In this document: in pieces, positions 1 to 64,000 of the stretch
Layout: the number at the start of each line of letters is the position of its first letter
How positions within the stretch are numbered: the first letter of the stretch is position 1
Source: Acidobacteriota bacterium
Lineage (GTDB): Bacteria > Acidobacteriota > Holophagae > Holophagales > Holophagaceae
DNA: 64,000 bases
Reading direction: 5' to 3'
Assembly (NCBI GenBank): GCA_021794095.1
Contig: JAJYRN010000002.1
Location: forward strand, 109,076-173,075
Position numbers and translations under genes: made by a program
The notes under the pieces: model-generated
What the model was told of the DNA's origin: nothing
Databases searched by the model: none
The model's input: the letters and a program-made list of their open reading frames with translations, nothing else

Positions 1-237
1 GGACGCAGAGGGCGCGGAGCGACCGGGCGGTTCCCCCCGTTCATGACAGACCCGCAGACCGGGCTAGGCCCGGGCAGCGGGTGGGGGGCGCGGGGGGGAC
101 GCAGAGGGCGCGGAGCGACCGGGCGGTTCCCCCCGTTCATGACAGACCCGCAGACCGGGCTAGGCCCGGGCAGCGGGTGGGGGGCGCGGGGGGGACGCAG
201 AGGGCGCGGAGCGACCGGGCGGTCCCCCCCGTTCATG
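1..237 (-). repeat. 96-bp tandem repeat array with G-rich hairpins (BIME-like), 2.5 copies
   Basis: Two full 96-bp units (1-96 and 97-192) are identical apart from the edges, and a third partial copy (193-237) has one T-to-C change. Read on the minus strand, each unit starts catgaacggggggaaccgcc and can form two hairpins. The first pairs a G-run (ggggggaac) with gtcccccc about 20 bases later; the second is ccgggc-cta-gcccgg. The array begins 2 nt after the stop of the TPR gene and is in the same orientation. The same two-hairpin layout recurs at 34,445-34,600. The unit length is a multiple of three, so an open frame crosses the array, but it looks like a composition artefact. The left end may continue outside the window. 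Confidence 0.85.
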
Positions 238-238
238 A

Positions 239-766
239 TCAGCAGTTCTCGGTGAAGGCGAAGAAGGAGGATTTGCGCATGGCCGCGAAATCCGGCTCCA
301 TGTGCCACAGGAAGATCAGATCGGAATCCAGCTCGAGGGCCTTTTTGAGGGCTTCGGCGGCGCCTTCGGCGCGTTCCTCCTGGGCCAGGGCGACCGCCCG
401 CAGGTAGAACAAGATGCCCCGCGAAGGCTGGTTCTTGATCAGCTTGTCCAGCAGCTTCAGGGCCGCGGCATGATCCCGGTGGTTGAGCAGGGACTGGATC
501 TCGGTCATGGGATCCGTCCCGGCCGCCTCGGCGGGCTTGAGGTGGGCCTGGGCGAGGTTCAGATAGACCTGGGCGCTCCGCTTCACCGCCCAATCCCCCG
601 AGGCCTGGGCCGCCTGGGCCAAGGCTTCGAGCAGGGGCACCGCTTCGGCGTACTTGCCGCCATCCACCAGCTTGACCGCCATGGCGAACTGGCTGGCGAG
701 CTTAGGGGGCGGTGCGGCCGCGGGAGCGGGTTTGGGGGCTGCGGTGGACTTGGCCTTGGTCGCCAT
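239..766 (-). CDS. TPR-like repeat protein of unknown role
   Basis: A 175-residue soluble protein. Residues 1-22 are a low-complexity Ala/Pro/Lys leader. The rest is helical with tetratricopeptide spacing: a helix pair around residues 28-70 (GGKYAEAVPLLEALAQ), another around 95-125 (HRDHAAALKLLDKLI) and a third at 118-150. No signal peptide or catalytic motif is seen. TPR proteins usually mediate protein-protein contacts; the partner cannot be guessed. The gene is monocistronic, and its stop is followed directly by the 96-bp hairpin repeats, which may act as its transcript end. Confidence 0.7.
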   Translation of the reverse strand: MATKAKSTAAPKPAPAAAPPPKLASQFAMAVKLVDGGKYAEAVPLLEALAQAAQASGDWAVKRSAQVYLNLAQAHLKPAEAAGTDPMTEIQSLLNHRDHAAALKLLDKLIKNQPSRGILFYLRAVALAQEERAEGAAEALKKALELDSDLIFLWHMEPDFAAMRKSSFFAFTENC

Positions 767-837
767 GCGGGTTCCTCTGGAAGTCTCGGGCTGCTACTAG
801 ATTGCCAGAATTCCGCCCGAAAACCTCATCGGAGCGA

Positions 838-2037
838 TCAGGCGTTGAAGATGGCCTTCTCCCGGTTGAGCAACCGGGTGGAAAGAAGGGTCATGAGACC
901 GGCCAGGCCAACGGTCATGGTGAAGGCCAGCCAGTACTGCAGCCAGTCGGCCTGCTGGCTGAAGAGCTTGCGGAGAGCCAGGCAGACATTGACCACGGGC
1001 ACGTAGGAGAGGAAGGACATCTTGTCCACCCCGGGTGCCATCATGAACACGCCCAGGAATAGCACCAGGAGGATTCCGGGTGTGAGCGCCGTGTTCGCCT
1101 CGATGGTGGTCTTGGCCTGAACGCCCATGAGGACGATGAAGTTCGCGAAGAACAGGCCCAGGGGGACCATGATGAGGAACGTGAGCCCCAGCGTGGCGGG
1201 GTTGGCGATGGCGGCCACGGCGCTGAGGGCGCTCGCGGTTCCGCCGCTCTGGCCCACGATGAAGGGTATGGAGAGCGCCATGCTGATCAGGTTCAGGAGC
1301 GCTGCGATCACGCCCATGGCGAAGACGTAGAGGAGTTTCCCGAAGATGATCTGGTTCCGGGGCAGGCCGGTGGCCATGAGGCTAAGCAGGGTATGCCGCT
1401 CCTTCTCGCCCGCCGTCGCATAGACCCCGTGGTTCATGGAACCGCCGTACATCATGATCATCAGCAGGTAGGGCAGCATCTGGCCCAGGAACTTGCCCAT
1501 CTCGAGGGCGGTGTCGGCGGCGTTCTTGACGTCCACTTTCACGGGCTCGGCGAGTTGCGGGGAGGCGTTGAGGGCCTGGAGGCGCGCCTGCACCCAGGCC
1601 TTCTCCTGGGGCTGGAGGGCGTCCTTCAGGCGCTTGAAGGCAAGCCGGGAGGCTTGCTCACTCTCGTCCTGGAGCGCGGTGACCGTGAAGGTCTGCTGCT
1701 TCTGGAGGGCCTCAGCGGCGTGGGGATCCACCGTCACGGCCAGTTCGAGTTTCTGGTCGAGAATGGCCTTCTTCACATCGCCTTTGGGCTGGGGGACCAG
1801 CGCGAAATGCTTTGGATCGGCCTTGAGCACGGCCGTGAGCGCTCCCGAGGGGTCCGTGAGGTAGACGCGGCTGGCCTTGCTCCGGTTCTGGTCCGCGTTC
1901 CGCTGGCCCATTTTCGCCATCATGCCGAAGAGGGCCGGGTACAGCAGAAAGGGCAGGACGAAGGCGAAGAACATCGTCTTGCGGTCCTTGGAAAGCTCCA
2001 GGAAATCCTTCTTGGCGATGAGCAGGGCGCCGCGCAT
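838..2037 (-). CDS. natB: ABC-2 type permease, NatB-like
   Basis: A 399-residue membrane permease. An N-terminal segment (LIAKKDFLELSKDRKTMFF, then a hydrophobic helix around residues 25-42) is followed by a large extracytoplasmic domain (about 45-175) and about five membrane helices between 180 and 395. This is the NatB/ABC-2 exporter architecture. It overlaps the upstream ATPase gene as TGATG (stop 2039-2037, start A at 2037), with a GGAGG just before, so I use ATG at 2037 rather than the TTG one codon upstream. With the ATPase it should form an exporter at the inner membrane. NatAB exports Na+ in Bacillus, but the substrate here is not shown by the sequence, and the symbol marks family resemblance only. 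Confidence 0.8.
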   Translation of the reverse strand: MRGALLIAKKDFLELSKDRKTMFFAFVLPFLLYPALFGMMAKMGQRNADQNRSKASRVYLTDPSGALTAVLKADPKHFALVPQPKGDVKKAILDQKLELAVTVDPHAAEALQKQQTFTVTALQDESEQASRLAFKRLKDALQPQEKAWVQARLQALNASPQLAEPVKVDVKNAADTALEMGKFLGQMLPYLLMIMMYGGSMNHGVYATAGEKERHTLLSLMATGLPRNQIIFGKLLYVFAMGVIAALLNLISMALSIPFIVGQSGGTASALSAVAAIANPATLGLTFLIMVPLGLFFANFIVLMGVQAKTTIEANTALTPGILLVLFLGVFMMAPGVDKMSFLSYVPVVNVCLALRKLFSQQADWLQYWLAFTMTVGLAGLMTLLSTRLLNREKAIFNA

Positions 2038-2798
2038 CAATGACCTCCTTCGGCTTCGGCCGCAAGCTGGAAGAACACTTCATCGAGGGTCTTCGCCCGG
2101 CGGGACTGGAGAATCTCTCGCGGGGGCGCATCGCCGTGCAGTTTCCCGTCAAAGATGATGCCCACCCGGTCGCAGATGTCTTCCACCATCGGCATGATGT
2201 GGGTCGAGACGATGACGGTCCGGCCCTCGGCGCGCATGATGCGGAGCAGGTCCAGCACGGTCTTGGCGGTGAACACGTCCAGCCCGGTGGTGGGCTCGTC
2301 GAAGATGACCACCTTGGGATCGTGGAGCAGGGCCCGGGCGATGCTGACTTTCTGCTTCTGGCCCGAGGAGAAGCCCTCCATCCGCACGTCCGCGAAGTCC
2401 GCGAGATCCAGCTTCTCCAGCAGGTGCAGGCCGCGGCGCTCGGCGACCGCCGGATCCACCGACTGGAACTCGCCGAAGATGCGCAGCAACTCGCGGGGGG
2501 TGAAGCGCCCATAGACATTCATGTCCGTGCTGAGGTAGCCCATGACGCCCCGGGCGGCTTCCGGTTTCTCGCGGGTGTCCAGGCCACAGACCTGGATGTG
2601 CCCCTGGTCGGGGTCCATCAGTCCGGCGATCATCCGCAGCGTGGTGGACTTGCCCGCGCCGTTGGGGCCGAGCAATCCGTAGATCTCGCCGGGCTTCACC
2701 TCGAGGGAGATGCCGCGCACGGCATCAATCCGCTTGGTCTTCCGGGTCTTGCGGTCCTTCACCGTGAAGGACTTATGGACATCGTTCAGGTGGATCAC
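2037..2798 (-). CDS. natA: ABC transporter ATP-binding protein, NatA-like
   Basis: A 253-residue nucleotide-binding subunit with the full ABC set: Walker A GPNGAGKST (44-52), signature FSSGQKQ (143-149), Walker B VVIFDEPT (163-170), D-loop GLD, and H-loop His at about 200. The signature reads SSGQ rather than LSGGQ, as often seen in NatA/CcmA-type exporters. It hydrolyses ATP to drive the permease encoded next (TGATG overlap). The Lys/Arg-rich stretch at residues 14-23 (KDRKTRKTKR) between the first two strands is slightly unusual. The promoter should lie in the G-rich 119-bp gap upstream; none was recognised. Confidence 0.9.
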   Translation of the reverse strand: MIHLNDVHKSFTVKDRKTRKTKRIDAVRGISLEVKPGEIYGLLGPNGAGKSTTLRMIAGLMDPDQGHIQVCGLDTREKPEAARGVMGYLSTDMNVYGRFTPRELLRIFGEFQSVDPAVAERRGLHLLEKLDLADFADVRMEGFSSGQKQKVSIARALLHDPKVVIFDEPTTGLDVFTAKTVLDLLRIMRAEGRTVIVSTHIMPMVEDICDRVGIIFDGKLHGDAPPREILQSRRAKTLDEVFFQLAAEAEGGH

Positions 2799-2917
2799 GA
2801 GACCTCCGGGGGCATGCGGTCGAGTCTAGGGAAGGAGGGCGGGGGGAAATGGGGATGGTTCGGCGGGCGGGGCGGGGGAACCGGTGAACGGTGCCGGGAG
2901 GGCCGCCAGCGGAGACG

Positions 2918-3763
2918 TCAGATCCGGCCGGTCCATCCCAGGACCAGCATGGCGGTGCCGGCCACGAGGCAGTAGAAGGCGAAGCCGTTCAGTTTGGGCT
3001 TCCGCGTGAAGCGGTCCAGCAGGCCGATGGCGCCATAGCCCGCCACCGCCGAGACGGCCACGCCGACGGCGCAGGCGGTGAGCGGATGCAGGCCGCCAGA
3101 GGGGATCATGGCGTCCGGCGGCACCGGGCGGCCGAGGAGCAGGGGCTTGAGCAGCTTGCCCCCCTCGACGATGGAGGCCGCGAGGATGGTGGGGATGCCC
3201 AGCAGGAAGCTGAAGCGCGCCGAGGCGGGCAGTTCCAGACCCGAAAAGACGCCCATGGCGATGGTGGAACCCGAGCGCGACAGGCCGAACCCGCCGCCGA
3301 TGCCCTGGATGGCGCCCACCCAGGCGGCGTCCTTCCAGGTGACCTCGCCTACGGTGCGGCCCTTGCGGGATTTGGCGATCCGGTTGGCCGCGAAGAGGAT
3401 ACCTGCCGTGAACCAGAGGCAGAGACCGAACACCCAGAGGTGGTTCTTGGCCAGTTCCTTGGTGCCGCGGGTGGCCATGCCGAGGATGCCCGTGGGGATC
3501 ATCGCCACGAACAGCATCAGGGCCAGCTTCCCGCCCTCTTTGTTGCGGCCCACGCAGCCCGCCAGCACCTGGGCCACCTCCTTCCGGAAGTAGATGATCA
3601 GCGCCACCAGCGTGCCCGCATGCAGCAGCATGTCGAAGGCCAGGGGCATGCTGCGCCCCAGCATCAGGTTCTCGGTGAGCGTCAGGTGCGCCGTGGAGGA
3701 TACGGGCAGGAATTCCGTCAGGCCCTGGACCAGGCCGAGGAGGATGACTTGCAGCAGGTTCAT
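2918..3763 (-). CDS. uppP: undecaprenyl-diphosphatase (BacA family)
   Basis: A 281-residue integral membrane enzyme that removes a phosphate from undecaprenyl diphosphate, recycling the lipid carrier for peptidoglycan and other surface polymers; it gives bacitracin resistance. The first conserved box is at residues 13-27 (GLTEFLPVSSTAHL, with the acidic Glu of the family). The second is at 159-167 (GFGLSRSGST), matching PGxSRSG except that the Pro-Gly start is changed. About eight hydrophobic helices follow the family pattern. ATG at 3763 is chosen because the homology begins there (MNLLQVILLG); an upstream in-frame ATG at 3787 has no conserved sequence. Confidence 0.92.
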   Translation of the reverse strand: MNLLQVILLGLVQGLTEFLPVSSTAHLTLTENLMLGRSMPLAFDMLLHAGTLVALIIYFRKEVAQVLAGCVGRNKEGGKLALMLFVAMIPTGILGMATRGTKELAKNHLWVFGLCLWFTAGILFAANRIAKSRKGRTVGEVTWKDAAWVGAIQGIGGGFGLSRSGSTIAMGVFSGLELPASARFSFLLGIPTILAASIVEGGKLLKPLLLGRPVPPDAMIPSGGLHPLTACAVGVAVSAVAGYGAIGLLDRFTRKPKLNGFAFYCLVAGTAMLVLGWTGRI

Positions 3764-3818
3764 TCGGGCTCCGGCACAAACCGCCATTGTGCCAGAGCCC
3801 GGACCGGCCGTCGGATCC

Positions 3819-4538
3819 TCAGGGCAGGGTCCCCAGCAGCCTCCGGAAGTCCCGGTGCTCCTTCCATCCGCGGACCATGGCCAGGGCCCCCCAGATCATG
3901 ACCAGGTACCACAACACCAAGATGCTGACGCCGAGGAGATCGCCGAACAGGCCCCACCCGGTCTTCAGGGGAGGGGTGGGAGCAGCGAAGTAGAAAAGGA
4001 AGAAGGGAAGAAACCAGAGCACGGACTGGCCCACGAGCACCGCATAGACCCGGGCCTCCTCGATGCCCCGGATGGCCCACGGCATGGCCAGGAGGTAGAC
4101 CGGCGGCATCGCCAACAGCCAGAGCGGCGGAGCCGGAACGCAGCCGCGGGGGGCGTGGGCCTGCAGCAGCCCGCGGGCGAAGGCGTACAGGCCCGTGAGT
4201 CCTACCGCCAGCAGGAACATCGCCAGCCCGAAGATCCAGAACCACCGCCGCCGTTCATAGGCTCCATCGGGGAGGGCCTTCACCGCACCGGCCCCCCGGT
4301 AAAGCGCCCGGGCCAGGAACTCCTTCAACAGGAGCCACAGGAGGGGCGTCCAGACGAGGTACTCGAGGAGCAGCCGATGTCCGAGGCGGGCGCCCATGAA
4401 CAAGGGGCTGAGTGAGCCCACGGCCAGTGCCACGGCCATCAGCCCGCCCAGGGCGGTGGCGAGCCCGCTCTTGCGGGTCTGGAAGGCCGCGTAGTCGCGG
4501 GTCAGGGCGCCCAGGGCATCGAGATCGTGGGGGGTCAT
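3819..4538 (-). CDS. integral membrane protein of unknown function, coupled to a winged-helix regulator
   Basis: A 239-residue protein with about six hydrophobic segments (roughly residues 25-45, 55-75, 95-120, 130-150, 165-188 and 195-220) and an acidic N-terminal helix. It is not a family I can name with confidence. Its start codon overlaps the stop of the upstream regulator gene (ATGA at 4535-4538), so the two are translated together. Small winged-helix regulators paired with a membrane protein are common in Gram-negative bacteria. The role is not known; a part in membrane or cell-envelope sensing is inference only. Confidence 0.65.
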   Translation of the reverse strand: MTPHDLDALGALTRDYAAFQTRKSGLATALGGLMAVALAVGSLSPLFMGARLGHRLLLEYLVWTPLLWLLLKEFLARALYRGAGAVKALPDGAYERRRWFWIFGLAMFLLAVGLTGLYAFARGLLQAHAPRGCVPAPPLWLLAMPPVYLLAMPWAIRGIEEARVYAVLVGQSVLWFLPFFLFYFAAPTPPLKTGWGLFGDLLGVSILVLWYLVMIWGALAMVRGWKEHRDFRRLLGTLP

Positions 4539-4858
4539 GGCTTGCCTTCCTTCGGGAGCAGGGCCCGGAGCTGTTTGTGGTAGGCGTGGAGTGCGGCGCG
4601 GCCGTCCTCCGTGATCTGGAAGCTGGTCACGGGGATGCGCCCGCGGAAGGCCTTGAGCGTCTCCAGGAACCCCGCCGCCTCCAGCTTCTGGGTGTGGCTG
4701 GAGAGGTTGCCCTTGCTCAGGCCCGTGATCCGCTGGAGAAAGAGGAATTCCACCGCTTCCGCCGCCGCCAATACCGTCAGGATGGCCAGCCGCGCGGGTT
4801 CGTGGACGATCCGGTCGAGGTCGAGGATGGCGTGGAGGTCGGGTTTGATCGTAGACAT
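4535..4858 (-). CDS. winged-helix transcriptional regulator
   Basis: A 107-residue DNA-binding protein. Residues 20-90 read as a winged helix: HEPARLAILTVLAAAEAVEFLFLQRITGLSKGNLSSHTQKLE holds the helix-turn-helix with the recognition helix at GLSKGNLSSHTQKL, and the wing follows (ITEDGRAAL). It resembles the small MarR/ArsR-related family of winged-helix proteins (PF13601-like). Two nested inverted repeats lie at 4860-4886, directly in front of the start codon, which suggests autorepression. It is coupled to the downstream membrane protein gene and divergent from threonine aldolase. Confidence 0.82.
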   Translation of the reverse strand: MSTIKPDLHAILDLDRIVHEPARLAILTVLAAAEAVEFLFLQRITGLSKGNLSSHTQKLEAAGFLETLKAFRGRIPVTSFQITEDGRAALHAYHKQLRALLPKEGKP

Positions 4859-4859
4859 G

Positions 4860-4886
4860 AAACTAGTTTGTATTGCAAACTAGTTT
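4860..4886. promoter_or_regulatory. dyad operator in front of the winged-helix regulator
   Basis: Two copies of the perfect 10-bp palindrome aaactagttt lie at 4860-4869 and 4877-4886, separated by 7 bp. The pair also forms a larger inverted repeat (aactagtttg / caaactagtt, 5-bp spacer). Repeat centres are 17 bp apart. The site is A+T-rich in a strongly G+C-rich neighbourhood, starts one base from the regulator ATG, and sits in the 67-bp gap to the divergent ltaE gene. This is what a dimeric winged-helix autorepressor site looks like; binding is inferred. Confidence 0.75.
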
Positions 4887-4925
4887 TGTAAACCCTCGAA
4901 GTTCACCTCGTGATTCAATGCCTCC

Positions 4926-5954
4926 ATGCGCATCCTCGACCTCCGCTCTGACACCGTCACGAAGCCATCCGCCGACATGCGGGCGGCCATGGCCGCCGCC
5001 GAAGTCGGCGACGATGTGCTGGAGCACGATCCGACGCTGGCCCGCCTGGAGGGCCGGGTGGCGGAACTGCTGGGCATGGAGGCTGCCCTGTGGGTGCCCA
5101 GCGGCTGCATGGGCAACCTCATCGCGTTGATGATGCACCTGGGGCGGGGTGACCGCTTCCTGGCGCCGGCCCAAGCCCACGTGCTGGGCTCGGAGCTGGG
5201 CACCGCGGCCTGGCTGGCGGGGGGCATGCCCGAGGCCCTGGCCTGGGAGGCGGGTCCAGGCCGGCCCACGCCCGCCCAGGTGACGAAGGCCGCCGGTTCG
5301 CCCGGGCCCTACTACACGCTGAAGACCAAGCTGCTCTGCCTGGAGAACACCCACAACTTCGCCGGCGGCGCGGTGATTCCCCAGGCCGAGCACCGCGCCC
5401 TGGTGGCCGCGGCGAAGGCCGCGAAACTGGCCGTGCACCTGGATGGTGCGCGGATCTGGCATGCCGCCGCCGCGCAGAACCTACCGCCCGCGGCCCTGAC
5501 GGAGGGCGTGGACACGGTGCAGGCCTGCCTCAGCAAGGGCCTGGGCGCACCGATGGGATCGCTGGTCTGCGGCTCGAAACCCGCCATGGTCGAGGCGCGG
5601 CGGATCCGCAAGATGCTGGGCGGCGGCGTGCGCCAGGGGGGCGTCGTGGGCGCCGCGGGCCTGGTGGCGCTGGATTACCTCCCGCGGATTTCTGAGGACC
5701 ATGCCAAGGCCCGGGCCCTGGCCGAGGGGCTGCGCGGCTTCGGCGTGGCGGCGCCCCAGCCCGAGACCAATATCCTGCTGCTGCCGGTGCCCGATGCGCC
5801 CGGCGCGGCCGCGGCCCTGGAGGCGGCGGGGGTGAGGGCGTCCATCGTGGGCCCGGCCCTGCGCTTCATCGCCCACCGGGACCTGTCGGACGCCGATATC
5901 GCCGACGCCCTCCACCGCATCGAGCCCCTGGCGGCCCATCTCCGGACGCACTGA
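4926..5954 (+). CDS. ltaE: low-specificity L-threonine aldolase
   Basis: A 342-residue cytosolic PLP enzyme that cleaves L-threonine or L-allo-threonine to glycine and acetaldehyde. The N-terminus has the family start LDLRSDTVTKPS (4-15). Other conserved parts are ENTHN (140-144), the PLP-contacting HLDGARIW (171-178) and the Schiff-base lysine K204 in SKGLGAPMGS. Length matches the family (about 330-350). It is divergent from the winged-helix regulator and shares the short intergenic region with its operator, so it may be co-regulated; that is inference. Confidence 0.92.
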   Translation: MRILDLRSDTVTKPSADMRAAMAAAEVGDDVLEHDPTLARLEGRVAELLGMEAALWVPSGCMGNLIALMMHLGRGDRFLAPAQAHVLGSELGTAAWLAGGMPEALAWEAGPGRPTPAQVTKAAGSPGPYYTLKTKLLCLENTHNFAGGAVIPQAEHRALVAAAKAAKLAVHLDGARIWHAAAAQNLPPAALTEGVDTVQACLSKGLGAPMGSLVCGSKPAMVEARRIRKMLGGGVRQGGVVGAAGLVALDYLPRISEDHAKARALAEGLRGFGVAAPQPETNILLLPVPDAPGAAAALEAAGVRASIVGPALRFIAHRDLSDADIADALHRIEPLAAHLRTH

Positions 5955-6047
5955 CCCCGGGCTCCGAAACACGCGCCTGGATCTCGGGGAACAGGCCCGC
6001 TGATGAAGGGGATCCCCCGGAACCGGTCCCTGGAGTAGCCTGCGGGC

Positions 6048-6920
6048 ATGCGCCTATCCCGAGTCCTCCTCCTTCCGGTGGTTGCCGCTGTGTTGTTGCT
6101 GGCCTTCGGCGGGTACCTGGCCTACGAGAACGGCCTGGTGCCGGTTCCCCTGGTCTCTGACGCCCCGCTCTACGTGTCCGCCGCGCCGGATCCTGGCGAG
6201 GACCAGGCGATGCTGGAGGCCCTGATGCCTGCCGGTTCTGCCCTCGACACTTTCCTGGCCAACCAGTCAGACCTCACCCTGCTGACCCGGACGCCCCACG
6301 GGGCCTTAGCTGGACAGCTCGTGTCCAGTCTGCAGCGCTCCCGCAACGGAAAACGGTGGCGGCTGACGTTCCGCCCGGTCCGGCTCCAGGACGGGGGCAC
6401 GCTGGATGCCGCCCGCGCCCGGACGGCGCTCGCGCCGGAGCTGGCCGCCGCTGGGGCTGCGGTGCGGGAGGTGGCTCCAGCCTCCCTCGACCTTCGCTTC
6501 CGCGCGCGCCGCGTGGATGTGCCGGACCTGCTGCTCCGCTGGCGCCTCCCGGGCAGCGGCCCCTTCATCCGCCAGGGCCTGGCGCTGACCCGCTTCAATG
6601 GCTTCGTCCAGGGGCGCGCGGGTATCGCGGGGCTGCGGGTGGACACCGATCCCGTGCTGATGGAGAGCCACGCCTGGGCCGAGGGCATCCTCGCCGGACG
6701 CTGGGCCTGGGCCGCCTATCCCGGCGGGGTGGATCCCGATGACATGGCCCGGGTGCGCCTCGCGCCCTACGACGAGGTCCACCTCACCGACGGTTCCGTG
6801 TGGTTCGTCTCCCAGAAGCTCCGCCGCTTCTGGCCAGACCGTGTCCCCTGGCCGGAGACCCGGCTCTTCGGAACCTGGCGGGGAGATATGAACCTGTCCC
6901 GGGTGGGGGCATTGGATTGA
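6048..6920 (+). CDS. putative membrane-anchored or secreted protein, unknown function
   Basis: A 290-residue protein. Residues 1-25 (RLSRVLLLPVVAAVLLLAFGGYLAY) form an N-terminal signal anchor or signal peptide with no clear lipobox. The rest is soluble and extracytoplasmic. The stretch from about 88 to 135 (GKRWRLTFRPVRLQDGGTLDAARARTAL) vaguely recalls the part of oligopeptide-binding proteins that reads W-F-LR...DG...A; the protein is about half the length of that family and lacks its other landmarks, so I do not claim it. It ends 1 bp before the convergent yicC stop. Confidence 0.6.
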   Translation: MRLSRVLLLPVVAAVLLLAFGGYLAYENGLVPVPLVSDAPLYVSAAPDPGEDQAMLEALMPAGSALDTFLANQSDLTLLTRTPHGALAGQLVSSLQRSRNGKRWRLTFRPVRLQDGGTLDAARARTALAPELAAAGAAVREVAPASLDLRFRARRVDVPDLLLRWRLPGSGPFIRQGLALTRFNGFVQGRAGIAGLRVDTDPVLMESHAWAEGILAGRWAWAAYPGGVDPDDMARVRLAPYDEVHLTDGSVWFVSQKLRRFWPDRVPWPETRLFGTWRGDMNLSRVGALD

Positions 6921-6921
6921 C

Positions 6922-7797
6922 CTACTCCAGGTTCGCGGCCTGCTCGCGGATCTGGTCGAGCACGCCCTTCGCCTCCATGACGGCGCGGGTCATGTCCAGC
7001 CGTTTGCACTTGCTGCCGGTGGTGTTCAACTCCCGTAACACCTCCTGGCACCAGATGTCTGCGGCCTTGCCTTCCAGGCGGTCCGTGGCCAGGCGCTCGG
7101 CGAAGTCGTCCAGGTGGGCGGCCAGGCGGGTGAGTTCCTCCCGCACATCCTGGCGCTCCGCGAGGACGCCGGCCTCCACCAGCAACCGCTCGGCGGGAAG
7201 CTGGCCCGCGAGGTGGGCATCCTCCAGGATCTGCGCGATGCGCTGCTGGTAGAGCGCGGGAAGCTCGGCGGCCTGGGCGTCGGCGGCGGCCTGGAGGCGG
7301 TCCTTCAGCTCCCGCAAACGCGCGAGACCCTCCTGGAAGAAGGGAAGCAGCCGTTCGGCTTCGCGGGTCCGGCCCTCGTTCCAGGCCTTGAGCAGATCCG
7401 AGAGGGCTGCCCGCACGGGCCGTTCCAGGCGCTCGGCCAGATCCGCCGCCGGGGACTGGAAGGCGCCAGGCAGGCGGAAGAAGGCTTCCGCGGTGAGGGC
7501 GGGCAGGTGCAGCCACTCGGCATCTTCCTGCCACACCTTCGCCACGGCGCGGAGCAGCGCCCGGTTCATGCGCGGCTCCAGGGAGGGCTCATCCTGCACC
7601 TCCACGGCCAGGTCCAACTTGCCGCGCTGGGCGGCCTCCCGCACCTGCGCGCGGAGGCCGGCCTCTAGGGGATAAAGGGCCGGGGGCATCCGGAGGTTGA
7701 GATCCAGACCCTTGTGGTTGACGCTGCGGAGGGTGAGGCGCAGCTGACCCGCCTCCAGGGGACGAACGGCCTCGGCGAAGGCGGTCATGGATCGCAT
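6922..7797 (-). CDS. yicC: YicC/YloC family endoribonuclease
   Basis: A 291-residue protein with both signature ends of the YicC family: N-terminal RSMTAFAEA followed by LRSVNHKGLDLNLRMP (23-38), and the C-terminal block with NTTGSKCKRLD and REQAANLE. E. coli YicC is described as an endoribonuclease acting on small RNAs. Length is as usual (about 290). The central region is rich in Leu/Ala/Glu helices that likely form the coiled oligomer. It is convergent with the gene on its left and divergent (143 bp) from the oxidoreductase gene on its right. Confidence 0.9.
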   Translation of the reverse strand: MRSMTAFAEAVRPLEAGQLRLTLRSVNHKGLDLNLRMPPALYPLEAGLRAQVREAAQRGKLDLAVEVQDEPSLEPRMNRALLRAVAKVWQEDAEWLHLPALTAEAFFRLPGAFQSPAADLAERLERPVRAALSDLLKAWNEGRTREAERLLPFFQEGLARLRELKDRLQAAADAQAAELPALYQQRIAQILEDAHLAGQLPAERLLVEAGVLAERQDVREELTRLAAHLDDFAERLATDRLEGKAADIWCQEVLRELNTTGSKCKRLDMTRAVMEAKGVLDQIREQAANLE

Positions 7798-7940
7798 GGG
7801 GACTCCTGGTTTGATTATGGCGCAGCTCCTTCGACGCGCCGGGTGAGCGGGGCGGCGGCGGCCCGATGACCCTGGGGAGGGATTCTGACTTTGGGTAGGT
7901 TTCTGCCTTGGGTCACGAGGGATCGGTGCGACACTGGGAC

Positions 7941-9662
7941 ATGGCTGAACCGTTCGTACCCTCCGCCACCCTCCCCGTATTGCAGGGCTGGCAGGCCCCC
8001 GGGGCCCTGGATCTCCACGCGGCCTTCCAGCGGGCCGAAGGATGGGCCCTGGCCCGCATCGAGGCCTTTCCGGATCCGGCGCGGCTGAAGGTCCGGCTGC
8101 AGGAGATGGCGGACTCCCTGAAGGGGAACGCCCGGCTGGGGCTGGACCTGCGGGGCCTGCGGGATGGCGCCGATCACGTCATGGCCGCGGCCCGGGAGGC
8201 CGGTGTGGCCTTCCTCCTCCATACCGCCGAACTGCCGCCCGCCCTGAGCCTGCTGAAGCAGGCGAACCTGCCGCGGATCGTGGCGGTGCAGAATGCCGGG
8301 GAAGCCCAGGCCGCCCGCGCCGGTGGCGCCTCGGCGCTCCTGGCGGATGCCTCGCTGGTGTCCGCGCTCGGCGCGCTCCATCTGCCTGTCCTTGCCACCG
8401 CAGAGGACGCGGCGGCCGCCTGCAGGGCCATGGAAGCCGGTGCCGTGGGCCTTCAGCCCCGGTCGCCGATGCTCCTGGAAGCCGAAGCCCTGGCCGCCTT
8501 CCGGACCCGGCTTGACCATGGCCTGGGAACCGCCGACCAGGCGCTGCTGCGCCACGGTCCTGCAGCCCTTCCCCGGCTGCGGATCCGGAACCTGGATCTG
8601 ACCTACCCCATCTTCCAGGGCGGCATGGGCATCGGCGTGTCCTGGGACCGGCTGGCCGGAGCCGTGGCCCGAGAAGGCTGCGTGGGCCTCGTGTCCGCCA
8701 TCGGCACGGGCTACCACGGATCTGCCCGTTCGCCCCAGCGCCTGGGCCGGCCCGATGGCACCGAGGCCCTGAATCCGCCCCGCACCCTCGAAGGCATCGT
8801 GCGATCCGCCCGCGAGCGGGCCGATGGCCACGGCGCCGTGGGCGTGAACATCCTTTGCGCCATCGAGGGCTACGAAGCGGCCGTGCGGGCCTCTGTGGCC
8901 GGCGGGGCCCAGCTCATCGTCTCCGGCGCCGGCTTGCCGCTGGCGCTGCCCGAGTACGTGGGCGACGCGGATGTGGCCTTGGTGCCCATTGTCTCCTCCG
9001 CCCGCGCCCTGGGTGTCATCTGCAAGCATTGGCAACGGCGGCACGGCCGCCTGCCGGACGCGGTGGTGCTGGAAGGCCCCGAGAGCGGTGGCCACCAGGG
9101 CTTCAGCGTGGAGGCCTGTTCGGAGGTCGAACACACCCTGGAGAACCTGCTGCCTGCGGTGCTGGCCGAGCGGGACAAGTGGGGCGCCTTCCCGGTGATC
9201 GTGGCGGGCGGTGTGTGGGACCGCGGCGACATCGAGCGGTTTCTCGCCATGGGCGCCAGCGGCGTGCAGATGGGTACCCGCTTCATCGGTACCTTCGAAT
9301 GCGATGCGGCCCCGGCTTTCAAGGATGTCATCCTCCGCGCCAAGGCCGAGGACATCGGCCTCATGAAGTCCCCCGTGGGCCTGCCCGCGCGGGGTGTGCG
9401 GACGGCGCTCCAGGCCCGCATCGAGACGGGCACCGCCCCGCTGGTCCGCTGCGTGAGCCACTGCCTCCAGCCCTGCCAGAACGGGAAGGGAGCGATGGCG
9501 GTGGGCTACTGCATCGCCGACCGCCTCGCGGATGCCTACCACGGCGATCTCGACAACGGACTCTTCTTCTCGGGAAGCAATGGCGCTCGGCTCAGAGAAC
9601 TGCTCAGTGTCCACGATCTCATCGAGGAGCTGACCCAGGATCCCGGCCTCCGGCGGCGTTGA
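7941..9662 (+). CDS. nitronate monooxygenase (2-nitropropane dioxygenase)-like flavoprotein with an extra N-terminal domain
   Basis: A 573-residue protein; the start is ATG at 7941 (MAEPFVPS), because the 11 codons upstream in the same frame carry no family sequence. Residues from about 215 match an FMN-binding TIM barrel of the nitronate monooxygenase family: YPIFQGGMGIGVSWDRLAG, a GTGYHGSAR loop, VNIL, GAQLIVSGAGLP, the conserved LEGPESGGHQG, and GASGVQMGTRF near the phosphate site. Residues 1-200 resemble a degraded half of a similar barrel (see findings). The substrate is not known; members act on alkyl nitronates, or as enoyl-reductase-like partners. Confidence 0.8.
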   Translation: MAEPFVPSATLPVLQGWQAPGALDLHAAFQRAEGWALARIEAFPDPARLKVRLQEMADSLKGNARLGLDLRGLRDGADHVMAAAREAGVAFLLHTAELPPALSLLKQANLPRIVAVQNAGEAQAARAGGASALLADASLVSALGALHLPVLATAEDAAAACRAMEAGAVGLQPRSPMLLEAEALAAFRTRLDHGLGTADQALLRHGPAALPRLRIRNLDLTYPIFQGGMGIGVSWDRLAGAVAREGCVGLVSAIGTGYHGSARSPQRLGRPDGTEALNPPRTLEGIVRSARERADGHGAVGVNILCAIEGYEAAVRASVAGGAQLIVSGAGLPLALPEYVGDADVALVPIVSSARALGVICKHWQRRHGRLPDAVVLEGPESGGHQGFSVEACSEVEHTLENLLPAVLAERDKWGAFPVIVAGGVWDRGDIERFLAMGASGVQMGTRFIGTFECDAAPAFKDVILRAKAEDIGLMKSPVGLPARGVRTALQARIETGTAPLVRCVSHCLQPCQNGKGAMAVGYCIADRLADAYHGDLDNGLFFSGSNGARLRELLSVHDLIEELTQDPGLRRR

Positions 9663-9689
9663 AGGCCCAGGATCATCTCTCGGCGTGCC

Positions 9690-9713
9690 CCTGCCGATAG
9701 GCGCGGCAGGAGG
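9690..9713 (+). promoter_or_regulatory. hairpin overlapping the ribosome-binding site of the PilZ gene
   Basis: cctgccg (9690-9696) pairs with cggcagg (9704-9710) across a 7-base loop. The right arm takes in the first three bases of the Shine-Dalgarno sequence aggagg (9708-9713), which lies 5 bases from ATG 9719. The structure could limit translation. No U-tract follows, so it is unlikely to be a terminator. Whether it acts in the cell is unknown. Confidence 0.4.
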
Positions 9714-9718
9714 CGGGC

Positions 9719-11038
9719 ATGGCCTTGCTGGATCTGTTTAGCGGCAGGACGCCGGCCGTGGAACGCGAACCGGCGCTGCGCGATCCCGAACAGGTGATGG
9801 CCTACCTCGAACAGTTGCAGAGGCTGCACTCTGAACTGGCCCTCCGGCTGGTGGAAGACGCCGAGGTGGCCTACGGGGCCTGGGTGGAGGGGGTGAATGA
9901 AGCAGAGGGCACGTTCACGCTGAGCCTCCGGAGCCGGCCCGTGCAGGAGCCCCGCCCGGGAACCCCGGTGTTTCTCTGGTTCACCCTGGATGGGCTGCGC
10001 TTCCGGACCATGGCCCGGTTCCTCCGCCGGGGCGCCTATATGGAGAGCGTCTTCGAGCTGCCAGCAGCCATCCTGCACGCGGAACGACGGAACCAGGCCC
10101 GCGCCCGTTTCACCGCACGGGAGAACGTGCAGGTGACGGCCCTGGAGGGGCTGGCGGAAGGCGTCGGCCTGAGCGGTCTTCTGCTCAACCTCAGCATCGG
10201 CGGGCTTCTGTTCCGTGTGGACCGGGCCATTGATCTGCGCCGGGACCGTCTGCTGCCCCTCCGGGCGGATCTCCTGGCCACCGGGACCGCACTGGCGGTG
10301 GTGCGCATCCTGGATCTTCCCCGGATCCCGGAACTGGAAGCGCGGGGCATGGTCCGGCACAGCGATCTGCGGGGAGATGGCCTGGTGGTGGGCCTTTCCT
10401 TCGAGGCCATGGGCGGGCTCGAAACCCAGGCGCTCGAGCGCCTGCTGATGGAGCGCATGCCGGACTGCGGGCTGGCCTTCCCCCGGAAGCGGCGGCGGGG
10501 TGAATTGGACCAGACCGAGGACGAGATGCCCAGCGAGGCCTCCACCCTGGATCCCGACTTCACCCGGGAACTGGGCGACCAAGCCCTCGATGAACTCCGG
10601 GACAGCATCCGGTCCCCGGACCGGACGGTCCTCCTGAAGAAGCGGAGCCGCCAGATCCTGCTGGTCATGAGCGATGATCTGGCCCGGACCGCGCTGCTTG
10701 GCAGCCTCTACACCGAAGGCTACCGGTGCCTCTACGAGGCCCGGGGCATGGTGCAGGCCCTGGATCAGGCCCGGCGCCACAGCCTTGATCTCCTGATCTT
10801 CCAGCAGCGCGTGGGCCCGCACTCGGCCCTGGAGATTCTCGACCAGCTGCGGGCCACGGAGCGCCTGGGGGGCGCGAGGGTTCTGGTCCTGAAGGACGAG
10901 GAGGATGTGCGCCTCACCCTGGCCGCCAAGGCCGGTGCCGTGGCCCGTGTGCTGCCCCGGCCCTGCGAATTCGAAGGCGATCTCAAACCCGTGCTGGAAG
11001 CGATGCTGGGACTTGAGGAGCCTCCGCAGGAAATCTGA
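9719..11038 (+). CDS. PilZ domain protein with C-terminal pseudo-receiver domain
   Basis: A 439-residue cytosolic protein. Residues 1-118 look like the YcgR N-terminal domain. Residues about 120-240 form a PilZ domain with both c-di-GMP contacts: the RxxxR motif in RRNQARAR (123-130) and NLSIGG (157-162). Residues about 312-439 have the fold pattern of a response-regulator receiver (ILLVMSDD, DLLIF, ARVLVLKDE) with the acidic pair D319-D320, but the phospho-acceptor position is F361/Q362. The receiver is therefore probably not phosphorylated. The protein likely links c-di-GMP level to a partner, perhaps for motility or pili; no flagellar or pilus gene is adjacent. Confidence 0.82.
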   Translation: MALLDLFSGRTPAVEREPALRDPEQVMAYLEQLQRLHSELALRLVEDAEVAYGAWVEGVNEAEGTFTLSLRSRPVQEPRPGTPVFLWFTLDGLRFRTMARFLRRGAYMESVFELPAAILHAERRNQARARFTARENVQVTALEGLAEGVGLSGLLLNLSIGGLLFRVDRAIDLRRDRLLPLRADLLATGTALAVVRILDLPRIPELEARGMVRHSDLRGDGLVVGLSFEAMGGLETQALERLLMERMPDCGLAFPRKRRRGELDQTEDEMPSEASTLDPDFTRELGDQALDELRDSIRSPDRTVLLKKRSRQILLVMSDDLARTALLGSLYTEGYRCLYEARGMVQALDQARRHSLDLLIFQQRVGPHSALEILDQLRATERLGGARVLVLKDEEDVRLTLAAKAGAVARVLPRPCEFEGDLKPVLEAMLGLEEPPQEI

Positions 11039-11046
11039 TCGGCCGC

Positions 11047-12417
11047 TCAGGGATTTTCGGCCTGCGTGAGCCCGAGCCAGGCTTTGCCCCTGAGCCGTTC
11101 CACACTGATCTCCGGGAAGAGTTCGAGAGGGACGCTCCCCTCCAGTCCCAGGCGGGGCACGGCTGCACGGGCGAAGCCAAGCCGCGCGCCTTCCTGAATG
11201 CGGAGGGGCAGCTGGGCCACGGGACGCACTTCGCCCGTGAGGCCCACTTCGCCCATGAACAGGCATTTCTCCACCAGGGCGCGCCCGGCGGCGCTGCTGG
11301 CGAGGGCGGCCACCACAGCGAGGTCCGCGGCGGGATCCTCGATCTCCAGGCCACCGGCCACGTTCACGTAGACATCCCGATCGTGGAGCTGCACGCCGCC
11401 GCGGCGCTCGATGACGGCGCAGAGCATGGCCAGCCGCTGGCCATCCAGGCCCAGGGCGGTGCGGCGGGGAATGCCGAGGCCCGCGGGAGCCACGAGGGCC
11501 TGGATCTCCACCACCATGGGCCGGGTGCCGCTGAGCACGACCGTGGCGGCGCAGCCGGGCCGCGGCTCGGCGTCCAGGAAGAAGGGGTTCCCCTCGGCGG
11601 GGACGAGGCCGCGCTCGGTCATGGCGAACACCCCCAGCTCGAAGGCCGCGCCGAAGCGGTTCTTGAGGGCGCGCAGCAGCCGGTGGTGATGGTGCCGGTC
11701 GCCCTCGAAGGCCAGCACGGTGTCCACAAGGTGTTCCAGCACCTTGGGGCCGGCGAGGCCGCCATCCTTGGTGACATGGCCCACCAGCACCAGGGGGGTG
11801 CCCGTGGTCTTCGCCCAGCGGGTGAGCAGGGCCGCGCAGCCCCGCACCTGGCTGACGCTGCCGGCGCTGGATTCGAAGTCGGGATCGAAGAGGGTCTGGA
11901 TGCTGTCCACCAGCAGCAGGCCCGGCTTCATACGCTCGGCTTCCTCGATGATGCGGCGCACATCTGTCTCGGCGAGCAGGTGGATGCCCGGGCTCTCGGC
12001 TCCCAGGCGCTGGGCGCGGAGCTTGATCTGGCGCTCGCTCTCCTCGCCGCTGGCGTAGAGGACGCTGTCCGGGGCGCTGGCCGCCCACTGGAGCAGCAGG
12101 GTGGATTTGCCGATGCCGGGCTCACCCCCCAGCAGCACCACCATCCCGGGTACCACACCACCTCCCAGGACACGATCCAGTTCCACCAGACCCGTGGGGG
12201 CCCGTTGGGCATCGGCCACCTCCACATCGGGGAGGGCCACGGGTCCGGAGTAGTGGCTCTGGGAGAAAGCGGAACCGGCCCGCTGGAGGTCGCGCTTCAG
12301 GCTGCCGCGCACTTCCTGGACCGTGTCCCAGGCGCCGCAGGCCGTGCATTTGCCCAGGGCCTTGGGATGGCGGGCCCCGCAGGCGGTGCACTCGAACAGG
12401 GGCGAGGCCTTGGCCAT
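11047..12417 (-). CDS. radA: DNA repair protein RadA (Sms)
   Basis: A 456-residue RecA-related ATPase that processes recombination intermediates and drives branch migration. It has the N-terminal C4 zinc finger (C10, C13, C24, C27), Walker A GEPGIGKST (98-106), the RadA-specific KNRFG motif (252-256) and a C-terminal Lon-like domain ending in the usual FPEISVERL region. Length is typical. Its ATG overlaps the stop of the upstream B12-binding gene as TGATG (12417), which couples the two although their functions are unrelated. Confidence 0.95.
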   Translation of the reverse strand: MAKASPLFECTACGARHPKALGKCTACGAWDTVQEVRGSLKRDLQRAGSAFSQSHYSGPVALPDVEVADAQRAPTGLVELDRVLGGGVVPGMVVLLGGEPGIGKSTLLLQWAASAPDSVLYASGEESERQIKLRAQRLGAESPGIHLLAETDVRRIIEEAERMKPGLLLVDSIQTLFDPDFESSAGSVSQVRGCAALLTRWAKTTGTPLVLVGHVTKDGGLAGPKVLEHLVDTVLAFEGDRHHHHRLLRALKNRFGAAFELGVFAMTERGLVPAEGNPFFLDAEPRPGCAATVVLSGTRPMVVEIQALVAPAGLGIPRRTALGLDGQRLAMLCAVIERRGGVQLHDRDVYVNVAGGLEIEDPAADLAVVAALASSAAGRALVEKCLFMGEVGLTGEVRPVAQLPLRIQEGARLGFARAAVPRLGLEGSVPLELFPEISVERLRGKAWLGLTQAENP

Positions 12418-12815
12418 CAGGCGCCGAGCTCGCGCCGGAGGAAGGCCACGATGTCATCCGTGTTGGTGCCGGGTTGGAAGATCTCGCGGATGCCGAGGGC
12501 CTTGAGGGCGGGCACGTCGCCGTCGGGGATGATGCCCCCGGCGAAGACGAGGACATCCTCCGCGCCCTGTGCCTTCAGGAGGCGCAGGATCTCGGGGAAG
12601 ATCTGGTTGTGGGCGCCGCTGAGGATGCTGAGGCCGAGCACCCGGGCATCCTCCTGCACGACCGCCGCCACGATCTGCTCCGGCGTCTGGCGCAGGCCCG
12701 TGTACACCACCTCCATGCCCGCGTCGCGCAGGGCCCGCGCCACCACCTTGGCGCCGCGGTCGTGGCCGTCGAGGCCGGGCTTGGCGATCACCACGCGGAT
12801 GGGGGCTTGGCTCAT
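12417..12815 (-). CDS. cobalamin-binding subunit/domain protein of methylmalonyl-CoA mutase type
   Basis: A 132-residue protein that consists only of a B12-binding fold. It starts with [19 protein letters not shown], which contains the DxHxxG motif (D16, H18, G21) whose His replaces dimethylbenzimidazole on cobalt. GLSILSGAH and AGGIIPDGD follow at the usual spacing. It matches the C-terminal domain of the mutase large subunit, or the separate small subunit seen in archaea and many bacteria. The catalytic subunit is not in this window. It is translationally coupled to radA. Confidence 0.88.
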
Positions 12816-12830
12816 GGGGACTCCGGGTTG

Positions 12831-13286
12831 CTACCAGCCTTCAGTCTGCCTCAGGGCTTCGTAAAGGCCAATGGCCGCGGCCTGGGCCAGGTTCAGACTG
12901 CGGTGGAACTCCCCCAGCATGGGAATGCGCACGAGGCTGTCGGGATGGGTCCGGAGGATCTCCTCGGGCAGGCCCCGGGTCTCCCGGCCGAAAACCAGGC
13001 CATCGCCGTATTCCCAGCCCACCTGGGTGTGCCGGCGCTCCCCCCGGGTGCTGAAGAACCACAGGCGCTTGGCCGGATTCCGGGCCAGAAAGTCCTCCCA
13101 ATCGGCGTAGTGCGTAGGTGCCAGCTTCTCCCAGTAGTCCAGGCCGGCCCGGCGCAGGTAGTAGTCGCTGACCTCGAAACCCAGCGGATGGATCAGGTGC
13201 AGCTTCGCCCCGTTGTTCACGCAGAGGCGGCCGATGCTTCCGGTATTCTGCGGAATCTCCGGTTGGTGCAGGATGATATGAAACAA
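12831..13286 (-). CDS. trmL: tRNA (cytidine(34)-2'-O)-methyltransferase
   Basis: A 151-residue SPOUT methyltransferase that methylates the ribose of the wobble base in tRNA-Leu isoacceptors. The N-terminus FHIILHQPEIPQNTGSIGR and the knot region (GLVFGRETRGLPEE; RIPMLGEFHRSLNLAQAAAIG) are diagnostic. The only sensible start is TTG at 13286, which makes the first residues MFHIILHQ; no ATG exists in frame near the homology start. The start lies just 12 bp from the divergent HIT gene, so its promoter must lie inside that gene. Confidence 0.92.
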   Translation of the reverse strand: MFHIILHQPEIPQNTGSIGRLCVNNGAKLHLIHPLGFEVSDYYLRRAGLDYWEKLAPTHYADWEDFLARNPAKRLWFFSTRGERRHTQVGWEYGDGLVFGRETRGLPEEILRTHPDSLVRIPMLGEFHRSLNLAQAAAIGLYEALRQTEGW

Positions 13287-13298
13287 GGGAGGTCCCCG

Positions 13299-13646
13299 AT
13301 GAGCGAGTGCCTGTTCTGCAAGATCGCGGCCAAGGAGATCCCGGCCGCGGTGGTGTACGAGGATGACGCGCTTCTGGTCTTCAAGGACATCTTCCCCCAG
13401 GCGCCGGTCCACCTGCTCATCATCCCGAAGGCCCACTGCGCGGGTCTCTGCGATATGACCCCGGCGATCGCGGAGGCCGCTGGGCGCATTCCGCAGGTGG
13501 CGATCCAGCTCGCCCGGGCGGCGGGCGTGGAGGAAAGTGGCTGGCGCCTGCTCGCGAACTGCGGCCCCGATTCGGGCCAGTCGGTCTTCCACCTCCACTT
13601 CCACCTGCTGGGCGGCAAGGCCCTGGGGAGCAGGCTCTGCCAGTGA
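13299..13646 (+). CDS. HIT family hydrolase (HinT-like)
   Basis: A 115-residue histidine-triad protein. It begins CLFCKIAAKEIPAAVVYEDD as HinT proteins do, and ends with the catalytic HxHxHxx signature FHLHFHLLGG. Such enzymes hydrolyse purine nucleoside phosphoramidates and adenylated amines. A good Shine-Dalgarno (gggaggt, 13,287-13,293) precedes ATG 13299. It is divergent from trmL with 12 bp between starts and abuts the convergent glucokinase gene. Confidence 0.92.
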   Translation: MSECLFCKIAAKEIPAAVVYEDDALLVFKDIFPQAPVHLLIIPKAHCAGLCDMTPAIAEAAGRIPQVAIQLARAAGVEESGWRLLANCGPDSGQSVFHLHFHLLGGKALGSRLCQ

Positions 13647-14681
13647 TCAGTCCAGCCGCCAGGCGTGGGCCGCGCCGATGAGGCTGAGGTCGTAGTCCTT
13701 CACCAGAAAGACCGGCACCGTTCGCAGAAGCCGGTCGAGAGGGGGCCTGTGGGTGTGGTCGAAATGGGCCATGAACCGCGGCCCTTCCATGAACCGGGCC
13801 GCGTGTTTGGCGGCGATCCCGCCCGCGAGGAAGAGACCGCCCGTGGGCAGGAAGGCCGCGCAAAGGTCCGCGCAGATGCGGGCGTAGAGGGCGATGAACA
13901 GGTCCAGGGCCCGGATGCAGGCGGGCTCGGCATCCGCCAGGGCGGCGATGGCCGCCGGGCGTTCCGGCTCCGGAAGGGCCAGGATGCTTTCGGTCCGGGG
14001 GGTCACCGGCATCCGCCCGGTGTGGAGGAGGAACTGGAGGATGCGGGCCAGGCCCGGGCCTGACACAGCCCGCTCCGCATCGGGGGCGGCCGGCGGGTTC
14101 CCGGCCAGATGGCGCCAGAGCGCGAGGGTCTCCTCGTCGAAAACCGGCAGGCCGATGTGTCCGCCTTCACTCGGGAGGATCTGGATTCCGGCGGGGCAGG
14201 GCAGCCCGAAGCCCACACCCAGTCCCGTCCCAGCGCCGACCACCAGCGCCACGCCCCGGGGATCTGGCAAGGGCAGGGCGCCGTCGCCGTGGGGCAGGGG
14301 GGCCACCCGGGTGGAGTCCGCCAGGTCAAGGTGCAGGGCGCCTGCGGTGAGGGCAGTGAAGTCGTTGACCACCTTCACCGGTAGGCCCAGGGCCGCTTCC
14401 AGTTCAGCTCCCCGGATCTCCCAGGAGGCATGGGTCAGCTGGATGCGGCGGTCGCGCACGGGTCCAGCGCCGGAAAGGCAGGCCCGCCCTGGGCGCAGGG
14501 TCGGCTCCTCCGCCAGGAACCGTTGGATCGGCTCCAGCAGGGACCGTTCTTCCTGGGTGCGGAAGCGCGCTTTCCGGAGGATCTGGAAGCCCTGCCCCTC
14601 GGGCGCGAGCAGCGCCAGATTGAGGTTGGTTCCGCCGACATCGGCCACCAGTATCAAGGTTCCAGGCATCCCATCGGCCAT
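13647..14681 (-). CDS. glk: glucokinase
   Basis: A 344-residue sugar kinase of the bacterial Glk family, phosphorylating glucose with ATP at the entry to glycolysis. Seen are the N-terminal phosphate loop LVADVGGTNLNLAL, the substrate region VVNDFTALTAGAL with the catalytic Asp, VGAGTGLGVGF, the SEGGHIGLP box, and GGLFLAGGIAAKH near the C-terminus. ATG at 14681 is chosen because AGGAG stands six bases upstream; the longer open frame runs into gapA without homology. It follows gapA by 83 bp on the same strand, so the two likely form a glycolytic operon. Confidence 0.9.
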   Translation of the reverse strand: MADGMPGTLILVADVGGTNLNLALLAPEGQGFQILRKARFRTQEERSLLEPIQRFLAEEPTLRPGRACLSGAGPVRDRRIQLTHASWEIRGAELEAALGLPVKVVNDFTALTAGALHLDLADSTRVAPLPHGDGALPLPDPRGVALVVGAGTGLGVGFGLPCPAGIQILPSEGGHIGLPVFDEETLALWRHLAGNPPAAPDAERAVSGPGLARILQFLLHTGRMPVTPRTESILALPEPERPAAIAALADAEPACIRALDLFIALYARICADLCAAFLPTGGLFLAGGIAAKHAARFMEGPRFMAHFDHTHRPPLDRLLRTVPVFLVKDYDLSLIGAAHAWRLD

Positions 14682-14764
14682 GCGCGCTCCTGAAGACCTG
14701 CGCTGGAGCCGGCGGCGGCTCCAGGCAGGCACGGACGGGCCGGGTCCAGGGCTGGACGACGTCC

Positions 14765-16051
<1,287 letters not shown>

Positions 16052-16053
16052 TC

Positions 16054-16100
16054 AGGTGGTTCCCAGTGGAAGAAAGTGGATTGAAGTGGATCAAGGTGGT
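16054..16100 (+). promoter_or_regulatory. MraZ operator: five GTGG boxes at exact 10-bp period
   Basis: GTGG occurs at 16056, 16066, 16076, 16086 and 16096, each preceded by a purine-rich pair (ag, ag, ag, ag, gg region) and followed by A or T, all on the plus strand. MraZ proteins are known to bind tandem short G-rich direct repeats spaced 10 bp upstream of their own gene, one box per subunit of the ring. The position directly before mraZ fits autorepression of the dcw operon. Five boxes is more than the three or four usually described. Confidence 0.82.
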
Positions 16101-16151
16101 CCGCTCCCTACCGCCGGAGTCTCCTGGGTGACTGGTTGAAAGGCGTTGCTG

Positions 16152-16616
16152 GTGCTGCGACTTCGCGGTAACTCACCGGCCACGGTGGATGAAAAGGGAC
16201 GTTTGAAGCTCCCGTCATCCTTCAAGGCCGAGTTGGAAACCTTCGCCCAGGGCGAGGGGAGCGGGAGCCTGCGCCACTACCTCACCTCCCTGGATGGCCG
16301 GTCGGCCCGCCTCTACCCGATGCCCATCTGGGAAGCCATCGAAGCCCGCCTGGCGGCGCTGCCAGCCACCAATCCCGCCAAGCGCCGGTTCCTGGAAGTC
16401 ACGGCCTACTACGGCAACGAAGTGGAACCGGATGCCCAGGGCCGCTTCGTCATCCCGCCAATTCTCCGCGAAGCCGCTCAGCTCACCGGGGAAGTGGCGC
16501 TGCTTGGCCAGATGGACCACCTGGCCCTGTGGAACCGCGCTGGCTTCGAGCGCCGCCTGGCGGCCGAGCCATTAACGGCCGAGGATCTGGCCCAGCTCGC
16601 GGACCTGGGGATATGA
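16152..16616 (+). CDS. mraZ: transcriptional regulator MraZ
   Basis: A 154-residue protein with two AbrB-like SpoVT/MraZ halves. The first has ATVDEKGRLKLPSSFK and the second has VEPDAQGRFVIPPILRE, each carrying the D-x-x/K-G-R turn that contacts DNA. It represses the division and cell-wall cluster by binding the boxes just upstream. The start is uncertain: GTG at 16152 is 8 bases after the Shine-Dalgarno gaaagg, whereas TTG at 16146 is only 2 bases away. ATGA overlap with rsmH at 16613. Confidence 0.92.
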   Translation: MLRLRGNSPATVDEKGRLKLPSSFKAELETFAQGEGSGSLRHYLTSLDGRSARLYPMPIWEAIEARLAALPATNPAKRRFLEVTAYYGNEVEPDAQGRFVIPPILREAAQLTGEVALLGQMDHLALWNRAGFERRLAAEPLTAEDLAQLADLGI

Positions 16617-17581
16617 GCGTGGCCGCCCCCGCGCCCCTCCATGTGCCCGTCCTGCTCCAGGAGGTCGTGGACAACCTCCCGCTGCCACCGGCATCCCGCA
16701 TCCTGGACCTCACCCTTGGGCTGGGCGGCCATGCGGAGGCTCTGCTGGCCCGCTGCGATGCGGACAGCCGCTACCTCGGCGTGGACCGTGATCCCGAGGC
16801 CCGGGCCCTGGCCCTGGAACGCCTGGGATCCGATCCCCGGTTCAGCCTGCTGGCCTGCGCCCACGAGGAGCTTTGGGGCGACCCGGATTTCCTGGAATGG
16901 ATGGGCACCCATGCCGCGTCGGGGTTTGACGCCATCCTGGCGGATCTGGGCGTCTCCACCCTCCAGCTCAAGCGCCCGGAGCGGGGCTTCAGCTTCCGGG
17001 ACGAAGGCCCTCTGGACATGCGCATGGATCCGGAGCATGGCCCCACGGCCCTGGAATGGATCGCTGAGCAGAGCGATGAGAGCCTGGCCGATGCCCTCTA
17101 TGCGTTCGGTGAGGAGCGGGCCTCCCGTCCCATCGCCCGCGCCATCCTCCGCGCCCTGGATGAGGGACGGCTGGCCACCACCCGCGATCTCGCGGAGGCG
17201 GTCTATACCGTGATCCCCCGGGAACCGGCCAAGCGCAAGGGGCATAGCGATCCCGCCACCCGGACCTTCCAGGCCGTCCGCATCGCCGTGAACGGAGAGC
17301 TGGCGCGGCTCGCCGCCACCCTGGAATCTGCTGTGAGCGCCCTGCGGCCTGGCGGGCGGCTGGCGGTGATCAGCTTCCACAGCCTGGAGGACCGGATCGT
17401 CAAGCAGACCCTCCGCCGCCTTGCGGGCATCTACGACGGACCCGGGCGCCTGGCGCCCCAGGCGCTTCCGAAACGCCTGCACCTCATCCATCCCGGCGGG
17501 TTCGCGCCCAGCGACGCCGAAGCCGCCGCCAATCCCCCCTCCCGTTCCGCCCGGCTCCGTCTGGCCGAGCGCCTCCCCTGA
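16613..17581 (+). CDS. rsmH: 16S rRNA (cytosine(1402)-N(4))-methyltransferase
   Basis: A 322-residue SAM-dependent enzyme that methylates C1402 in the decoding centre of 16S rRNA. Conserved parts are HVPVLLQEVVDNL at the N-terminus, the SAM loop LDLTLGLGGHAEALL, FDAILADLGVSTLQL, the RGFSFRDEGPLDMRMD block, and ISFHSLEDRIVKQ near the C-terminus. Here the SAM loop reads LGLGGH where most have TLGRGGH or similar. It overlaps mraZ by 4 nt (ATGA). Confidence 0.95.
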   Translation: MSVAAPAPLHVPVLLQEVVDNLPLPPASRILDLTLGLGGHAEALLARCDADSRYLGVDRDPEARALALERLGSDPRFSLLACAHEELWGDPDFLEWMGTHAASGFDAILADLGVSTLQLKRPERGFSFRDEGPLDMRMDPEHGPTALEWIAEQSDESLADALYAFGEERASRPIARAILRALDEGRLATTRDLAEAVYTVIPREPAKRKGHSDPATRTFQAVRIAVNGELARLAATLESAVSALRPGGRLAVISFHSLEDRIVKQTLRRLAGIYDGPGRLAPQALPKRLHLIHPGGFAPSDAEAAANPPSRSARLRLAERLP

Positions 17582-17594
17582 ACCGAGGCTTCCC

Positions 17595-17960
17595 ATGAAC
17601 GCCGTTCCCCAGTCCCGTTCTCTGCCGCCCCGCCGGGTGGAGAGCGAGGGCATCCTGCGCATGGTTCTGCTGGTGCTGGCGATGGCCATGCCGCTGATGA
17701 CCCTGGCCTACCTGAAGATCCAGAGCACCCGCCTGGGGTACGCCATGGGGGATATCCAGGGGCGGATCCAAACCGAGGAGGAAGTCCAGCGCAAGCTTCT
17801 GTTGGAGCGGAGCCGCTACCAGCGGGATGACGCGGTGCAGGTGTACGCCGAGAAGGCCGGTCTCCAGCCCCGGAAGGAAAGCCACCTGATCCAGCGCGCC
17901 TTCACGGTGGCGGATCAGCGCCTGGCCAAGCTCCGGCCAGTCAGCTCCGACGAGTTCTAG
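17595..17960 (+). CDS. ftsL: FtsL-like cell division protein
   Basis: A 121-residue bitopic membrane protein: a cytosolic N-terminus, one membrane helix around residues 25-42 (MVLLVLAMAMPLMTLAYLKI), and a periplasmic helical coiled-coil (about 48-85). Sequence identity in FtsL is low, so the call rests on this architecture and on its place between rsmH and ftsI, where ftsL always sits. FtsL would join FtsB and FtsQ in activating FtsWI at the septum. Confidence 0.8.
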   Translation: MNAVPQSRSLPPRRVESEGILRMVLLVLAMAMPLMTLAYLKIQSTRLGYAMGDIQGRIQTEEEVQRKLLLERSRYQRDDAVQVYAEKAGLQPRKESHLIQRAFTVADQRLAKLRPVSSDEF

Positions 17961-18044
17961 CCAAGGGTGATGGCCCAGATCGCCTATCCTGGCAGAGGCG
18001 GATGCGGCACCGTCCGCCCCTGCCTCTGACCCGGTTTCCTGCCC

Positions 18045-20180
18045 ATGCCCTTCGCCATCCAGCCACGCGCCACCCGCCGCCTGTTAGGCCGGCAGGAGGC
18101 CGAAGATCTCCTCAGCGCCCGCCTCCCCTGGCTGCTGGGGGCCATGCTGCTGTGGACCCTGGCCATCTTCCTCCGCCTGGTCTGGCTGCAAGGGGTGGAA
18201 CACCACCGCTACCGGCTCCGGGCGGAACAGCAGCACACCACGGTCATCCCCATCCCACCCATCCGCGGCGAACTGCGGGACCGCCGTGGGGAGCCCCTGG
18301 CGATTTCCATCAAGGTGGAGAGCCTGTTCGCGGATCCCCGGGTGTTCTACCCACAGTACAAGGCAGGTCCGGGCCAGGAGAAGGCCTGGGGCGATCCGGA
18401 CCGGCAGGCCGCGGCCCAGGTGGCCGCAAAGCTGGCGCCCATCCTCGGCCAGCCGAAGAAGGATCTGCTCGGCAAACTGCTCCGGAAGAAGACCTTCGTC
18501 TACCTCCAGCGTCACCTGGACCCCGCCAAAGCGGATGCCATCCGGCTCCTGGCCCTGAAGGGTGTCGAGTTCCAGCCGGAAAGCCGGCGCTACTACCCCC
18601 GGGGCAGCCTAGCGGCGCAGATCATCGGCTTCACCAACATTGACGGCGTGGGCCAGCTGGGCATCGAGCAGACCTACGACAAGCAGCTGGCTGGCCTGAA
18701 AGGGGAGCTGATCGCCCCTCGCGATGCCCACGGCCACCTGCTCCTGTTGCAGGAGAACTACAGCCAGGTGCCCGTGAATGGCGCCTCGCTGCAGCTCAGC
18801 ATTGACGCCACCATCCAGCACATCGTGGAGGATGCGCTGGCGCAGGGCGTCCAGATGTGCCACCCGAAGAGGGCCTATGCCGTGGTGGTGGATCCCCAGA
18901 CCGGAGAGATCCTGGCCATGGCGGGCACGCCCACGTTCGATCCGAACCACATCCTGCCTGAGAAGTTCATGAACCGCTCCGAGGCGGACCTCTCCCCGGC
19001 GGAACGGGATGAACTGCACCGGGATCTAGAGCAGCAGGCGGATGCCCGCAAGGTCCATCCCGTGGAGGATGTCTACGAGCCCGGATCCACCATGAAGATC
19101 TTCACCGTGGCCACTGCCCTCGAGGAACGCAAGGTCCACCTGGGCGAACTCATCAACTGCGAGGAAGGGCGCTGGAAGTACAACCCCAAGATCCCGCCCA
19201 TCACGGACACCCACCGGCACGGCCTGCTCACCCTCGAGCAGATTCTGTGGTACAGCTCCAACATCGGCGCGGCCAAGATCGGCATCCGCATGGATCCAGC
19301 CATCCGCTATCAGTACCTCCGCAAATTCGGGTTCGGGGAGACCACCGGCCTCAACATCCCCGGAGAGAGCGCGGGGCGCCTGCTCGCGCCGGACCGCTGG
19401 ACGCTGCCCACGGCCTACACCATGTCCTACGGCTACGGTCTCAGCGTGACGCCGCTCCAGATCCTGATGGCCGGTTGCGCCATCGCCAATGGCGGCAAGT
19501 TGATGCGGCCCATCCTTGTGGAACGCATCTACAACGACCGCGGCCTGCTGCTCAAGGAGTTCAAGCCCAAGGTCCGGGACCAGGTTATCAGCGAGGAAAC
19601 CGCCAACCTCATGAAGGAGGTGCTCAAGGGGGTTATCACCGAGGGCACGGGCAAGATGGCCAAGCTGGACAATGGCGTGGTGGCCTTCGGCAAGACCGGC
19701 ACCAGCCGCAAGCTCATCAACGGCCAGTACGACCCGAAGCGGCACTACGCCTCGTTCATGGGGTTCTTCCCCGCCGACAAGCCCCAGTACGGCGTGCTGG
19801 TGATGCTGGACGATCCCGCCGGCAACCGGGAGGGTGGCGATGTGGCTGCGCCCCTCTTCAAGATGATCGGCGATCAGATCCTCAGCTACCGCCAGACGGC
19901 CCCCGATCCCGACCGCAAGGCGGACCTCCAGCTTTCTCTGCGGGACTGGCCGGAGAGCAACACCGACGAAGCCGTGGTCCATGTGGAGCGTGGCAAGGTG
20001 CCGAGCCTGGTCGGGCTCAGCCTGAAGGCCGCCATCCAGCGGGTGGTGCTGGTCGGCGGAGTGCCCAGCGTGACGGCGACGCCCGGCGCCACGGGGGTCC
20101 GGGTGACGGCCCAGAGCCCCGATCCTGGAACGTCGCTGGCGCAGGGCGGGGTGGTGAAACTCACGGCGGGGACTCCATGA
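18045..20180 (+). CDS. ftsI: division-specific transpeptidase FtsI (PBP3) with C-terminal PASTA domain
   Basis: A 711-residue class B penicillin-binding protein. One membrane helix lies near residues 32-50. A pedestal domain contains RGELRDRRGEPLA. The transpeptidase follows with SxxK at S348-K351 (GSTMK), SxN at S404-N406 (SSN) and KTG at K550. The last 60 residues (VPSLVGLSLKAAIQRV ... GGVVKLTAG) form one PASTA repeat. It crosslinks septal peptidoglycan. PASTA is known on Firmicutes PBP2x/SpoVD but is absent from proteobacterial FtsI. ATGA overlap with murE. Confidence 0.94.
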   Translation: MPFAIQPRATRRLLGRQEAEDLLSARLPWLLGAMLLWTLAIFLRLVWLQGVEHHRYRLRAEQQHTTVIPIPPIRGELRDRRGEPLAISIKVESLFADPRVFYPQYKAGPGQEKAWGDPDRQAAAQVAAKLAPILGQPKKDLLGKLLRKKTFVYLQRHLDPAKADAIRLLALKGVEFQPESRRYYPRGSLAAQIIGFTNIDGVGQLGIEQTYDKQLAGLKGELIAPRDAHGHLLLLQENYSQVPVNGASLQLSIDATIQHIVEDALAQGVQMCHPKRAYAVVVDPQTGEILAMAGTPTFDPNHILPEKFMNRSEADLSPAERDELHRDLEQQADARKVHPVEDVYEPGSTMKIFTVATALEERKVHLGELINCEEGRWKYNPKIPPITDTHRHGLLTLEQILWYSSNIGAAKIGIRMDPAIRYQYLRKFGFGETTGLNIPGESAGRLLAPDRWTLPTAYTMSYGYGLSVTPLQILMAGCAIANGGKLMRPILVERIYNDRGLLLKEFKPKVRDQVISEETANLMKEVLKGVITEGTGKMAKLDNGVVAFGKTGTSRKLINGQYDPKRHYASFMGFFPADKPQYGVLVMLDDPAGNREGGDVAAPLFKMIGDQILSYRQTAPDPDRKADLQLSLRDWPESNTDEAVVHVERGKVPSLVGLSLKAAIQRVVLVGGVPSVTATPGATGVRVTAQSPDPGTSLAQGGVVKLTAGTP

Positions 20181-21640
20181 AGCTGGCTGCACTCATCGAA
20201 GGACTGGCGGTCCATCGTTCCGGGCCCTTGCCTGATCTCACCGATCTCACGTCGGACAGCCGGGAGGTCGCGCCCGGCTGGGCTTTCCTGGCGCTGAAAG
20301 GCGAGCATGCCGATGGCGCCTCCTTCGTGCCGCAGGCCCTGGCGCGGGGCGTCTCGGCGGTCTTCTCTGAACAGCCCTTGGATCTGTCCGAGGGTGTGGC
20401 CGGCTGCACGTTCCTGGGCGAACCCCGGCTGCGGATGGCGGACCTGGCGAAACGGCTGCACGGCGCGCCTGATGAAAAGCTGGCGCTCATTGGCGTCACG
20501 GGCACCAACGGGAAGACCACCACCACCACGCTCATCCGTCAGCTCCTGCGCAGGGCGGGCCTCGGCTGCGGCCTGGTGGGCACGGTGCTGAACGCGGCGG
20601 GTGAACTGGAAGAGGAAGCCGTCCGCACCACGCCGGAAAGCCCGGCCTTCTACCGCTGGCTGCGCCGTTCCGTGGCGGTCGGCGACCGCGCTTCCGCGGT
20701 GGAAGTCAGCAGCCACGCCCTCTGCCTGGGCCGGGTCCACGGCGCCTGCTTCACGGTGGGCGTTTTCACCAACCTCACCCAGGATCACCTGGATTACCAC
20801 CGGACGATGGAGGCCTACTTCGAGGCCAAGCTCCGGCTTGCAGACCAGAGCGCGCGCTTCCTGGTGAATGCGGACGACCCCTGGGGACGCCGCATCCTGG
20901 CGGCGCGGCCCGGAGCCCGGAGCTATGCCCTGGAGGGACAGCCCGCCACCTACCGCGCCGTCGAAGTGGCGCTTGGTCCCACGGGCACGGCCTTCGTTCT
21001 GGAAGCGCCAGGCGGGCGCTGGACCATCCAGAGTCCCCTGCTGGGCCGCTTCAACGTGAGCAACCTCCTGGCCGCGCTGGCGGCCTGCGGGGAGGCGGGC
21101 TTCGACCTGGGGCCTCTGGTGGACGCGGTGGCTGGGGTCACGGGCGCGCCTGGACGGCTCGAGCGGGTGGACTGCGGCCAGCCCTTCGGGGTGATGGTGG
21201 ACTACGCCCACACCCCCGATGCCCTGGAGAAGCTGCTCGCCGAGGGTCGCCGCCTGCTGCCGGAGGGCGGACGGCTGCACGTGCTCTTCGGCTGCGGCGG
21301 GGACCGCGACCGCGCCAAGCGACCCCTCATGGCGGCAGCCGTGGCGGCCGGGGCCGATGTGATCTGGCATACCAGCGACAATCCCCGCACCGAGGATCCC
21401 GAGCGCATCCTGGACGACGCGGCGCCGGGCATTCCGGAAGGCCTCCGTCAGAACGCCGCACGCTACCACCGGCTGGCTGACCGCCAGGAGTCGGTACGGC
21501 GGGCCTTGGCCGATTGCCGCCCCGGCGACCTGTTGCTGCTGGCGGGCAAGGGCCACGAGCCGTACCAGGAGATCCACGGCGTGAAACATCCCTACAGCGA
21601 CCGCGCGGCGGTCGAATCCGCCCTCGGAGCCCGTCCATGA
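20177..21640 (+). CDS. murE: UDP-N-acetylmuramoyl-L-alanyl-D-glutamate--2,6-diaminopimelate ligase
   Basis: A 487-residue Mur ligase that adds the third amino acid to the peptidoglycan stem. N-terminal UMAG-binding part has LTSDSREVAPGWAFLALKG. The ATP loop is VTGTNGKTTTT. The carbamylated-lysine region is YFEAKLRLAD. The motif D401-N402-P403-R404 (DNPRTEDP) binds meso-diaminopimelate, so the host has DAP-type peptidoglycan rather than lysine-type. ATGA overlaps on both sides (ftsI and murF). Confidence 0.96.
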   Translation: MKLAALIEGLAVHRSGPLPDLTDLTSDSREVAPGWAFLALKGEHADGASFVPQALARGVSAVFSEQPLDLSEGVAGCTFLGEPRLRMADLAKRLHGAPDEKLALIGVTGTNGKTTTTTLIRQLLRRAGLGCGLVGTVLNAAGELEEEAVRTTPESPAFYRWLRRSVAVGDRASAVEVSSHALCLGRVHGACFTVGVFTNLTQDHLDYHRTMEAYFEAKLRLADQSARFLVNADDPWGRRILAARPGARSYALEGQPATYRAVEVALGPTGTAFVLEAPGGRWTIQSPLLGRFNVSNLLAALAACGEAGFDLGPLVDAVAGVTGAPGRLERVDCGQPFGVMVDYAHTPDALEKLLAEGRRLLPEGGRLHVLFGCGGDRDRAKRPLMAAAVAAGADVIWHTSDNPRTEDPERILDDAAPGIPEGLRQNAARYHRLADRQESVRRALADCRPGDLLLLAGKGHEPYQEIHGVKHPYSDRAAVESALGARP

Positions 21641-22989
21641 GCGCCATCTGGTCTCTGTCCCAGGTTTCCAGCCGGATCGGCGGCGAGCTGCTCGGCGCAG
21701 GCACGGTGGTGCCGGCAAGCCTCAGCCTCGACACCCGGACGCTCGAACCCGGGGCCTGTTTCGTGGCCCTCCGGGCCGAGCGGGATGGGCACGCCTTCTG
21801 CGCGCAGGCCGCCGCCAAGGGCGCCGTGGCCCTGCTGGTGGATGATCCCCAGGCCGTGGACCTTCCCCAGCTCGTCGTGCCCAACACCCTGGCGGCGCTC
21901 CAGAAGTGGGGCCGGGAGCGGCTGGCTGCCGCCCGCCCGGCCGCCGTGTTCGGCGTCACGGGCAGCGTGGGGAAGACCAGCACCAAGGAATTGCTGGCCG
22001 CCGCCACGGGGGCCTGGAAGACCCCCGGCAACCGGAACAACACCCTGGGCCTTCCGGAGGCCCTGGCCACCCTGCCGGAGGGCCTCGGCGCCGCCGTGCT
22101 GGAGATGGGCATGAGCACCCCCGGGGAGATCCGTCGCCTCACGGAGATCGCGCCGCCGGAGTTCGGCGTGGTGACGGTCATCGGCACCGCCCATCTGGAG
22201 CATTTCCCGAATGGCCAGCAGGGCATCGCCGAAGCCAAGGGCGAACTCGTGGCAGGCCTCCGCAAGGGCGGCGCCTGGGCCTTCCTGGCCACCGATACCT
22301 GGTGCCGCTGGATCGCGGCCCAGCCCTGGGCCGCCCACGCCAGGCCCCTGCCCGTAGGTGATGGGGAGGCCTACGGCTGGGAAGATGCAGAGCCTCTGGG
22401 GGCCGCGGGCGAACGCTTCCGGCTCCGCACCCCCAAGGGGACGGTACCGATCCATCTGAAACTACGCGGCCCGCACCAGGTGCGGAATGCGGCACTGGCG
22501 GGCGCCATCGCCATCCACGCGGGCTTCCGGCCTGAAGCCGTGGCCCTTGGAATGGGAACCGTGGAACCCGAGGCGGGTCGTGGCCGCCTGCACCCTTTCC
22601 GGGGCGCAGGATGGCTGCTGGACGAGAGCTACAACGCCAGTCCTGATTCCATCCTGGCCTGTGCCGAGGCTTTGCTGGAGCTGCGGGGCGGCGAGGCCGT
22701 GGCTGTGCTGGGCTCCATGCGTGAGCTCGGCTCTGGCGCGGCGGGCCTCCACGAAAGCACGGGGCGCGCCCTGAAGGCCGCCGGGATCACCCGCCTGTGG
22801 GCGTTCGGCGAGTTCGCCCGCGACCTGGCCCAGGGCTTCGGCCAAGGCGCGTCCGGGTTCCCGGATTTCGAGGCCCTGCGCGACGATCTATCGGGACTCT
22901 CCGCGATCCCCGCCGGAGCCCGTATCCTGGTGAAGGGCAGCCGGTACTGGCGTGCGGAACGCGCGGTGGATTGGCTCCTCACCCACTGA
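21637..22989 (+). CDS. murF: UDP-N-acetylmuramoyl-tripeptide--D-alanyl-D-alanine ligase
   Basis: A 450-residue Mur ligase that completes the pentapeptide by adding D-Ala-D-Ala. Seen: the N-terminal LSLDTRTLEPGACFVALRAERDGH region, the ATP loop FGVTGSVGKTSTKEL, the NRNNTLGLP and LEMGMSTPGEI motifs, the substrate loop TVIGTAHLEHF, and LLDESYNASPDS in the C-terminal domain. ATG at 21637 is set by the ATGA overlap with murE; the open frame runs further upstream within murE in another frame. Confidence 0.96.
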   Translation: MSAIWSLSQVSSRIGGELLGAGTVVPASLSLDTRTLEPGACFVALRAERDGHAFCAQAAAKGAVALLVDDPQAVDLPQLVVPNTLAALQKWGRERLAAARPAAVFGVTGSVGKTSTKELLAAATGAWKTPGNRNNTLGLPEALATLPEGLGAAVLEMGMSTPGEIRRLTEIAPPEFGVVTVIGTAHLEHFPNGQQGIAEAKGELVAGLRKGGAWAFLATDTWCRWIAAQPWAAHARPLPVGDGEAYGWEDAEPLGAAGERFRLRTPKGTVPIHLKLRGPHQVRNAALAGAIAIHAGFRPEAVALGMGTVEPEAGRGRLHPFRGAGWLLDESYNASPDSILACAEALLELRGGEAVAVLGSMRELGSGAAGLHESTGRALKAAGITRLWAFGEFARDLAQGFGQGASGFPDFEALRDDLSGLSAIPAGARILVKGSRYWRAERAVDWLLTH

Positions 22990-23026
22990 AGCGCCCCCAG
23001 ATTCCAGACTTGAACCCGGATAGCTC

Positions 23027-24115
23027 ATGATCCCCTGGCTTCTCTATCCTTTCCACGACGTGGTGCCCGGCTTCTCGGTGTTCCGCTACATCACCTTCCG
23101 GGCGGCCATGGCCGCGGCCACGGCCATGCTGCTGAGCCTGCTGCTGGGGCCCTGGATGATCCGCACCCTGACGGCCCTCAAGATGGGGCAGCACATCCGC
23201 GATGTCGGCCCGGAACACCACCAGAGCAAGGCGGGCACGCCGACCATGGGCGGCATCCTCATCCTGCTGGTGATCACCGTGTCCACGGTGCTCTGGTGCG
23301 AGTTCACGAACGGAGCCATCTGGGTGGTGCTTCTCGCGCTGCTGGGCTTCGGCCTGGTGGGCGCGTTCGATGATGCCAAGAAGCTGCTCAAGAAGCAGAA
23401 CCTCGGGCTCACCAGCACGCAGAAGATGGCCTGGCTGACCGCGATCTCGCTGCTGGTGGCTTGGCTGATCCTGCATTTCGGTCTGCGGGGGACCGCCACC
23501 AGCCAGCTGTCCGTGCCCTTCTTCAAGAATTTCAAGCCGGATGTGGGGATCTTCCTGATCCCGTGGATCTGGCTGGTCATGGTCGGCACAAGCAACGCCG
23601 TGAACCTGACCGATGGTTTGGACGGCTTGGCGGCGGGCGGCACGCTCATCGTGGCCTTCACCTTCGCGATCATCGCCTACGCGGTGGGCCACGTGAAGAT
23701 CGCAGCCTACCTGGTGGTGCCGCATGTGCCCGGCGGGGCCGAACTCACGGTCTTCATGGGCGCCATGGCCGGCGCCTGCATGGGCTTCCTGTGGTTCAAC
23801 GCGCATCCCGCGGAAGTCTTCATGGGCGACACGGGCTCGCTGGGGCTGGGGGGGGCCCTGGGCACGGTGGCGGTGGTCATCAAGCAGGAACTGCTGCTGG
23901 TGATCGCAGGCGGCCTCTTCGTGCTGGAGGCCATGAGCGTCATCCTCCAGGTGGGCAGCTACAAGCTGCGCGGAGGCAAGCGGATCTTCCGGATGGCGCC
24001 CTTCCATCACCACATGGAACTGGGCGGGCTCCAGGAAACCAAAGTGGTCATCCGGCTCTGGATCACCGCCATCGTGTGCTCGATCCTGGCGATCAGCTCG
24101 CTCAAGCTTCGCTAG
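23027..24115 (+). CDS. mraY: phospho-N-acetylmuramoyl-pentapeptide transferase
   Basis: A 362-residue polytopic membrane enzyme that makes lipid I. About ten helices. Conserved cytoplasmic loops are seen: GPEHHQSKAGTPTMGGILI, the catalytic FDDAKKLL, NAVNLTDGLDGLA, FMGDTGSLGLGGALG, and the C-terminal FRMAPFHHHMELGG histidine loop. It is the last gene of this dcw segment; its stop overlaps the convergent plsC gene by 14 bp, so murD, ftsW, murG and the rest must lie elsewhere. Confidence 0.96.
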   Translation: MIPWLLYPFHDVVPGFSVFRYITFRAAMAAATAMLLSLLLGPWMIRTLTALKMGQHIRDVGPEHHQSKAGTPTMGGILILLVITVSTVLWCEFTNGAIWVVLLALLGFGLVGAFDDAKKLLKKQNLGLTSTQKMAWLTAISLLVAWLILHFGLRGTATSQLSVPFFKNFKPDVGIFLIPWIWLVMVGTSNAVNLTDGLDGLAAGGTLIVAFTFAIIAYAVGHVKIAAYLVVPHVPGGAELTVFMGAMAGACMGFLWFNAHPAEVFMGDTGSLGLGGALGTVAVVIKQELLLVIAGGLFVLEAMSVILQVGSYKLRGGKRIFRMAPFHHHMELGGLQETKVVIRLWITAIVCSILAISSLKLR

Positions 24116-24911
24116 GCTCGTAGGCCTCCGGGTCGAGGCGCCGCATTTCCGCTTCGATCCAGCCCTCCACTTCGGCCATCAGGTCTTCGGCGCTCCGGCC
24201 CGTGGGTGCGATGGGCCGGCCGATGGAGACCTGGATGGTGCCCGGCCGTTTAATGAACGCCTGGCGGGGCCAGCAGCGGCCCGAGGTGACGGCGATGGGC
24301 AGCACTGGCGTGTCCGTGGCGATGGCCAGCCGGGTGCCACCCAGCTTGTAGGCGCCCCTGGAGCCCCGGGCTGTGCGTGTCCCTTCCGGGAAGAGGATGA
24401 TCCAGTTGCCCTGGGCGAGGAGGCGGGCGCCCTGCTGGGTCAGGCGGTCAAAGGCCTGGGCGCGCCGGCTCCGGTCAATGCGCACCATGTCCAGCCGCCC
24501 CAGGGACCACCCGAAGAACGGGATGTAGAGCAGCTCGCGCTTGAATACGTAGCAGAGCGGCCGGGGCATGAGGAGGGGCAGCGCCAGGGTCTCCCAGGCC
24601 GACTGGTGCTTGACGAGCAGGATCAGCGGACCGCTGGGGAGGTGCTCCAGACCCTGGATGTGGGCATGGATGCCGCAGAAGGCGCGCGAACCCCACTCGG
24701 CCAGACGCACCCATCCGAGGCAGAGGCGGTAGAGCGGCTCGCCTTTCCGGAACAGGGAGACCAGCACCACCACGGTGCCATAGGGGATGACCGTCAGGAC
24801 GAGCCAGGTCAGATAGACCGCCGAGCGCAGCCAGAGCCAAGGGGTGATGGCCTCACGGCGCAGCCCGTCCCGCGGGGACGGTGGCTGCGCCGTGCGGGGA
24901 AGGTCCTGCAC
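24102..24911 (-). CDS. plsC: 1-acyl-sn-glycerol-3-phosphate acyltransferase (PlsC family)
   Basis: A 269-residue membrane-bound acyltransferase. The four family blocks are present but the first is changed: LVKHQSAWETLAL (H-x-x-x-x-W/D variant, where NHxSxxD is usual), KRELLYIPFFGW, ILFPEGTRTARGSRG and VLPIAVTSG. One or two N-terminal membrane helices (about 25-50). No ATG lies near; GTG at 24911 is the best start, 7 nt after the chemoreceptor stop, so the two are likely co-transcribed. It makes phosphatidic acid. Confidence 0.85.
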   Translation of the reverse strand: MQDLPRTAQPPSPRDGLRREAITPWLWLRSAVYLTWLVLTVIPYGTVVVLVSLFRKGEPLYRLCLGWVRLAEWGSRAFCGIHAHIQGLEHLPSGPLILLVKHQSAWETLALPLLMPRPLCYVFKRELLYIPFFGWSLGRLDMVRIDRSRRAQAFDRLTQQGARLLAQGNWIILFPEGTRTARGSRGAYKLGGTRLAIATDTPVLPIAVTSGRCWPRQAFIKRPGTIQVSIGRPIAPTGRSAEDLMAEVEGWIEAEMRRLDPEAYEPSEA

Positions 24912-24918
24912 GTGGGGT

Positions 24919-26475
24919 TTAGATCCTGAACCGCGCCACGATGGCGTTGAGCTGCTCAGCCAATTGGCTGAGTTCATCCACGGTGCGGGTGGATTCCTTG
25001 ATGGTGGCGGCCATCTCCTCCATGGCGGCGGCGTTCTGCTCGGCGATGCCGGTGAGGTTGCCCATGGCATCCACCACCCGCTGGCTGTCCTGGCTCTGGG
25101 TCTGGCTTTGTTCGCCGATGGCCTTCATGCGCTCCGCCTGGGCGGTGATGGCGGTCTGGATGGCCTGGAGGGCCTCGCCCGCGGTGTTCACCATCCGGGT
25201 GCCATCGCCGATGGCCCGGTCCGAGGTCTGGATCAGCGAGGTGATCTCCTTGGCCGCGGTGGCGCTGCGCTCCGCCAGCTTGCGGACTTCCTCCGCCACG
25301 ACGGCGAACCCCTTGCCGTGCTCACCGGCTTTGGCCGCCTCGATCGCGGCGTTCAGCGAAAGGAGATTCGTCTGGTTGGCGATTTCGGTGATGACCGTGA
25401 GGATGTTGCCGATCTGCTTCGAGTTCTGGTTGATGGCCTGCATGCCGGAAACGGCGCCGCCCACGGCGGTGCCCCCCTTGGCGGCGGCCTGCTGGGCCTG
25501 GTCGAAGGTCTTGAGGGCTTCCGTCACACTCGTGAACACCGTCTGGGAAGCCCCGGCGATGGCCTGAACGCTGTTGGTGGTGGTGTTGACGCTGCCCTTC
25601 TGGGTCTCCGCCGCCTCGGCGATGCTCTGGGCGGTGCTGTGCATCTCCGACATCCCGGCGGACATCTGGAGCGAGCCGGAGGCGATGTTGGTGGAGATCG
25701 CCATCACCTGCTGCACGATGCCGTGGATGTTCTCCACGAAGCGGTTGAAGTGCAGAGCAAGCTGGGCGATCTCGTCATTGCCATGCACCTCCAGGCGGGC
25801 GGTGAGATCCCCCTCGCCCTCGGAGATGTCCCGCATGCGCCGCTGGATGTTCTCCAGGGGTGTGACGATGGTGTTGCCGAGAACCCAGGCGGCTCCAAAG
25901 CCCAGAGCGATCATGAAGACACCCAGCAGGAGCATACCCAGCAGGGCGGAGAGCTGGTCCCGGTGGAGCTGATCGCGGTTCACCACCAGCACGACATAGG
26001 ATTTCACAGAAGCGCCGTCAATCTTCACCAGGGCGCCCACCAGGGTGTAGCCGCTGCCCTCCAGGGAGACGGTGCCCTTGCTGGTGTCCACCTTGGCGGC
26101 GGCGGCCAGGAACTGGCGGCCCAGGGCGTTGAGATCCAGCTGCACCCCGTTCCTTGCCTTGGATTGGGCCATAATCTTGACCGCCTGGGTGGCGGGATCC
26201 GTCGTCACCACCATGGCCTGGGTGACCTGGGCATCGTCCTTGAGGGCGTTGAGGCCCTTCTCGATCAGCCCCATGTCCTCGAACTGGACGCCGGACTGGA
26301 CATTGTCCGCCACCAGAGTGGCCAGGCTGGAGGACTTGGCGCCGAGCCCTGCGTTGAGGGCCGCGTCCAGGCGCCAGATGGAGACGACCGTCGCCGCCGC
26401 GCCCAGCAGGACTGCCAGGCCGAGGATCGAATAGATCAGCTTCTTGCGGATCGTAAGGTTGTTCCAGAAAGTCAT
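24919..26475 (-). CDS. methyl-accepting chemotaxis protein
   Basis: A 518-residue chemoreceptor. Membrane helix 1 is at about residues 14-35, then a periplasmic sensor of about 135 residues (small Cache-like; ligand unknown), membrane helix 2 at about 176-200, a HAMP domain, and a long cytoplasmic four-helix bundle with the conserved hairpin tip [21 protein letters not shown] 26475 follows AGGGG at 6 bases; an in-frame ATG at 26511 lacks such a site. No C-terminal CheR pentapeptide is seen (ends ARFRI). No other chemotaxis gene is nearby. Confidence 0.93.
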
Positions 26476-26558
26476 GGCCGCCCCTGAGAGAACACGTGAT
26501 GTTTCCGCCATCGGTTCGCTGCGTCGGGAGGTTGAGTTTTCAACGGGCCACCGGCTTT

Positions 26559-28976
26559 CTACCGCAGGGTCACCACCGTGGCTCCCGCTCCCCCCTGGTT
26601 CTGGGGGGCGTCCTCCACGCGGGCAATGCCCGGATGGCCCCGCAGGGCCTCCCGCACCGCGGCCTTCAGGCGGCCTGTCCCGTGGCCGTGGACGATGCGG
26701 ACGGTCCGCCGTCCGGCGGCCAGGGCTTCCTCCACGAAGCGGTAGATCTCGCTGTCCACCTCGTCGCTGGCTCGGCCGATGAGGTTGATCTCCGACTCGA
26801 TGTCCAGGGCTTCGGCCCGGACCCGGACCCGGCCGGAAGGCTTCGGTGCCGCCTCCCGGGCGCCGATGGGCTCCAGTTCGCCCAGCCGGCACTCCAGGCG
26901 CCGGCCCTGGGGGGTTTCCAGGGTGGCCCGATCGCCCTTCAGGGACACGACCTTCCCTTCGACGCCCAGACTCCGGTGGCGGGCATGGCCCCCCTCGCGC
27001 ACCTCGGGCGCGGCTTCCACCTTGCGGGCGGTGCGGGTTCCCCATTCAGCCTCGGCGATGCGCGCCAGCTGCTTCACCCGGTCGTGGGCTTCGGTGCCCA
27101 GACGATCGGGATTCACGGTGACGGTCTTCTGCTTCTCCTTCAGCTCTTTCACGAGCCGTTTCCCCTCGTGATCGAGGAAGTCCAGCACCCGCGCCACCTT
27201 GTCGCGGGATTCCTGCTGGAAGGTCTCGCGTTCCTGGCGCAGCTTCTCCTCGCGCTGCCGGAGGATCTCCCGGTCCCTGGCGGCTGCGGCTTCCCGCTGG
27301 CGCAGGAGCTCGGCCTCTTCCTGGAGGCGCGCCCGCTCGGCTTCGAGCTGCCGCAGGAACTCCCGCCAATCCTGCTCCCGCCGGCCCAGAACCTTCTCGG
27401 CGTGCGTCAGCAGGGCCTCCGGCAGGCCCAGCTTCGCCGCGATGGTGAGCGCCCGGCTCTGGCCGGGCTGGCCCACCAGCAGGCGGTAGGTGGGGGCGAG
27501 GCGCTCCTCGTCGAACTGCACCGAGGCATTCTGGAAACGGGTATGGCGCAGGGCCCACTGGCTGATCTCGCCCAGGTGGGTGGAGCAGAGGATCCAGCAC
27601 CGGCGCCGCGAAAGGGCCTGCAACAGGGCGATGCCCAGGGCCGCGCCCTCTTTGGGATCGGTGCCCGTGCCGAGTTCATCCAGCAGCACCAGCCCGCCAT
27701 CCTGGACGCCCGCGAGGATCGCCTTCAGGTGCAGGATGTGGCTGCTGAAGGTGGAGAGGCTGCCCACCAGGGTCTGGTGGTCGCCGATGTCGGCGTGGAG
27801 GCTGGGCAGGGCGGGGAAGCGGCTTCCATCGCGGACGGACACCGCGCAGCCACAGGCCGCCAAGGCCGCAAGGAGCCCCACGGTCTTCAGCACGACGGTC
27901 TTGCCGCCGGTGTTGGAACCGGAGATGACCAGCCCTGGTCGTTCGGCCTCCAGCACCAGGTTCAGGGGCACCACGGGGTGCGGCAGCGGTTCCAGGCCCA
28001 TGGCTTCCCGCACAGCGGGCAGCAGCAGGGGATGGCGGGCCTCCAGAAGGCACAACCGGCCCTGCTTGGGATCGGGCTCCAGGTCCGGCAGCCGGCCCTC
28101 GCAGAGGGTTGCCCAGCGCAGCAGCGCGAGGGCCTGGTCAGCCTGCGCCTGCAGGTTCCGCCAGCGCAGGAAGTCCTCGCGCCGGGCGCGGAGATCCGCC
28201 AGCAGCTCCCGCAGGAAGGCCTGGACGGCCTGGGTGTACTCCCGGTCCGCCTCCACGAAGGCATTGTTCAGGGGGACAGCTTCCATGGGCTCGATGAACA
28301 CCGTGGCGCCACTGCCGCTGCGATCCAGCACAAGGCCTGGGACGAGCCCGCGCCGTTCCTGCCGCACGGGCAGGCAGAGCCGGCCATTGCGCTCCACCAC
28401 GAGGGGATCCGAGAAAGCGTCGGGACTTTCCCGGAGCAGTCGCTGCAGCTTGTTCTGGATGGACTGGAACGCGCCCTGCCGGTGCCGGTGCAGTTCGGCG
28501 AGGGCGGGGATCCGGAGCGGATCGAGCTGGCCATCTGCGGAAAAGGCTTTGCCGAGGCGCTCGGCCAAAGGGCCGGGATCCGGCAGGAGGGCGGCGGTCA
28601 CCTGGAGGCGGTCAATGCCGAGGTGGACACCATCGGGGGCGGGCTGTGTCGCGGGCCAGGTGAGGCCTGCAAGGCTCTTCAGCAAGATGGCCATGGCCTT
28701 GAGACCATCCCGGAGCTGACGCCAGTGATCGGGCAGCAGCCACCCGACCGGATCCAGAAGCTCATCCAGGGCTTCGTCCAGGGCCTGGACCGGCAACAGA
28801 TCGGGCGACTGGGCCCAGAGATCCTGGAGTTCCATCTGATGCAGGCGCCGGAGCCCCGCGTGGCCATCCCAGGGATCCATGGAGCCGAGCGCGTTCCGGG
28901 CAGCCGCCGTGCGTGCACCTGCCTGGATGAGGCGCACCGCTTCCGGGAATTCGAGGGCCTGGAGTTCAGGGGTCAT
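26559..28976 (-). CDS. mutS2: MutS2 family endonuclease/ATPase with Smr domain
   Basis: An 805-residue protein. The MutS-like core lies at residues about 1-330 and the ABC-type ATPase carries Walker A GSNTGGKT (353-360) and [15 protein letters not shown] long coiled-coil follows (about 520-600, rich in Glu/Arg/Gln). The C-terminus is a Smr nuclease domain (about 725-805) with INLIG in place of the common LDLRG, and the [13 protein letters not shown] motif. MutS2 does not act in mismatch repair; it suppresses recombination and rescues collided ribosomes in Bacillus. Confidence 0.93.
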
Positions 28977-29018
28977 GGGAGGGACAGTCCTCGGTCTTCA
29001 GAGTCCATCATCAGTCAA

Positions 29019-29048
29019 GCAAAAGGCCCGCTTGCGCGGGCCTTTTGC
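29019..29048. terminator. hairpin terminator between rpsU and mutS2
   Basis: A perfect 13-bp stem: gcaaaaggcccgc (29,019-29,031), loop ttgc, and its reverse complement (29,036-29,048). The stem carries A4/T4 at its base, so it can work in both directions. On the minus strand it lies after rpsU and its duplicated tail. A second 9-bp hairpin, cgcagcgcg/cgcgctgcg, sits next to it at 29,050-29,069. Confidence 0.8.
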
Positions 29049-29071
29049 ACGCAGCGCGGACGCGCTGCGAA

Positions 29072-29122
29072 AGATCAACCGATCATCCGCCGTTCCTGGG
29101 CGAGGCGCTTCAGCGTCTTCTT
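29072..29122 (-). repeat. 51-bp direct repeat: duplicated 3' end of rpsU (downstream copy)
   Basis: Identical over 51 bases to 29,175-29,225, which is the last 16 codons of rpsU with its stop and 3 following bases. The two copies are 103 bp apart in the same orientation. Identity of all bases, including third codon positions, shows a recent duplication rather than convergent sequence. Confidence 0.95.
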
Positions 29123-29143
29123 CTCGGTATTCGCTTCGCTCAT
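29075..29143 (-). pseudogene. 22-codon micro-ORF ending in the S21 C-terminus
   Basis: An ATG at 29143 opens a 22-codon frame, MSEANTE followed by the 15 C-terminal residues of S21 ([15 protein letters not shown]) and its stop. It arises from the 51-bp duplication. There is no strong Shine-Dalgarno before it (gagtggtctcgcgt). It could be a dead remnant of a second rpsU copy or a translated microprotein; I favour remnant. The first seven codons do not match the N-terminus of the intact S21. Confidence 0.4.
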
Positions 29144-29177
29144 ACGCGAGACCACTCGCAGGAAACAGGTGGGTAGA

Positions 29178-29384
29178 TCAACCGATCATCCGCCGTTCCT
29201 GGGCGAGGCGCTTCAGCGTCTTCTTTCGGGCGGCGAGCATCTTCCGCTTGCGCTTGGCGCTGGGCTTCTCGTAGTGCTGGCGCTTCTTCAGCTCGCTGAG
29301 GATGCCGGACTTTTCGCACTTCCGCTTGAAGCGGCGAAGGGCGAATTCGAAGGTTTCGTCTTCTTTGACCTTGACCAAAGGCAT
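29178..29384 (-). CDS. rpsU: 30S ribosomal protein bS21
   Basis: A 68-residue basic ribosomal protein: [20 protein letters not shown] at the N-terminus, then RHYEKPS-type sequence ([13 protein letters not shown]) and a Lys/Arg-rich tail. It assists start-site selection on the 30S platform. ATG 29384 has a strong aaggaggtg nine bases upstream; the longer open frame upstream has no homology. The gene appears monocistronic, followed by a partial duplicate of its own 3' end and a terminator. Confidence 0.96.
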
Positions 29385-29557
29385 GTGGGAATGCACCTCC
29401 TTCCGATGGGGATTCGCCGCCGCCGCCAGGTACCCGGGGCAGGGCCAAGGGACAAGTCTATCCCAGGGAGCCTCAAGGATCGAGGTAAAACCTGGATTTG
29501 TGTCCTTGGTGCCCACCGGGCCCTGCCGCTACCCTGGGAACTCTGCCGGAATCCCCC

Positions 29558-31510
29558 ATGCCCCGTCCCCTCCTGATGATCGTTGATGGAGAGTCCCTGA
29601 GGACTCCGGGACTGGTGACGGCGATGGAATCGGATGGCTGGCAGGTGCAATGGGTGCGAGGCTCCGAACCGGCGCAGGCCGTCCTCCAGGGACCGGCTCC
29701 GGATCTCCTCCTGCTGGATTCGGCTGGGCCGGGTGAGGCCAGCTTTGGTCTGGCACAGCGCCTCCGGAGTCTCCATCCCGCCTTGCCGGTGCTGGTCTTG
29801 ACGGAAGGCGGCGCGGCGCGCGGCGCGGGACGTCAGGGCGGGGATGTCCAGGGTTTCCTGGCGCGGACCCAGCCCGACCAGGAACTCGTGGCCTCCCTCC
29901 GCCGGTTTCGCCCGGAGGCGCCCAAGCTCACCACCGAGGATCTCTTTGGGGATCTCATCCAGGAACTGGAGGCACCCCAGCCTTCGCCAGTCCTGGCCGC
30001 CTTTGATCCGCCACCGGCCAGGTCGGCGCCCCCATCTCTGCCGCAGGGACTCACCGCGGAGGATATTTTCGGTGATGTCCTGCTGGGCATGGAAGCCCTT
30101 GTGCCGGAGGAGTCTCGGCCCCCCCAGCCTCCACAGGAGATCGCGGCCGGCGGCCTGCCGCCCGCTCCACCGGCACCCGCGGTGGGGCCGGGCCCCGCGG
30201 AATTTACCCTCAGCGGCATCTCCGGGGTCAACGATCCCTTCGACCGCTCCGCTCCGGAGGCTCCCGCGGTCGCAGTGCCGGCCGCCGTCCCGGCGCCTGC
30301 CCGGCTTGCCCCGGGCGCCCCTGGCGAGGCGCGGGTGCTGGAGGAGTACGGCAACTACTACCTGCTCGAGAAGATTGCCGTCGGCGGCATGGCCGAGTTG
30401 TTCAAGGCCCAGCAGAGGGGCGTCCAGGGCTTCCAGAAGATCGTTGCCATCAAGCGCATCCTGCCCCACTTCAGCGACAACGAAGACTTCGTCACCATGT
30501 TCATTGACGAAGCCAAGCTGGCCGCGCAGCTGACCCATCCGAACATCGCCCAGATCTTCGATCTGGGGAAGGCCGGCAGTTCCTACTACATCGCCATGGA
30601 ATACGTGAATGGCCGGGATCTCCGCACGCTGCTCAAGCGGGTGCGGGAGTACGGCATGCCGTTTCCGGAGCAGGTGGCGGCCTTCGTGGTGATGAAGGTG
30701 GCGGCCGCACTGGACTACGCGCATCGCAAGCGGGGGTTCGACGACCGCGAACTGAAACTGGTCCACCGCGACATCAGCCCCCAGAACATCCTCCTCTCCA
30801 CGGAAGGCGCGGTGAAGCTGGTGGATTTCGGCATCGCCAAGGCCGCCAGCAAGGCGAGTCATACGGTGGCCGGTGCGCTCAAAGGCAAGCTGCTCTACAT
30901 GAGCCCCGAGCAGGCCACCGGCCAGCCCTTGGACAACCGGTCGGATCTCTACTCGCTCGGCCTGGTCCTGTTCGAGCTGGTCACCGGCGAGCGGTGCTTC
31001 CAGGCCGATTCGGAACTGGGTGTGCTCGAGAAGGTGCGCCTGGGCCGCGTGGCCGATCTCCAGGCCCTGAAGCCCTCCATCTCCAAAGAGATGGCCGCCA
31101 TCGTGAACCGGGCCCTCCAGAAGAATGTCGAGCACCGGTACCCCTCGGCGCGCTTCCTGGAGCGCGACCTGCGGGATTTCCTCCAGCGCCAGGGCACCCC
31201 GATTACCGAGCACGATGTGGCCGAGTACGTGGATGCGCTGCTGACGGGGCCCGCGGATCGCCTGGAGGCGCTGGTGGCCGCCCGCTTCCCGCAGGTGGCG
31301 TCCCTCTCCAGTGGCGCCCATCGGGTGCCGCCTTCCGGGACAGGCGAGACTGCCACGCGGGTGCGGGACAAGACCCTGCCGGGCCTTCCGCCGTTGCCGG
31401 CCATGGGGCTTCCCGGAGAGGCCCGTCCGCGTCCTCGCTGGCTGCTGCCGGTGATCCTGGTCCTCGCGGTTCTGCTCAGTGGGTTGATCTGGATCCTTTC
31501 CCACGGCTGA
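29558..31510 (+). CDS. eukaryotic-like serine/threonine protein kinase with N-terminal receiver-like domain, tail-anchored
   Basis: A 650-residue protein. Residues 1-118 follow a response-regulator pattern (LLMIVDGE, DLLLLD with D54, LPVLVLTE), but the conserved C-terminal Lys is not evident. Residues 122-255 are a Pro/Ala-rich linker with the motif LTxEDxFGDxL twice (124 and 165). The kinase domain is about 265-545: VGGMAELF glycine loop, VAIKR with K299, HRDISPQN, DFGIAK and MSPEQ. A single membrane helix at the very C-terminus (about 627-648) leaves almost nothing outside, so the kinase is anchored by its tail and lacks an extracellular sensor. ATG 29558 is chosen because homology starts there. 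Confidence 0.9.
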   Translation: MPRPLLMIVDGESLRTPGLVTAMESDGWQVQWVRGSEPAQAVLQGPAPDLLLLDSAGPGEASFGLAQRLRSLHPALPVLVLTEGGAARGAGRQGGDVQGFLARTQPDQELVASLRRFRPEAPKLTTEDLFGDLIQELEAPQPSPVLAAFDPPPARSAPPSLPQGLTAEDIFGDVLLGMEALVPEESRPPQPPQEIAAGGLPPAPPAPAVGPGPAEFTLSGISGVNDPFDRSAPEAPAVAVPAAVPAPARLAPGAPGEARVLEEYGNYYLLEKIAVGGMAELFKAQQRGVQGFQKIVAIKRILPHFSDNEDFVTMFIDEAKLAAQLTHPNIAQIFDLGKAGSSYYIAMEYVNGRDLRTLLKRVREYGMPFPEQVAAFVVMKVAAALDYAHRKRGFDDRELKLVHRDISPQNILLSTEGAVKLVDFGIAKAASKASHTVAGALKGKLLYMSPEQATGQPLDNRSDLYSLGLVLFELVTGERCFQADSELGVLEKVRLGRVADLQALKPSISKEMAAIVNRALQKNVEHRYPSARFLERDLRDFLQRQGTPITEHDVAEYVDALLTGPADRLEALVAARFPQVASLSSGAHRVPPSGTGETATRVRDKTLPGLPPLPAMGLPGEARPRPRWLLPVILVLAVLLSGLIWILSHG

Positions 31511-31584
31511 CTCGCGCGGTTACACTTCTTGGAAAACATCTTTCCCTTGGCATTCATTCCCACACATCCCGTCCCGGAGCCCCC

Positions 31585-31818
31585 ATGGACCTCAGCAACG
31601 ATCAGAAGGCCTTCTACGAGACCACCCGCGAGCGGTGCCGCACTGAAGTGGACCAGATCAACAACACCATCGCTTCCGAAGTCCAGCGGGTGAAGGATCT
31701 GCTCACCAGCCTGAGCAACCGCAAGACCGCCGTGCTCCAGATGTACGGCGCCGCCTGTGATGTGCTGGGCTTGGAGAACGATCTGGCCGAGGAATCCGGC
31801 ATAGACATCGAATTTTAA
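31585..31818 (+). CDS. small helical protein, unknown function
   Basis: A 77-residue acidic protein (SNDQKAFYETTRERCRTEVD at the start, then a heptad-like helix with VQRVKDLLTSLSNRK). It has no membrane segment or known motif. It has normal codon use and is followed 26 bp later by a good terminator, which supports a real gene. It may be co-transcribed with the kinase 74 bp upstream. The function is unknown. Confidence 0.65.
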   Translation: MDLSNDQKAFYETTRERCRTEVDQINNTIASEVQRVKDLLTSLSNRKTAVLQMYGAACDVLGLENDLAEESGIDIEF

Positions 31819-31843
31819 GCCACAGGACGGGTTGAATCTCCTG

Positions 31844-31878
31844 CCCCAAGCGGCCTCCCTGCGGAAGGCCGCTTGGGG
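31844..31878. terminator. hairpin terminator shared by convergent genes
   Basis: ccccaagcggcct (31,844-31,856) pairs perfectly over 13 bp with aggccgcttgggg (31,866-31,878), with a 9-base loop and a short tttac after it. It stands between the small plus-strand gene (stop 31,818) and the minus-strand zinc-ribbon gene (stop 31,880), so it can serve both. Confidence 0.82.
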
Positions 31879-31879
31879 T

Positions 31880-32134
31880 TTACTTGATCTGTAGCAGCGG
31901 CGCCGCGCATTTCTGGCAGTTCGACAGGTGGGGCGGGTTCTTCTTCCCGCAATGGCTGCACACCACGACCCGGGCCTGCTTCCGCCGCAGCAGGCGGAGG
32001 TAGAGGATGCCCAGGAAGAAGACCAGCAGGAGTCCCTTCTGCCAGGTCTGGAATACGAGTCCGGTGGGACTCCAGGGCTTGGCGGACTTGGCGGGCTTTT
32101 CCTGGAGGCTGAGAACGGATTGGGCGAGGCTCAT
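31880..32134 (-). CDS. small membrane protein with C-terminal zinc ribbon
   Basis: An 84-residue protein with one membrane helix (about residues 33-47, GLLLVFFLGILYLRLL) and a C-terminal four-cysteine zinc ribbon: CSHCGKKNPPHLSNCQKC. The ribbon should face the cytosol. It overlaps scpB by 4 nt (ATGA at 32131-32134) and is last in the psd-scpB operon. The function is unknown. Confidence 0.75.
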   Translation of the reverse strand: MSLAQSVLSLQEKPAKSAKPWSPTGLVFQTWQKGLLLVFFLGILYLRLLRRKQARVVVCSHCGKKNPPHLSNCQKCAAPLLQIK

Positions 32135-32808
32135 GCTTCGGGCCCTTCATGGGGTTGAGAGGGGGATGCCGCATCCATCGCGCCCGCGCCGAAAAGGCCA
32201 TCCTCGGGCAACGGGGGCTCCAGGCTGGCCAAGGCTTCGGCTTCGAGGCGCCCTTCACCGAAGTCGGCGAGGCGCGGCAGGTCATGGAGGTTCTTGAGGC
32301 CGAAATGCAGCAGGAAGGCCTGGGTGGTGGCGTACATCATGGGCCGGCCCACCACGGGTTTGCGGCCCGCGGGCACGATGAGCTGGCGCTCCATCAGGCT
32401 CTTCACCTGGTTGGCGCTGCTGGTGACGCCGCGCATGGCATTCAGTTCCGTGATGGTGATGGGTTGGCGGTAGGCGATGATCGCCAGGGTCTCGATCTGC
32501 GCCGGTGTGAGCCGCCCGCTGCGGGTCACCGTCACCAGCTTGGCGATCAGCTCCCGGTAGAGCGGGCTCGTGGCCATGCGCCAGCCGCCAGCCACTTCCA
32601 GCAGCCGCAGGCCACTGGAGCCCTGAAGGCGCTCCTGCAGCTTCTCGATGCCGAGGGTCAGGGCCCCGTCGCCGAGGCCGGTGAGTTCGCGCAGGCGGGG
32701 CAGATCCAGCACCTCCCCGGCAGCGGTGAACAGGGCTTCCAGGGCGCCCGGAAGATCGCCGCCTTCCTCCCAGAGAGGGGTCTGGTGAAAGAGTTCCGCT
32801 TCGCTCAC
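32131..32808 (-). CDS. scpB: segregation and condensation protein B
   Basis: A 225-residue kleisin-associated subunit of the SMC-ScpAB condensin, with two winged-helix domains. Key stretches are the N-terminal ALEALFTAAGEVLDLPRL, GGWRMATSPLYREL, and the diagnostic LTPAQIETLAIIAYRQPIT and GRPMMYATTQAFLLHFGL. The C-terminal 35 residues are acidic and unstructured. scpA, its usual neighbour, is not here. ATGA overlaps join it to psd upstream and the zinc-ribbon gene downstream. Confidence 0.93.
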   Translation of the reverse strand: MSEAELFHQTPLWEEGGDLPGALEALFTAAGEVLDLPRLRELTGLGDGALTLGIEKLQERLQGSSGLRLLEVAGGWRMATSPLYRELIAKLVTVTRSGRLTPAQIETLAIIAYRQPITITELNAMRGVTSSANQVKSLMERQLIVPAGRKPVVGRPMMYATTQAFLLHFGLKNLHDLPRLADFGEGRLEAEALASLEPPLPEDGLFGAGAMDAASPSQPHEGPEA

Positions 32809-33737
32809 CGGTAGGCTCCCAGCCGCTGTCCAACCTTCACATCTCCGGCGGCATGGAGGGGCGCCCAGTCGTTCGCGCGAGGCCCTCCGACCAGCAGCAC
32901 CACGGTGGAACCGAATTCGAAGGTGCCCAGATCCTCGCCGGACACACAGGGAAGCATGGCCACGGAGCGGCTGCCGTTCCTGGGCAATCGCTGGCCGCCG
33001 AGCCAGCGGGGGGCGATGACCACGCCGCCCACATGGGTGGCGCCCACCAGCACAGCGGCCACTTCCAGGCCCTCGTCCGGGCCTGTGCCGAGGGCGGTCC
33101 AGGTGGCCCGCCGGTTGCGCTCATAGAGGCGTGCCACGGCGCCGGTGCTGGTGTCGTTCACGGGCCACAGTTCGCCTTCCACGCGGGAGACGGCGGTGAC
33201 GGAGCCCTCGATGGGCACGTGGATGCGGTGGTAATCCTTGGGGGCGAGGTAGAGCGTGAGGTAGTGCCCGCCCTCGAAACGCCGGGCGCCCGGATCGTGC
33301 TTCAGCAGCTCGGTGATGCGGTAGGGCAGGCCTTTCGCCTGGATCGCCGTGTCCTGCGCGATGCGGCCGCAGGCGATGATCCGGGCATCCACCGGGCTGT
33401 TCACGAAGCCCGGGATGGCGCTGTCCTGGGGGCGGAGGCCGGGCTTCAGATGACGGGTGAACAGGGCCTGGAAGCTCGGGTAGTCCTCCAGGGGACGATC
33501 GGCCTCGGTCAGATTCAGGTGGTAGGCCCGGGCAAAGCGGCCGAGCAGGGGGCCCCGCCAGGACGCGGGCAGTTCCCGCTGGGCGGCCCAGCCCAGAATC
33601 GAAGACCCCAGGCGCTTGGGGTAGAAGCCGAGCAGGCGCAGGGATAGGGGCCCGGGTGTCCGGAGCAGCACATAGAGCGCCCAGAGGAGGGCGAGGGCCA
33701 GCGCAGCGCGGGCGGGAGGAGGCCAGTCCAGGTGCAT
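32805..33737 (-). CDS. psd: phosphatidylserine decarboxylase
   Basis: A 310-residue proenzyme that makes phosphatidylethanolamine. It has an N-terminal hydrophobic segment (residues 10-28), the FTRHLKPG and SPVDARI motifs, HRIHVPIEG with the catalytic His, and the C-terminal self-cleavage site FEFGSTVVLL, where GST replaces the usual LGST and Ser becomes the pyruvoyl group. ATG 33737 is chosen by homology. It leads the psd-scpB-zinc-ribbon operon (4-nt overlaps) and is divergent from the methyltransferase gene. Confidence 0.92.
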   Translation of the reverse strand: MHLDWPPPARAALALALLWALYVLLRTPGPLSLRLLGFYPKRLGSSILGWAAQRELPASWRGPLLGRFARAYHLNLTEADRPLEDYPSFQALFTRHLKPGLRPQDSAIPGFVNSPVDARIIACGRIAQDTAIQAKGLPYRITELLKHDPGARRFEGGHYLTLYLAPKDYHRIHVPIEGSVTAVSRVEGELWPVNDTSTGAVARLYERNRRATWTALGTGPDEGLEVAAVLVGATHVGGVVIAPRWLGGQRLPRNGSRSVAMLPCVSGEDLGTFEFGSTVVLLVGGPRANDWAPLHAAGDVKVGQRLGAYR

Positions 33738-33808
33738 CCCGCCAGGATACCCGGGGAGCGCGCCGCCTTGCCCTTCCGTCCCCCGGTGAGAACGGCCACC
33801 ATGCCTGC

Positions 33809-34444
33809 ATGGGCACTGTCTCGCTTCCGGTCCTCTCCGCCGCCTGGCTGGGATACGGCCTCCTGCACTCGCTGCTGGCATCGCTGGCGGTCAAACGCCG
33901 ACTGGCGGCCCGGTGGCCCCGCCTCATGCCCGCCTACCGCCTGCTCTACAATGGGGTGGCCCTGGTGGCCCTCGTGCCCATGGTGGTGTGGCTGCTTCGC
34001 GATTCTGGCCCTTTCCTCTGGCGCTGGACCGGACCCGCCGCATGGGTGGCGAATGCCCTGGGCCTCGCGGCCCTGGCGGCGCTGCTGATGCCCGGCAGCC
34101 CCTATGACACCGGGTCGTTCCTCGGCTGGCGGGCCTGGCGAGAAGGGCGGACCGATGGGGGCGATGCCGAACCCTTCCGCGTGGGAACCCTCCACCGCTT
34201 TGTGCGCCACCCGTGGTACGCCTTGTCCCTGATTATCCTCTGGACCCGCGATATGACCTCCCTCCGATTGGTGTCGGCATGCTGGATCACGGCCTATTTC
34301 GCGATCGGTTCTCGGCTGGAGGAACGCAAGCTCATCCACTTCTATGGCGATCGCTATCGCCGCTACCGGGCGCGGGTGGCGGCCTTCATTCCGCTGCCCT
34401 GGAAGATCCTCAGCCGGGCCGAGGCCCGGGATCTGGAGGGCTAA
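33809..34444 (+). CDS. isoprenylcysteine carboxyl methyltransferase/NnrU-like membrane protein
   Basis: A 211-residue protein with about five membrane helices. The C-terminal part carries the ICMT-type SAM-binding pattern: RHPWYALSLIILW, then EERKLIHFYGDRYRRYRARV and FIPLPW. In bacteria this family includes methanethiol S-methyltransferase (MddA) and NnrU; which one this is cannot be told. Its stop is followed directly (0 nt) by the hairpin repeat array at 34,445. It is divergent from psd by 71 bp. Confidence 0.78.
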   Translation: MGTVSLPVLSAAWLGYGLLHSLLASLAVKRRLAARWPRLMPAYRLLYNGVALVALVPMVVWLLRDSGPFLWRWTGPAAWVANALGLAALAALLMPGSPYDTGSFLGWRAWREGRTDGGDAEPFRVGTLHRFVRHPWYALSLIILWTRDMTSLRLVSACWITAYFAIGSRLEERKLIHFYGDRYRRYRARVAAFIPLPWKILSRAEARDLEG

Positions 34445-34600
34445 CATGAACGAGGGGGGACCGCCTGCTCACCTTCGGTTCGCGATGTCCCCCCTCGTGC
34501 ACCCCCACGCGGGATCCCGGCTAAGCCGGGACGCCGCGTCTGCCATGAACGAGGGGGGACCGCCTGCTCACCTTCGGTTCGCGAGTCCCCCCTCGTGCAC
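34445..34600 (+). repeat. 99-bp-period hairpin repeat (BIME-like), second locus
   Basis: Two copies of a 57-58-bp element start at 34,445 and 34,544. Each begins catgaacgaggggggaccgc and closes with gtcccccctcgtgcac, so cgaggggggac pairs with gtcccccctcg over 11 bp. Between them lies a second hairpin, cccggct-a-agccggg (34,517-34,531), flanked by acgcgg/ccgcgt. The copies differ by one deleted base. The order (G-run hairpin, CTA-loop hairpin, G-run hairpin), the leading catgaac and the position right after a stop codon all match the array at 1-237. Confidence 0.88.
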
Positions 34601-34610
34601 ACCACGTCTG

Positions 34611-35189
34611 ATGCGCTGGACCCGGACGACTCTGCGCGATGCGCGCCGGATGCCCTGGAAGAACGGTGGCGGGATCACGCTGGAACTGGCTGTGGAGCCC
34701 CCCGGCGCCAGCCTGGAGACGGGTTTCGCCTGGCGCCTCAGCAGCGCCGAGGTGGCGGCCTCGGGCCCCTTCTCGGCCTTCCCGGGACTCGAACGCACCC
34801 TGCTGCTGCTGTCGGGGGACGGGTTCCAGCTTGAACTCGGAAGCCGCGGCTCCATCTGCCTGGATGCGCCCTTCGTGCCGGTGCGCTTCGCTGGGGACTG
34901 GCCCGCCCGTGCGGACTTGCTGGGTGGACCCTGCGTGGACTTCAACCTCATGGCCGATCCCACCCGGTGCCACGCCAGGCTGGAGGTCTGGCAGGGGGCG
35001 ACTCCGCTCCGGCTGCAGCTGGGCGCAGCCACGGTCCTGGTGTACGTTGCCCAGGGCACGGTGGCGGTTCCGCTCCTGGAAGTCCACCTGGGAGAGGGCC
35101 ATCTCCTGCGCCTGGACGGTGGTCCTGAGGATCTGGCGCTCCTGCCGGGGTACGGCGGGGCCTCCCTGATCGTGGTGCGGGTGGACTGA
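34611..35189 (+). CDS. HutD/Ves family cupin-like protein
   Basis: A 192-residue protein of the HutD/Ves bicupin family: RMPWKNGGGITLELAVEPPG at the N-terminus, WRLSSAEVAASGPFSAFPGLERTLLLL, and DFNLMADP in the middle are the family landmarks. HutD often accompanies histidine-use genes, but none is present here. Its biochemical role is unknown. ATG 34611 is chosen by homology; the open frame upstream runs through the repeat array and is not coding. Confidence 0.86.
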   Translation: MRWTRTTLRDARRMPWKNGGGITLELAVEPPGASLETGFAWRLSSAEVAASGPFSAFPGLERTLLLLSGDGFQLELGSRGSICLDAPFVPVRFAGDWPARADLLGGPCVDFNLMADPTRCHARLEVWQGATPLRLQLGAATVLVYVAQGTVAVPLLEVHLGEGHLLRLDGGPEDLALLPGYGGASLIVVRVD

Positions 35190-35233
35190 GCCGCCCTTCG
35201 GAATTCCCGTCCCCTCATGGCAAGGTGGAACTC

Positions 35234-36022
35234 ATGCAGATCGTCGCGATCCTCACCGTCATGGCCGCAGCCTTTGCCGCGGGCGCCATCAACGCCATCG
35301 CCGGAGGCGGGACGCTCATCACCTTCCCGGCCCTGATGGGCATCGGGCTTATGGGCACCCAGGCCAACGTGACCAGCACCCTATCGCTCTGGCCCGGTTC
35401 GATCGGTGGGTTCCTGGGCCACCGCAAGGATCTGGAAGGCACCCGGGCCTTCGCCCTGCGTCTGGTGCCGCCGTCGCTGCTGGGGGGCGGGCTGGGCGCC
35501 TGGCTCCTGATGATCACGCCCCAATCCGTCTTCGAGCGCCTGATCCCCTGGCTCATCCTCGTGGCCACGGTCCTGCTCGCCGCCAACGACCCGATGTCCC
35601 GCCTCCTCAAGCGGCTCGGGGGCCACGAGCGCACCTCCGGATGGTGGGTCGGCGCCATCGCCTTCCAGTTCCTGGTGGGCATCTACGGCGGCTACTTTGG
35701 CGCAGGCATTGGCATCCTGATGCTGGCGGCCCTGAGCCTCCTGGGCCTCACGGACATCCACCAGATGAACGGCCTCAAGAACTTCCTGGCCCTGTCCATC
35801 AATGGCATTGCCATCGTCACCTTCATCGCCACCGAGTTCATCCGCCACCCCGGCAACATCGTCTGGCATCTCGTGCTGCTCATGGCCCTGTCCGCCATGG
35901 CCGGCGGCTTCTTCGGTGCCCACATGGCCCACCGCGTCGGACGCAGAACCGTCCGGATCGCCGTGGTAGCGATCGGGTTCTCCCTGTCGGCCTGGTACTT
36001 CTACAAGCACCACGCCGCCTGA
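35234..36022 (+). CDS. TauE/SafE family (TSUP) membrane transporter
   Basis: A 262-residue protein with about eight membrane helices and the TSUP repeats: AGAINAIAGGGTLITFPALM near the N-terminus and FLVGIYGGYFGAGIGILMLA at the centre, plus the C-terminal GGFFGAHMAHRV. The family exports or imports sulfur-containing or organic anions; the substrate is not indicated by neighbours. ATG 35234 follows aaggtgg at a good distance; a GTG three codons earlier is in that same site. Confidence 0.88.
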   Translation: MQIVAILTVMAAAFAAGAINAIAGGGTLITFPALMGIGLMGTQANVTSTLSLWPGSIGGFLGHRKDLEGTRAFALRLVPPSLLGGGLGAWLLMITPQSVFERLIPWLILVATVLLAANDPMSRLLKRLGGHERTSGWWVGAIAFQFLVGIYGGYFGAGIGILMLAALSLLGLTDIHQMNGLKNFLALSINGIAIVTFIATEFIRHPGNIVWHLVLLMALSAMAGGFFGAHMAHRVGRRTVRIAVVAIGFSLSAWYFYKHHAA

Positions 36023-36028
36023 CCGCCC

Positions 36029-36057
36029 TTGGCCGAAGCCCCGGCCTGTGCTAGCAT
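36029..36057 (+). promoter_or_regulatory. candidate promoter of tRNA-Ser
   Basis: TTGGCC (36,029-36,034) and TAGCAT (36,052-36,057) are spaced 17 bp apart, which is ideal, and match the sigma-70 boxes at three and four of six positions. The start would fall near 36,064, about 24 bases before the mature tRNA. Confidence 0.45.
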
Positions 36058-36087
36058 TCCTGTTCCCCGCGCCCGCGCGGAGCCCCT

Positions 36088-36178
36088 GGAGAGTTGTCCG
36101 AGTGGCCGAAGGAGCACGATTGGAAATCGTGTAACGTCCAAAAGGCGTTCGAGGGTTCGAATCCCTCACTCTCCGCCA
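36088..36178 (+). tRNA. tRNA-Ser (anticodon GGA)
   Basis: The 7-bp acceptor stem GGAGAGT (36,088-36,094) pairs with ACTCTCC (36,168-36,174), followed by G73 and an encoded CCA. The anticodon arm is cacga-ttGGAaa-tcgtg, so it reads UCC and UCU. The long variable arm (near gtccaaaaggc) is typical of a class II tRNA, and the T arm is gaggg-ttcgaat-ccctc. tRNA genes are common phage integration sites; prophage genes begin within 175 bp of its 3' end. Confidence 0.97.
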
Positions 36179-36180
36179 CC

Positions 36181-36212
36181 AAACCCCCGTCACCACTTGG
36201 TTTCGGGGGTTT
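36181..36212 (+). terminator. terminator behind tRNA-Ser
   Basis: aaacccccg (36,181-36,189) pairs over 9 bp with cgggggttt (36,204-36,212), a 14-base loop between, then cattttg. It starts 2 nt after the encoded CCA. It could equally stop leftward prophage transcription, since the A/T ends are symmetric. Confidence 0.78.
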
Positions 36213-36350
36213 CATTTTGTGGCACGAACCAGCCGAAATCGGACCCGGACGAGGGTGAAAATGGTGATCTAAGTGCTGGAAAGTTCCCCGAAGTCTGAAT
36301 GGGTGGTACACGATTTGGCACAAGGCATTGGGAGGGGGTGGTACAAGACC
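36213..36350. other. gene-free prophage/host junction with a 10-bp direct repeat
   Basis: 138 bp without a coding signal. gggtggtaca occurs at 36,301-36,310 and 36,336-36,345 in the same direction, and tggcac(g/a) occurs near 36,222 and 36,316. Such short repeats could be integrase arm sites of an attachment region; this is speculation without the other prophage end. Confidence 0.35.
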
Positions 36351-36710
36351 CTACTCCTCTGCGTCCTTCTTCGCGGGGCAGTCCTGCAGGGTGCAGGTGT
36401 CGCCAGCCCGGCGCCCGAAAAAGCCAGCGCGGATCAGGTCAAGATCCCGTCGGTGGTCCTCCTTGGTGACGAACTTCTCGAGCATCTCCTCCCGGAGATC
36501 CCGGATGGCCAGGGTGAGAGCATCCACCGAATCGTGGAGCCCGGTCATGCTTGAGGTCAGAGCCTTCTGGTTGTCGTCCGCAGACTTGATGTACCGGGTG
36601 ATGGCGAAGCGCAAGAAGGCCATGAGGGTGCCCACCAGGGCCAGGAGGGCCAGCCACTCCACCGGGGAGATGACAGGAACGGTGCTCACGCGGTCGAATC
36701 CAGAAATCAC
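36351..36710 (-). CDS. small phage membrane protein with coiled-coil (lysis cassette)
   Basis: A 119-residue protein starting at GTG 36710, whose GTGA overlaps the stop of the upstream gene. One membrane helix (about residues 13-36, VEWLALLALVGTLMAFLRFAI), then a charged coiled-coil (DDNQKALTSSMTGLHDSVD...) and a Cys-containing tail (DTCTLQDCPAKK). It is the last prophage gene. It may be an accessory lysis protein or act after integration; no family is recognised. Confidence 0.65.
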   Translation of the reverse strand: MISGFDRVSTVPVISPVEWLALLALVGTLMAFLRFAITRYIKSADDNQKALTSSMTGLHDSVDALTLAIRDLREEMLEKFVTKEDHRRDLDLIRAGFFGRRAGDTCTLQDCPAKKDAEE

Positions 36711-37336
36711 AGCTTCCCCCCTGCGTAGCCGAGAGCAACCCCGGCGGCGAAACCCTCGATGCGCCCCCTCCAGCGGGACTCCCGCACGGCATCCTTCCAC
36801 GCCCTCGTGGCCGCTTCCTGCGCCAGCCGGGCGGACTGCTCGTGCTGGTAGGCAGCCTGCCACTGCGCCGACCGGGCCTGCTCGTCCGAGAATGCCAGCT
36901 TGAGCTGTCCCACCTGACCCTCGAGGGCCACCACCTGCCCATGGAGCCCGTCAATCTGGGCCACCTGCGCGGAGATGACCTCCTTGTCCTTGGCGATCAC
37001 CTGGTCGCGGAGGTCGGGAGGGGCTGGAGCCTGGGCAGCCAGCCGAGCAAGGAGGGCCGCCCGCTCCTTCAAGAGACGACCCGATTGGGCCTCGGCCGCC
37101 TTGGCCTGGGCCTCTGCCACATCTGCCCGGGCCTGGGCCGCGGCGAGGGCGGCAGCATGGTGGGGGATGGCCTGCGCGGCCTGTGCGTGCGCCTGGGCCT
37201 GCTGATCCTGCTGCTGGGACACCTGCTCGGCCTGGGTGCCCTGGTGCTGGTGGTGAACCTGGAGGGCCGTGGTGATGCCCCAGCCGGCCAGGAGCGCCGC
37301 ACCCGCGACGATCAGGAGGTTCCGCAGGCTAGGCAT
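36707..37336 (-). CDS. spanin-like membrane-anchored coiled-coil protein
   Basis: A 209-residue protein: an N-terminal membrane anchor (residues 5-24, LRNLLIVAGAALLAGWGITT) followed by a long Ala/Gln/Glu/His-rich coiled-coil (about 30-170) and a C-terminal segment RGRIEGFAAGVALGYAGGK. This is the layout of an Rz-type inner-membrane spanin, which joins the two membranes in lysis, though no Rz1 lipoprotein frame was found. It overlaps the holin-like gene by 8 nt. Confidence 0.6.
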   Translation of the reverse strand: MPSLRNLLIVAGAALLAGWGITTALQVHHQHQGTQAEQVSQQQDQQAQAHAQAAQAIPHHAAALAAAQARADVAEAQAKAAEAQSGRLLKERAALLARLAAQAPAPPDLRDQVIAKDKEVISAQVAQIDGLHGQVVALEGQVGQLKLAFSDEQARSAQWQAAYQHEQSARLAQEAATRAWKDAVRESRWRGRIEGFAAGVALGYAGGKL

Positions 37337-37616
37337 CGGGGCCCCCGTCCGTGTCTGCCTGGGGAGTTGGCACAACCCGAGGTCCACCGGGGGCGGTCGG
37401 GCCCACGAGCCCGACGGTCTTGCCCAGCACCTTCCCGGTGGTGACGGCGGCCAACAGGAGGCCGAAGGCGGCCACCCAGTTGGCGTCGAGGCCGGTGGGG
37501 CGGTACAGGGCGATGGTGAGCCAGGTGCAGCCCGCCACGATGACGAGCGCATAGGCCGCGTGTTTCAGGCTGGCTGTTGGGTCGGTCTTGTCGAGGAGGC
37601 GGAGAAGGTAGCTCAT
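37329..37616 (-). CDS. holin-like protein
   Basis: A 95-residue protein with two hydrophobic segments (about residues 18-37, AAYALVIVAGCTWLTIAL, and 46-66, VAAFGLLLAAVTTGKVLG) and a hydrophilic tail. It sits directly after the M15 endolysin (ATGA overlap at 37,613-37,616), as class II holins do. It is too short and generic for a firm family name. Confidence 0.6.
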   Translation of the reverse strand: MSYLLRLLDKTDPTASLKHAAYALVIVAGCTWLTIALYRPTGLDANWVAAFGLLLAAVTTGKVLGKTVGLVGPTAPGGPRVVPTPQADTDGGPDA

Positions 37617-38065
37617 CGCACCTCCAGGTAGTGCCACGCGCCCGGCCCACCCGAGGCGGTCAAGGCCATCCGGCGTGGCTGCTCGCCCTCCACGGCCACC
37701 GCCAGGTGCAGCCAAGCACCGCATTCGATGATGATCTGGTCGTAGGGGAGATCGGAGAGGCGCAGCTTGTCGAAGGCCGCATGCAAGTCGAGGCCCTGCG
37801 GGATGATGTCCGCTGCGCGGCCGGTCATGTGGGCGCTGTTCTTGGCGCCTCCCACAGCCTCGTTCAGGGCCACGCAGCGGTAGCCGGAATCCACATGGAA
37901 CGGCTCGCCCAGCAGCGCGCGCGCCGGCTCAAGCAGCGTCTCGCAGAGTCGGGTGAGGTTCGCCACGATGCCAGCGGTGGGGCTGTTGTCGATCCCTTGC
38001 CGCAGAGCAGTCTGAGATCGCGTCATTTCCTCGAGGCAGAAGTGCTCGGAGAGGGGAGTAGACAT
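37613..38065 (-). CDS. M15 family peptidase endolysin
   Basis: A 150-residue zinc peptidase that should cleave the peptide stems of host peptidoglycan. It has the M15A pattern: STPLSEHFCLEEMTRS at the N-terminus, DSGYRC, zinc ligands in SAHMTGRAADI (His and Asp), and the third ligand in WLHLAV. No signal peptide is present, so a holin is needed, and one follows directly. ATG 38065 has gaggt upstream. Confidence 0.88.
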   Translation of the reverse strand: MSTPLSEHFCLEEMTRSQTALRQGIDNSPTAGIVANLTRLCETLLEPARALLGEPFHVDSGYRCVALNEAVGGAKNSAHMTGRAADIIPQGLDLHAAFDKLRLSDLPYDQIIIECGAWLHLAVAVEGEQPRRMALTASGGPGAWHYLEVR

Positions 38066-38144
38066 AGGGCACCTCACCGCCGAGGATCAGGCGGAGATAG
38101 CCCTCACGGGATGCCAACTGGCGCAGGGTGGGGCACCTAGGGCG

Positions 38145-40310
38145 TCAGTGGTATCCAGGAGTTGCGCTCATGGGAGCCCCGTCTGGTTGACGGCCGCCAC
38201 GAGATGAAGGGGCAGCACCACCACCGTGCCACAAGTAATACTCGGCATCCTTCTTCTTGAATTGTTCAAGGAGTTGGGCTTCGATAGCCCGATTCAACCC
38301 CGCCAGGGATCGCGTCGTGCCGAGAACCTCTTTCGTCATCAGTTCCAGCGCCATGGCGGATTCATAGGCCGAAGCTTTTGATTTTTGATCTGGGGGAATA
38401 TCCGGATTGGACACAAAGGACCAATCTGCGCCATGGGCGCCTCCATGTGTCAACGCATAAGATCCGAAAGCGAACTTCAGGGAGGGTCCGTTCTGACCAA
38501 AAAAGGCATCCTGGGCAAAAGAGTTCATGCCTGGGTATCGCTTCATGAAGTCTGCCGACATCCGAAGTTTGACTGGGCCCTCCTTGGTGAGAGCCATCGC
38601 CAACCAGGCACCACCTTTGGCGCGAGCTGCCGCCTGCATTTCAGGGGATGCATGAGCAGCCTGAAACGCCTCCTGTAGGTATTTTTCGCCTTCCGCATTT
38701 AGTTGCCCATTGGGCCCCATCAGTGAGAGTGCGGCCATGGAGGTAAACACCGGATTCTGGTTGTTCATGAGGCTTTGCATGAAGGAAGCGCCCTGCGCGC
38801 CTTTCAACATCTCGCTGCCGGATGCGTTCAAAGTGCGACCCACGTTCTCGACATACCGCATGCCGGCCTGGGTGATGAACCCCACACGGGCCATCTCCGC
38901 CTGCCGCATGGAGGCAAGTGCCCCCAGGTACTCGTTCGAGCTGATCCCCTGGCGGTTGCCCTCAGCAATCAGGCCCGCAATACGGTCCAGTCGCCGGTTC
39001 ACGTCGAAGGAACTACGGCCCGTCTCGCCAGAACGGATGGACTGCCCGACGAATCCCGCCAGGGCACTATCCGAAACCCCCATATCCTGCGATCGCCGGA
39101 AGATCGAATCAGCAGTCCCCGCCAATTCCACATTCCCTTCGGCCCATCCCCCCGCGCCGATGTTCATGGCGGGGAGGAGTCGCCTGATGGCATCCATATT
39201 CCAATTGCTCCGCCAGTGAGCAGAACCCTCGCTGAGATGAGTCCCGTTCTTCGAGTAGGACATCCCGCGGAGGCTGAAACCCGCACCCAAGCCCTGGGAC
39301 ATTCGATAGTCGTCCAAGAATTTGGTGGCATCTGGGACCACATCATTTATTCCGATCCCGCTCAGCCACGATCCGGCCTTGAACCCACCGTAAAGAGCAG
39401 CCAAGCCCATTCCGCCGATGGCAGCAGCACCACCAACACCGCCTCCCAGGGCGGCCATGGCGCCTCCTTCCCCGAGGATGCTGTCGGCTGCGAAGGCCCC
39501 ATTGAGGCGACGGAGGGCGGCCATCCCGAAAATCTCCTGGACGGCCCCGAGCATGTCACCGTGGGCCATGCGCCGGAAGGCCCCCACACTGCCCCGAAGG
39601 CCGCCCACGCCGCCAGCACCGCCGCTCCCACCTGCGCGCCCCTCTCCCACCTGCGCCCGAAGATCGTCCAGTTCCCGGTTGAGCTTCCCGCCGTGTTCTC
39701 CGCCGATGGCGTCCGCGGCCTCCTTCCCTGATTTCGCCAGGGACTGGATGGCCTCGTGGAGCTTCACCATCTGCTCGGTGGCTCGCATGGCTGCGGGCGT
39801 GCCGGAGCCGGCCTGCTCGTACTCCGTCATGAGTTCCGCCATCTTCTTGCCGGCGCGCTCGAGGCCAGAGAACGACTCCTCCACCTTCCGGCCCTGCGGG
39901 CTCCCGGCGATGGCAGCCCACATGCTCGCCTCGCCTCGGTCCTGCTCCCCGAGGGTGCCACCCCACCGCTGGTAGAAGGTGCCAGCGTTCCGCAGGGCGT
40001 GGATGCCACCCTCCTGCATGATGGCCGCCCATCGCCTGGAGCCCATCGGGCCGAGATCCCGCTCGGGATAGTCCTCGGGGCGGTCCCAGTTCCCGGAGTA
40101 GCCGCCGGAGGGCCGCTGGCTGAAGGACCGGTTCAGCGCCTCGGCCCGTCCAATGCCAGCCTCCGCCCGGTCCATCCTGACGTCCTTGACGTCCAGGGTG
40201 ATGGTGCCGAGGTTCGCCCCGCCGGCCATCTCCCGACCCAACCCGTCCCGGAGGGCCTGCTGGAGTTTCCCAAAGAACCCCTCGGCGTTGATGTTCTTCT
40301 CGATCCCCAT
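38145..40310 (-). CDS. tail tape measure protein
   Basis: A 721-residue protein with long Ala/Gly/Met-rich helices and a central hydrophobic Gly-rich region (about residues 230-315, SGGAGGVGGLRG ... GGGVGGAAAIGGMGLAALYGG), which is typical of tape measures. It is the longest leftward gene between the tail chaperones and the lysis cassette, just where a tape measure belongs. The protein would set a tail of roughly 100 nm by the general rule of about 0.15 nm per residue. No lytic domain is seen in it. Confidence 0.85.
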   Translation of the reverse strand: MGIEKNINAEGFFGKLQQALRDGLGREMAGGANLGTITLDVKDVRMDRAEAGIGRAEALNRSFSQRPSGGYSGNWDRPEDYPERDLGPMGSRRWAAIMQEGGIHALRNAGTFYQRWGGTLGEQDRGEASMWAAIAGSPQGRKVEESFSGLERAGKKMAELMTEYEQAGSGTPAAMRATEQMVKLHEAIQSLAKSGKEAADAIGGEHGGKLNRELDDLRAQVGEGRAGGSGGAGGVGGLRGSVGAFRRMAHGDMLGAVQEIFGMAALRRLNGAFAADSILGEGGAMAALGGGVGGAAAIGGMGLAALYGGFKAGSWLSGIGINDVVPDATKFLDDYRMSQGLGAGFSLRGMSYSKNGTHLSEGSAHWRSNWNMDAIRRLLPAMNIGAGGWAEGNVELAGTADSIFRRSQDMGVSDSALAGFVGQSIRSGETGRSSFDVNRRLDRIAGLIAEGNRQGISSNEYLGALASMRQAEMARVGFITQAGMRYVENVGRTLNASGSEMLKGAQGASFMQSLMNNQNPVFTSMAALSLMGPNGQLNAEGEKYLQEAFQAAHASPEMQAAARAKGGAWLAMALTKEGPVKLRMSADFMKRYPGMNSFAQDAFFGQNGPSLKFAFGSYALTHGGAHGADWSFVSNPDIPPDQKSKASAYESAMALELMTKEVLGTTRSLAGLNRAIEAQLLEQFKKKDAEYYLWHGGGAAPSSRGGRQPDGAPMSATPGYH

Positions 40311-40313
40311 GGC

Positions 40314-40925
40314 CTACCTCGTCGTCAGGTCGATCTGCTTGAGCAGGAAGGGCTGCGGCAGGTCAGTGATCCAGGACCGCAGCTTCCCGATGTCAGCCAC
40401 CACCTGGAACCGACGGGGGGCCCGCATCCGAACCACCAGGTTCTGGCTCACCTTGACCCGACCATCCGATCCAGGCGCCGGGAGGGTGGCCGCCACTAAG
40501 GAGGCACCCTGCGGCCCAAGGGCGAACACCTGTCCCACCACCGCGCCAGAAGGCAACCGGACGGGCGTGTTGGGGGTCAGAACCCATTCAATGGGGTCAA
40601 GGGCATCCACCGCCAGGAAGCGATCCCCGGAGGACACCAGGCCGTAGGCCGGCGCATTCGCAGGGATGCTCACCGAGGCATCACCCACCAGCCCGGGGCC
40701 CAGCTTGGTCCGTAGGGCCTCCAATTGCTTGGCCGATACGCCAGTGAGGCCGGCCCGGAAGATGGCAGAAGGGGGATCGAAGGTGCCCCCTTCCCCGTTG
40801 CAGAGGGGGCAATCGTGCCGGGCGGCTCCTTCAGCCCCGGTGCATGGGCACCGATGCCACTTCTCCCACTGCATGCGCGAGCCGAGGGATCCCGAGAGGA
40901 CGTTCGTGAAGGGCGCGGCAAGCAT
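40314..40925 (-). CDS. phage tail protein with Cys-rich knuckle, unknown role
   Basis: A 203-residue protein. Residues about 24-48 hold CPCTGAEGAARHDCPLCNGE, a four-Cys/His cluster likely to bind zinc or iron. The rest is mostly beta-like (SSGDRFLAVDAL, TPNTPVRLPSGAVVGQVFALG). It starts at ATG 40925, which overlaps the stop of the upstream chaperone frame as TGATG, and ends 3 nt before the tape measure start. Position suggests a baseplate or tail-tip role; no family is recognised. Confidence 0.65.
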   Translation of the reverse strand: MLAAPFTNVLSGSLGSRMQWEKWHRCPCTGAEGAARHDCPLCNGEGGTFDPPSAIFRAGLTGVSAKQLEALRTKLGPGLVGDASVSIPANAPAYGLVSSGDRFLAVDALDPIEWVLTPNTPVRLPSGAVVGQVFALGPQGASLVAATLPAPGSDGRVKVSQNLVVRMRAPRRFQVVADIGKLRSWITDLPQPFLLKQIDLTTR

Positions 40926-41195
40926 CAGGGCCTCCGGGTGAAGTGGGCATCGCACCACGCGATCAGGGCCAGGGCGTCGGCATCCGTCCGGTCCTGCTCC
41001 CGGGAGGCCCGGTCCACGCGGGGTGTGTTCCCTGCCGCCTCAGATCCTTGAATCGCCGCCCAGTGAAGCTGGTAGGGAGCCAGCCGGAGGACGTCTGGGT
41101 GCCAAGGATGGAGCCCAAGGGCCCGCGAACCAGTCCACACCAGATTGGTGAGGGCCCGCGGCTGTCGCCAGTTAGCTTCCAGCGCCGCCGCTTCG
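40925..41195 (-). CDS. tail assembly chaperone, T-like extension probably made by +1 frameshift
   Basis: About 89 residues (EAAALEANWRQPRALTNLV ... CDAHFTRRP) in the frame +1 to the chaperone gene upstream, overlapping its last eight codons. It has no ATG of its own; the only alternative start is GTG at 41140 without a Shine-Dalgarno. Its stop overlaps the next gene as TGATG. In tailed phages this position, directly before the tape measure region, holds the G/GT pair, where T is made by frameshifting. The likely slip is TTT to TTC at 41,198-41,195 (codon GAC-TTT-CGA). Confidence 0.6.
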
Positions 41196-41588
41196 AAAGT
41201 CCGCCCTCCAACGGGAGTAGGCCCGGTAGAGGTCCAGGATGGCCTCCACATCCGGCAGACGCCCCAGATCGAGGGTCGGGAGATTCCCCCCCTTCTCGGG
41301 GGCTTTCCACCAGGAAGCCGGAGCCTTGGTGATGAGGATCTGCAGGGAAGCGATGGCCTCGGCCACGAACCCCGCAAGAGGGCCCATGGCACGCTCGATG
41401 GCCAGGGTATCGGCCACCGTGGCATAGCGGATCGTGACCGGGCCATCCAGGGAAGGAAAGCCGACGGACTTGAAGTCGGTCGTGAACTCCGGGATGGAGA
41501 ACACAACCTCCTCCTGCGCGGAAAGGGCGGGTTCCAGCGCCGAATCAATGCCGGCTGCCGCGCGAAGGACGGGATCTGTGAGGCCCAT
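41172..41588 (-). CDS. tail assembly chaperone, G-like
   Basis: A 138-residue protein encoded between tail tube and tape measure genes, the usual place of the G chaperone. It is acidic and helical: FTTDFKSVGFPSLDGPVTIRY, then DTLAIERAMG. It would bind the tape measure during tail assembly. The last codons overlap the +1 frame that encodes the T-like part. The name rests on position and on the overlap, not on sequence identity. Confidence 0.65.
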   Translation of the reverse strand: MGLTDPVLRAAAGIDSALEPALSAQEEVVFSIPEFTTDFKSVGFPSLDGPVTIRYATVADTLAIERAMGPLAGFVAEAIASLQILITKAPASWWKAPEKGGNLPTLDLGRLPDVEAILDLYRAYSRWRADFRSGGAGS

Positions 41589-41598
41589 GAGCTACCCC

Positions 41599-42015
41599 CT
41601 ACCGAGTCCGCAGCGCGCGGAACGAGAAACGCTGGGTGACCAGCTGCCCAGCCTGGATGCCGGATCCGTGGGAAGCCAGGGTGCAGGCTTCCAAGACCAT
41701 CACCGGCTGCTTGGTGATGTCGTCCAGCACCACCATGTCGAAGGTTCCGGTGCGGATCACCTCCGCAGCCGTGCGCGCGCCGAGCTTGCTGTCCTGGATG
41801 AGCATGTCCCGCACGTAGTACCGCTGGATGTCGCCGGACACCATGTAGCGCGTCTGCTGGTGCTCCTGCACCTCCACGGACCCGACCACGAGGACGTCCT
41901 GCACCCCCATGTCCACCGACCAAGACACCCCCTGGAACCAGCCAGCGTCCACACCGTCGATCATGATCCGGGCGACGTGGCCGCCCAGCACCTTGGCATC
42001 ATAGATGTTGGCCAC
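41599..42015 (-). CDS. tail tube protein
   Basis: A 138-residue protein that follows the sheath gene, as tube genes do. Beta-rich, with VARIMIDGVDAGWFQGVSWSVD and VEVQEHQQTRYMVSGDIQ; the length is normal for tubes of contractile tails. The start is GTG at 42015, with taggagg upstream. It would polymerise into the inner tail tube. Confidence 0.78.
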   Translation of the reverse strand: MANIYDAKVLGGHVARIMIDGVDAGWFQGVSWSVDMGVQDVLVVGSVEVQEHQQTRYMVSGDIQRYYVRDMLIQDSKLGARTAAEVIRTGTFDMVVLDDITKQPVMVLEACTLASHGSGIQAGQLVTQRFSFRALRTR

Positions 42016-42044
42016 GGGAGCCTCCTATCAGAATCAGAGAGAAA

Positions 42045-43790
42045 TCAGAGAGAGATCTGGGCTGGCGAGAGCTTCACCGCCACGGTGATGTAGTCCGTCT
42101 CCCCGACGGGACTGGCGGTGACGCTGATATTCCAGGTCTCCATCCCATCGGTGGTGACAGTGAGGTTCGTCCAGGCAGGAGTTTCCTGCCCGTTCGTGAA
42201 GCCGGGGGTCAAGAAGCCGCCCGGGTTCTGAGCCGAGCGCACGGAATTGTCCAGGAACTTGGAAGCCGCCAGCTTGATCAGCTGGCCAGAGGACAGGTCC
42301 AGCGGATAGCCGATGAAGGACGACAGAACCTGGTTGAACCCGGCGGAAATGGCATCCTGAATCCGGAGCCCAAGCAGCTTCCGGTAGGCGACGTTGGCGC
42401 CACCCTGCCAAGTGGTGATGGCCTGCTCCACGCGGGACTGGCCAGTGACGGGATCGATCGTGATGGGCGTCACGCCGGCGATGAGCAGGTTGGAGATGTC
42501 GGTCGTCAGAGGAGTGGGATTCTCGAGGCCCAGGCTGAGGAGCGGCTTGCCCGTCGCAGGGGTCGAGACATAGGAGCCAGCTGAGATGCCGAGCACCTGG
42601 GCCGCAGAGCCGTGGCCGCCGAGCTGCTCCTGCAGGCCCGTGAGAGGGTTGTAACCCACCGTGCCATTCCAGACGTAGACGACCGGGCCCGGGAAGGTCG
42701 GCGCTGCAGCAGCAGCCTGCGCGACAGTCTGGCCCGGAGCCCCACCCAGGAAGAGGATGCGGTTGCGCTTTGCCGTGACCGTCCGCATGGCGAGGACATG
42801 CTGGTAGGCGAGGGCCTGCGCCGACGGGTCGGTGGTGGCCAAGAAGAGGAACTGGACGTCGGTGGCGGCCATGACGGTCAGGCCATTGGTCCAGTCGGTG
42901 GAGGTCACCACATCCGCATTGGTGCCTACGGCACCCGACAGATAGGTCTCGGCCGTGGCCGTGAGAGGACCGAACGTGCCAGCCACCGACAGCGCAGCGC
43001 TGACGAGGTAGTTGGCGTTGGTCAGCTGCCAGATGAGCGCGCCCTGGGACGCTGGGACGGGGGTGGGGGTCGCCAGGATGGCGGGAGCACTGGCCAGCAC
43101 GGGGTTGTCCATGTAGCGGACAGGCATGGAGGGATCCCCAGCGACCGTGGCCGTCCAGCCGGGCACCGTCTGGATCCATGCCGCGAGGTTCGCCAGGGTG
43201 ACACTGTCGGTGGGGTAGGCAAGGGTCGCCACCACCGCGCCGCTGGCGTAGAGGCTCGCCACCTGACCCACATGGTCGAACACCACCTTGGGCGTGGTAG
43301 CCGTGGAACTCACCATGAGGCCGGCGCCCACCGAGAAGGTGCGCTGCAGGCCGTCCGACCGCTTGAAGATCGTCACATCCCAAGGCAGGGAAGCACCCAC
43401 AGCCACCTGGATCGAGATCCCGTCCGTGTGGCGGCCGTAGTCGAGGCTGGTGAACACCAGGCCGGAAATCGTCGCAGTCGCCTGCGTGGGGGCGCCGATG
43501 CGCACGAAACGGATCAGGCCAGCACCCGGCACCGTGGGATCACCCGACGGGTTGAAGATCCGGCTGAGGTAGGAGAGCACGGGACCACCGCGGAGCGCAG
43601 CAGCCGCCTCCGAGAAGGATCGGAACTCCAATACCTGGTGGGGCACACCCCCATCGGATGTGCCGAGCACGCCGACCACACCCATGGACCCATAGGTGTC
43701 GGGGACCATGGCAGACGCATCGATTGTGGTGAATACGCCGGGACGCACGACATTCACGCCACCGACGTTGATTCCAATGGGACCAGGCAT
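42045..43790 (-). CDS. tail sheath protein
   Basis: A 581-residue protein. The N-terminus PGPIGINVGGVNVVRPGVFTTID and the C-terminal domain with YRKLLGLRIQDAISAGFNQ and a terminal beta-strand for subunit linking fit contractile sheath proteins. A middle domain (about 95-330) is inserted, as in larger sheaths. A strong aaggaggt precedes ATG 43790. The sheath contracts to drive the tube through the cell envelope. Confidence 0.85.
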   Translation of the reverse strand: MPGPIGINVGGVNVVRPGVFTTIDASAMVPDTYGSMGVVGVLGTSDGGVPHQVLEFRSFSEAAAALRGGPVLSYLSRIFNPSGDPTVPGAGLIRFVRIGAPTQATATISGLVFTSLDYGRHTDGISIQVAVGASLPWDVTIFKRSDGLQRTFSVGAGLMVSSTATTPKVVFDHVGQVASLYASGAVVATLAYPTDSVTLANLAAWIQTVPGWTATVAGDPSMPVRYMDNPVLASAPAILATPTPVPASQGALIWQLTNANYLVSAALSVAGTFGPLTATAETYLSGAVGTNADVVTSTDWTNGLTVMAATDVQFLFLATTDPSAQALAYQHVLAMRTVTAKRNRILFLGGAPGQTVAQAAAAAPTFPGPVVYVWNGTVGYNPLTGLQEQLGGHGSAAQVLGISAGSYVSTPATGKPLLSLGLENPTPLTTDISNLLIAGVTPITIDPVTGQSRVEQAITTWQGGANVAYRKLLGLRIQDAISAGFNQVLSSFIGYPLDLSSGQLIKLAASKFLDNSVRSAQNPGGFLTPGFTNGQETPAWTNLTVTTDGMETWNISVTASPVGETDYITVAVKLSPAQISL

Positions 43791-43799
43791 GTGACCTCC

Positions 43800-44705
43800 T
43801 TAGAGCGAGATGCTTCCGTAGCCAGACCGGAGAGGACGGGTCCAGCGGGACTCGATTTGCCCGGTCAAGTGGGCGGTTGAAATGAACGCAGGGACACCGA
43901 GGGTCTCGAAGTCCTCGCTCTCTTCAATGTTGAACGTGGGCTCCGAGAGGCCCACATAGCCAAGAATGCCGATCAGAAGCGTGAAAGCCTCAGCGAGCCA
44001 TGGCGTGATGAAGGATCTGTCCTCGGGGATGGACGACCAGCCGATGAAGGAAAACGCCACCTGGAAAATGCGCCCCTCCACCATCGACGCGCCCGCAAGC
44101 GGAGATGGCGCGCCTTCCGACTCAGCAAGGAGAGAGCCGGCATTCGAAATCTGGTCCACCTGGACCGATAGCATCGGCCAGCCCGTCGTATCCCTCGGAT
44201 ATGTACGTCGGACCACGAGGGTGCGGTTGGGGGCGAGTGGATGATCGGCCGAGAACTCCTGGAGGCGATCCACAATCCAATCCAGCACCCAGAGCACGGA
44301 TGGAACGGATCCCGTCGAAAGATCCACCCCGGTGACCACAGGCCCCTGGGCCCACACGCCACCAAACGAGGCGAACCAACTGACCGTGAGGCCAGCAGCG
44401 CGGGGAGCCCCAAAGAGAGAGGCGCTCCACCCACCGGTTGGGTCCGGGGATAACTGCATGGAGACGAGAGCCGGGTTGGTGTCCTGAGCCCCCGTGGCCG
44501 CCACAGGCCCCACGAAACAGACCACTGCGGCGGGGAGAGCACCAGACACCGCATCCTGCACGGAGGCCGTCAGCCTTGCCGCCCCCCCCACTGCGAGGGG
44601 CTCCAGGAAGTAGGTATCCCACTGAGCGGCCACGCATCGAGGGTCCAACCGGACCAAACCGCCACAACGGTTGGTGGTGCCGTAGGTGCCCCACCCTGGA
44701 CACAT
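43800..44705 (-). CDS. phage tail protein, possible tail terminator
   Basis: A 301-residue protein upstream of the sheath gene. The N-terminal 130 residues are beta-rich (QLSPDPTGGWSASLFGAP), and the C-terminal half has a helix-strand pattern seen in tail-end proteins (VLWVLDWIVDRLQEFSADH ... LVVRRTYPRDT). Tail terminator genes often precede the sheath gene, which is the main support. ATG 44705 is preceded by ggcgg-cagg. It is divergent from the fibre module across 49 bp. Confidence 0.5.
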   Translation of the reverse strand: MCPGWGTYGTTNRCGGLVRLDPRCVAAQWDTYFLEPLAVGGAARLTASVQDAVSGALPAAVVCFVGPVAATGAQDTNPALVSMQLSPDPTGGWSASLFGAPRAAGLTVSWFASFGGVWAQGPVVTGVDLSTGSVPSVLWVLDWIVDRLQEFSADHPLAPNRTLVVRRTYPRDTTGWPMLSVQVDQISNAGSLLAESEGAPSPLAGASMVEGRIFQVAFSFIGWSSIPEDRSFITPWLAEAFTLLIGILGYVGLSEPTFNIEESEDFETLGVPAFISTAHLTGQIESRWTRPLRSGYGSISL

Positions 44706-44754
44706 CCTGCCGCCAGGGGCACCCCCCCTCTTTCATCCTCCGAGAGAGGCGGAG

Positions 44755-46326
44755 ATGACAGATCCTCGGTACGATGCAGCCCGGGCCAAGCTGCGGCGCT
44801 TCCTGCCGCCTCCACCACCCGACTCCGGGTGGGGGTACGCGAGGCAGCGGATCGAGGCCCAGTTCCTCGGGGTCACCACCGACGACCAGGCGTCGAATGG
44901 CGAGGCCATGATGCTCATGCCGGCGATCCTGCAGCGTTCGGACGCCACGCCCACCGACTGGACCACGAGCCCATACACCTGGGCCTTCACGCCCGTCAGC
45001 ACCACCTATGCGGGCGCGCAAGGAGAGTGGCTGGACCTATGGGGCACCATCCTGGCCGTGCCCAGGGAGCCGTCTGAGCCGGACGGGCTTTATGGTCCAC
45101 GAATCCTATCAGAGATCCTTCGGCCCACCCAGACGAACACCGGGCTGGCGCAGGCCATAGACGAAGGGCTCGGGGTGGTAGGAACCCAGGTCCACGAGGC
45201 GTCGGACGTGTTAACCATGTATAGGCTGAACAGCCCCGGCCTCCGAAGCAATTCGAATACAGCTGCGGTCACCAAGCGTCTGAACATGGCCGGCGGATTC
45301 CAGGGCACATCCACAGCTGCCTGCTTCGTGATCCAGTTGCCAAGCGGAGCGCAAGTCCCCTACGACGAGCAGACGGTGGCTCGTATCGCCAACCGCTCGA
45401 AGGCCGCTGGCACAAGGATGGCTGGGGTCTATACCGACAATGCTGGAAGCATCCTCGCCCCGGATGCAGTAACAGTCGGGAATCAAGCATTGGCTTATAC
45501 CTCGCCCATCACTGGTGGCGCCTATGCATGGAGCATCACGAACGGCATCATCAACAGTGGCCAAGGAACGAACCAGATCGCGTTCACAGCCACAGCAGTG
45601 GGAGTCGTTGGATTGGCCGTCAAGGTCATCACTCCATCTGCCACCAATACCTTCTGGAAACCAGTCCAGGCATATATCGGCGTATCGCCAGCAATCACAA
45701 CCGCCTCCTACCAATATGCTGGGACTCTGGGAGCCACGGCATCAATCTCTATGCCGAGTGGATCTGCCGCCACGCTGAAGTGGACAGCTACAGGCGTGAA
45801 CATCGTCGGGGCCAACGATCAGCCAACCGTTACATTCGACGTGGGGCCAGCCCAGACCATGGCCACCCTCACGGTGGCTGTCGCCAATGCCACAGGCGCG
45901 ACCGGGACGAGCACCATCTCCATCAAAGTGATCCCCTACACGAGCCCTGTGACGGCAACCACTGGTCCCCTGGCACCGAATGCAACCGCCTCTATCACCA
46001 TGGACCTCGGGTGGGCGTACGACCTCGTGAGCGCCCAGACCGATCGCCCAGCGTGGGTGAGGATCTACAACACGGCTGCCGACCTCATGGCCGATGCCGG
46101 GCGCGACATCACGACCGATCCATCTCCATCCACGGCGATCGTCTGCGAGTGGATCACCACCGCAACCATGCTCACGATCCCAGCAGCACCAGGCGTCAAG
46201 GGCATCAACGGGGATACCCCGCGCACCCAGACGGCCTACGTCTCCATCACCAATCTCGACACGATCACATCGCCCGTGACCGTGACCATCACCCGCACCG
46301 AAACCCGCACCAGTGGGACGTCCTAG
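44755..46326 (+). CDS. baseplate adaptor-fibre fusion protein
   Basis: A 523-residue protein, first of four rightward genes. Residues 1-215 resemble tail protein I/gp-type adaptors that follow baseplate J: GEWLDLWGTILAVPREPSEPDGLYGPRILSEILRPTQTN and a later ANRSKAAGTRMAGVY. Residues 220-523 are Thr/Ala-rich beta repeats of Ig-like type. It probably fixes the fibres on the baseplate rim. ATG 44755 follows gaggcggag. 49 bp from the divergent tail gene. Confidence 0.68.
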   Translation: MTDPRYDAARAKLRRFLPPPPPDSGWGYARQRIEAQFLGVTTDDQASNGEAMMLMPAILQRSDATPTDWTTSPYTWAFTPVSTTYAGAQGEWLDLWGTILAVPREPSEPDGLYGPRILSEILRPTQTNTGLAQAIDEGLGVVGTQVHEASDVLTMYRLNSPGLRSNSNTAAVTKRLNMAGGFQGTSTAACFVIQLPSGAQVPYDEQTVARIANRSKAAGTRMAGVYTDNAGSILAPDAVTVGNQALAYTSPITGGAYAWSITNGIINSGQGTNQIAFTATAVGVVGLAVKVITPSATNTFWKPVQAYIGVSPAITTASYQYAGTLGATASISMPSGSAATLKWTATGVNIVGANDQPTVTFDVGPAQTMATLTVAVANATGATGTSTISIKVIPYTSPVTATTGPLAPNATASITMDLGWAYDLVSAQTDRPAWVRIYNTAADLMADAGRDITTDPSPSTAIVCEWITTATMLTIPAAPGVKGINGDTPRTQTAYVSITNLDTITSPVTVTITRTETRTSGTS

Positions 46327-46335
46327 GAGATTTCT

Positions 46336-48222
46336 ATGTCAACTTTTCTTGGGTTCGACTCTTTCCTTATCAGCCCAGGGGCCATCCCGGCGACAGTTCT
46401 GTCATCCATTCTCCCGTCATTTACCAGCCGCGGGTTCCAAGTAGTTTCCCAATCCGTGATTCCAGTGGCGGTCCTTGGGACATTCGGGAGTACCGGAAGT
46501 GCGTGGGATGGCGATTCTAGCACCGTGGCTGGCGGCGGTGCAGGCTGGACCGGGATCCAAACACCGAGCCCGTTTACACCTACCGCTCTACACATAGTCT
46601 CAGAGAATGGCGCATCCAATCAGGGACCAAAAGCATTCACCCTCGACTATTCCGATGATGGTGTCACCTGGACCACCCTTAGCACATGGTCCAATGAGAT
46701 CAATTGGATCCCCGAAGAACGCAGGGTCTATACCGTGGCAGGCGCAGCAGCCCATTCCTTTTGGCGGGTTAACATAACCGCGGCGAACGGCGGGAATCCA
46801 TATGTCTCCAGCGTCGATCTGGTAGATGCAGGAAACAATTTCATCTGTACGAATGCATGGGTCGAGCTAATCCCACCAGCCACTGAAACCATCGGCAACA
46901 GTGACGCCTATGAAGCGCTGCGGATCACCGTTCTAAGCGCCGGGACCACCATCCAGTTCCAGCCAGTCCTTTACCCGGTGACCGCACGCCCCATGTCGGG
47001 AGTATGTTGGCAGGGTGCAGCCGGAGCCGTGGCGCCGTCCCTCACCCTCAACGGGACTACTGTGACGGGGCCTGTCGGAGCAGCCACCAACACCGCCCAG
47101 CAAAATCTGCGGGCCCTCTATGAAGCCATTCGTGGGAGCAATGACCCGAATTTCACAGCATTCAACTGGGAATACCAGAAACCCGCACCACAGAACGCAG
47201 ACGACAATAATGATTATATCTACTTTTGGCAAAAGTCACCAGGCCCGAACATTACAATCTCAGGGACCAACATCAACACGGCAATGGCTGGAAGATACGC
47301 ACCAGCCGGCGTTAAGGAGGGTATTTCTGGTGTGGTTGCGGGAACGCTTAATATAGACCTTATCAACGGGTTTATTTATTATATTCAAGTCTGTTCGAGA
47401 TCAATTGCATTTGCCACAAAAACAAATTCGGCATATAGCGGCCCTGTGCATGCGTCCTGGGCCACAAACTCTGTCAGCTTGGCCGCCATGCCGCCCGCAT
47501 TTGGATTGTCCAAGGTAACACCGGTTGAGCTTCTCATCGGCACAGACAATGACAACACAACCACCACGAGCACGGCTCAAACCAGCCACCTATGGGGGAT
47601 TGCCCAATCGACAAGCACTTCATTTGAATCTATGAGCATAAACTACCCATACGACTGGACTAGCGTGGCTCCATTTAGCCGCCAAGCTTTTAGATCCAAA
47701 ATTCAGGATTATATTGCGCCTTATCCCATTAATGCAGCGGCTCAAATCCGAGCCACCTTGCTAGGGTCGAATCTATTCAACGGCGGAAATGTATCCAACG
47801 ATTTCCAGATCCACCGCATGTCTCTCCCGAACGAGACAGTCACAAATAATTGGGCCACATGGGTGATTCCGATCATGGATGTTCAAGACTGGTACAAATT
47901 CGTTGGGACTGCCACGGATGAAGCGCTGCTTTTGGTTTCGGATACCGTAGCGGTTACCCCGTTGGCAACAAATGTGTTGGCGAGTGACACGACCATTCCC
48001 GTAGCGAGCACTACCGGGTTCCAAACCTCCGGCAATATTGTTATTGAATCGGAGATCATCGGATACACAGGGATCACACCCACAGCATTCACGGGATGCA
48101 CAAGAGGACTCTACGGAACCTCGCCCGCGAACCATTTTGTGGGCGACATGACCGGGCAAGGGCTGTGGATGGTCAAGATCCTGGGCGGCGCACTCTTCGC
48201 TGGATACGTGAAGCCGAGTTAA
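46336..48222 (+). CDS. tail fibre/spike protein with discoidin-like domain
   Basis: A 628-residue structural protein. Residues about 45-180 match the F5/8 type C (discoidin) carbohydrate-binding layout: AWDGDSSTVAGGG, YSDDGVTWTTLSTW, FWRVNITA. The C-terminal 80 residues (LASDTTIPVASTTGFQTSG, IIGYTGITPTAFTGCTRGLYG) are a module common in phage fibres. The gene is clearly AT-richer than the host; I count 41% G+C over 47,341-47,460. It is likely a receptor-binding or decoration protein. 9 nt from the gene before. Confidence 0.72.
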   Translation: MSTFLGFDSFLISPGAIPATVLSSILPSFTSRGFQVVSQSVIPVAVLGTFGSTGSAWDGDSSTVAGGGAGWTGIQTPSPFTPTALHIVSENGASNQGPKAFTLDYSDDGVTWTTLSTWSNEINWIPEERRVYTVAGAAAHSFWRVNITAANGGNPYVSSVDLVDAGNNFICTNAWVELIPPATETIGNSDAYEALRITVLSAGTTIQFQPVLYPVTARPMSGVCWQGAAGAVAPSLTLNGTTVTGPVGAATNTAQQNLRALYEAIRGSNDPNFTAFNWEYQKPAPQNADDNNDYIYFWQKSPGPNITISGTNINTAMAGRYAPAGVKEGISGVVAGTLNIDLINGFIYYIQVCSRSIAFATKTNSAYSGPVHASWATNSVSLAAMPPAFGLSKVTPVELLIGTDNDNTTTTSTAQTSHLWGIAQSTSTSFESMSINYPYDWTSVAPFSRQAFRSKIQDYIAPYPINAAAQIRATLLGSNLFNGGNVSNDFQIHRMSLPNETVTNNWATWVIPIMDVQDWYKFVGTATDEALLLVSDTVAVTPLATNVLASDTTIPVASTTGFQTSGNIVIESEIIGYTGITPTAFTGCTRGLYGTSPANHFVGDMTGQGLWMVKILGGALFAGYVKPS

Positions 48223-48226
48223 AAAC

Positions 48227-51214
48227 ATGAGCGCACCAGCAAAGAATTTTCAAGATCCGACCATGCTCAGTAAATTGGGCAGCCAGGCGATCCCCACGCC
48301 GCCGATCCCAGAGATTGTCATCGCATGTGGGAAAGCGCTGGTTCAAGCTCCACACGCCTTCTTCCGGTGGCAGACGAAAATCCGGCTTCAGGATGGCCCC
48401 GCGACCAACCCTTTGCCGACACCTCGGATCCCGCTTCCCCCTATGGGGCGCCAAGCACTTCTCACATTCCCCCCGATTTACAAAGAGCGGGTAAACGCCA
48501 CACACAATCGCCCCACCTCCGGCCAGACATGGCCGAGATTTGGCGTCCCAGATGGAAGCGGGCCGGCAGAGAAATGGGTCATCGCTGGGTACGGGGCACA
48601 AGGGTACAACCTAGCCCCCATCACACCACAGGCTCAATGGACACCGACACCGCCGGCAGGGATTGTCGACCCAGACGGAGCCAGCATCACGATCCCTTAC
48701 TCGTTCAGCGTACAGCACCCCAACACCAGTGAGCCGATCCCAACGGCGAACATCACCATCACGGCCTCCGAGGGCACCGTCGGGCCCATCACCACCGACG
48801 GAGACACCGTATTTGCATTTACGGTGACCACCCAGGTTCCGATTGGACAGACCCACACGCTGAAGGTAACAGTTACCGCGAAAGACACCGCGGGGATGAC
48901 CGCCACCGGCCTGACATCCAGCACCAACCTCACGGCGGTTCAGACGACGGGCCCCCGCATTTACATGGGGTGGTTCTACGGTGTCTACCCCAATGCGAGC
49001 GGCGCGCCGACCTATGCCAGTCGGCCCTACATCATGGGGACCAGCAACTCTACACCCGTGACCGCTCCAGGCGCCCCAATGGAGATCATCGGAGCCATGG
49101 CGCCCGCAGATTTCGCCCAGATCCCACCGGGGCCGTTTGGTCAGTTTCCCGCCGCGTCAGTTTTCTATGTGATCGATGGTATCGCGTACCCGACCACGTT
49201 CTACACCTACTCACAACAACCCAGCAGCACCGTCCTCAACGGCACCACCTGGGTGGCAAAATGGACTACGCCGAGCACCCTGTCGGTAGGCAGCCACACG
49301 ATTGCCATGAGACTGGTGGTTGGGCAGGAGATATCACAAACGGATCCCATCCCTCTCACGGTGTTGCCGACCTCATACCCTGCACCGAGCGCCCAGGGCA
49401 TCAGGCTCTCGCAGCTGCCGCAACAGGGGTCCGTCCTGACATTGCAAGGGTTCCAGAGCAGCCTGGATATCACATCCATGAGCATAGCGGTGGATGGCCT
49501 CACGCAAGCAACCTGGGATTACAGCACCACTGTCCCCATGAAGATCACTGGAGTAGATGGCGTCGGCACCGTGCAAAATCCATCTGGTGTCTCATCCTAC
49601 ACAAGCCCCGATGGAGTGAATCTCCTGGCCCACGATTCCGGCGTCTACTACCAACTGCCAGCAACGCCTGCGGTAGTCGCCGCTGGGAACTACCAGAGCC
49701 TCCAGCTAGGAGTCTGGCGGTTCGACAACGGGATCGTCGGAGGAGGGACAAAGAACGTGACGGTCACCGGCACGGATGCCATGGGCAAGACGTTCACGAT
49801 CAGTGGGACCGTAACATTTCCAACGCCGACGATGGATGGCAGCCGGTATGCGCTCTGCCCATTGCTGACATCGGGGAGCACCACAAACCTCAAATTCAAA
49901 AACCAAGCCATCGGCAACTCCGCATACAGCGTCACGACGCCGGCCAGAGTCAGCACAACAAACGGCCCGATCTTGATCGCGGCCTCTGTAGGGCTCAATA
50001 CGACCACCGGCATAACAAGCGAGATTCTGAGCACATATGTTGGGCCCACTGGACAGGTCACGGATTATCCAGACTTCCTCGCTTACACATCGGCAAATCC
50101 ACTAGTGGGATCAGGATTGCACCCAACGGTCTACCCATTCGGACCCAACATCGCAATTCTCGACACCAGCAAAGCTGGGAACCAACTCCCGTTCGCGTGG
50201 CTGAGCATGGCGAGAAGCGATGGGGGATCCGCAGCGCAGGCATCAAGTTCCTGGGCGCTGCAGTATTGGGAAGCTGGTGACGCGAAATGCCCCATGAACA
50301 TGCGCTCCTACCCAACACCAAGCACCTATGTTGGGCAAGGCGCAGGGCAGCCATCTCGCACCATTCCCGGTGAAACCGTCTATCTGGTTTCGCTGGATCA
50401 ACCCGCGAATAGTGGAGCGACGAGATGCGATCTCATGGCGGGAGCCACGGTCATCGGAACCGCACTCCAGTACAACGGGAATATCGATACCTCGATCAAC
50501 ACGCAGTCATTCCCTTACTACTGGCTGCCAGATCCGACGAATCCAATCGGCCCCACTCCGGGAACCGCATACGCTTCCAGGTTCGCCTATATGACCTACG
50601 GACCCAACGCGCTTCTGACCGCCGGAAACAATCAAAGGATCACGGCTTCCGTCACCTATTCGGACACCACTTCCGCGGAAGGCCCAATGGGGGCCATGGC
50701 CGGGAACGCATACGACCAGCGGTTGCATCCCTTCTATAGGAATCCCGCGACAACCTCCTACAAGAGCCTCGAGACATGTACGTTCACGCGGCAAACAGGT
50801 CAATTTGTCCAGAACGCGATGAGCCTCCCCGTCGATACCATCCAACTCAATCTCGGACCAGACGGGCTTATGACCTATTCCCACGTTGCGGTCTCGCTGT
50901 CACAGATTGTCAACTACGACGGGACATACCCTACTTTGGTGCTTGGAGCACCAAATGCGATAGCAAGCATGCTGAAGGCAGCCCCACTCATCAGTGGCCA
51001 AAATAGATCGGGGTTCAACACCGTTGTGCTTTCAGGAGGAGCGACGTTGCCCACGGGGTTCGCTTCGGACGTTTACACATTTCAGCCGAAAGCACCGGGC
51101 CGATACCTCGTGCGAATGACACTCACGGAGGACCAATCCAATTGGGTCTCCAAGGGGAATCCACTCCCATCGCCGTCATACTTTATTGATACAATTTTCG
51201 ACGTTACTACTTAA
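48227..51214 (+). CDS. large fibre protein with Ig-like repeats
   Basis: A 995-residue protein, the largest in the window. The first 110 residues are Pro-rich; then come several Thr/Ser-rich beta domains of Ig type (for example TITASEGTVGPITTDGDTVF, LKVTVTAKDTAGMTATGL, VTVTGTDAMGKTF). No enzymatic motif is seen. Low charge and Thr/Asn/Gly richness fit an extended adhesin-like fibre. It begins 4 nt after the previous stop and is also AT-richer than host genes. Confidence 0.68.
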   Translation: MSAPAKNFQDPTMLSKLGSQAIPTPPIPEIVIACGKALVQAPHAFFRWQTKIRLQDGPATNPLPTPRIPLPPMGRQALLTFPPIYKERVNATHNRPTSGQTWPRFGVPDGSGPAEKWVIAGYGAQGYNLAPITPQAQWTPTPPAGIVDPDGASITIPYSFSVQHPNTSEPIPTANITITASEGTVGPITTDGDTVFAFTVTTQVPIGQTHTLKVTVTAKDTAGMTATGLTSSTNLTAVQTTGPRIYMGWFYGVYPNASGAPTYASRPYIMGTSNSTPVTAPGAPMEIIGAMAPADFAQIPPGPFGQFPAASVFYVIDGIAYPTTFYTYSQQPSSTVLNGTTWVAKWTTPSTLSVGSHTIAMRLVVGQEISQTDPIPLTVLPTSYPAPSAQGIRLSQLPQQGSVLTLQGFQSSLDITSMSIAVDGLTQATWDYSTTVPMKITGVDGVGTVQNPSGVSSYTSPDGVNLLAHDSGVYYQLPATPAVVAAGNYQSLQLGVWRFDNGIVGGGTKNVTVTGTDAMGKTFTISGTVTFPTPTMDGSRYALCPLLTSGSTTNLKFKNQAIGNSAYSVTTPARVSTTNGPILIAASVGLNTTTGITSEILSTYVGPTGQVTDYPDFLAYTSANPLVGSGLHPTVYPFGPNIAILDTSKAGNQLPFAWLSMARSDGGSAAQASSSWALQYWEAGDAKCPMNMRSYPTPSTYVGQGAGQPSRTIPGETVYLVSLDQPANSGATRCDLMAGATVIGTALQYNGNIDTSINTQSFPYYWLPDPTNPIGPTPGTAYASRFAYMTYGPNALLTAGNNQRITASVTYSDTTSAEGPMGAMAGNAYDQRLHPFYRNPATTSYKSLETCTFTRQTGQFVQNAMSLPVDTIQLNLGPDGLMTYSHVAVSLSQIVNYDGTYPTLVLGAPNAIASMLKAAPLISGQNRSGFNTVVLSGGATLPTGFASDVYTFQPKAPGRYLVRMTLTEDQSNWVSKGNPLPSPSYFIDTIFDVTT

Positions 51215-51225
51215 AGGGAGCCGAC

Positions 51226-53367
51226 ATGACCCAGACCCTGCACCCTCTCTACGGTGAATACCTGACCGATGCCGGGCGCGCCCACTCAATCCCGCTCCCG
51301 CCAGGCGTCTACGCCGGGATGAACCCGACAATCACAGGCGCTGGAGGATCCGCTGGCTGGACCCTGAGCCTGGCGCCAGACTCGGATGGCTTCTCCTACT
51401 GGCGCACCCCGGGATCCCCAGTCGAAGGGAGGTACGTCATCCAAGAGGATGCTCCGGTGCAGGTGCCCATTGCCGCGCCGGATGCCACGCACACGCGCAT
51501 CGACCTCGTCATAGGCGTCCACAAATGGGTCGCAGGCCCGGTGGATCCATCGACCCTAGAGCCAACAGGGCAGTACACCAGCGCCCAGCAGGCCACCTAC
51601 GTCGTTGCGCAGGGGACGCCATCGGCAACACCGGTGGCGCCCACGGTGCCGGACCCCTACGATGGAACCGGGAATCGGGCGGTCATTCTGGCCGAGATCA
51701 CTGTCCCTCCAACGGGAACACCCACCGTGGTCCCCTATCCAGCCACGGACCTCCGCTTGCTGGGAATGCGGACGGTGATCCAAGAAGTGATCACGGCCAG
51801 AAGCACCTTCCCGGATCTCAACTCCAGGCTCAACAGCCTGGGTGGCTCGATCACGGCCATCACGCAGAACCAGATCAACGCCACGAGCTTCACGGGGAGC
51901 ACGGCCGTCACCAGCAGCGCGACCACCTTCACGAAGGTGGCCATGTCCAAGACAACCGTATTCGGGACGGCCGTCTCCGACGTAGACGCAGCCACCAAGA
52001 CATCCATCAGCCTCCTTCAACCGGGGCTCTACGAGATCGAGGCATTTCACAAGGTGGAGGGATCGGCATTCGGAAGCGTCTGCTGTGCGGTCCAGGCTTG
52101 GCTCACGCGCACGGGAGCAGCCAACCAGCTTATTGACAATCAGCTCGACACCTTCTCGGACGAGATCACCGAGGCTGTCTACGGCATGCTCTACGTGGAT
52201 CCGAGCTGGGTGGCGCCCGCGATTTATTTCGAGCGCGCAGGCACCCCTGCCGGAACCCTGCGCGGATCCGTCAAGTACCTGGGCAACCCAACCAGTGTCG
52301 GCACCCTGCTCATCGCCAACAAGGTCTCCACCAACCTGCTGGCGTCCACGGGGATGACCTACCCCGTGTCGGTCCTGATTCCCCTCACCGCCAGCAATGC
52401 CGTCGGAAGCGTCACATGGAGCGTGGTCGCCGGGACAGGGCTGCAGAGCGGCACCACTGACCCAGCCGCAACCATCGTGAGTGGGAACCAACTGCAGTTG
52501 ACATGGTCCACCGCCCCCGCGGCCTTCCCAGCCACCTACTCCGTGGAGGTCAGCGCCACAGACAGCGCCACGAGCCCCCGGACTGCAACCGCCACGCTCG
52601 GGTTCACCCTTGCCGCCCCGGCGCCCCTCACCATCACGACGACTACCCCCATCCCTTTCAGCACGGCCCTCTACCCCTACAGTGTGAGCCTCCAGGCCAT
52701 CGCATCAGGGGGAGCCCCTCCCTACACCTGGTCCATCGTCACCGGCGCTGGCACCAACCTCCCGAGCGCAGCAGTGAGCGGCACAACCGTGACGGGAACC
52801 GTCTCCGCAGCCGGAACCTATACGGTCGAGCTTCTCTGTAGCGACTCCCAGACCCCGACTCCAGCGCAGGCCACGGCGACCATCACGATCAACGTCACAA
52901 CCGTGACAGGTGGAGGTGGGGGTGGAGGCACCGGATGTGTTCCTGCTGGGACTCCCCTCAGCATGGCCGATGGGAGCACTATCCCGGTCGAGCAGGCAGC
53001 CTTCGGGATGCATGCCATGGCCTTCGACGATCTCACGGGCGAGCCGGTCGAAGCCACCATCACTGCTACCTGGGAGCACCAAGGCCGCGATCTGTATCGG
53101 TTGATCACCGATCGTGGGGAATTGGTCTGCAGCCATGACCACCGCCTCTACAGCCGGGCGAAGGATGCCTGGATCCCAGCCAGGAATCTCCATGAGCACG
53201 ATGTCACCCTCACCCTCGATGGGCAGACCTTGGTCGAGGCCGTGGTGCTCTCCTGTGAGCCCACCGGGGAGCAGGCGACGGTCTATCACCTCACCCTGGA
53301 CCGCGGCCATGTCTACGTGGCAGGCGGATTCCCGGCTCACAACATGATCAAGGTGCTCCTGAATTAA
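51226..53367 (+). CDS. tail fibre protein with C-terminal Hint (intein-like) domain
   Basis: A 713-residue protein. The N-terminus (HPLYGEYLTDAGRAHSIPLP ... DATHTRIDLVIGVHKW) is typical of fibre shafts; two Ig-like domains follow (about 375-560), then a Gly7 linker. Residues 571-706 form a Hint domain: C571 (CVPAGTPLSMADGS), block B ELVCSHDHRLYS, and the end AHN at 704-706. Only MIKVLLN follows. Met after HN, with no Cys/Ser/Thr acceptor, is the pattern of A-type bacterial intein-like domains rather than splicing inteins. Stop overlaps the convergent gene in a shared TTAA. Confidence 0.8.
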   Translation: MTQTLHPLYGEYLTDAGRAHSIPLPPGVYAGMNPTITGAGGSAGWTLSLAPDSDGFSYWRTPGSPVEGRYVIQEDAPVQVPIAAPDATHTRIDLVIGVHKWVAGPVDPSTLEPTGQYTSAQQATYVVAQGTPSATPVAPTVPDPYDGTGNRAVILAEITVPPTGTPTVVPYPATDLRLLGMRTVIQEVITARSTFPDLNSRLNSLGGSITAITQNQINATSFTGSTAVTSSATTFTKVAMSKTTVFGTAVSDVDAATKTSISLLQPGLYEIEAFHKVEGSAFGSVCCAVQAWLTRTGAANQLIDNQLDTFSDEITEAVYGMLYVDPSWVAPAIYFERAGTPAGTLRGSVKYLGNPTSVGTLLIANKVSTNLLASTGMTYPVSVLIPLTASNAVGSVTWSVVAGTGLQSGTTDPAATIVSGNQLQLTWSTAPAAFPATYSVEVSATDSATSPRTATATLGFTLAAPAPLTITTTTPIPFSTALYPYSVSLQAIASGGAPPYTWSIVTGAGTNLPSAAVSGTTVTGTVSAAGTYTVELLCSDSQTPTPAQATATITINVTTVTGGGGGGGTGCVPAGTPLSMADGSTIPVEQAAFGMHAMAFDDLTGEPVEATITATWEHQGRDLYRLITDRGELVCSHDHRLYSRAKDAWIPARNLHEHDVTLTLDGQTLVEAVVLSCEPTGEQATVYHLTLDRGHVYVAGGFPAHNMIKVLLN

Positions 53368-54179
53368 CTCAGCGCTTCGCGCAGATCGGCATCCAGGGCG
53401 CGCTCCACATCCGGGCGCGCCCTGGTCCATGAAACCTCAAGGGCCGTCTCCAATGGGGCCATCGCAGGCGTGGCGGGGCGCACCCAGGATCCTGGCTTCG
53501 ACTTCTCGGACATGACCCGGAAGGTGAGATAGGTGGTCTGCCCGGACTTCCCCATGCGGACCATCCCCTGGTAGCGCCGAACGTCCGAATCCGACATCCC
53601 GGCCCCGAGCAGGGCCTTCTTGGATACGCGCCCCTGCCACTGGTAGTGGAACTTGGGGACGGTCCAGCCAGTCCCCGAGACTCGGGTGGCGGGGGAACCA
53701 AGAGATCGACTGTGCGCCATGACCTTGGCCAGCGTGTAGACGGCCCGCGGCATGGCCTTGAGGCGCGTGGTGTTCACGGCCCCATGTCGGAAGGGAATGA
53801 TGAGGTAGAGCTGGCCGTCTTTCCCGCGCCGGGCACGGGGAGCCGACGGCAGGTTCTGCTTCATGTCGTAGGACGGAGCGCCCTCCTCCACCGCCTTGGC
53901 ATAGTCCGCAGAATTCCCGATGGCCCAGGTCAATAGAGCCTTCCGGTCGTGGTAGGCCCCCTTGGCGAGACGCCCGGAAGGGTTCTTGAGCGCTCCATGC
54001 CCAGGAATTGGAGCGCCGTTCAGGTAGTCCACGTAGGTGGCATGGGCATCCTCGACAAAGCCCTCCAGCGCAGCCAGGGTGCGATGCCACACATCCAGGC
54101 CCAGGACCACGGCCTCCAACTCAGCCCGCACCGAATCCAGGTTCAGCCAGGCGATAGAGAGAGAGAAGGCTTCGGCCAC
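53364..54179 (-). CDS. phage structural protein, unknown role
   Basis: A 271-residue protein starting at GTG 54179, 3 nt after the spike gene stop. N-terminal helices (LDVWHRTLAALEGFVEDAHATYVDYLNG) are followed by a basic middle (PSAPRARRGKDGQLYLIIPFRHGAVN) that recalls tail-completion gp10-like proteins; I do not claim it. It is last of the leftward head-baseplate block and convergent with the fibre module. Confidence 0.6.
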   Translation of the reverse strand: MAEAFSLSIAWLNLDSVRAELEAVVLGLDVWHRTLAALEGFVEDAHATYVDYLNGAPIPGHGALKNPSGRLAKGAYHDRKALLTWAIGNSADYAKAVEEGAPSYDMKQNLPSAPRARRGKDGQLYLIIPFRHGAVNTTRLKAMPRAVYTLAKVMAHSRSLGSPATRVSGTGWTVPKFHYQWQGRVSKKALLGAGMSDSDVRRYQGMVRMGKSGQTTYLTFRVMSEKSKPGSWVRPATPAMAPLETALEVSWTRARPDVERALDADLREALS

Positions 54180-54182
54180 GGA

Positions 54183-54938
54183 TCACCCATGAGGCCCGAG
54201 GAAGGTGGTGGGAGACAATCCAGAGGACGGAGGGGCCGAGACAGGCCCACCCGTCTGGCCGCTACCCGTGGTAACGCCCGAATGGGTGTGAGTCTGGGCC
54301 CAGGTGAAAAGATCCTCCATGCAGAAGCGCTTCTGCCCATCCTGGAAGGTCTGGGAGGCGAAGCCGTGCAAGACCAGGTGACCGCTGGGATCAATGGAAA
54401 TGCCCCCGCCGGAGGGGTGGGCGACCTCGAGGGTGCCGTCGGGGTGCATCCGCATGGATCCGGCCTTGGGATGGTCCAGGATCACCCATGGGGCGGCCGT
54501 GACGACCTCTTGGGTTTCAGTGCTCCCATGGGGAGGGGGAAGAGGACCACCCACACCGTCACCACCAGCCTCTACGATCCTGAGACAGACCCCCGAGGGA
54601 TGCTCCAGCTGGGTATCCCCGTTCCGATGGATGTGGCGCCGGACCCCGCTTTCATGCTGGAAGGAGTCCAGGTACCGCTCGGCATCTACCTGGTTGGAAT
54701 CCTGCCAATGGATCGATCCGAGCCAGACCGTCAAGGTCTCGTCCACCTCGACCACAAGGCCCAGTTCCCCGACCTGGGGCAACCGGATCGCTGCCCCGCC
54801 GGAGGCGTGCGCACGGGTGGCCAGGACGCGCACGAACCGCGGCCCCCCCACCGGAAAGTAGGCGCTGTCGCGGAAGGCCACCAAGACCCCGTGCTGGGAC
54901 GGGACCACCTCGATGACGTACGCAGCAGAAATGAGCAT
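54183..54938 (-). CDS. baseplate spike/assembly protein V (gp45/gpV-like)
   Basis: A 251-residue protein. An N-terminal OB-fold region (about 30-100) is followed by beta-helical repeats (HIHRNGDTQLEHPSG, GTLEVAHPSGGGISIDPSG), and the C-terminus carries the spike signature THTHSGVTTGSGQTGGP, seen in gpV and Mu gp45. The trimer would form the membrane-piercing needle below the hub. It follows the hub gene by 2 nt. Confidence 0.85.
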   Translation of the reverse strand: MLISAAYVIEVVPSQHGVLVAFRDSAYFPVGGPRFVRVLATRAHASGGAAIRLPQVGELGLVVEVDETLTVWLGSIHWQDSNQVDAERYLDSFQHESGVRRHIHRNGDTQLEHPSGVCLRIVEAGGDGVGGPLPPPHGSTETQEVVTAAPWVILDHPKAGSMRMHPDGTLEVAHPSGGGISIDPSGHLVLHGFASQTFQDGQKRFCMEDLFTWAQTHTHSGVTTGSGQTGGPVSAPPSSGLSPTTFLGPHG

Positions 54939-54940
54939 GA

Positions 54941-56959
54941 TCAGTCCCCCGATCGGCCAATCTTGGCCTCGCCAGTGGCAGGAGCGCCAGCGGCCGGGAT
55001 CTCATAGTGGATCCACTGGACCCCGTCAGAGGAGCGCGTCTCGAACACGATGACGCGGTAGCCGAGGGACGCGGCGTTGTTGGTGAGAGTAGAGAACGCC
55101 TGGGTGAGCGCTCCCGAGCCCCCGGGCACCTGAAAATCGAAGGCCAAGCCCTTCGTGTGGGCACTCCCGGGCACGCCACCCCAGTAGGCATTGAGCTTCA
55201 CGCTGCGATAGGCGGAGGTGATGATGATGTTGCCAAGCAGGTTGCGCACCTTGAAAATGTGCCCAGCCAGAATCGCCAGGTTGGCCTTCACCGCATCGGT
55301 TGGCTGGTCCTGGTACTGAGGCGTGCTGGTGGCCAGAAGATTGTCGGGACCGGGCAATGGGTTCACCTCTGCCGGCTGGAAATGCGAGGACGACACCCAA
55401 TCGGCGCGCGCGGCCTTCACCTCCGTTGGAGTCATGTAGGTCACCATTTTGAGATCGACCAGTGCGCGCACGGCTGCAGGGTATTGGTCCGCGGTGACCC
55501 CATCCAACCCGCGCGTGATGCCCACAGAGGTCTGCGCCTGCAGACCCTTTGGGCTACCTGAAATCGAGTGGCTGACGGAGATCACATAGCCCGTCGAAGG
55601 CAGAGAGGCATTCTCCGAGTAGTCCTCCAGGACGGAACCGATGTGGATGCCGGGCATGAGGGGGAAGTCGTGCACCTGGTCCAAGAGGAAGGGAAGAGGG
55701 GCTTCCTGCCAGGCTACCCGGTCGAGGACGGATGGCAGAATGACGTCGAAATAGGATGGATCAGCCTTCAGGTAGGAGCCGATGCTGACCTGACGGGATG
55801 AGAACCCGTAACGCTTTATGAGGTTGTCGTCCATTCTGAAGCCCAACGCCACGCGCTCATAACTCATCCCCGTGGGGTTGGAGTCCTGCGCGCCCGACAG
55901 GCTGACGAAGAAGGTGTTCGCCCTGGATGCATCGGACCTGGAGGAGCCAACCCGCAGCGCTGCGCCCGGACCCGTGGGGACTCCCGTCATGACGACATCC
56001 AGTTGCCTCCATATCGAGTCATCGTCTACTGGCGCCCCAGTGACCTTGGCGGTCACGGCAGCCGCAGGAGGCCCGGGCCATGGGCGGGGGCGGAACACCA
56101 GAGTGGGAATCTCCCGGTACTCGCTGGCATTCGGATCGGGCTGATAGGTCAAGAAGAACTCGTGGACATCCGGTTCAGCAAGGCCCTGGAGGATGCCCCA
56201 GATGGGGCCCTGCTTCATCAGATACCAGTTCTCCGTGGCGAACACAAAGAGGCCCCAGGCGCTCTGCCAATCCCGGGGGTTCGGGGAGAACTGGAAGGTC
56301 GTTCCTGAAGCGGCCCGGGCACCACGTACGCCAAAATCAAGAAATTTATCCACGGCCCCAGAGATGAACATCCGCATTAGGTCGGAAACGGGAATCGCAC
56401 CCTGCTGCTTGGCCAGCTCATGGAAGAAAGAGAAACCGGCGGTCCCTGGGAAATTCTTCCCGGCCTCAGCCTGCACGAACCCCTGCCAATCCAACCACTG
56501 CTCCGAAAGCACCTTCTGGAGCCCGGCCGCAGTGATGTCCAGGCGCCATCGGTAGGAATCGGCAGAGGAGGCGCGAGTCCATTGGACCCCGGATAGGTTC
56601 CCATCAAAAGCACAGGTCCATCGGCCATCCGCGGAAAGGATTTCTATGCGCAACGGGTCATGGGGGAGCACTCGCGGACGCAGGACGCCCCCAATGGCGC
56701 CCAGGGTGATGCTGAGCGATGCCGAATGCCCCTGCATGGTTTCCTGGGTCCGGAGCGAGATGAGCCCCAGGCTGCCGGCCATGAATTTGGGAGGAGGCCC
56801 TTGGATGTAGGGGGAATCCCAGGGCAGACCGTCGAAGTAGATGCCGGATGTGGTGGGACTCGACGGATCGAGGATGACCGCATAGGCGCGCTCCGCGTCC
56901 ATCGGAGCCAGGCTCTCCAGGGAGGAGAGCACCAGCCGGAAGGTGGGACGGTAGATCAT
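54941..56959 (-). CDS. baseplate hub protein fused to an M15 peptidase
   Basis: A 672-residue protein. Residues 1 to about 480 are a hub-type protein (gpD/gp27-like: beta-rich, LRIEILSADGRWTCAFDGNL, GYVISVSHSISG). Residues about 545-660 are an M15 peptidase: TSAYRSVKLN, zinc ligands in SAHTKGLAFDF and WIHYEIP. It should locally digest peptidoglycan during injection. ATG 56959 is set by the ATGA overlap with gene J. A second, unlinked M15 enzyme is the endolysin at 37,613. Confidence 0.78.
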   Translation of the reverse strand: MIYRPTFRLVLSSLESLAPMDAERAYAVILDPSSPTTSGIYFDGLPWDSPYIQGPPPKFMAGSLGLISLRTQETMQGHSASLSITLGAIGGVLRPRVLPHDPLRIEILSADGRWTCAFDGNLSGVQWTRASSADSYRWRLDITAAGLQKVLSEQWLDWQGFVQAEAGKNFPGTAGFSFFHELAKQQGAIPVSDLMRMFISGAVDKFLDFGVRGARAASGTTFQFSPNPRDWQSAWGLFVFATENWYLMKQGPIWGILQGLAEPDVHEFFLTYQPDPNASEYREIPTLVFRPRPWPGPPAAAVTAKVTGAPVDDDSIWRQLDVVMTGVPTGPGAALRVGSSRSDASRANTFFVSLSGAQDSNPTGMSYERVALGFRMDDNLIKRYGFSSRQVSIGSYLKADPSYFDVILPSVLDRVAWQEAPLPFLLDQVHDFPLMPGIHIGSVLEDYSENASLPSTGYVISVSHSISGSPKGLQAQTSVGITRGLDGVTADQYPAAVRALVDLKMVTYMTPTEVKAARADWVSSSHFQPAEVNPLPGPDNLLATSTPQYQDQPTDAVKANLAILAGHIFKVRNLLGNIIITSAYRSVKLNAYWGGVPGSAHTKGLAFDFQVPGGSGALTQAFSTLTNNAASLGYRVIVFETRSSDGVQWIHYEIPAAGAPATGEAKIGRSGD

Positions 56960-58203
56960 GATGTGGCCAGGATCCACTCGGGATAGGTCACAGAAACACC
57001 CCCATCAATGGCACTCCCCACCTGCAATACGCACCGTTCATTCGCACCGGTGTATGGGTTCCCCGGCTTCACGGGGACGACATCCTGGGCAGAGAGAGGA
57101 TCGGTGTAGGCGGGTGCCGTCAGGTCGCCCCGCCAGATCGCCAGGGACACCTCAAGGATGTCTGGATCGGCGCCGGCCAGCGCCACCAGTAGGTTGGAGT
57201 AGGCGCAAACATCCCCCACCTGCAGCCCGGAAAAATAGGTCTGGGCCGCCGAAGTAAGAGAAGCCTGAATGGTTGACCAGCGAGCAGCCCCATAGGGGGT
57301 AACCCGGATCGTCCCCCGGACCTTGATCTGAACCGGGGCCACCGGAATGATCTGGACCTGAATGCCGGCCGCCTTCCATCCTGGGATCTGGGCTCCCGTC
57401 GGGGAAGTGTAGCCGAACACCTCGTTCGAAACGGCGGTCTGGACCGTGGGATCCAGCACCCCAGTCCCAGTGCCGTCGTCCACCACGAGCCACACGAGCC
57501 CAGCGTAGGGGGTGCCAGTGGGGGGGAGCGGGAGAAGGAAGGGCTCCACCGCACGAGCGCTCACGAGGCGCCCCGTCGAAAGGGCGGCGAACTCTAGGGC
57601 GCTCGCCGTGCCGCGCTGCAGAGTGGAAATGAAACTCTGGAACCGAGCCATCCGCGCGTCGGCGGATTCGATGTCCGCCCCGCCGGAGAAGGCGGCCGGG
57701 TTCTGGACAGAGTCCACACCGGCGATCTGGTAGGCCATCTGGGTGATGGCGCCCGCGGCGATATTCCCAGCCACGCCAGGCGTCACCGCAGAGGCCGCCA
57801 CGACGCCCGATGCGAGAGCCCCCGCAGCGATGGTGCCATCTGCCGTCGTCAAGAATTGCTGCCCGTCCGCCGCGATCACCTTGGTGCCCAGGGGCACGAC
57901 GATGGGGGCCGTTGGGGCGACCACGCACTGAAACACGACACCACCCGAGGACGACTGCGCCGGGAGCAGGCTGAACCCAAAGGCGGTGAACGCGCTCTCG
58001 GAGACAGCCCACTGGATGGCCATGCTGGTCCGGACGTCATATTCCTCCAACACCATGGCCGCCGCCTCGAGATGGCTGCGTTCCAGGGAGCCAGGATAGA
58101 GATCGGTCGAGAGCACACCATCTGCGGTATCGGGATTCGCCTGGATCCACGCGATCATGTCGGATACGGTCTGGTCCCACCGGCGTGGCGTATAGCCTGC
58201 CAT
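56956..58203 (-). CDS. baseplate J-like protein
   Basis: A 415-residue protein of the baseplate J/gp47 (wedge gp6-like) family. Landmarks: the N-terminal LYPGSLERSHLEAAAMVLEEYD, PLGTKVIAADGQQFLTT, the GVAGNIAAGAI turn, GGADIESADARMARFQSFI, and GLVWLVVDDGTG. It forms the hexameric ring that triggers sheath contraction. It follows gp25 directly, as in most contractile phages, with aggagg before ATG 58203. Confidence 0.92.
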   Translation of the reverse strand: MAGYTPRRWDQTVSDMIAWIQANPDTADGVLSTDLYPGSLERSHLEAAAMVLEEYDVRTSMAIQWAVSESAFTAFGFSLLPAQSSSGGVVFQCVVAPTAPIVVPLGTKVIAADGQQFLTTADGTIAAGALASGVVAASAVTPGVAGNIAAGAITQMAYQIAGVDSVQNPAAFSGGADIESADARMARFQSFISTLQRGTASALEFAALSTGRLVSARAVEPFLLPLPPTGTPYAGLVWLVVDDGTGTGVLDPTVQTAVSNEVFGYTSPTGAQIPGWKAAGIQVQIIPVAPVQIKVRGTIRVTPYGAARWSTIQASLTSAAQTYFSGLQVGDVCAYSNLLVALAGADPDILEVSLAIWRGDLTAPAYTDPLSAQDVVPVKPGNPYTGANERCVLQVGSAIDGGVSVTYPEWILATS

Positions 58204-58204
58204 C

Positions 58205-58657
58205 TCAGCCTCCTACCTGGGCCACGCTGCCCGAAAAATTGACCGACCCGAGCACCGTGTCGAGGGTCGCCGACACCACCACCACATCCATGTCCACATC
58301 CACAGTGAGGGTCTCGACGCCCAGCACCCGCGGGTCAGCCAGGAGGGTCCGGCCCACCTCGTCGCGGAGGGAAAGGACTGTCGGGAGGTCGAGGGCGGTC
58401 CCGAGGTAGGAATACACGCGGGAGCCGTAGTCGGGATGCTGGGGAAGGTAGCCCAGAGGGCATTGCAGCCGCCGCAGGAGTGCATTCTGGAGATTCTGGG
58501 CCCCGCTCACCAGGACATGGACCTGTCCAGCAGGATCCAGATCGCGCCCCACCCGATCCGCAGGCCCAACCCCGGGTGTGGACGCCCCTGCGACGACGAA
58601 GGGATCGCCCGTCTGGAGCAGGGAGCCTGGGGAGGGGATGGTGGCGACAGTGAGCAT
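58205..58657 (-). CDS. baseplate wedge protein gp25-like (GPW family)
   Basis: A 150-residue protein of the W/gp25 family. The N-terminal 60 residues (GDPFVVAGASTPGVGP) are an extension; the core has LQNALLRRLQCPLGYLPQHPDYGSRVYSYLG and DEVGRTLLADPRV, the typical first half of gp25 with the EPR-like sheath-initiator motif replaced. It nucleates sheath polymerisation on the baseplate. It directly precedes J. Confidence 0.85.
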   Translation of the reverse strand: MLTVATIPSPGSLLQTGDPFVVAGASTPGVGPADRVGRDLDPAGQVHVLVSGAQNLQNALLRRLQCPLGYLPQHPDYGSRVYSYLGTALDLPTVLSLRDEVGRTLLADPRVLGVETLTVDVDMDVVVVSATLDTVLGSVNFSGSVAQVGG

Positions 58658-58687
58658 GGGTGGACTTTTGCGAGGGAGACGGCGGCG

Positions 58688-59803
58688 TTATTGAGAAATG
58701 AACGGATAGCGGAGCCCGTTGGCCTTCGCCAACGCGGCCCAGTTCGCCATGGAGCCAGACGAGAGAGCGGTCATCTGCTGCAGAGTGCCCCCGGGCGGCA
58801 CCGTGGGCGCCCGGGGCGCCACAGTGCCCGGGGTGGGGGCCAGCGTGGTGCCCCAGGTCTTGAGGTTCCCCAGGGTGATCCGGGTGTCCACGAGCGTGCC
58901 CCGGTATGCCTCCTGCACCGACTGGCGGAAGGAAGTGGGCTTCGTCACGGCCATGATCCCGTTCGCGGCCGATGCCGCGCGCCGGATGGTATCGCTCACC
59001 CCCCGGACCTCCGACACGGCCTGCTGCCGCAGATTGGATAGAGACGTCTGCAGCGTGGAAAGCTGCGTGGCGAGATTGGCTGCTCCCTGGGTGATGTCCC
59101 GATAGCCCGCCAGCAGCGCCTGGAGGCCGGAGATCTGGCCGGCGGACTTCTCGGCCGAGGGAGGGGGCGGAAGGGTGTCAGCAGGCGCAGCAAGGAGCCT
59201 TTCGAGGCACCAGAAGGAGACGCTGTAGGTCCATTCATGGGGACGTCCGGCGCTACGCTCTTCAGTCGGCAACTCGGTGGGGATCGCCCACCACTGCCAC
59301 AGGCGCCATTCGGACCAAACCCCGTTCCGCACCGCGAACACGAGGCGCAACAGGGGCTGCCCGTTCAGCGCCCTGGCCCGATTGAGATCCACCCAGCCGA
59401 GGAAGAACGCACGTACCTGGCGCATGTTGGCGAACCCGGGTGATTCCTTGCTGGAATCGAAAGGACCACCAACGCCATAGGTGCCCCGGATGGTGCATCG
59501 GGCGATGCCCAGGCCCCCATCCACCACCACCGGCTCTCCCTGGAGATCGAGAGAGACATCCGCCCGGAAGGGCTGAGAGAAGGAAATACTGTTTGGGGCC
59601 AGCCGGAACACCACGGAAGGAGCAGCCCCCTGCAGGTCCGCAGCCTTCGCGCGTCCCACGTCGTCCCAAATCTCGAAGCTGTAGGTGGGGGGGGGAGGCA
59701 TCTCGGACTTCTTGATGCCCGCCATGGACGCGTTCGCCTGCGACCTTGTCAGGGCGTTCGTGATGCTCTGGATCTGGTTGGACAGGGAATTCAAGCCGGC
59801 CAT
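58688..59803 (-). CDS. baseplate protein with C-terminal LysM-like motif
   Basis: A 371-residue protein. Residues 35-210 form a beta-rich domain (YSFEIWDDVGRAK, FRLAPNSISFSQPFRADVSL) like the gp53/XkdP-type proteins that span tube and hub. A helical linker (about 215-300) follows, and the C-terminus has SSGSMANWAALAKANGLRYP, which looks like a LysM motif. ATG 59803 follows gaggcggc and lies 7 nt after the preceding stop. Confidence 0.7.
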   Translation of the reverse strand: MAGLNSLSNQIQSITNALTRSQANASMAGIKKSEMPPPPTYSFEIWDDVGRAKAADLQGAAPSVVFRLAPNSISFSQPFRADVSLDLQGEPVVVDGGLGIARCTIRGTYGVGGPFDSSKESPGFANMRQVRAFFLGWVDLNRARALNGQPLLRLVFAVRNGVWSEWRLWQWWAIPTELPTEERSAGRPHEWTYSVSFWCLERLLAAPADTLPPPPSAEKSAGQISGLQALLAGYRDITQGAANLATQLSTLQTSLSNLRQQAVSEVRGVSDTIRRAASAANGIMAVTKPTSFRQSVQEAYRGTLVDTRITLGNLKTWGTTLAPTPGTVAPRAPTVPPGGTLQQMTALSSGSMANWAALAKANGLRYPFISQ

Positions 59804-59810
59804 TGCCGCC

Positions 59811-60584
59811 TCATAGGTAAAGCATGCTGGGGCCTTCCCAGACGTCCAGAATACGGTTGAGGAGCGTCTCGGCTTCCTTCTCCAGCCGATCTTCCATGTC
59901 CTTGAACATGTACGCGGAATTCCGGCTTTGGGTGAGGCCGTCCGCACTCTCCGAAGAGAATTGCCCGGGGTTCACCCACAGCGACATGGTGGGCATGAGA
60001 AGCAGCATGGACCGGAGCGCCACGAGCCGCTTGATTTGAGGCCACTGGGACAACCCCGTTTCGTCCAAGCCGGCGTAGTACTCCATCTGGACCGTCGCGG
60101 GAAGGCGCCAATTCATGAACCCCTGCCCGAAAGCCAGCGCATAGGCCGCAGACCCAGCCGTCGGCGCGACCATGATCTCGTGGGTCTGCCGGTCCACCCG
60201 AAGCCATTCCAGAGGCACTGGGAAATTGGGGATGAGAGCCCCGGGCACATAGAGGGTCATGGAAACGATCTGGACTATGGGGCGCACCCGCACTTTGATA
60301 CGGGTGAAGCCATCCCCCGGCACCCGACCGGGCCAGGTGTAGGGGAACTCGTATTCCACGCCCGAAGCCACGGGCGCCAAAACCCCAGCGTCCATCTGGG
60401 GGAGGAAATGGGTGACCTGGAATCGAGTCCCGAGATCCATCTGGACCTGAGCCTCCCCCTGGGCGATGGCGTCAGCCATCGCCTCGTCCAGCGATGGGTC
60501 AGCCAGCGCCGGGATGGCGGAAATAAGCCCCCGCAGGAACCCATCCCGCAGGTACTGGGCGGTCACACCAGAGGATCCAGCCAT
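59811..60584 (-). CDS. head-tail connector-like protein, unknown family
   Basis: A 257-residue protein between capsid and baseplate genes. N-terminal helices (QYLRDGFLRGLISAIPALAD, DEAMADAIAQGEAQVQMDLG) are followed by a beta-rich middle and a C-terminal helical part with KDMEDRLEKEAETLLNRIL. Helices with this spacing occur in gp6-type adaptors that sit under the portal. The name is from position only. Confidence 0.55.
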   Translation of the reverse strand: MAGSSGVTAQYLRDGFLRGLISAIPALADPSLDEAMADAIAQGEAQVQMDLGTRFQVTHFLPQMDAGVLAPVASGVEYEFPYTWPGRVPGDGFTRIKVRVRPIVQIVSMTLYVPGALIPNFPVPLEWLRVDRQTHEIMVAPTAGSAAYALAFGQGFMNWRLPATVQMEYYAGLDETGLSQWPQIKRLVALRSMLLLMPTMSLWVNPGQFSSESADGLTQSRNSAYMFKDMEDRLEKEAETLLNRILDVWEGPSMLYL

Positions 60585-60593
60585 GGCCGATCC

Positions 60594-60950
60594 TTACTTC
60601 TTCTTGCCGGATACGGCCGCCAGTCTCGATTCGGCCGCCAGGGCTTCCGCCTCCTTCGCAGCCACCTCGGAAGCCGCCAGCGCCTCAGCAGCCTCGGCCT
60701 CGCGCGCAGCTGCCTCAGCGGCATCAGCGGCCTGTTGGGCGGCCAGCACATCGGGATCAGGCGACGGAGTCTTGGCTGGGGCGAGCGCGCCACCATAGCG
60801 GTTGAAGGCGGGATTCCGAGTCAAGGCGACCGCCTGCTCTTCTGAGGCTTCGCCCACCCAGATGTCATCCTCGCCGAGAGGCGAGAAAGTTATGCCGTTC
60901 ACGATGGGTGGCATGCAAGGCGCACCCTTATGAGCCAGGATCACAGACAT
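60594..60950 (-). CDS. small capsid-associated phage protein, unknown function
   Basis: A 118-residue protein. Residues 15-52 are ordered (GITFSPLGEDDIWVGEASEE ... NPAFNRYGG), and residues 65-118 are an Ala/Glu-rich helix ending in GKKK. It follows the capsid gene with gaggttcc before its ATG. It may be a head-completion or adaptor protein; nothing more can be said. Confidence 0.6.
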   Translation of the reverse strand: MSVILAHKGAPCMPPIVNGITFSPLGEDDIWVGEASEEQAVALTRNPAFNRYGGALAPAKTPSPDPDVLAAQQAADAAEAAAREAEAAEALAASEVAAKEAEALAAESRLAAVSGKKK

Positions 60951-61014
60951 GGAACCTCCAGGAAAATGGGCCTGGCAGCCCCGAAGGAACCGCCAGGCCC
61001 AGGAACAGAAGCGC

Positions 61015-62487
61015 CTAGAACGGCTTCCAGGTGGCGTTGGTGGGCAGGATGTTCTTGAACGCCCCCAGCTTCTTGGGGGTGGCGATCCGCAGAGCCGTGA
61101 TGTAGAACAGCACGAAGCGATACTGCAGAGCGGTCATGGCCAGAGGCAGCTTGCTCGGAGGAGCCATCTGCAGGAGGCGGAAGGCGCCGACGTTGGGGTT
61201 GCTCGTGAGCACCAGAGCATCGCTGGTGCCGGGAATCACGGTGTTGTAGTCCGTGAAGGTGGTGGAACTGCCCGTCCGAGCCACCCGACCGATGAAACGC
61301 ATGTCCGAAGGCTGGTTCGTTCCGTTCCGGCGTCCACGGTAGACCTTGTAGTAGGTCTCGGTTCCACCCGCCGATGGGGTGATGGTGAGCACCACCGAAT
61401 CACCAGCGGCGACGCTGGCGGCGGAGGCCGTCACGACAGGGTTGGAAACGACGCCCGAGGACCACGCCTCCACCGCGTAGTAGTAGGCGCCAGCATGGGC
61501 GGCCAGGAACGCGCTGTTGGGATCGATGGCGGGAGCGGCGAATGTCGGGGCGGAAGCCACGGTCTGGCCGGTGATGCTGGTGGGATCGGCATAGGTGGAG
61601 ACGGGAGCCGAAATGCGCTCGTCCAGGAACGGGTGGGGCTCCACCTCGAGGATGCCGTTGCCGACACCCAGGCCGTTGTAGCGGATCCCCTTGACGAGGG
61701 CGCCGAGCATGGTGCTGGGCACATTCTGGTCGAGGTTCACGCGGTAGGAGGATTCCAGGTGGGCGTCGAAATCGGTCTTGACCAGGGGGCTCACGACCAT
61801 GTAGTCGGGCGCACCCCAGTTCCCGAAACCAGCCAGCTGGGCGGCCAAGGGGCTGACCTGGGAGCCGCTGTTGAGAGCCGCACCGGCCATGTCCACGACA
61901 TTCTGGGGGGCCCGGCTCTTGATGGACGGAATGAGCCCAGTGAATTCCAGGGGGTCCACGCTGGAGTCACCGTGGAGGATGTTCCACTCCACGCTCTGGA
62001 GCACCCGACTGAGGGCGGAGAAGATCTCCTGCTCCGAGGAATTGAAGTCCACCACCCCGGCCGCCTGCTGGAGCGCGCCCTGCAGGGCCGTGGGGACCGT
62101 CACGCCACCGTACTCGGCGAAGAGTTTGAGTTCCGTGACTTCCCGGTGGTAGGCGCCGTTCCGGTCGGGCAGGTTGGTGGCGCTCTCGTTCGAGACGGAG
62201 CTGCCCGGGAACCCGCCGATGCCATCCTGCACCACCTGCTGGTCGATCAGGGACCAGGAAGTGTGGCGGTTGGGGAACAGCCGGTTGAACAACACGAAGT
62301 GCGGATTCTGGACCGTGGCGATGGCAAGCTCGCTCTCCACGGATTCCACGCGCATCGCGCCACCGCCGGTGAGGGCGGTAAGCTGCGTCCCAGCCTGGGT
62401 GCTGGAAAGGGCCTTGACGATATTGCGGATACGGGGATCCGCGCTTGACTCGGCCATCTGACCGAGGATGGAAACCACATCGAGCAT
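61015..62487 (-). CDS. major capsid protein with fibronectin/Ig-like insert
   Basis: A 490-residue protein. The N-terminal part (SIKSRAPQNVVDM, SQVSPLAAQLAGFGNWGAPDYM, VVSPLVKTDFDAHLE) resembles HK97-fold capsids of the SU10 type. Residues about 325-425 read as a fibronectin III or Ig-like domain (AGAYYYAVEAWSSGVVSNP, YYKVYRGRRNGT, TFTDYNTVIPGTSDA). The C-terminus returns to the capsid (RFVLFYITALRIATPKKL). It lies between scaffold and connector genes, with ggaggttcc before its ATG. Confidence 0.82.
   Translation of the reverse strand: MLDVVSILGQMAESSADPRIRNIVKALSSTQAGTQLTALTGGGAMRVESVESELAIATVQNPHFVLFNRLFPNRHTSWSLIDQQVVQDGIGGFPGSSVSNESATNLPDRNGAYHREVTELKLFAEYGGVTVPTALQGALQQAAGVVDFNSSEQEIFSALSRVLQSVEWNILHGDSSVDPLEFTGLIPSIKSRAPQNVVDMAGAALNSGSQVSPLAAQLAGFGNWGAPDYMVVSPLVKTDFDAHLESSYRVNLDQNVPSTMLGALVKGIRYNGLGVGNGILEVEPHPFLDERISAPVSTYADPTSITGQTVASAPTFAAPAIDPNSAFLAAHAGAYYYAVEAWSSGVVSNPVVTASAASVAAGDSVVLTITPSAGGTETYYKVYRGRRNGTNQPSDMRFIGRVARTGSSTTFTDYNTVIPGTSDALVLTSNPNVGAFRLLQMAPPSKLPLAMTALQYRFVLFYITALRIATPKKLGAFKNILPTNATWKPF
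61213..61515 (-). other. fibronectin/Ig-like domain inside the capsid gene
   Basis: Codes for capsid residues about 325-425. The strand pattern A-YYYAVEAW, then SVVLTITPS, TYYKVYRG, FIGRVA, TFTDYN is that of fibronectin III modules, often seen as surface decorations on phage capsids. The limits are estimated by eye. Confidence 0.6.
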
Positions 62488-62544
62488 GTGGAACCTCCAA
62501 GATTCGGCACAAAGCCGAGAGGGTGGTGGAAGAGGGGTTGGTTA

Positions 62545-63321
<777 letters not shown>

Positions 63322-63332
63322 GCGAACCTCCA

Positions 63333-63995
63333 TCACGGGCGCAGCATGGTGAGGAGCACGGCCATGGCGTGCTCGGGGGGGATGCCGCGCTGGCCGGCCA
63401 GGTCTAAGAACCCGTCCACACCTAGATCCGGCTGCGCGTCGTTGAGGGTTTGGAGGATGGCGATCACATCCGGATCACCAGCTTTTGGAGTCGGTAGCGT
63501 TTCGAGCGTGAGCCCGCGGCCAGGCACGAAGGAGCCGAGGGCTTCCTCCAGGTCCGCCCGAGAGGCAAACGCCTTGGCGAATGCACGCACCGGCATGGTC
63601 GTGACTGGACCAACGGTGTGGTTGACCGGGGTCCGCGACAAACCGATGGAATGCCACCGTATGCCCCGAATTTCCTGGGTATTTCGCCCGTCCTCGACGG
63701 TGGGCGCCTCGGCAAAGACATCGCCGGCGATGGAGGGGTACCAGACGGTCGGGGGAGAAGTCTGCAGGCTGTCCCAGAAGAGGTCGGCCGCCTCCGTCCA
63801 GCGGTTGCCGGAACCCCTGGCCGTGAAGATCGCAGCCTTCACCCAGACGGAATCGCCGTCCACGCGTGCGTCCAGCGGCTTCCCGATCTCATAAGCGTAG
63901 GGGTTGACCTTCTGGCCTCGAATTTCACCAAGGACCGAGGCGTGATCCAGATCAATGCGACCGTACTGGAGGAAGTAGGGGATTGACTTCGCCAA
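63333..63995 (-). CDS. putative phage head maturation protease
   Basis: A 220-residue protein upstream of scaffold and capsid. It starts AKSIPYFLQYGRIDLDHAS and includes GEIRGQKVNPYAYEIG, KAAIFTARGSGNRW and the block GIRWHSIGLSRTPVNHTVGP, which looks like the His/Ser region of prohead proteases (Ser-containing strand followed by P-x-N). Position supports it: protease, scaffold, capsid is a standard order. The catalytic residues are not proven. The ATG is 5 bp from the window edge, so its upstream region is unseen. Confidence 0.6.
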   Translation of the reverse strand: MAKSIPYFLQYGRIDLDHASVLGEIRGQKVNPYAYEIGKPLDARVDGDSVWVKAAIFTARGSGNRWTEAADLFWDSLQTSPPTVWYPSIAGDVFAEAPTVEDGRNTQEIRGIRWHSIGLSRTPVNHTVGPVTTMPVRAFAKAFASRADLEEALGSFVPGRGLTLETLPTPKAGDPDVIAILQTLNDAQPDLGVDGFLDLAGQRGIPPEHAMAVLLTMLRP

Positions 63996-64000
63996 GGCCG

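Follow-up and report, generated by a model that had tools for sequence, protein, structure and literature searches.

The window, that is, the whole 64-kb stretch of DNA analyzed here, contains two arrays of a composite two-hairpin repeat, each lying behind the stop codon of a gene and pointing in the direction of that gene (Table 1). On the minus strand, window positions 1-237 consist of a 96-bp unit repeated 2.5 times with 99% matches, beginning one base past the TGA stop of a TPR gene and running past the window edge, where a 10-N assembly gap interrupts the array. On the plus strand, positions 34445-34611 hold one complete 99-nt unit and one unit without hairpin 2, beginning 0 nt past a TAA. 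Regarding the host genes, the TPR label was confirmed via Pfam, whereas the label of methyltransferase given to the gene upstream of the second array proved weak (PEMT, E = 0.13, below the Pfam cut-off).

Table 1. Features of the two repeat loci, in window coordinates.
Feature	Position	Strand	Basis
Complete unit of 96 nt, at the head of the array in the array's own orientation	142..237	-	sequence reading, repeat search
Second complete unit, near-identical to the first	46..141	-	sequence reading, repeat search
Start of third unit; beyond the window edge the array runs on over a 10-N gap	1..45	-	
Hairpin 1 (G-rich stem), first unit of the 1-237 array	187..231	-	folding
Hairpin 2 (CTA loop), first unit of the 1-237 array	146..178	-	folding
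TGA stop of the TPR gene at 239-766 (Pfam TPR_16), the presumed insertion target	239..241	-	
Stop codon (TAA) of the gene upstream; its counterpart is TGA in G027 and, as aligned, in G001 and G011, where the site is empty	34442..34444	+	
Complete 99-nt unit	34445..34543	+	
Hairpin 1 of the 34445..34543 unit	34450..34498	+	folding
Hairpin 2 (TAA loop) of the 34445..34543 unit	34507..34539	+	folding
Second unit, without hairpin 2, ending in CTGA (34608-34611)	34544..34611	+	
Gene of the HutD family, whose ATG shares bases with the TGA ending the element (TGATG)	34611..35189	+	domain search and base-level reading

At both loci the repeat opens with CATGAAC and continues through a G-rich hairpin 1 and a linker to a hairpin 2 with a 3-nt loop. 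These parts agree with the original prediction, except that the CTA loop it described occurs only at the 1-237 locus (TAA at the 34445 locus) and that the stem is longer, the conserved closing GGGGGGAC/GTCCCCCC of hairpin 1 reaching further outward through ACGAGG/CCTCGT. Folding of the two window units gave -54.6 and -57 kcal/mol, with z-scores of -3.0 and -5.8, respectively, against shuffled sequences. An Rfam scan of the window returned nothing but a tRNA. A 9-bp tandem repeat (CCTCGCCTT, 6.6 copies) also lies in the window at 63054-63112.

A two-hairpin family confined to Geothrix

In early searches, a pattern comprising the head and stem of the unit matched many contigs, and a DNA search returned 53 places. 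A covariance model built from 26 units, and tuned to the source genome (G000), identified 107 non-overlapping units in 77 loci of that genome, namely 59 single copies and 18 arrays of 2 to 6 units, spread over most of its contigs. The proposed family was thus borne out genome-wide, far beyond the two loci in the window, and its copies are strongly oriented with respect to genes. Among 60 sampled genomes, the model matched 35 of the 37 belonging to the genus and none of the 23 from outside it; the source genome and G027, a close relative, are copy-rich, with 0 to 15 copies found in the other sampled genomes by this model tuned to the source genome. A pattern scan of ~85,000 species genomes gave, among the matches listed, only Geothrix, Holophagaceae, or Acidobacteria records, and the named matches are Geothrix (G. 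fermentans, G. terrae, G. campi, and others). No copies were found in the viral contigs or the plasmid and phage collections searched, the element had no Rfam match at the gathering score (15.7 bits for the best weak match, where the cut-off is 47), and no published description of these Geothrix repeats was found in the literature searched. The family is confined to Geothrix and consists of two-hairpin inserts of ~99 bases. A further array with ~91-nt spacing (CCTGTCCCGCGTTGGGACGCC...; L101, G000:C26:108323-108913) matched the model weakly and may represent a remote subfamily or another kind of hairpin repeat.

A typical copy spans 99 nt and reads Y-ATSAACGAGG, hairpin 1 (GGGGGGACCGCC...GTCCCCCC), hairpin 2 (12-15 bp with a 3-nt loop), and GTCTGA, with aligned units starting YATSAAC and ending GTCTGA. 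Of 29 single copies, 21 measure 99 nt between the upstream triplet and the terminal CTGN, and other subtypes have periods of 96 or 97. Single 99-nt copies such as L002:1498-1599 place their terminal TGA in the reading frame of the upstream TGA, so that read-through would add a short tail and then stop again. An ATG directly follows the TGA in CATGAAC copies and is absent in CATCAAC, TATCAAC, and CCTGAAC copies. Array periods are 94-99 nt, and unit identity averages 96% within an array against 70% between arrays, indicating that after insertion the arrays expand chiefly through local duplication, in the manner of VNTRs. Two arrays contain 10-N assembly gaps (L019:1635-1644 and the L032 array, G000:C26:98242-98842), and the copy numbers of both are therefore unreliable.

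The original prediction had attributed the conserved stems to selection on RNA or DNA structure. Compensatory change is indeed present, at least in hairpin 2, where two-sided changes occur at 11 of 15 pairs; the covariation score of the whole structure was 0.273 against 0.092 when shuffled (0/500 shuffles reaching it), and slid versions of the structure reached at most 0.134. Hairpin 1 yields no covariation evidence because its closing stem hardly varies, and an apical pairing within it was dropped as barely above shuffled loops (3.76 vs 3.37 pairs). Selection on the sense RNA, however, is not favored. Counting one unit per array, stem mismatches were A-C in 56 cases and G-T in 24 (p = 0.0005, with related copies not being independent), or 33 and 17 once the loosest three positions were removed (p = 0.03). 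Given that sense-RNA selection should favor G-U, the A-C excess gives it no support; as a hint, the excess would fit a fold in the opposite strand or asymmetric mutation.

Placement behind TGA and empty sites in relatives

Using a simple, home-made codon-usage gene caller trained on the window, 34 of the 77 arrays begin exactly 0 nt past a called same-strand stop and 39 within 2 nt, so that the gene-oriented placement directly behind stops that was claimed for the two window loci extends across the genome. In a stricter placement test, 32 arrays lay at 0 nt, compared to 0/77 in an opposite-side control (3' side of opposite-strand genes). Other Geothrix genomes showed the same placement: of 81 distinct copies, 43 lay at exactly 0 nt from a stop and 49 within 1 nt, with TGA as the stop in 45 of these 49. 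Overall, TGA makes up 75/81 element stops against 35/56 window stops (p = 2e-5). The three bases preceding the array are TGA in 41 of 77 cases, where about 1 is expected, among them 10 of the 43 arrays lying away from any called stop, which argues that TGA itself is favored, stop or not. Copies at stops nevertheless outnumber those at other non-coding CTGA sites (~25 to 7 observed, against 18 to 18 available in the window), an excess that may reflect selection or insertion bias.

Comparison with relatives provides a view of the sites without the element. At several loci, the flanks joined without the element match relatives unbroken. The 34445 locus is empty in G001, which reads ...GGAGGCCTGATGCGCTGG, the upstream TGA overlapping the downstream ATG as TGATG, and G011 is similar; thus, in the relatives' empty site the ATG of the HutD-family gene overlaps the TGA of the upstream gene instead of that of the element. 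G027 carries GGGCTGA, a short element ending in GTCTGA, and then TGCGCTGG, and in the source genome the upstream stop has changed to TAA. As the insert ends in CTGA, both of the overlapping stop and start codons survive and both genes remain intact, the start-codon overlap having been read at this window locus alone. No clear recent transposition was found, most copies examined in the close relative G027 being shared, decayed, or partial.

Even where CCGA or CTGC precedes a copy, its 3' end is CTG, in most cases CTGA, suggesting that this CTGA is part of the element and not a duplicated target. Target-site duplication of TGA and an element-borne TGA are not fully separable, although the CCGA- and CTGC-flanked copies favor the latter. 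The best reading is that the position of the element comes mainly from TGA targeting, which explains both position and orientation given the TGA at non-stop copies, the empty sites in relatives, and the CTGA at the element's own 3' end. On these same three points, the original prediction that placement behind stops marks a functional 3'-end element found no support in that form.

Probable mobility, rival explanations, and known repeat systems

Taken together, the repeats quite probably constitute a family of small non-autonomous mobile elements that is restricted to Geothrix, MIRU-like or REP-like in character, and targeted to TGA. Such an element would insert immediately 3' of TGA (favored context CTGA) in one orientation relative to it; the CTGA carried at its 3' end would leave the upstream gene its stop and restore a downstream start overlapping the TGA, and tandem arrays would then grow, mainly via local duplication. 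That most surviving copies lie behind stop codons is explained by copies inside genes having probably been purged. Movement may have occurred via single-strand processing of the hairpins by a trans-acting enzyme, possibly now lost. Y1_Tnp (PF01797, RAYT) is absent from the 99%-complete source genome and from copy-rich G027, and was found in 3 of the 37 genus genomes. IS110 and a reverse transcriptase (RVT_1) were rejected as mobilizers, given that they occur in a few genomes, do not track copy number, and are absent from G027. G027 contains none of Y1_Tnp, IS110, and RVT_1, and no mobilizing enzyme was found among these searched families. In one genus genome, G019, a 157-aa Y1 transposase is present in six or more copies of equal score (L179, L181-L185), an IS200-like expansion, alongside few copies of the hairpin element.

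A different account would have selection place and keep the hairpins behind stops as functional 3'-end RNA elements, acting through mRNA stability, Rho termination, or a slowed terminating ribosome. The zero distance to the stop, the sense orientation, and the excess of copies at stops over other non-coding CTGA sites all speak for it, as does one orthologous copy that four species retain in the same position, at 94.5% identity (host gene end 91.3%, downstream 88%). Being as conserved as the host gene end, this copy indicates that some copies may be kept for a function; a second copy, which follows a putative acyl-CoA dehydrogenase gene, is less tightly shared. E. coli REPs located ≤15 nt from a stop are also reported, in work cited in PMC12306157, to stall ribosomes and lower translation, and they are the nearest precedent should the Geothrix hairpin affect expression. 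As an explanation of the family, however, we consider this account rather unlikely, since copies away from called stops are also preceded by TGA, relatives commonly show empty sites, the mismatch bias runs opposite to the G-U tolerance of a sense RNA, and hardly any copy is followed by a T-run. A role for the hairpins at mRNA 3' ends is possible under the mobile-element reading as well, where a hairpin starting ≤15 nt from the stop may alter termination, mRNA decay, or host-gene translation. Intrinsic termination was rejected, as hairpin 2 is followed by CTGA and a T-run is nearby at only ~2 of 77 arrays.

The manner of movement has its own competing explanations. A genuine REP family whose mobilizing RAYT (Y1 transposase) has since been lost would fit the hairpins, the 3' CTGA, the insertion 3' of a short fixed target, the lack of inverted ends, and the single orientation, all resembling IS200/IS605-type single-strand transposition; yet the family has no GTAG tag, and the scarcity of Y1_Tnp in the genus and its absence from both copy-rich genomes make this origin unlikely. 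It is quite unlikely, too, that the copies moved by an undescribed TGA-targeting mechanism, independent of Y1 transposases and of known insertion-sequence enzymes, of the same kind as that behind the transposase-less MIRUs and CGTC REPs. Slippage of tandem repeats alone, that is, minisatellites without mobility, would produce the regular periods and near-identical units, but is refuted as a complete explanation by the 59 single copies, the dispersal over most contigs, and the empty sites; highly improbable in that sense, it accounts only for array growth.

Several known repeat systems can be compared with the mobile family favored here. The ends of attC sites follow RYYYAAC/GTTRRRY, a consensus that the Geothrix element ends do not fit, and an integron relationship was set aside. 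Rickettsia palindromic elements and other untagged palindromic repeats are mobile, ~100 nt long, without a known enzyme, and may insert within reading frames; the Geothrix family resembles the Rickettsia elements in its size and its lack of a known enzyme, but sits behind stops instead. Untagged palindromic repeats without a known enzyme are also covered in PMC3733652. Like GTAG REP/BIME sequences with their RAYT, the Geothrix repeats are extragenic palindromes found downstream of genes, high in copy number and limited to one taxon (PMC3733652), but they form head-to-tail arrays instead of head-to-head dimers and have two different hairpins in a fixed order. Membership in the GTAG group was rejected: the repeats are dispersed, high-copy extragenic palindromes, but they lack the unpaired GTAG tag and the genome lacks a RAYT. 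The original prediction, which noted no REP tetranucleotide and no RAYT nearby, was correct on both counts, the RAYT being missing from the whole genome. The CGTC-tagged REP superfamily likewise has no dedicated transposase (PMC3733652), and many Geothrix copies read CGTC at the 3' end. Their geometry differs, however, with stems of 12-15 bp vs 8-9, a loop of 3 nt vs 4-5, and no CCA tail; the CGT is paired with ACG in the stem of hairpin 2, which has 15 paired columns and a 3-nt loop, and membership was rejected on this basis.

In our analysis, the behavior of the Geothrix element is closest to that of the MIRUs of mycobacteria, which are apparently mobile, insert at start codons with little disturbance of expression, and carry an internal ORF coupled to the gene (PMC12548453). 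Both are short, apparently mobile repeats at stop/start junctions, oriented with the gene, often tandem, and sparing both genes; in Geothrix, insertion at such a junction with the TGA kept and gene orientation was observed, the start overlap as read at the 34445 locus. Mycobacteria belong to a different phylum, and the Geothrix sequence looks unrelated to that of MIRUs. The Geothrix element further differs in its strong two-hairpin architecture with covariation, in the many copies without an ATG near the 5' end, and in a placement that the upstream TGA defines, with or without an overlapping start codon.

The family represents an apparently independent case, in another phylum, of MIRU behavior, in which a tiny mobile repeat lands at a TGA and spares both genes. 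With cultured Geothrix containing few or many copies, clean empty sites, and mostly no Y1 transposase, the movement of transposase-less repeats becomes testable in this genus. The occupied and empty sites also offer natural with/without pairs for the effect on expression of a strong hairpin directly behind a stop codon.

Follow-up and report, generated by a model that had tools for sequence, protein, structure and literature searches.

How the second of two overlapping frames in the tail region of a prophage comes to be translated is the question raised by this locus. The window, the whole stretch of 64,000 nucleotides of an Acidobacteriota genome that was analysed, carries on its minus strand a short gene, here called G, whose end is overlapped by a protein-like frame, T. 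A reading made from the sequence alone had proposed that the two form a tail chaperone pair joined by a +1 frameshift at TTT-C. A short chaperone with a frameshift-extended form is also found in lambda (gpG/gpGT, -1) and Mu (-2) (PMC5009743, PMC3498833), from which the present pair differs in both the direction of the shift and the slippery site, with T in +1 and the site TTT_CGN. On comparison with relatives, we consider it highly probable that the window holds a contractile-tail prophage whose G/T tail assembly chaperone pair gives a G-T fusion through a +1 slip at TTT_CGA.

Organisation of the tail module

At 36154-36179 the window holds the 3' end of a tRNA-Ser(GGA) gene, and this end is repeated 81,385 bases further on (G000:C24:226614-226639; 1 mismatch in 26). 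The two repeats are probably the attachment sites of a prophage, about 81 kb long, in which the tail module lies. The minus-strand operon, of the contractile-tail type, runs in the order sheath, tube, G, T, phrog_1004 gene and probable tape measure gene, with the following features:

42045..43790 (-), tail sheath (phrog_279, E 2e-42)
41599..42015 (-), tail tube protein, upstream of G (phrog_985, E 5e-16; Pfam Phage_tube_2 below cut-off)
41172..41588 (-), G, putative tail assembly chaperone, short form, 138 aa (ORF; PHROG matches of homologues; model)
41205..41209 (-), GGAGG resembling a Shine-Dalgarno sequence, 6 nt ahead of TTT; may assist the shift, absent from some clusters
41193..41198 (-), candidate shift site TTT_CGA (TTTCG invariant in 16 of 17 clusters)
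40925..41197 (-), T, +1 frame, 90 codons before the stop codon, lacking an evident start (ORF; homologues; start-codon scan)
40314..40925 (-), next gene after T, virion structural protein (phrog_1004)
38145..40310 (-), probable tape measure protein, 721 aa (position and composition)

The overlapping G and T ORFs therefore lie between a tube gene recognised by profile and a tape measure gene recognised by position only, the ORF at 38145-40310 having no family match in PHROG or Pfam, and a single phrog_1004 gene separates T from the latter. Other prophage genes on the minus strand encode an M15 peptidase, probably the endolysin (37613-38077), a baseplate wedge subunit (56959-58203, phrog_6) and the major head protein (61018-62487, phrog_752). 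The tail operon is interrupted by long plus-strand genes, among which lies that of a 713-aa protein (51226-53367) with a C-terminal HINT/intein-like domain (PT-HINT, E 9e-4, below the Pfam cut-off) and a C-terminal HN followed by seven residues.

G begins with the ATG at 41588 and ends with the TAA at 41174-41172, just where the sequence-only reading had placed its end. T lies in +1 (equivalently -2) relative to G, not in the -1 frame of a lambda-type pair, and ends with the TGA at 40927-40925, the A of which is shared with the ATG of the next gene at 40925 to give a TGATG junction. The codon TTT occupies 41198-41196 and CGA 41195-41193, with the shifted F codon, TTC, at 41197-41195. Up to and including F, G accounts for 131 residues, to which T adds 89 (the length that had been read for it, together with the TGATG junction), giving a predicted fusion of 220 residues. 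Upstream of TTT_CGA the +1 frame stays open for 267 codons in this GC-rich DNA, so that the open overlap alone says little.

Neither G nor T of the window matches a PHROG or Pfam profile. Four of ten G homologues match phrog_25000 (tail assembly chaperone; best 2.9e-6, for the Lalka protein) and three of ten match phrog_1038 (tail assembly chaperone; best 0.033). The latter family was found in 0 of 297 genomes and likewise in no control genome, so that this count is uninformative. A first structure model of G, built from 8 sequences, had a pLDDT of 49 and was discarded; an AlphaFold2 model from 15 sequences reached 83. The top PDB match of this model is the HK97 tail assembly chaperone 2ob9, a weak match (Foldseek E 0.44; VIA Z 5.1, rmsd 3.9 A over 90 residues) with scores that can be common arrangements, and 3fgx stands next to it (Z 4.9). 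Of the six BFVD matches at E <=0.001, one is named as a tail assembly chaperone, another as a tape measure protein and a third as Orf100, the rest having no name. A PDB sequence search with the G profile returned a single weak match, a MutL protein. Taken together, the homologue profiles, the model and the gene order, each of them weak alone, suggest that G is likely to be a chaperone.

Conservation of the junction in relatives

Homologues were sought by protein homology and never by motif. Whole-genome searches gave homologues in 2 of 60, 3 of 396 and 3 of 77 genomes (own genome included), and further loci came from GTDB contigs (four, one of them false), IMG/VR and phage records. Single-protein scans of IMG/VR with the G and the T of the window found no relative, and neither did a search of phages with the T of L026. 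In all, 23 loci were read, with haloviruses kept outside this count. L021 was dropped as a false homologue on inspection, and L018, L019 and L020 were dropped as having junctions identical to those of L003, L004 and L011. Also left out were L001, L002, L009, L010, L012-L016 and L028-L035, which are the same places in G000, G027 and G152 again, and L083-L094, L097 and L105, which lie on contigs already counted; Lalka27a matched in the phage records and stands outside the count. Merging at 93% identity over 210 nt gave 17 distinct clusters. The junctions in the MAG Acidobacteria bacterium WY5.bin29, of the host's genus, equal those of genome G027.

An in-frame TTT_CGN with T in +1 was present in 22 of the 23 loci (16 of 17 clusters), and in these 22 loci T runs for 83-101 residues after F. 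It had been asked of the earlier proposal whether TTTC and the frame offset are kept in relatives, and this comparison, which shows that they are, supports a tail chaperone pair with a putative +1 slip at TTT-C. The conservation extends over considerable divergence, the pairwise DNA identity across the 17 clusters having a median of 43% and a minimum of 30%. TTTCG is invariant in all 16 site-bearing clusters while the flanking bases vary, and between -60 and +71 the nearest other invariant column is at -21 (16 clusters, with the two homologue groups not strictly aligned beyond the gap-free stretch). All four bases occur at the third position of CGN, and the amino acid of T next to F accordingly varies among E, D, A, V and G; the target of selection thus seems to be TTTCG as such and not this amino acid.

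The presence of TTTCG in frame at the junction also goes beyond chance. Over the final 110 codons of the 16 G genes, only 7 of the 59 other Phe codons are TTT (Fisher p ~3e-11, a value overstated since the rows are related by descent), and TTT makes up 2-26% of Phe codons across nine sampled tail modules with the site. In the 22,973 codons of these nine modules, counted on greedily chosen ORFs, in-frame TTTCG occurs five times, and four of the five are the junction sites themselves.

The one exception is G152 (L011, identical to L020), in which CTA_CGC stands at the site position and G stops three codons after CTA. Here T is preceded by GGAGGA-ATCCTTG-ATG, a Shine-Dalgarno sequence with an ATG, and would start MLLWRGSKALGLHPW; the locus lies at about 1790-1860 of L011 (MAG NC_groundwater_765). 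The simplest reading of this single locus is that its lineage has swapped the putative shift for separate initiation, which suggests that a frameshift can give way to a separate start. Separate start codons for T in relatives had been named beforehand as evidence against a frameshift; one was seen only in this diverged relative, which has lost TTTC as well, and the other 22 loci keep the site.

G152 also raises the question of whether T might everywhere be translated on its own, from a start inside G or shortly behind its end and with no frameshift, and to this we give only a small chance. A GGAGG precedes an ATG in Lalka (eight codons downstream of the site) and in phiMa (18 codons upstream of it), a GGAG precedes a GTG in L025 (eight codons downstream), and gene callers make T a separate ORF in the Thermus records. 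However, no start-codon position is common to the ten bacterial-phage junctions that were scanned, and in L004, L026 and L027 the open T frame lacks any ATG, GTG or TTG from -25 to +30 codons. The window has two start codons in the scanned T frame, both without a Shine-Dalgarno sequence. Furthermore, separate initiation would give no reason for TTTCG to persist.

Site and direction of the shift

The relatives also restrict where a shift could take place. In L100-L102 no more than three codons before TTT are open in +1, and in L026 and L027 the G stop comes directly after CGT; if the frame changes at the same place in all, these short overlaps confine the shift to these few codons. The +1 candidates XXX_X, TTT_C, CCC_T, AAA_G, GGG_A, CTT_T and CCC_G were scanned for up to 40 codons back, and among these types TTT_C is the only homopolymer-type candidate common to all 16 clusters and the only candidate within the whole overlap of L026, L027 and L104. 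A GGG_G three codons earlier is also present in L099 and L100 and is absent from L102. In seven gap-free sequences the protein signal changes frame around the site: the 20 codons that precede it have a mean BLOSUM score of 2.5 in frame 0 and 0.9 in +1, and the 26 codons that follow score 2.1 in +1 and 0.6 in frame 0. A change point in nucleotide variability was also tried as a locator and proved too broad, its best fits falling 10-21 nt upstream and 15 nt downstream of TTT.

A shift elsewhere, or a Mu-like -2 shift, for example on the seven-G run of the window (41288-41276 region), has a slighter chance still. The frame offset by itself cannot separate +1 from -2, the window does carry AAGGGGGGGAAT upstream of the site, and one halovirus record labels a TTT-CGC site as -2. 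Against this, +1-frame stops in L025-L027, L100-L102 and L104 exclude a shift so far upstream, and the seven-G run is interrupted in L003, a relative 96% identical (AAGGGCGGGAAG). The run was rejected as a slippery site on this ground, L003 being the closest relative. At the TTT itself a -2 slip would need re-pairing of UUU on codons such as ACU, CCU and CGU, and the bases before TTT vary, unlike a Mu-type site at which re-pairing two bases back is conserved.

That the frames are joined by transcriptional slippage, or that T is not translated at all, is a close to negligible prospect for which we found nothing specific. The T run at the site is only 3-4 long, too short for polymerase slippage as usually described, and T protein similarity is kept in the +1 frame.

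With a +1 slip at TTT_CGA as the preferred reading, most ribosomes would read G and stop at 41172, while some would skip one base at TTTCG and so make a second version of this tail-building helper protein, the 220-residue G-T fusion. The tRNA-Phe would slip at TTT_C, the host having a single such tRNA with anticodon GAA. If the pair works like that of lambda, the tape measure protein would be the partner of G, and G-T would recruit the tube subunits. The sequences show the pair of frames, the invariant TTTCG, where the frame changes and, on weak matches, a predicted G fold resembling a chaperone; we infer that the slip occurs and that it is +1 rather than -2, and likewise its efficiency and these chaperone roles.

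Codon supply and possible stimulatory elements

The host genome gave 46 tRNA matches, all typed with ARAGORN, including one tRNA-Phe (GAA) and tRNA-Arg genes with the anticodons ACG (two), UCG, CCG, CCU and UCU. Of the Arg codons in the sampled tail module, 14% are CGA. The supposition that CGA is read slowly found no support, as the host has a cognate tRNA-Arg(UCG) gene and each of the four CGN codons is seen among the relatives. Judged by tRNA genes, as distinct from tRNA levels, the codon in the A-site is not short of its tRNA.

Within the 20 nt before TTT, 10 of the 16 clusters have a GGAG/GAGG-type element, at a distance of 2-6 nt, whereas in other parts of G the figure is 27% of windows. 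The element may help the shift; it is absent in six clusters and is partly imposed by conserved W-R residues. An RNA structure acting as stimulator found no support in the window (z -0.05), nor did a conserved one, the consensus fold of seven sequences having an unfavourable covariation term.

Comparison with known systems

The nearest named relatives are the Thermus phages phiMa, Cumys and Lalka, which have homologous G and T proteins 27-33% identical to those of the window, TTT_CGA or TTT_CGC at the site, and T in +1. Their records annotate T separately, with differing starts inside or after G (L005:6278-6619, L006:6425-6619, L007:4353-4607), and the words 'frameshift' and 'chaperone' do not occur in the main text of the paper that described Lalka and Cumys in 2024 (PMC11437467).

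That +1 shifts are rare among tail chaperones was rightly stated, with the qualification that the same type of site had already been proposed for haloviruses (PMC7230728). In the account given there for the HF1 group, TTT-CGC is put forward as a +1 site of the tail chaperones with no experimental proof (PMC7230728), and the source that gives -1 for the lambda tail chaperone calls the shift of HSTV-2 'very likely' +1 (PMC5009743). We found the TTT-CGC site in the haloviruses HSTV-2, Serpecor1 and HRTV-14. The HF1-group and HSTV-2 viruses resemble the present family in site and direction and differ in having archaeal hosts. Since the G of HSTV-2 has no detectable homology to the present G profile (hhalign probability 0.8%), the common site looks convergent, very old common descent being the alternative. 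On this comparison the putative chaperone of the window is the bacterial-phage counterpart of the halovirus case, with no detectable sequence similarity to it.

The same hexamer, with the same proposed slip of tRNA-Phe, occurs in influenza PA-X and in amalgaviruses, which are eukaryotic RNA viruses with genes unrelated to the present G and T (PMC3498833, PMC5052127). At the influenza site, UCC_UUU_CGU, the +1 shift was proven by mass spectrometry, in a report that names Mu as the only natural -2 case known at that time (PMC3498833), and the plant amalgaviruses are described as having UUU_CGN +1 sites with all four CGN codons (PMC5052127). UUU_Ynn is said to be especially prone to +1 in bacteria (PMC5009743). 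Our literature searches on TTT-CG or UUUCG frameshifting in phages, which were mostly at title level and took in few subscription papers, returned no bacterial-phage tail chaperone. As far as these searches show, a UUU_CGN +1 shift in such a protein has not been described before.

Comparison thus gives strong support to a +1 frameshift in a tail chaperone of bacterial phages, and the type of site proposed for haloviruses would not be peculiar to archaea. We regard it as quite possible, though leaning slightly against it, that the bare UUU_CG pentanucleotide, with no rare codon, no RNA structure and no Shine-Dalgarno helper common to all, is enough to make bacterial ribosomes shift by +1, and that the tail chaperones of bacterial and archaeal contractile viruses have converged on the signal of influenza virus and the amalgaviruses. 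UUU_CGN would then be a frameshift signal common to viruses from each of the three domains, and its driving forces would be slippage of tRNA-Phe and some property of CGN in the A-site other than tRNA scarcity. Since the site occurs with every CGN codon and the cognate tRNA gene is present in the host, the family offers a clean test of why UUU_CGN slips. Among the haloviruses, the GenBank note of HRTV-14 (L096, MZ334492) gives the shift as -2, and for this group of viruses the case made in PMC7230728 is for +1.
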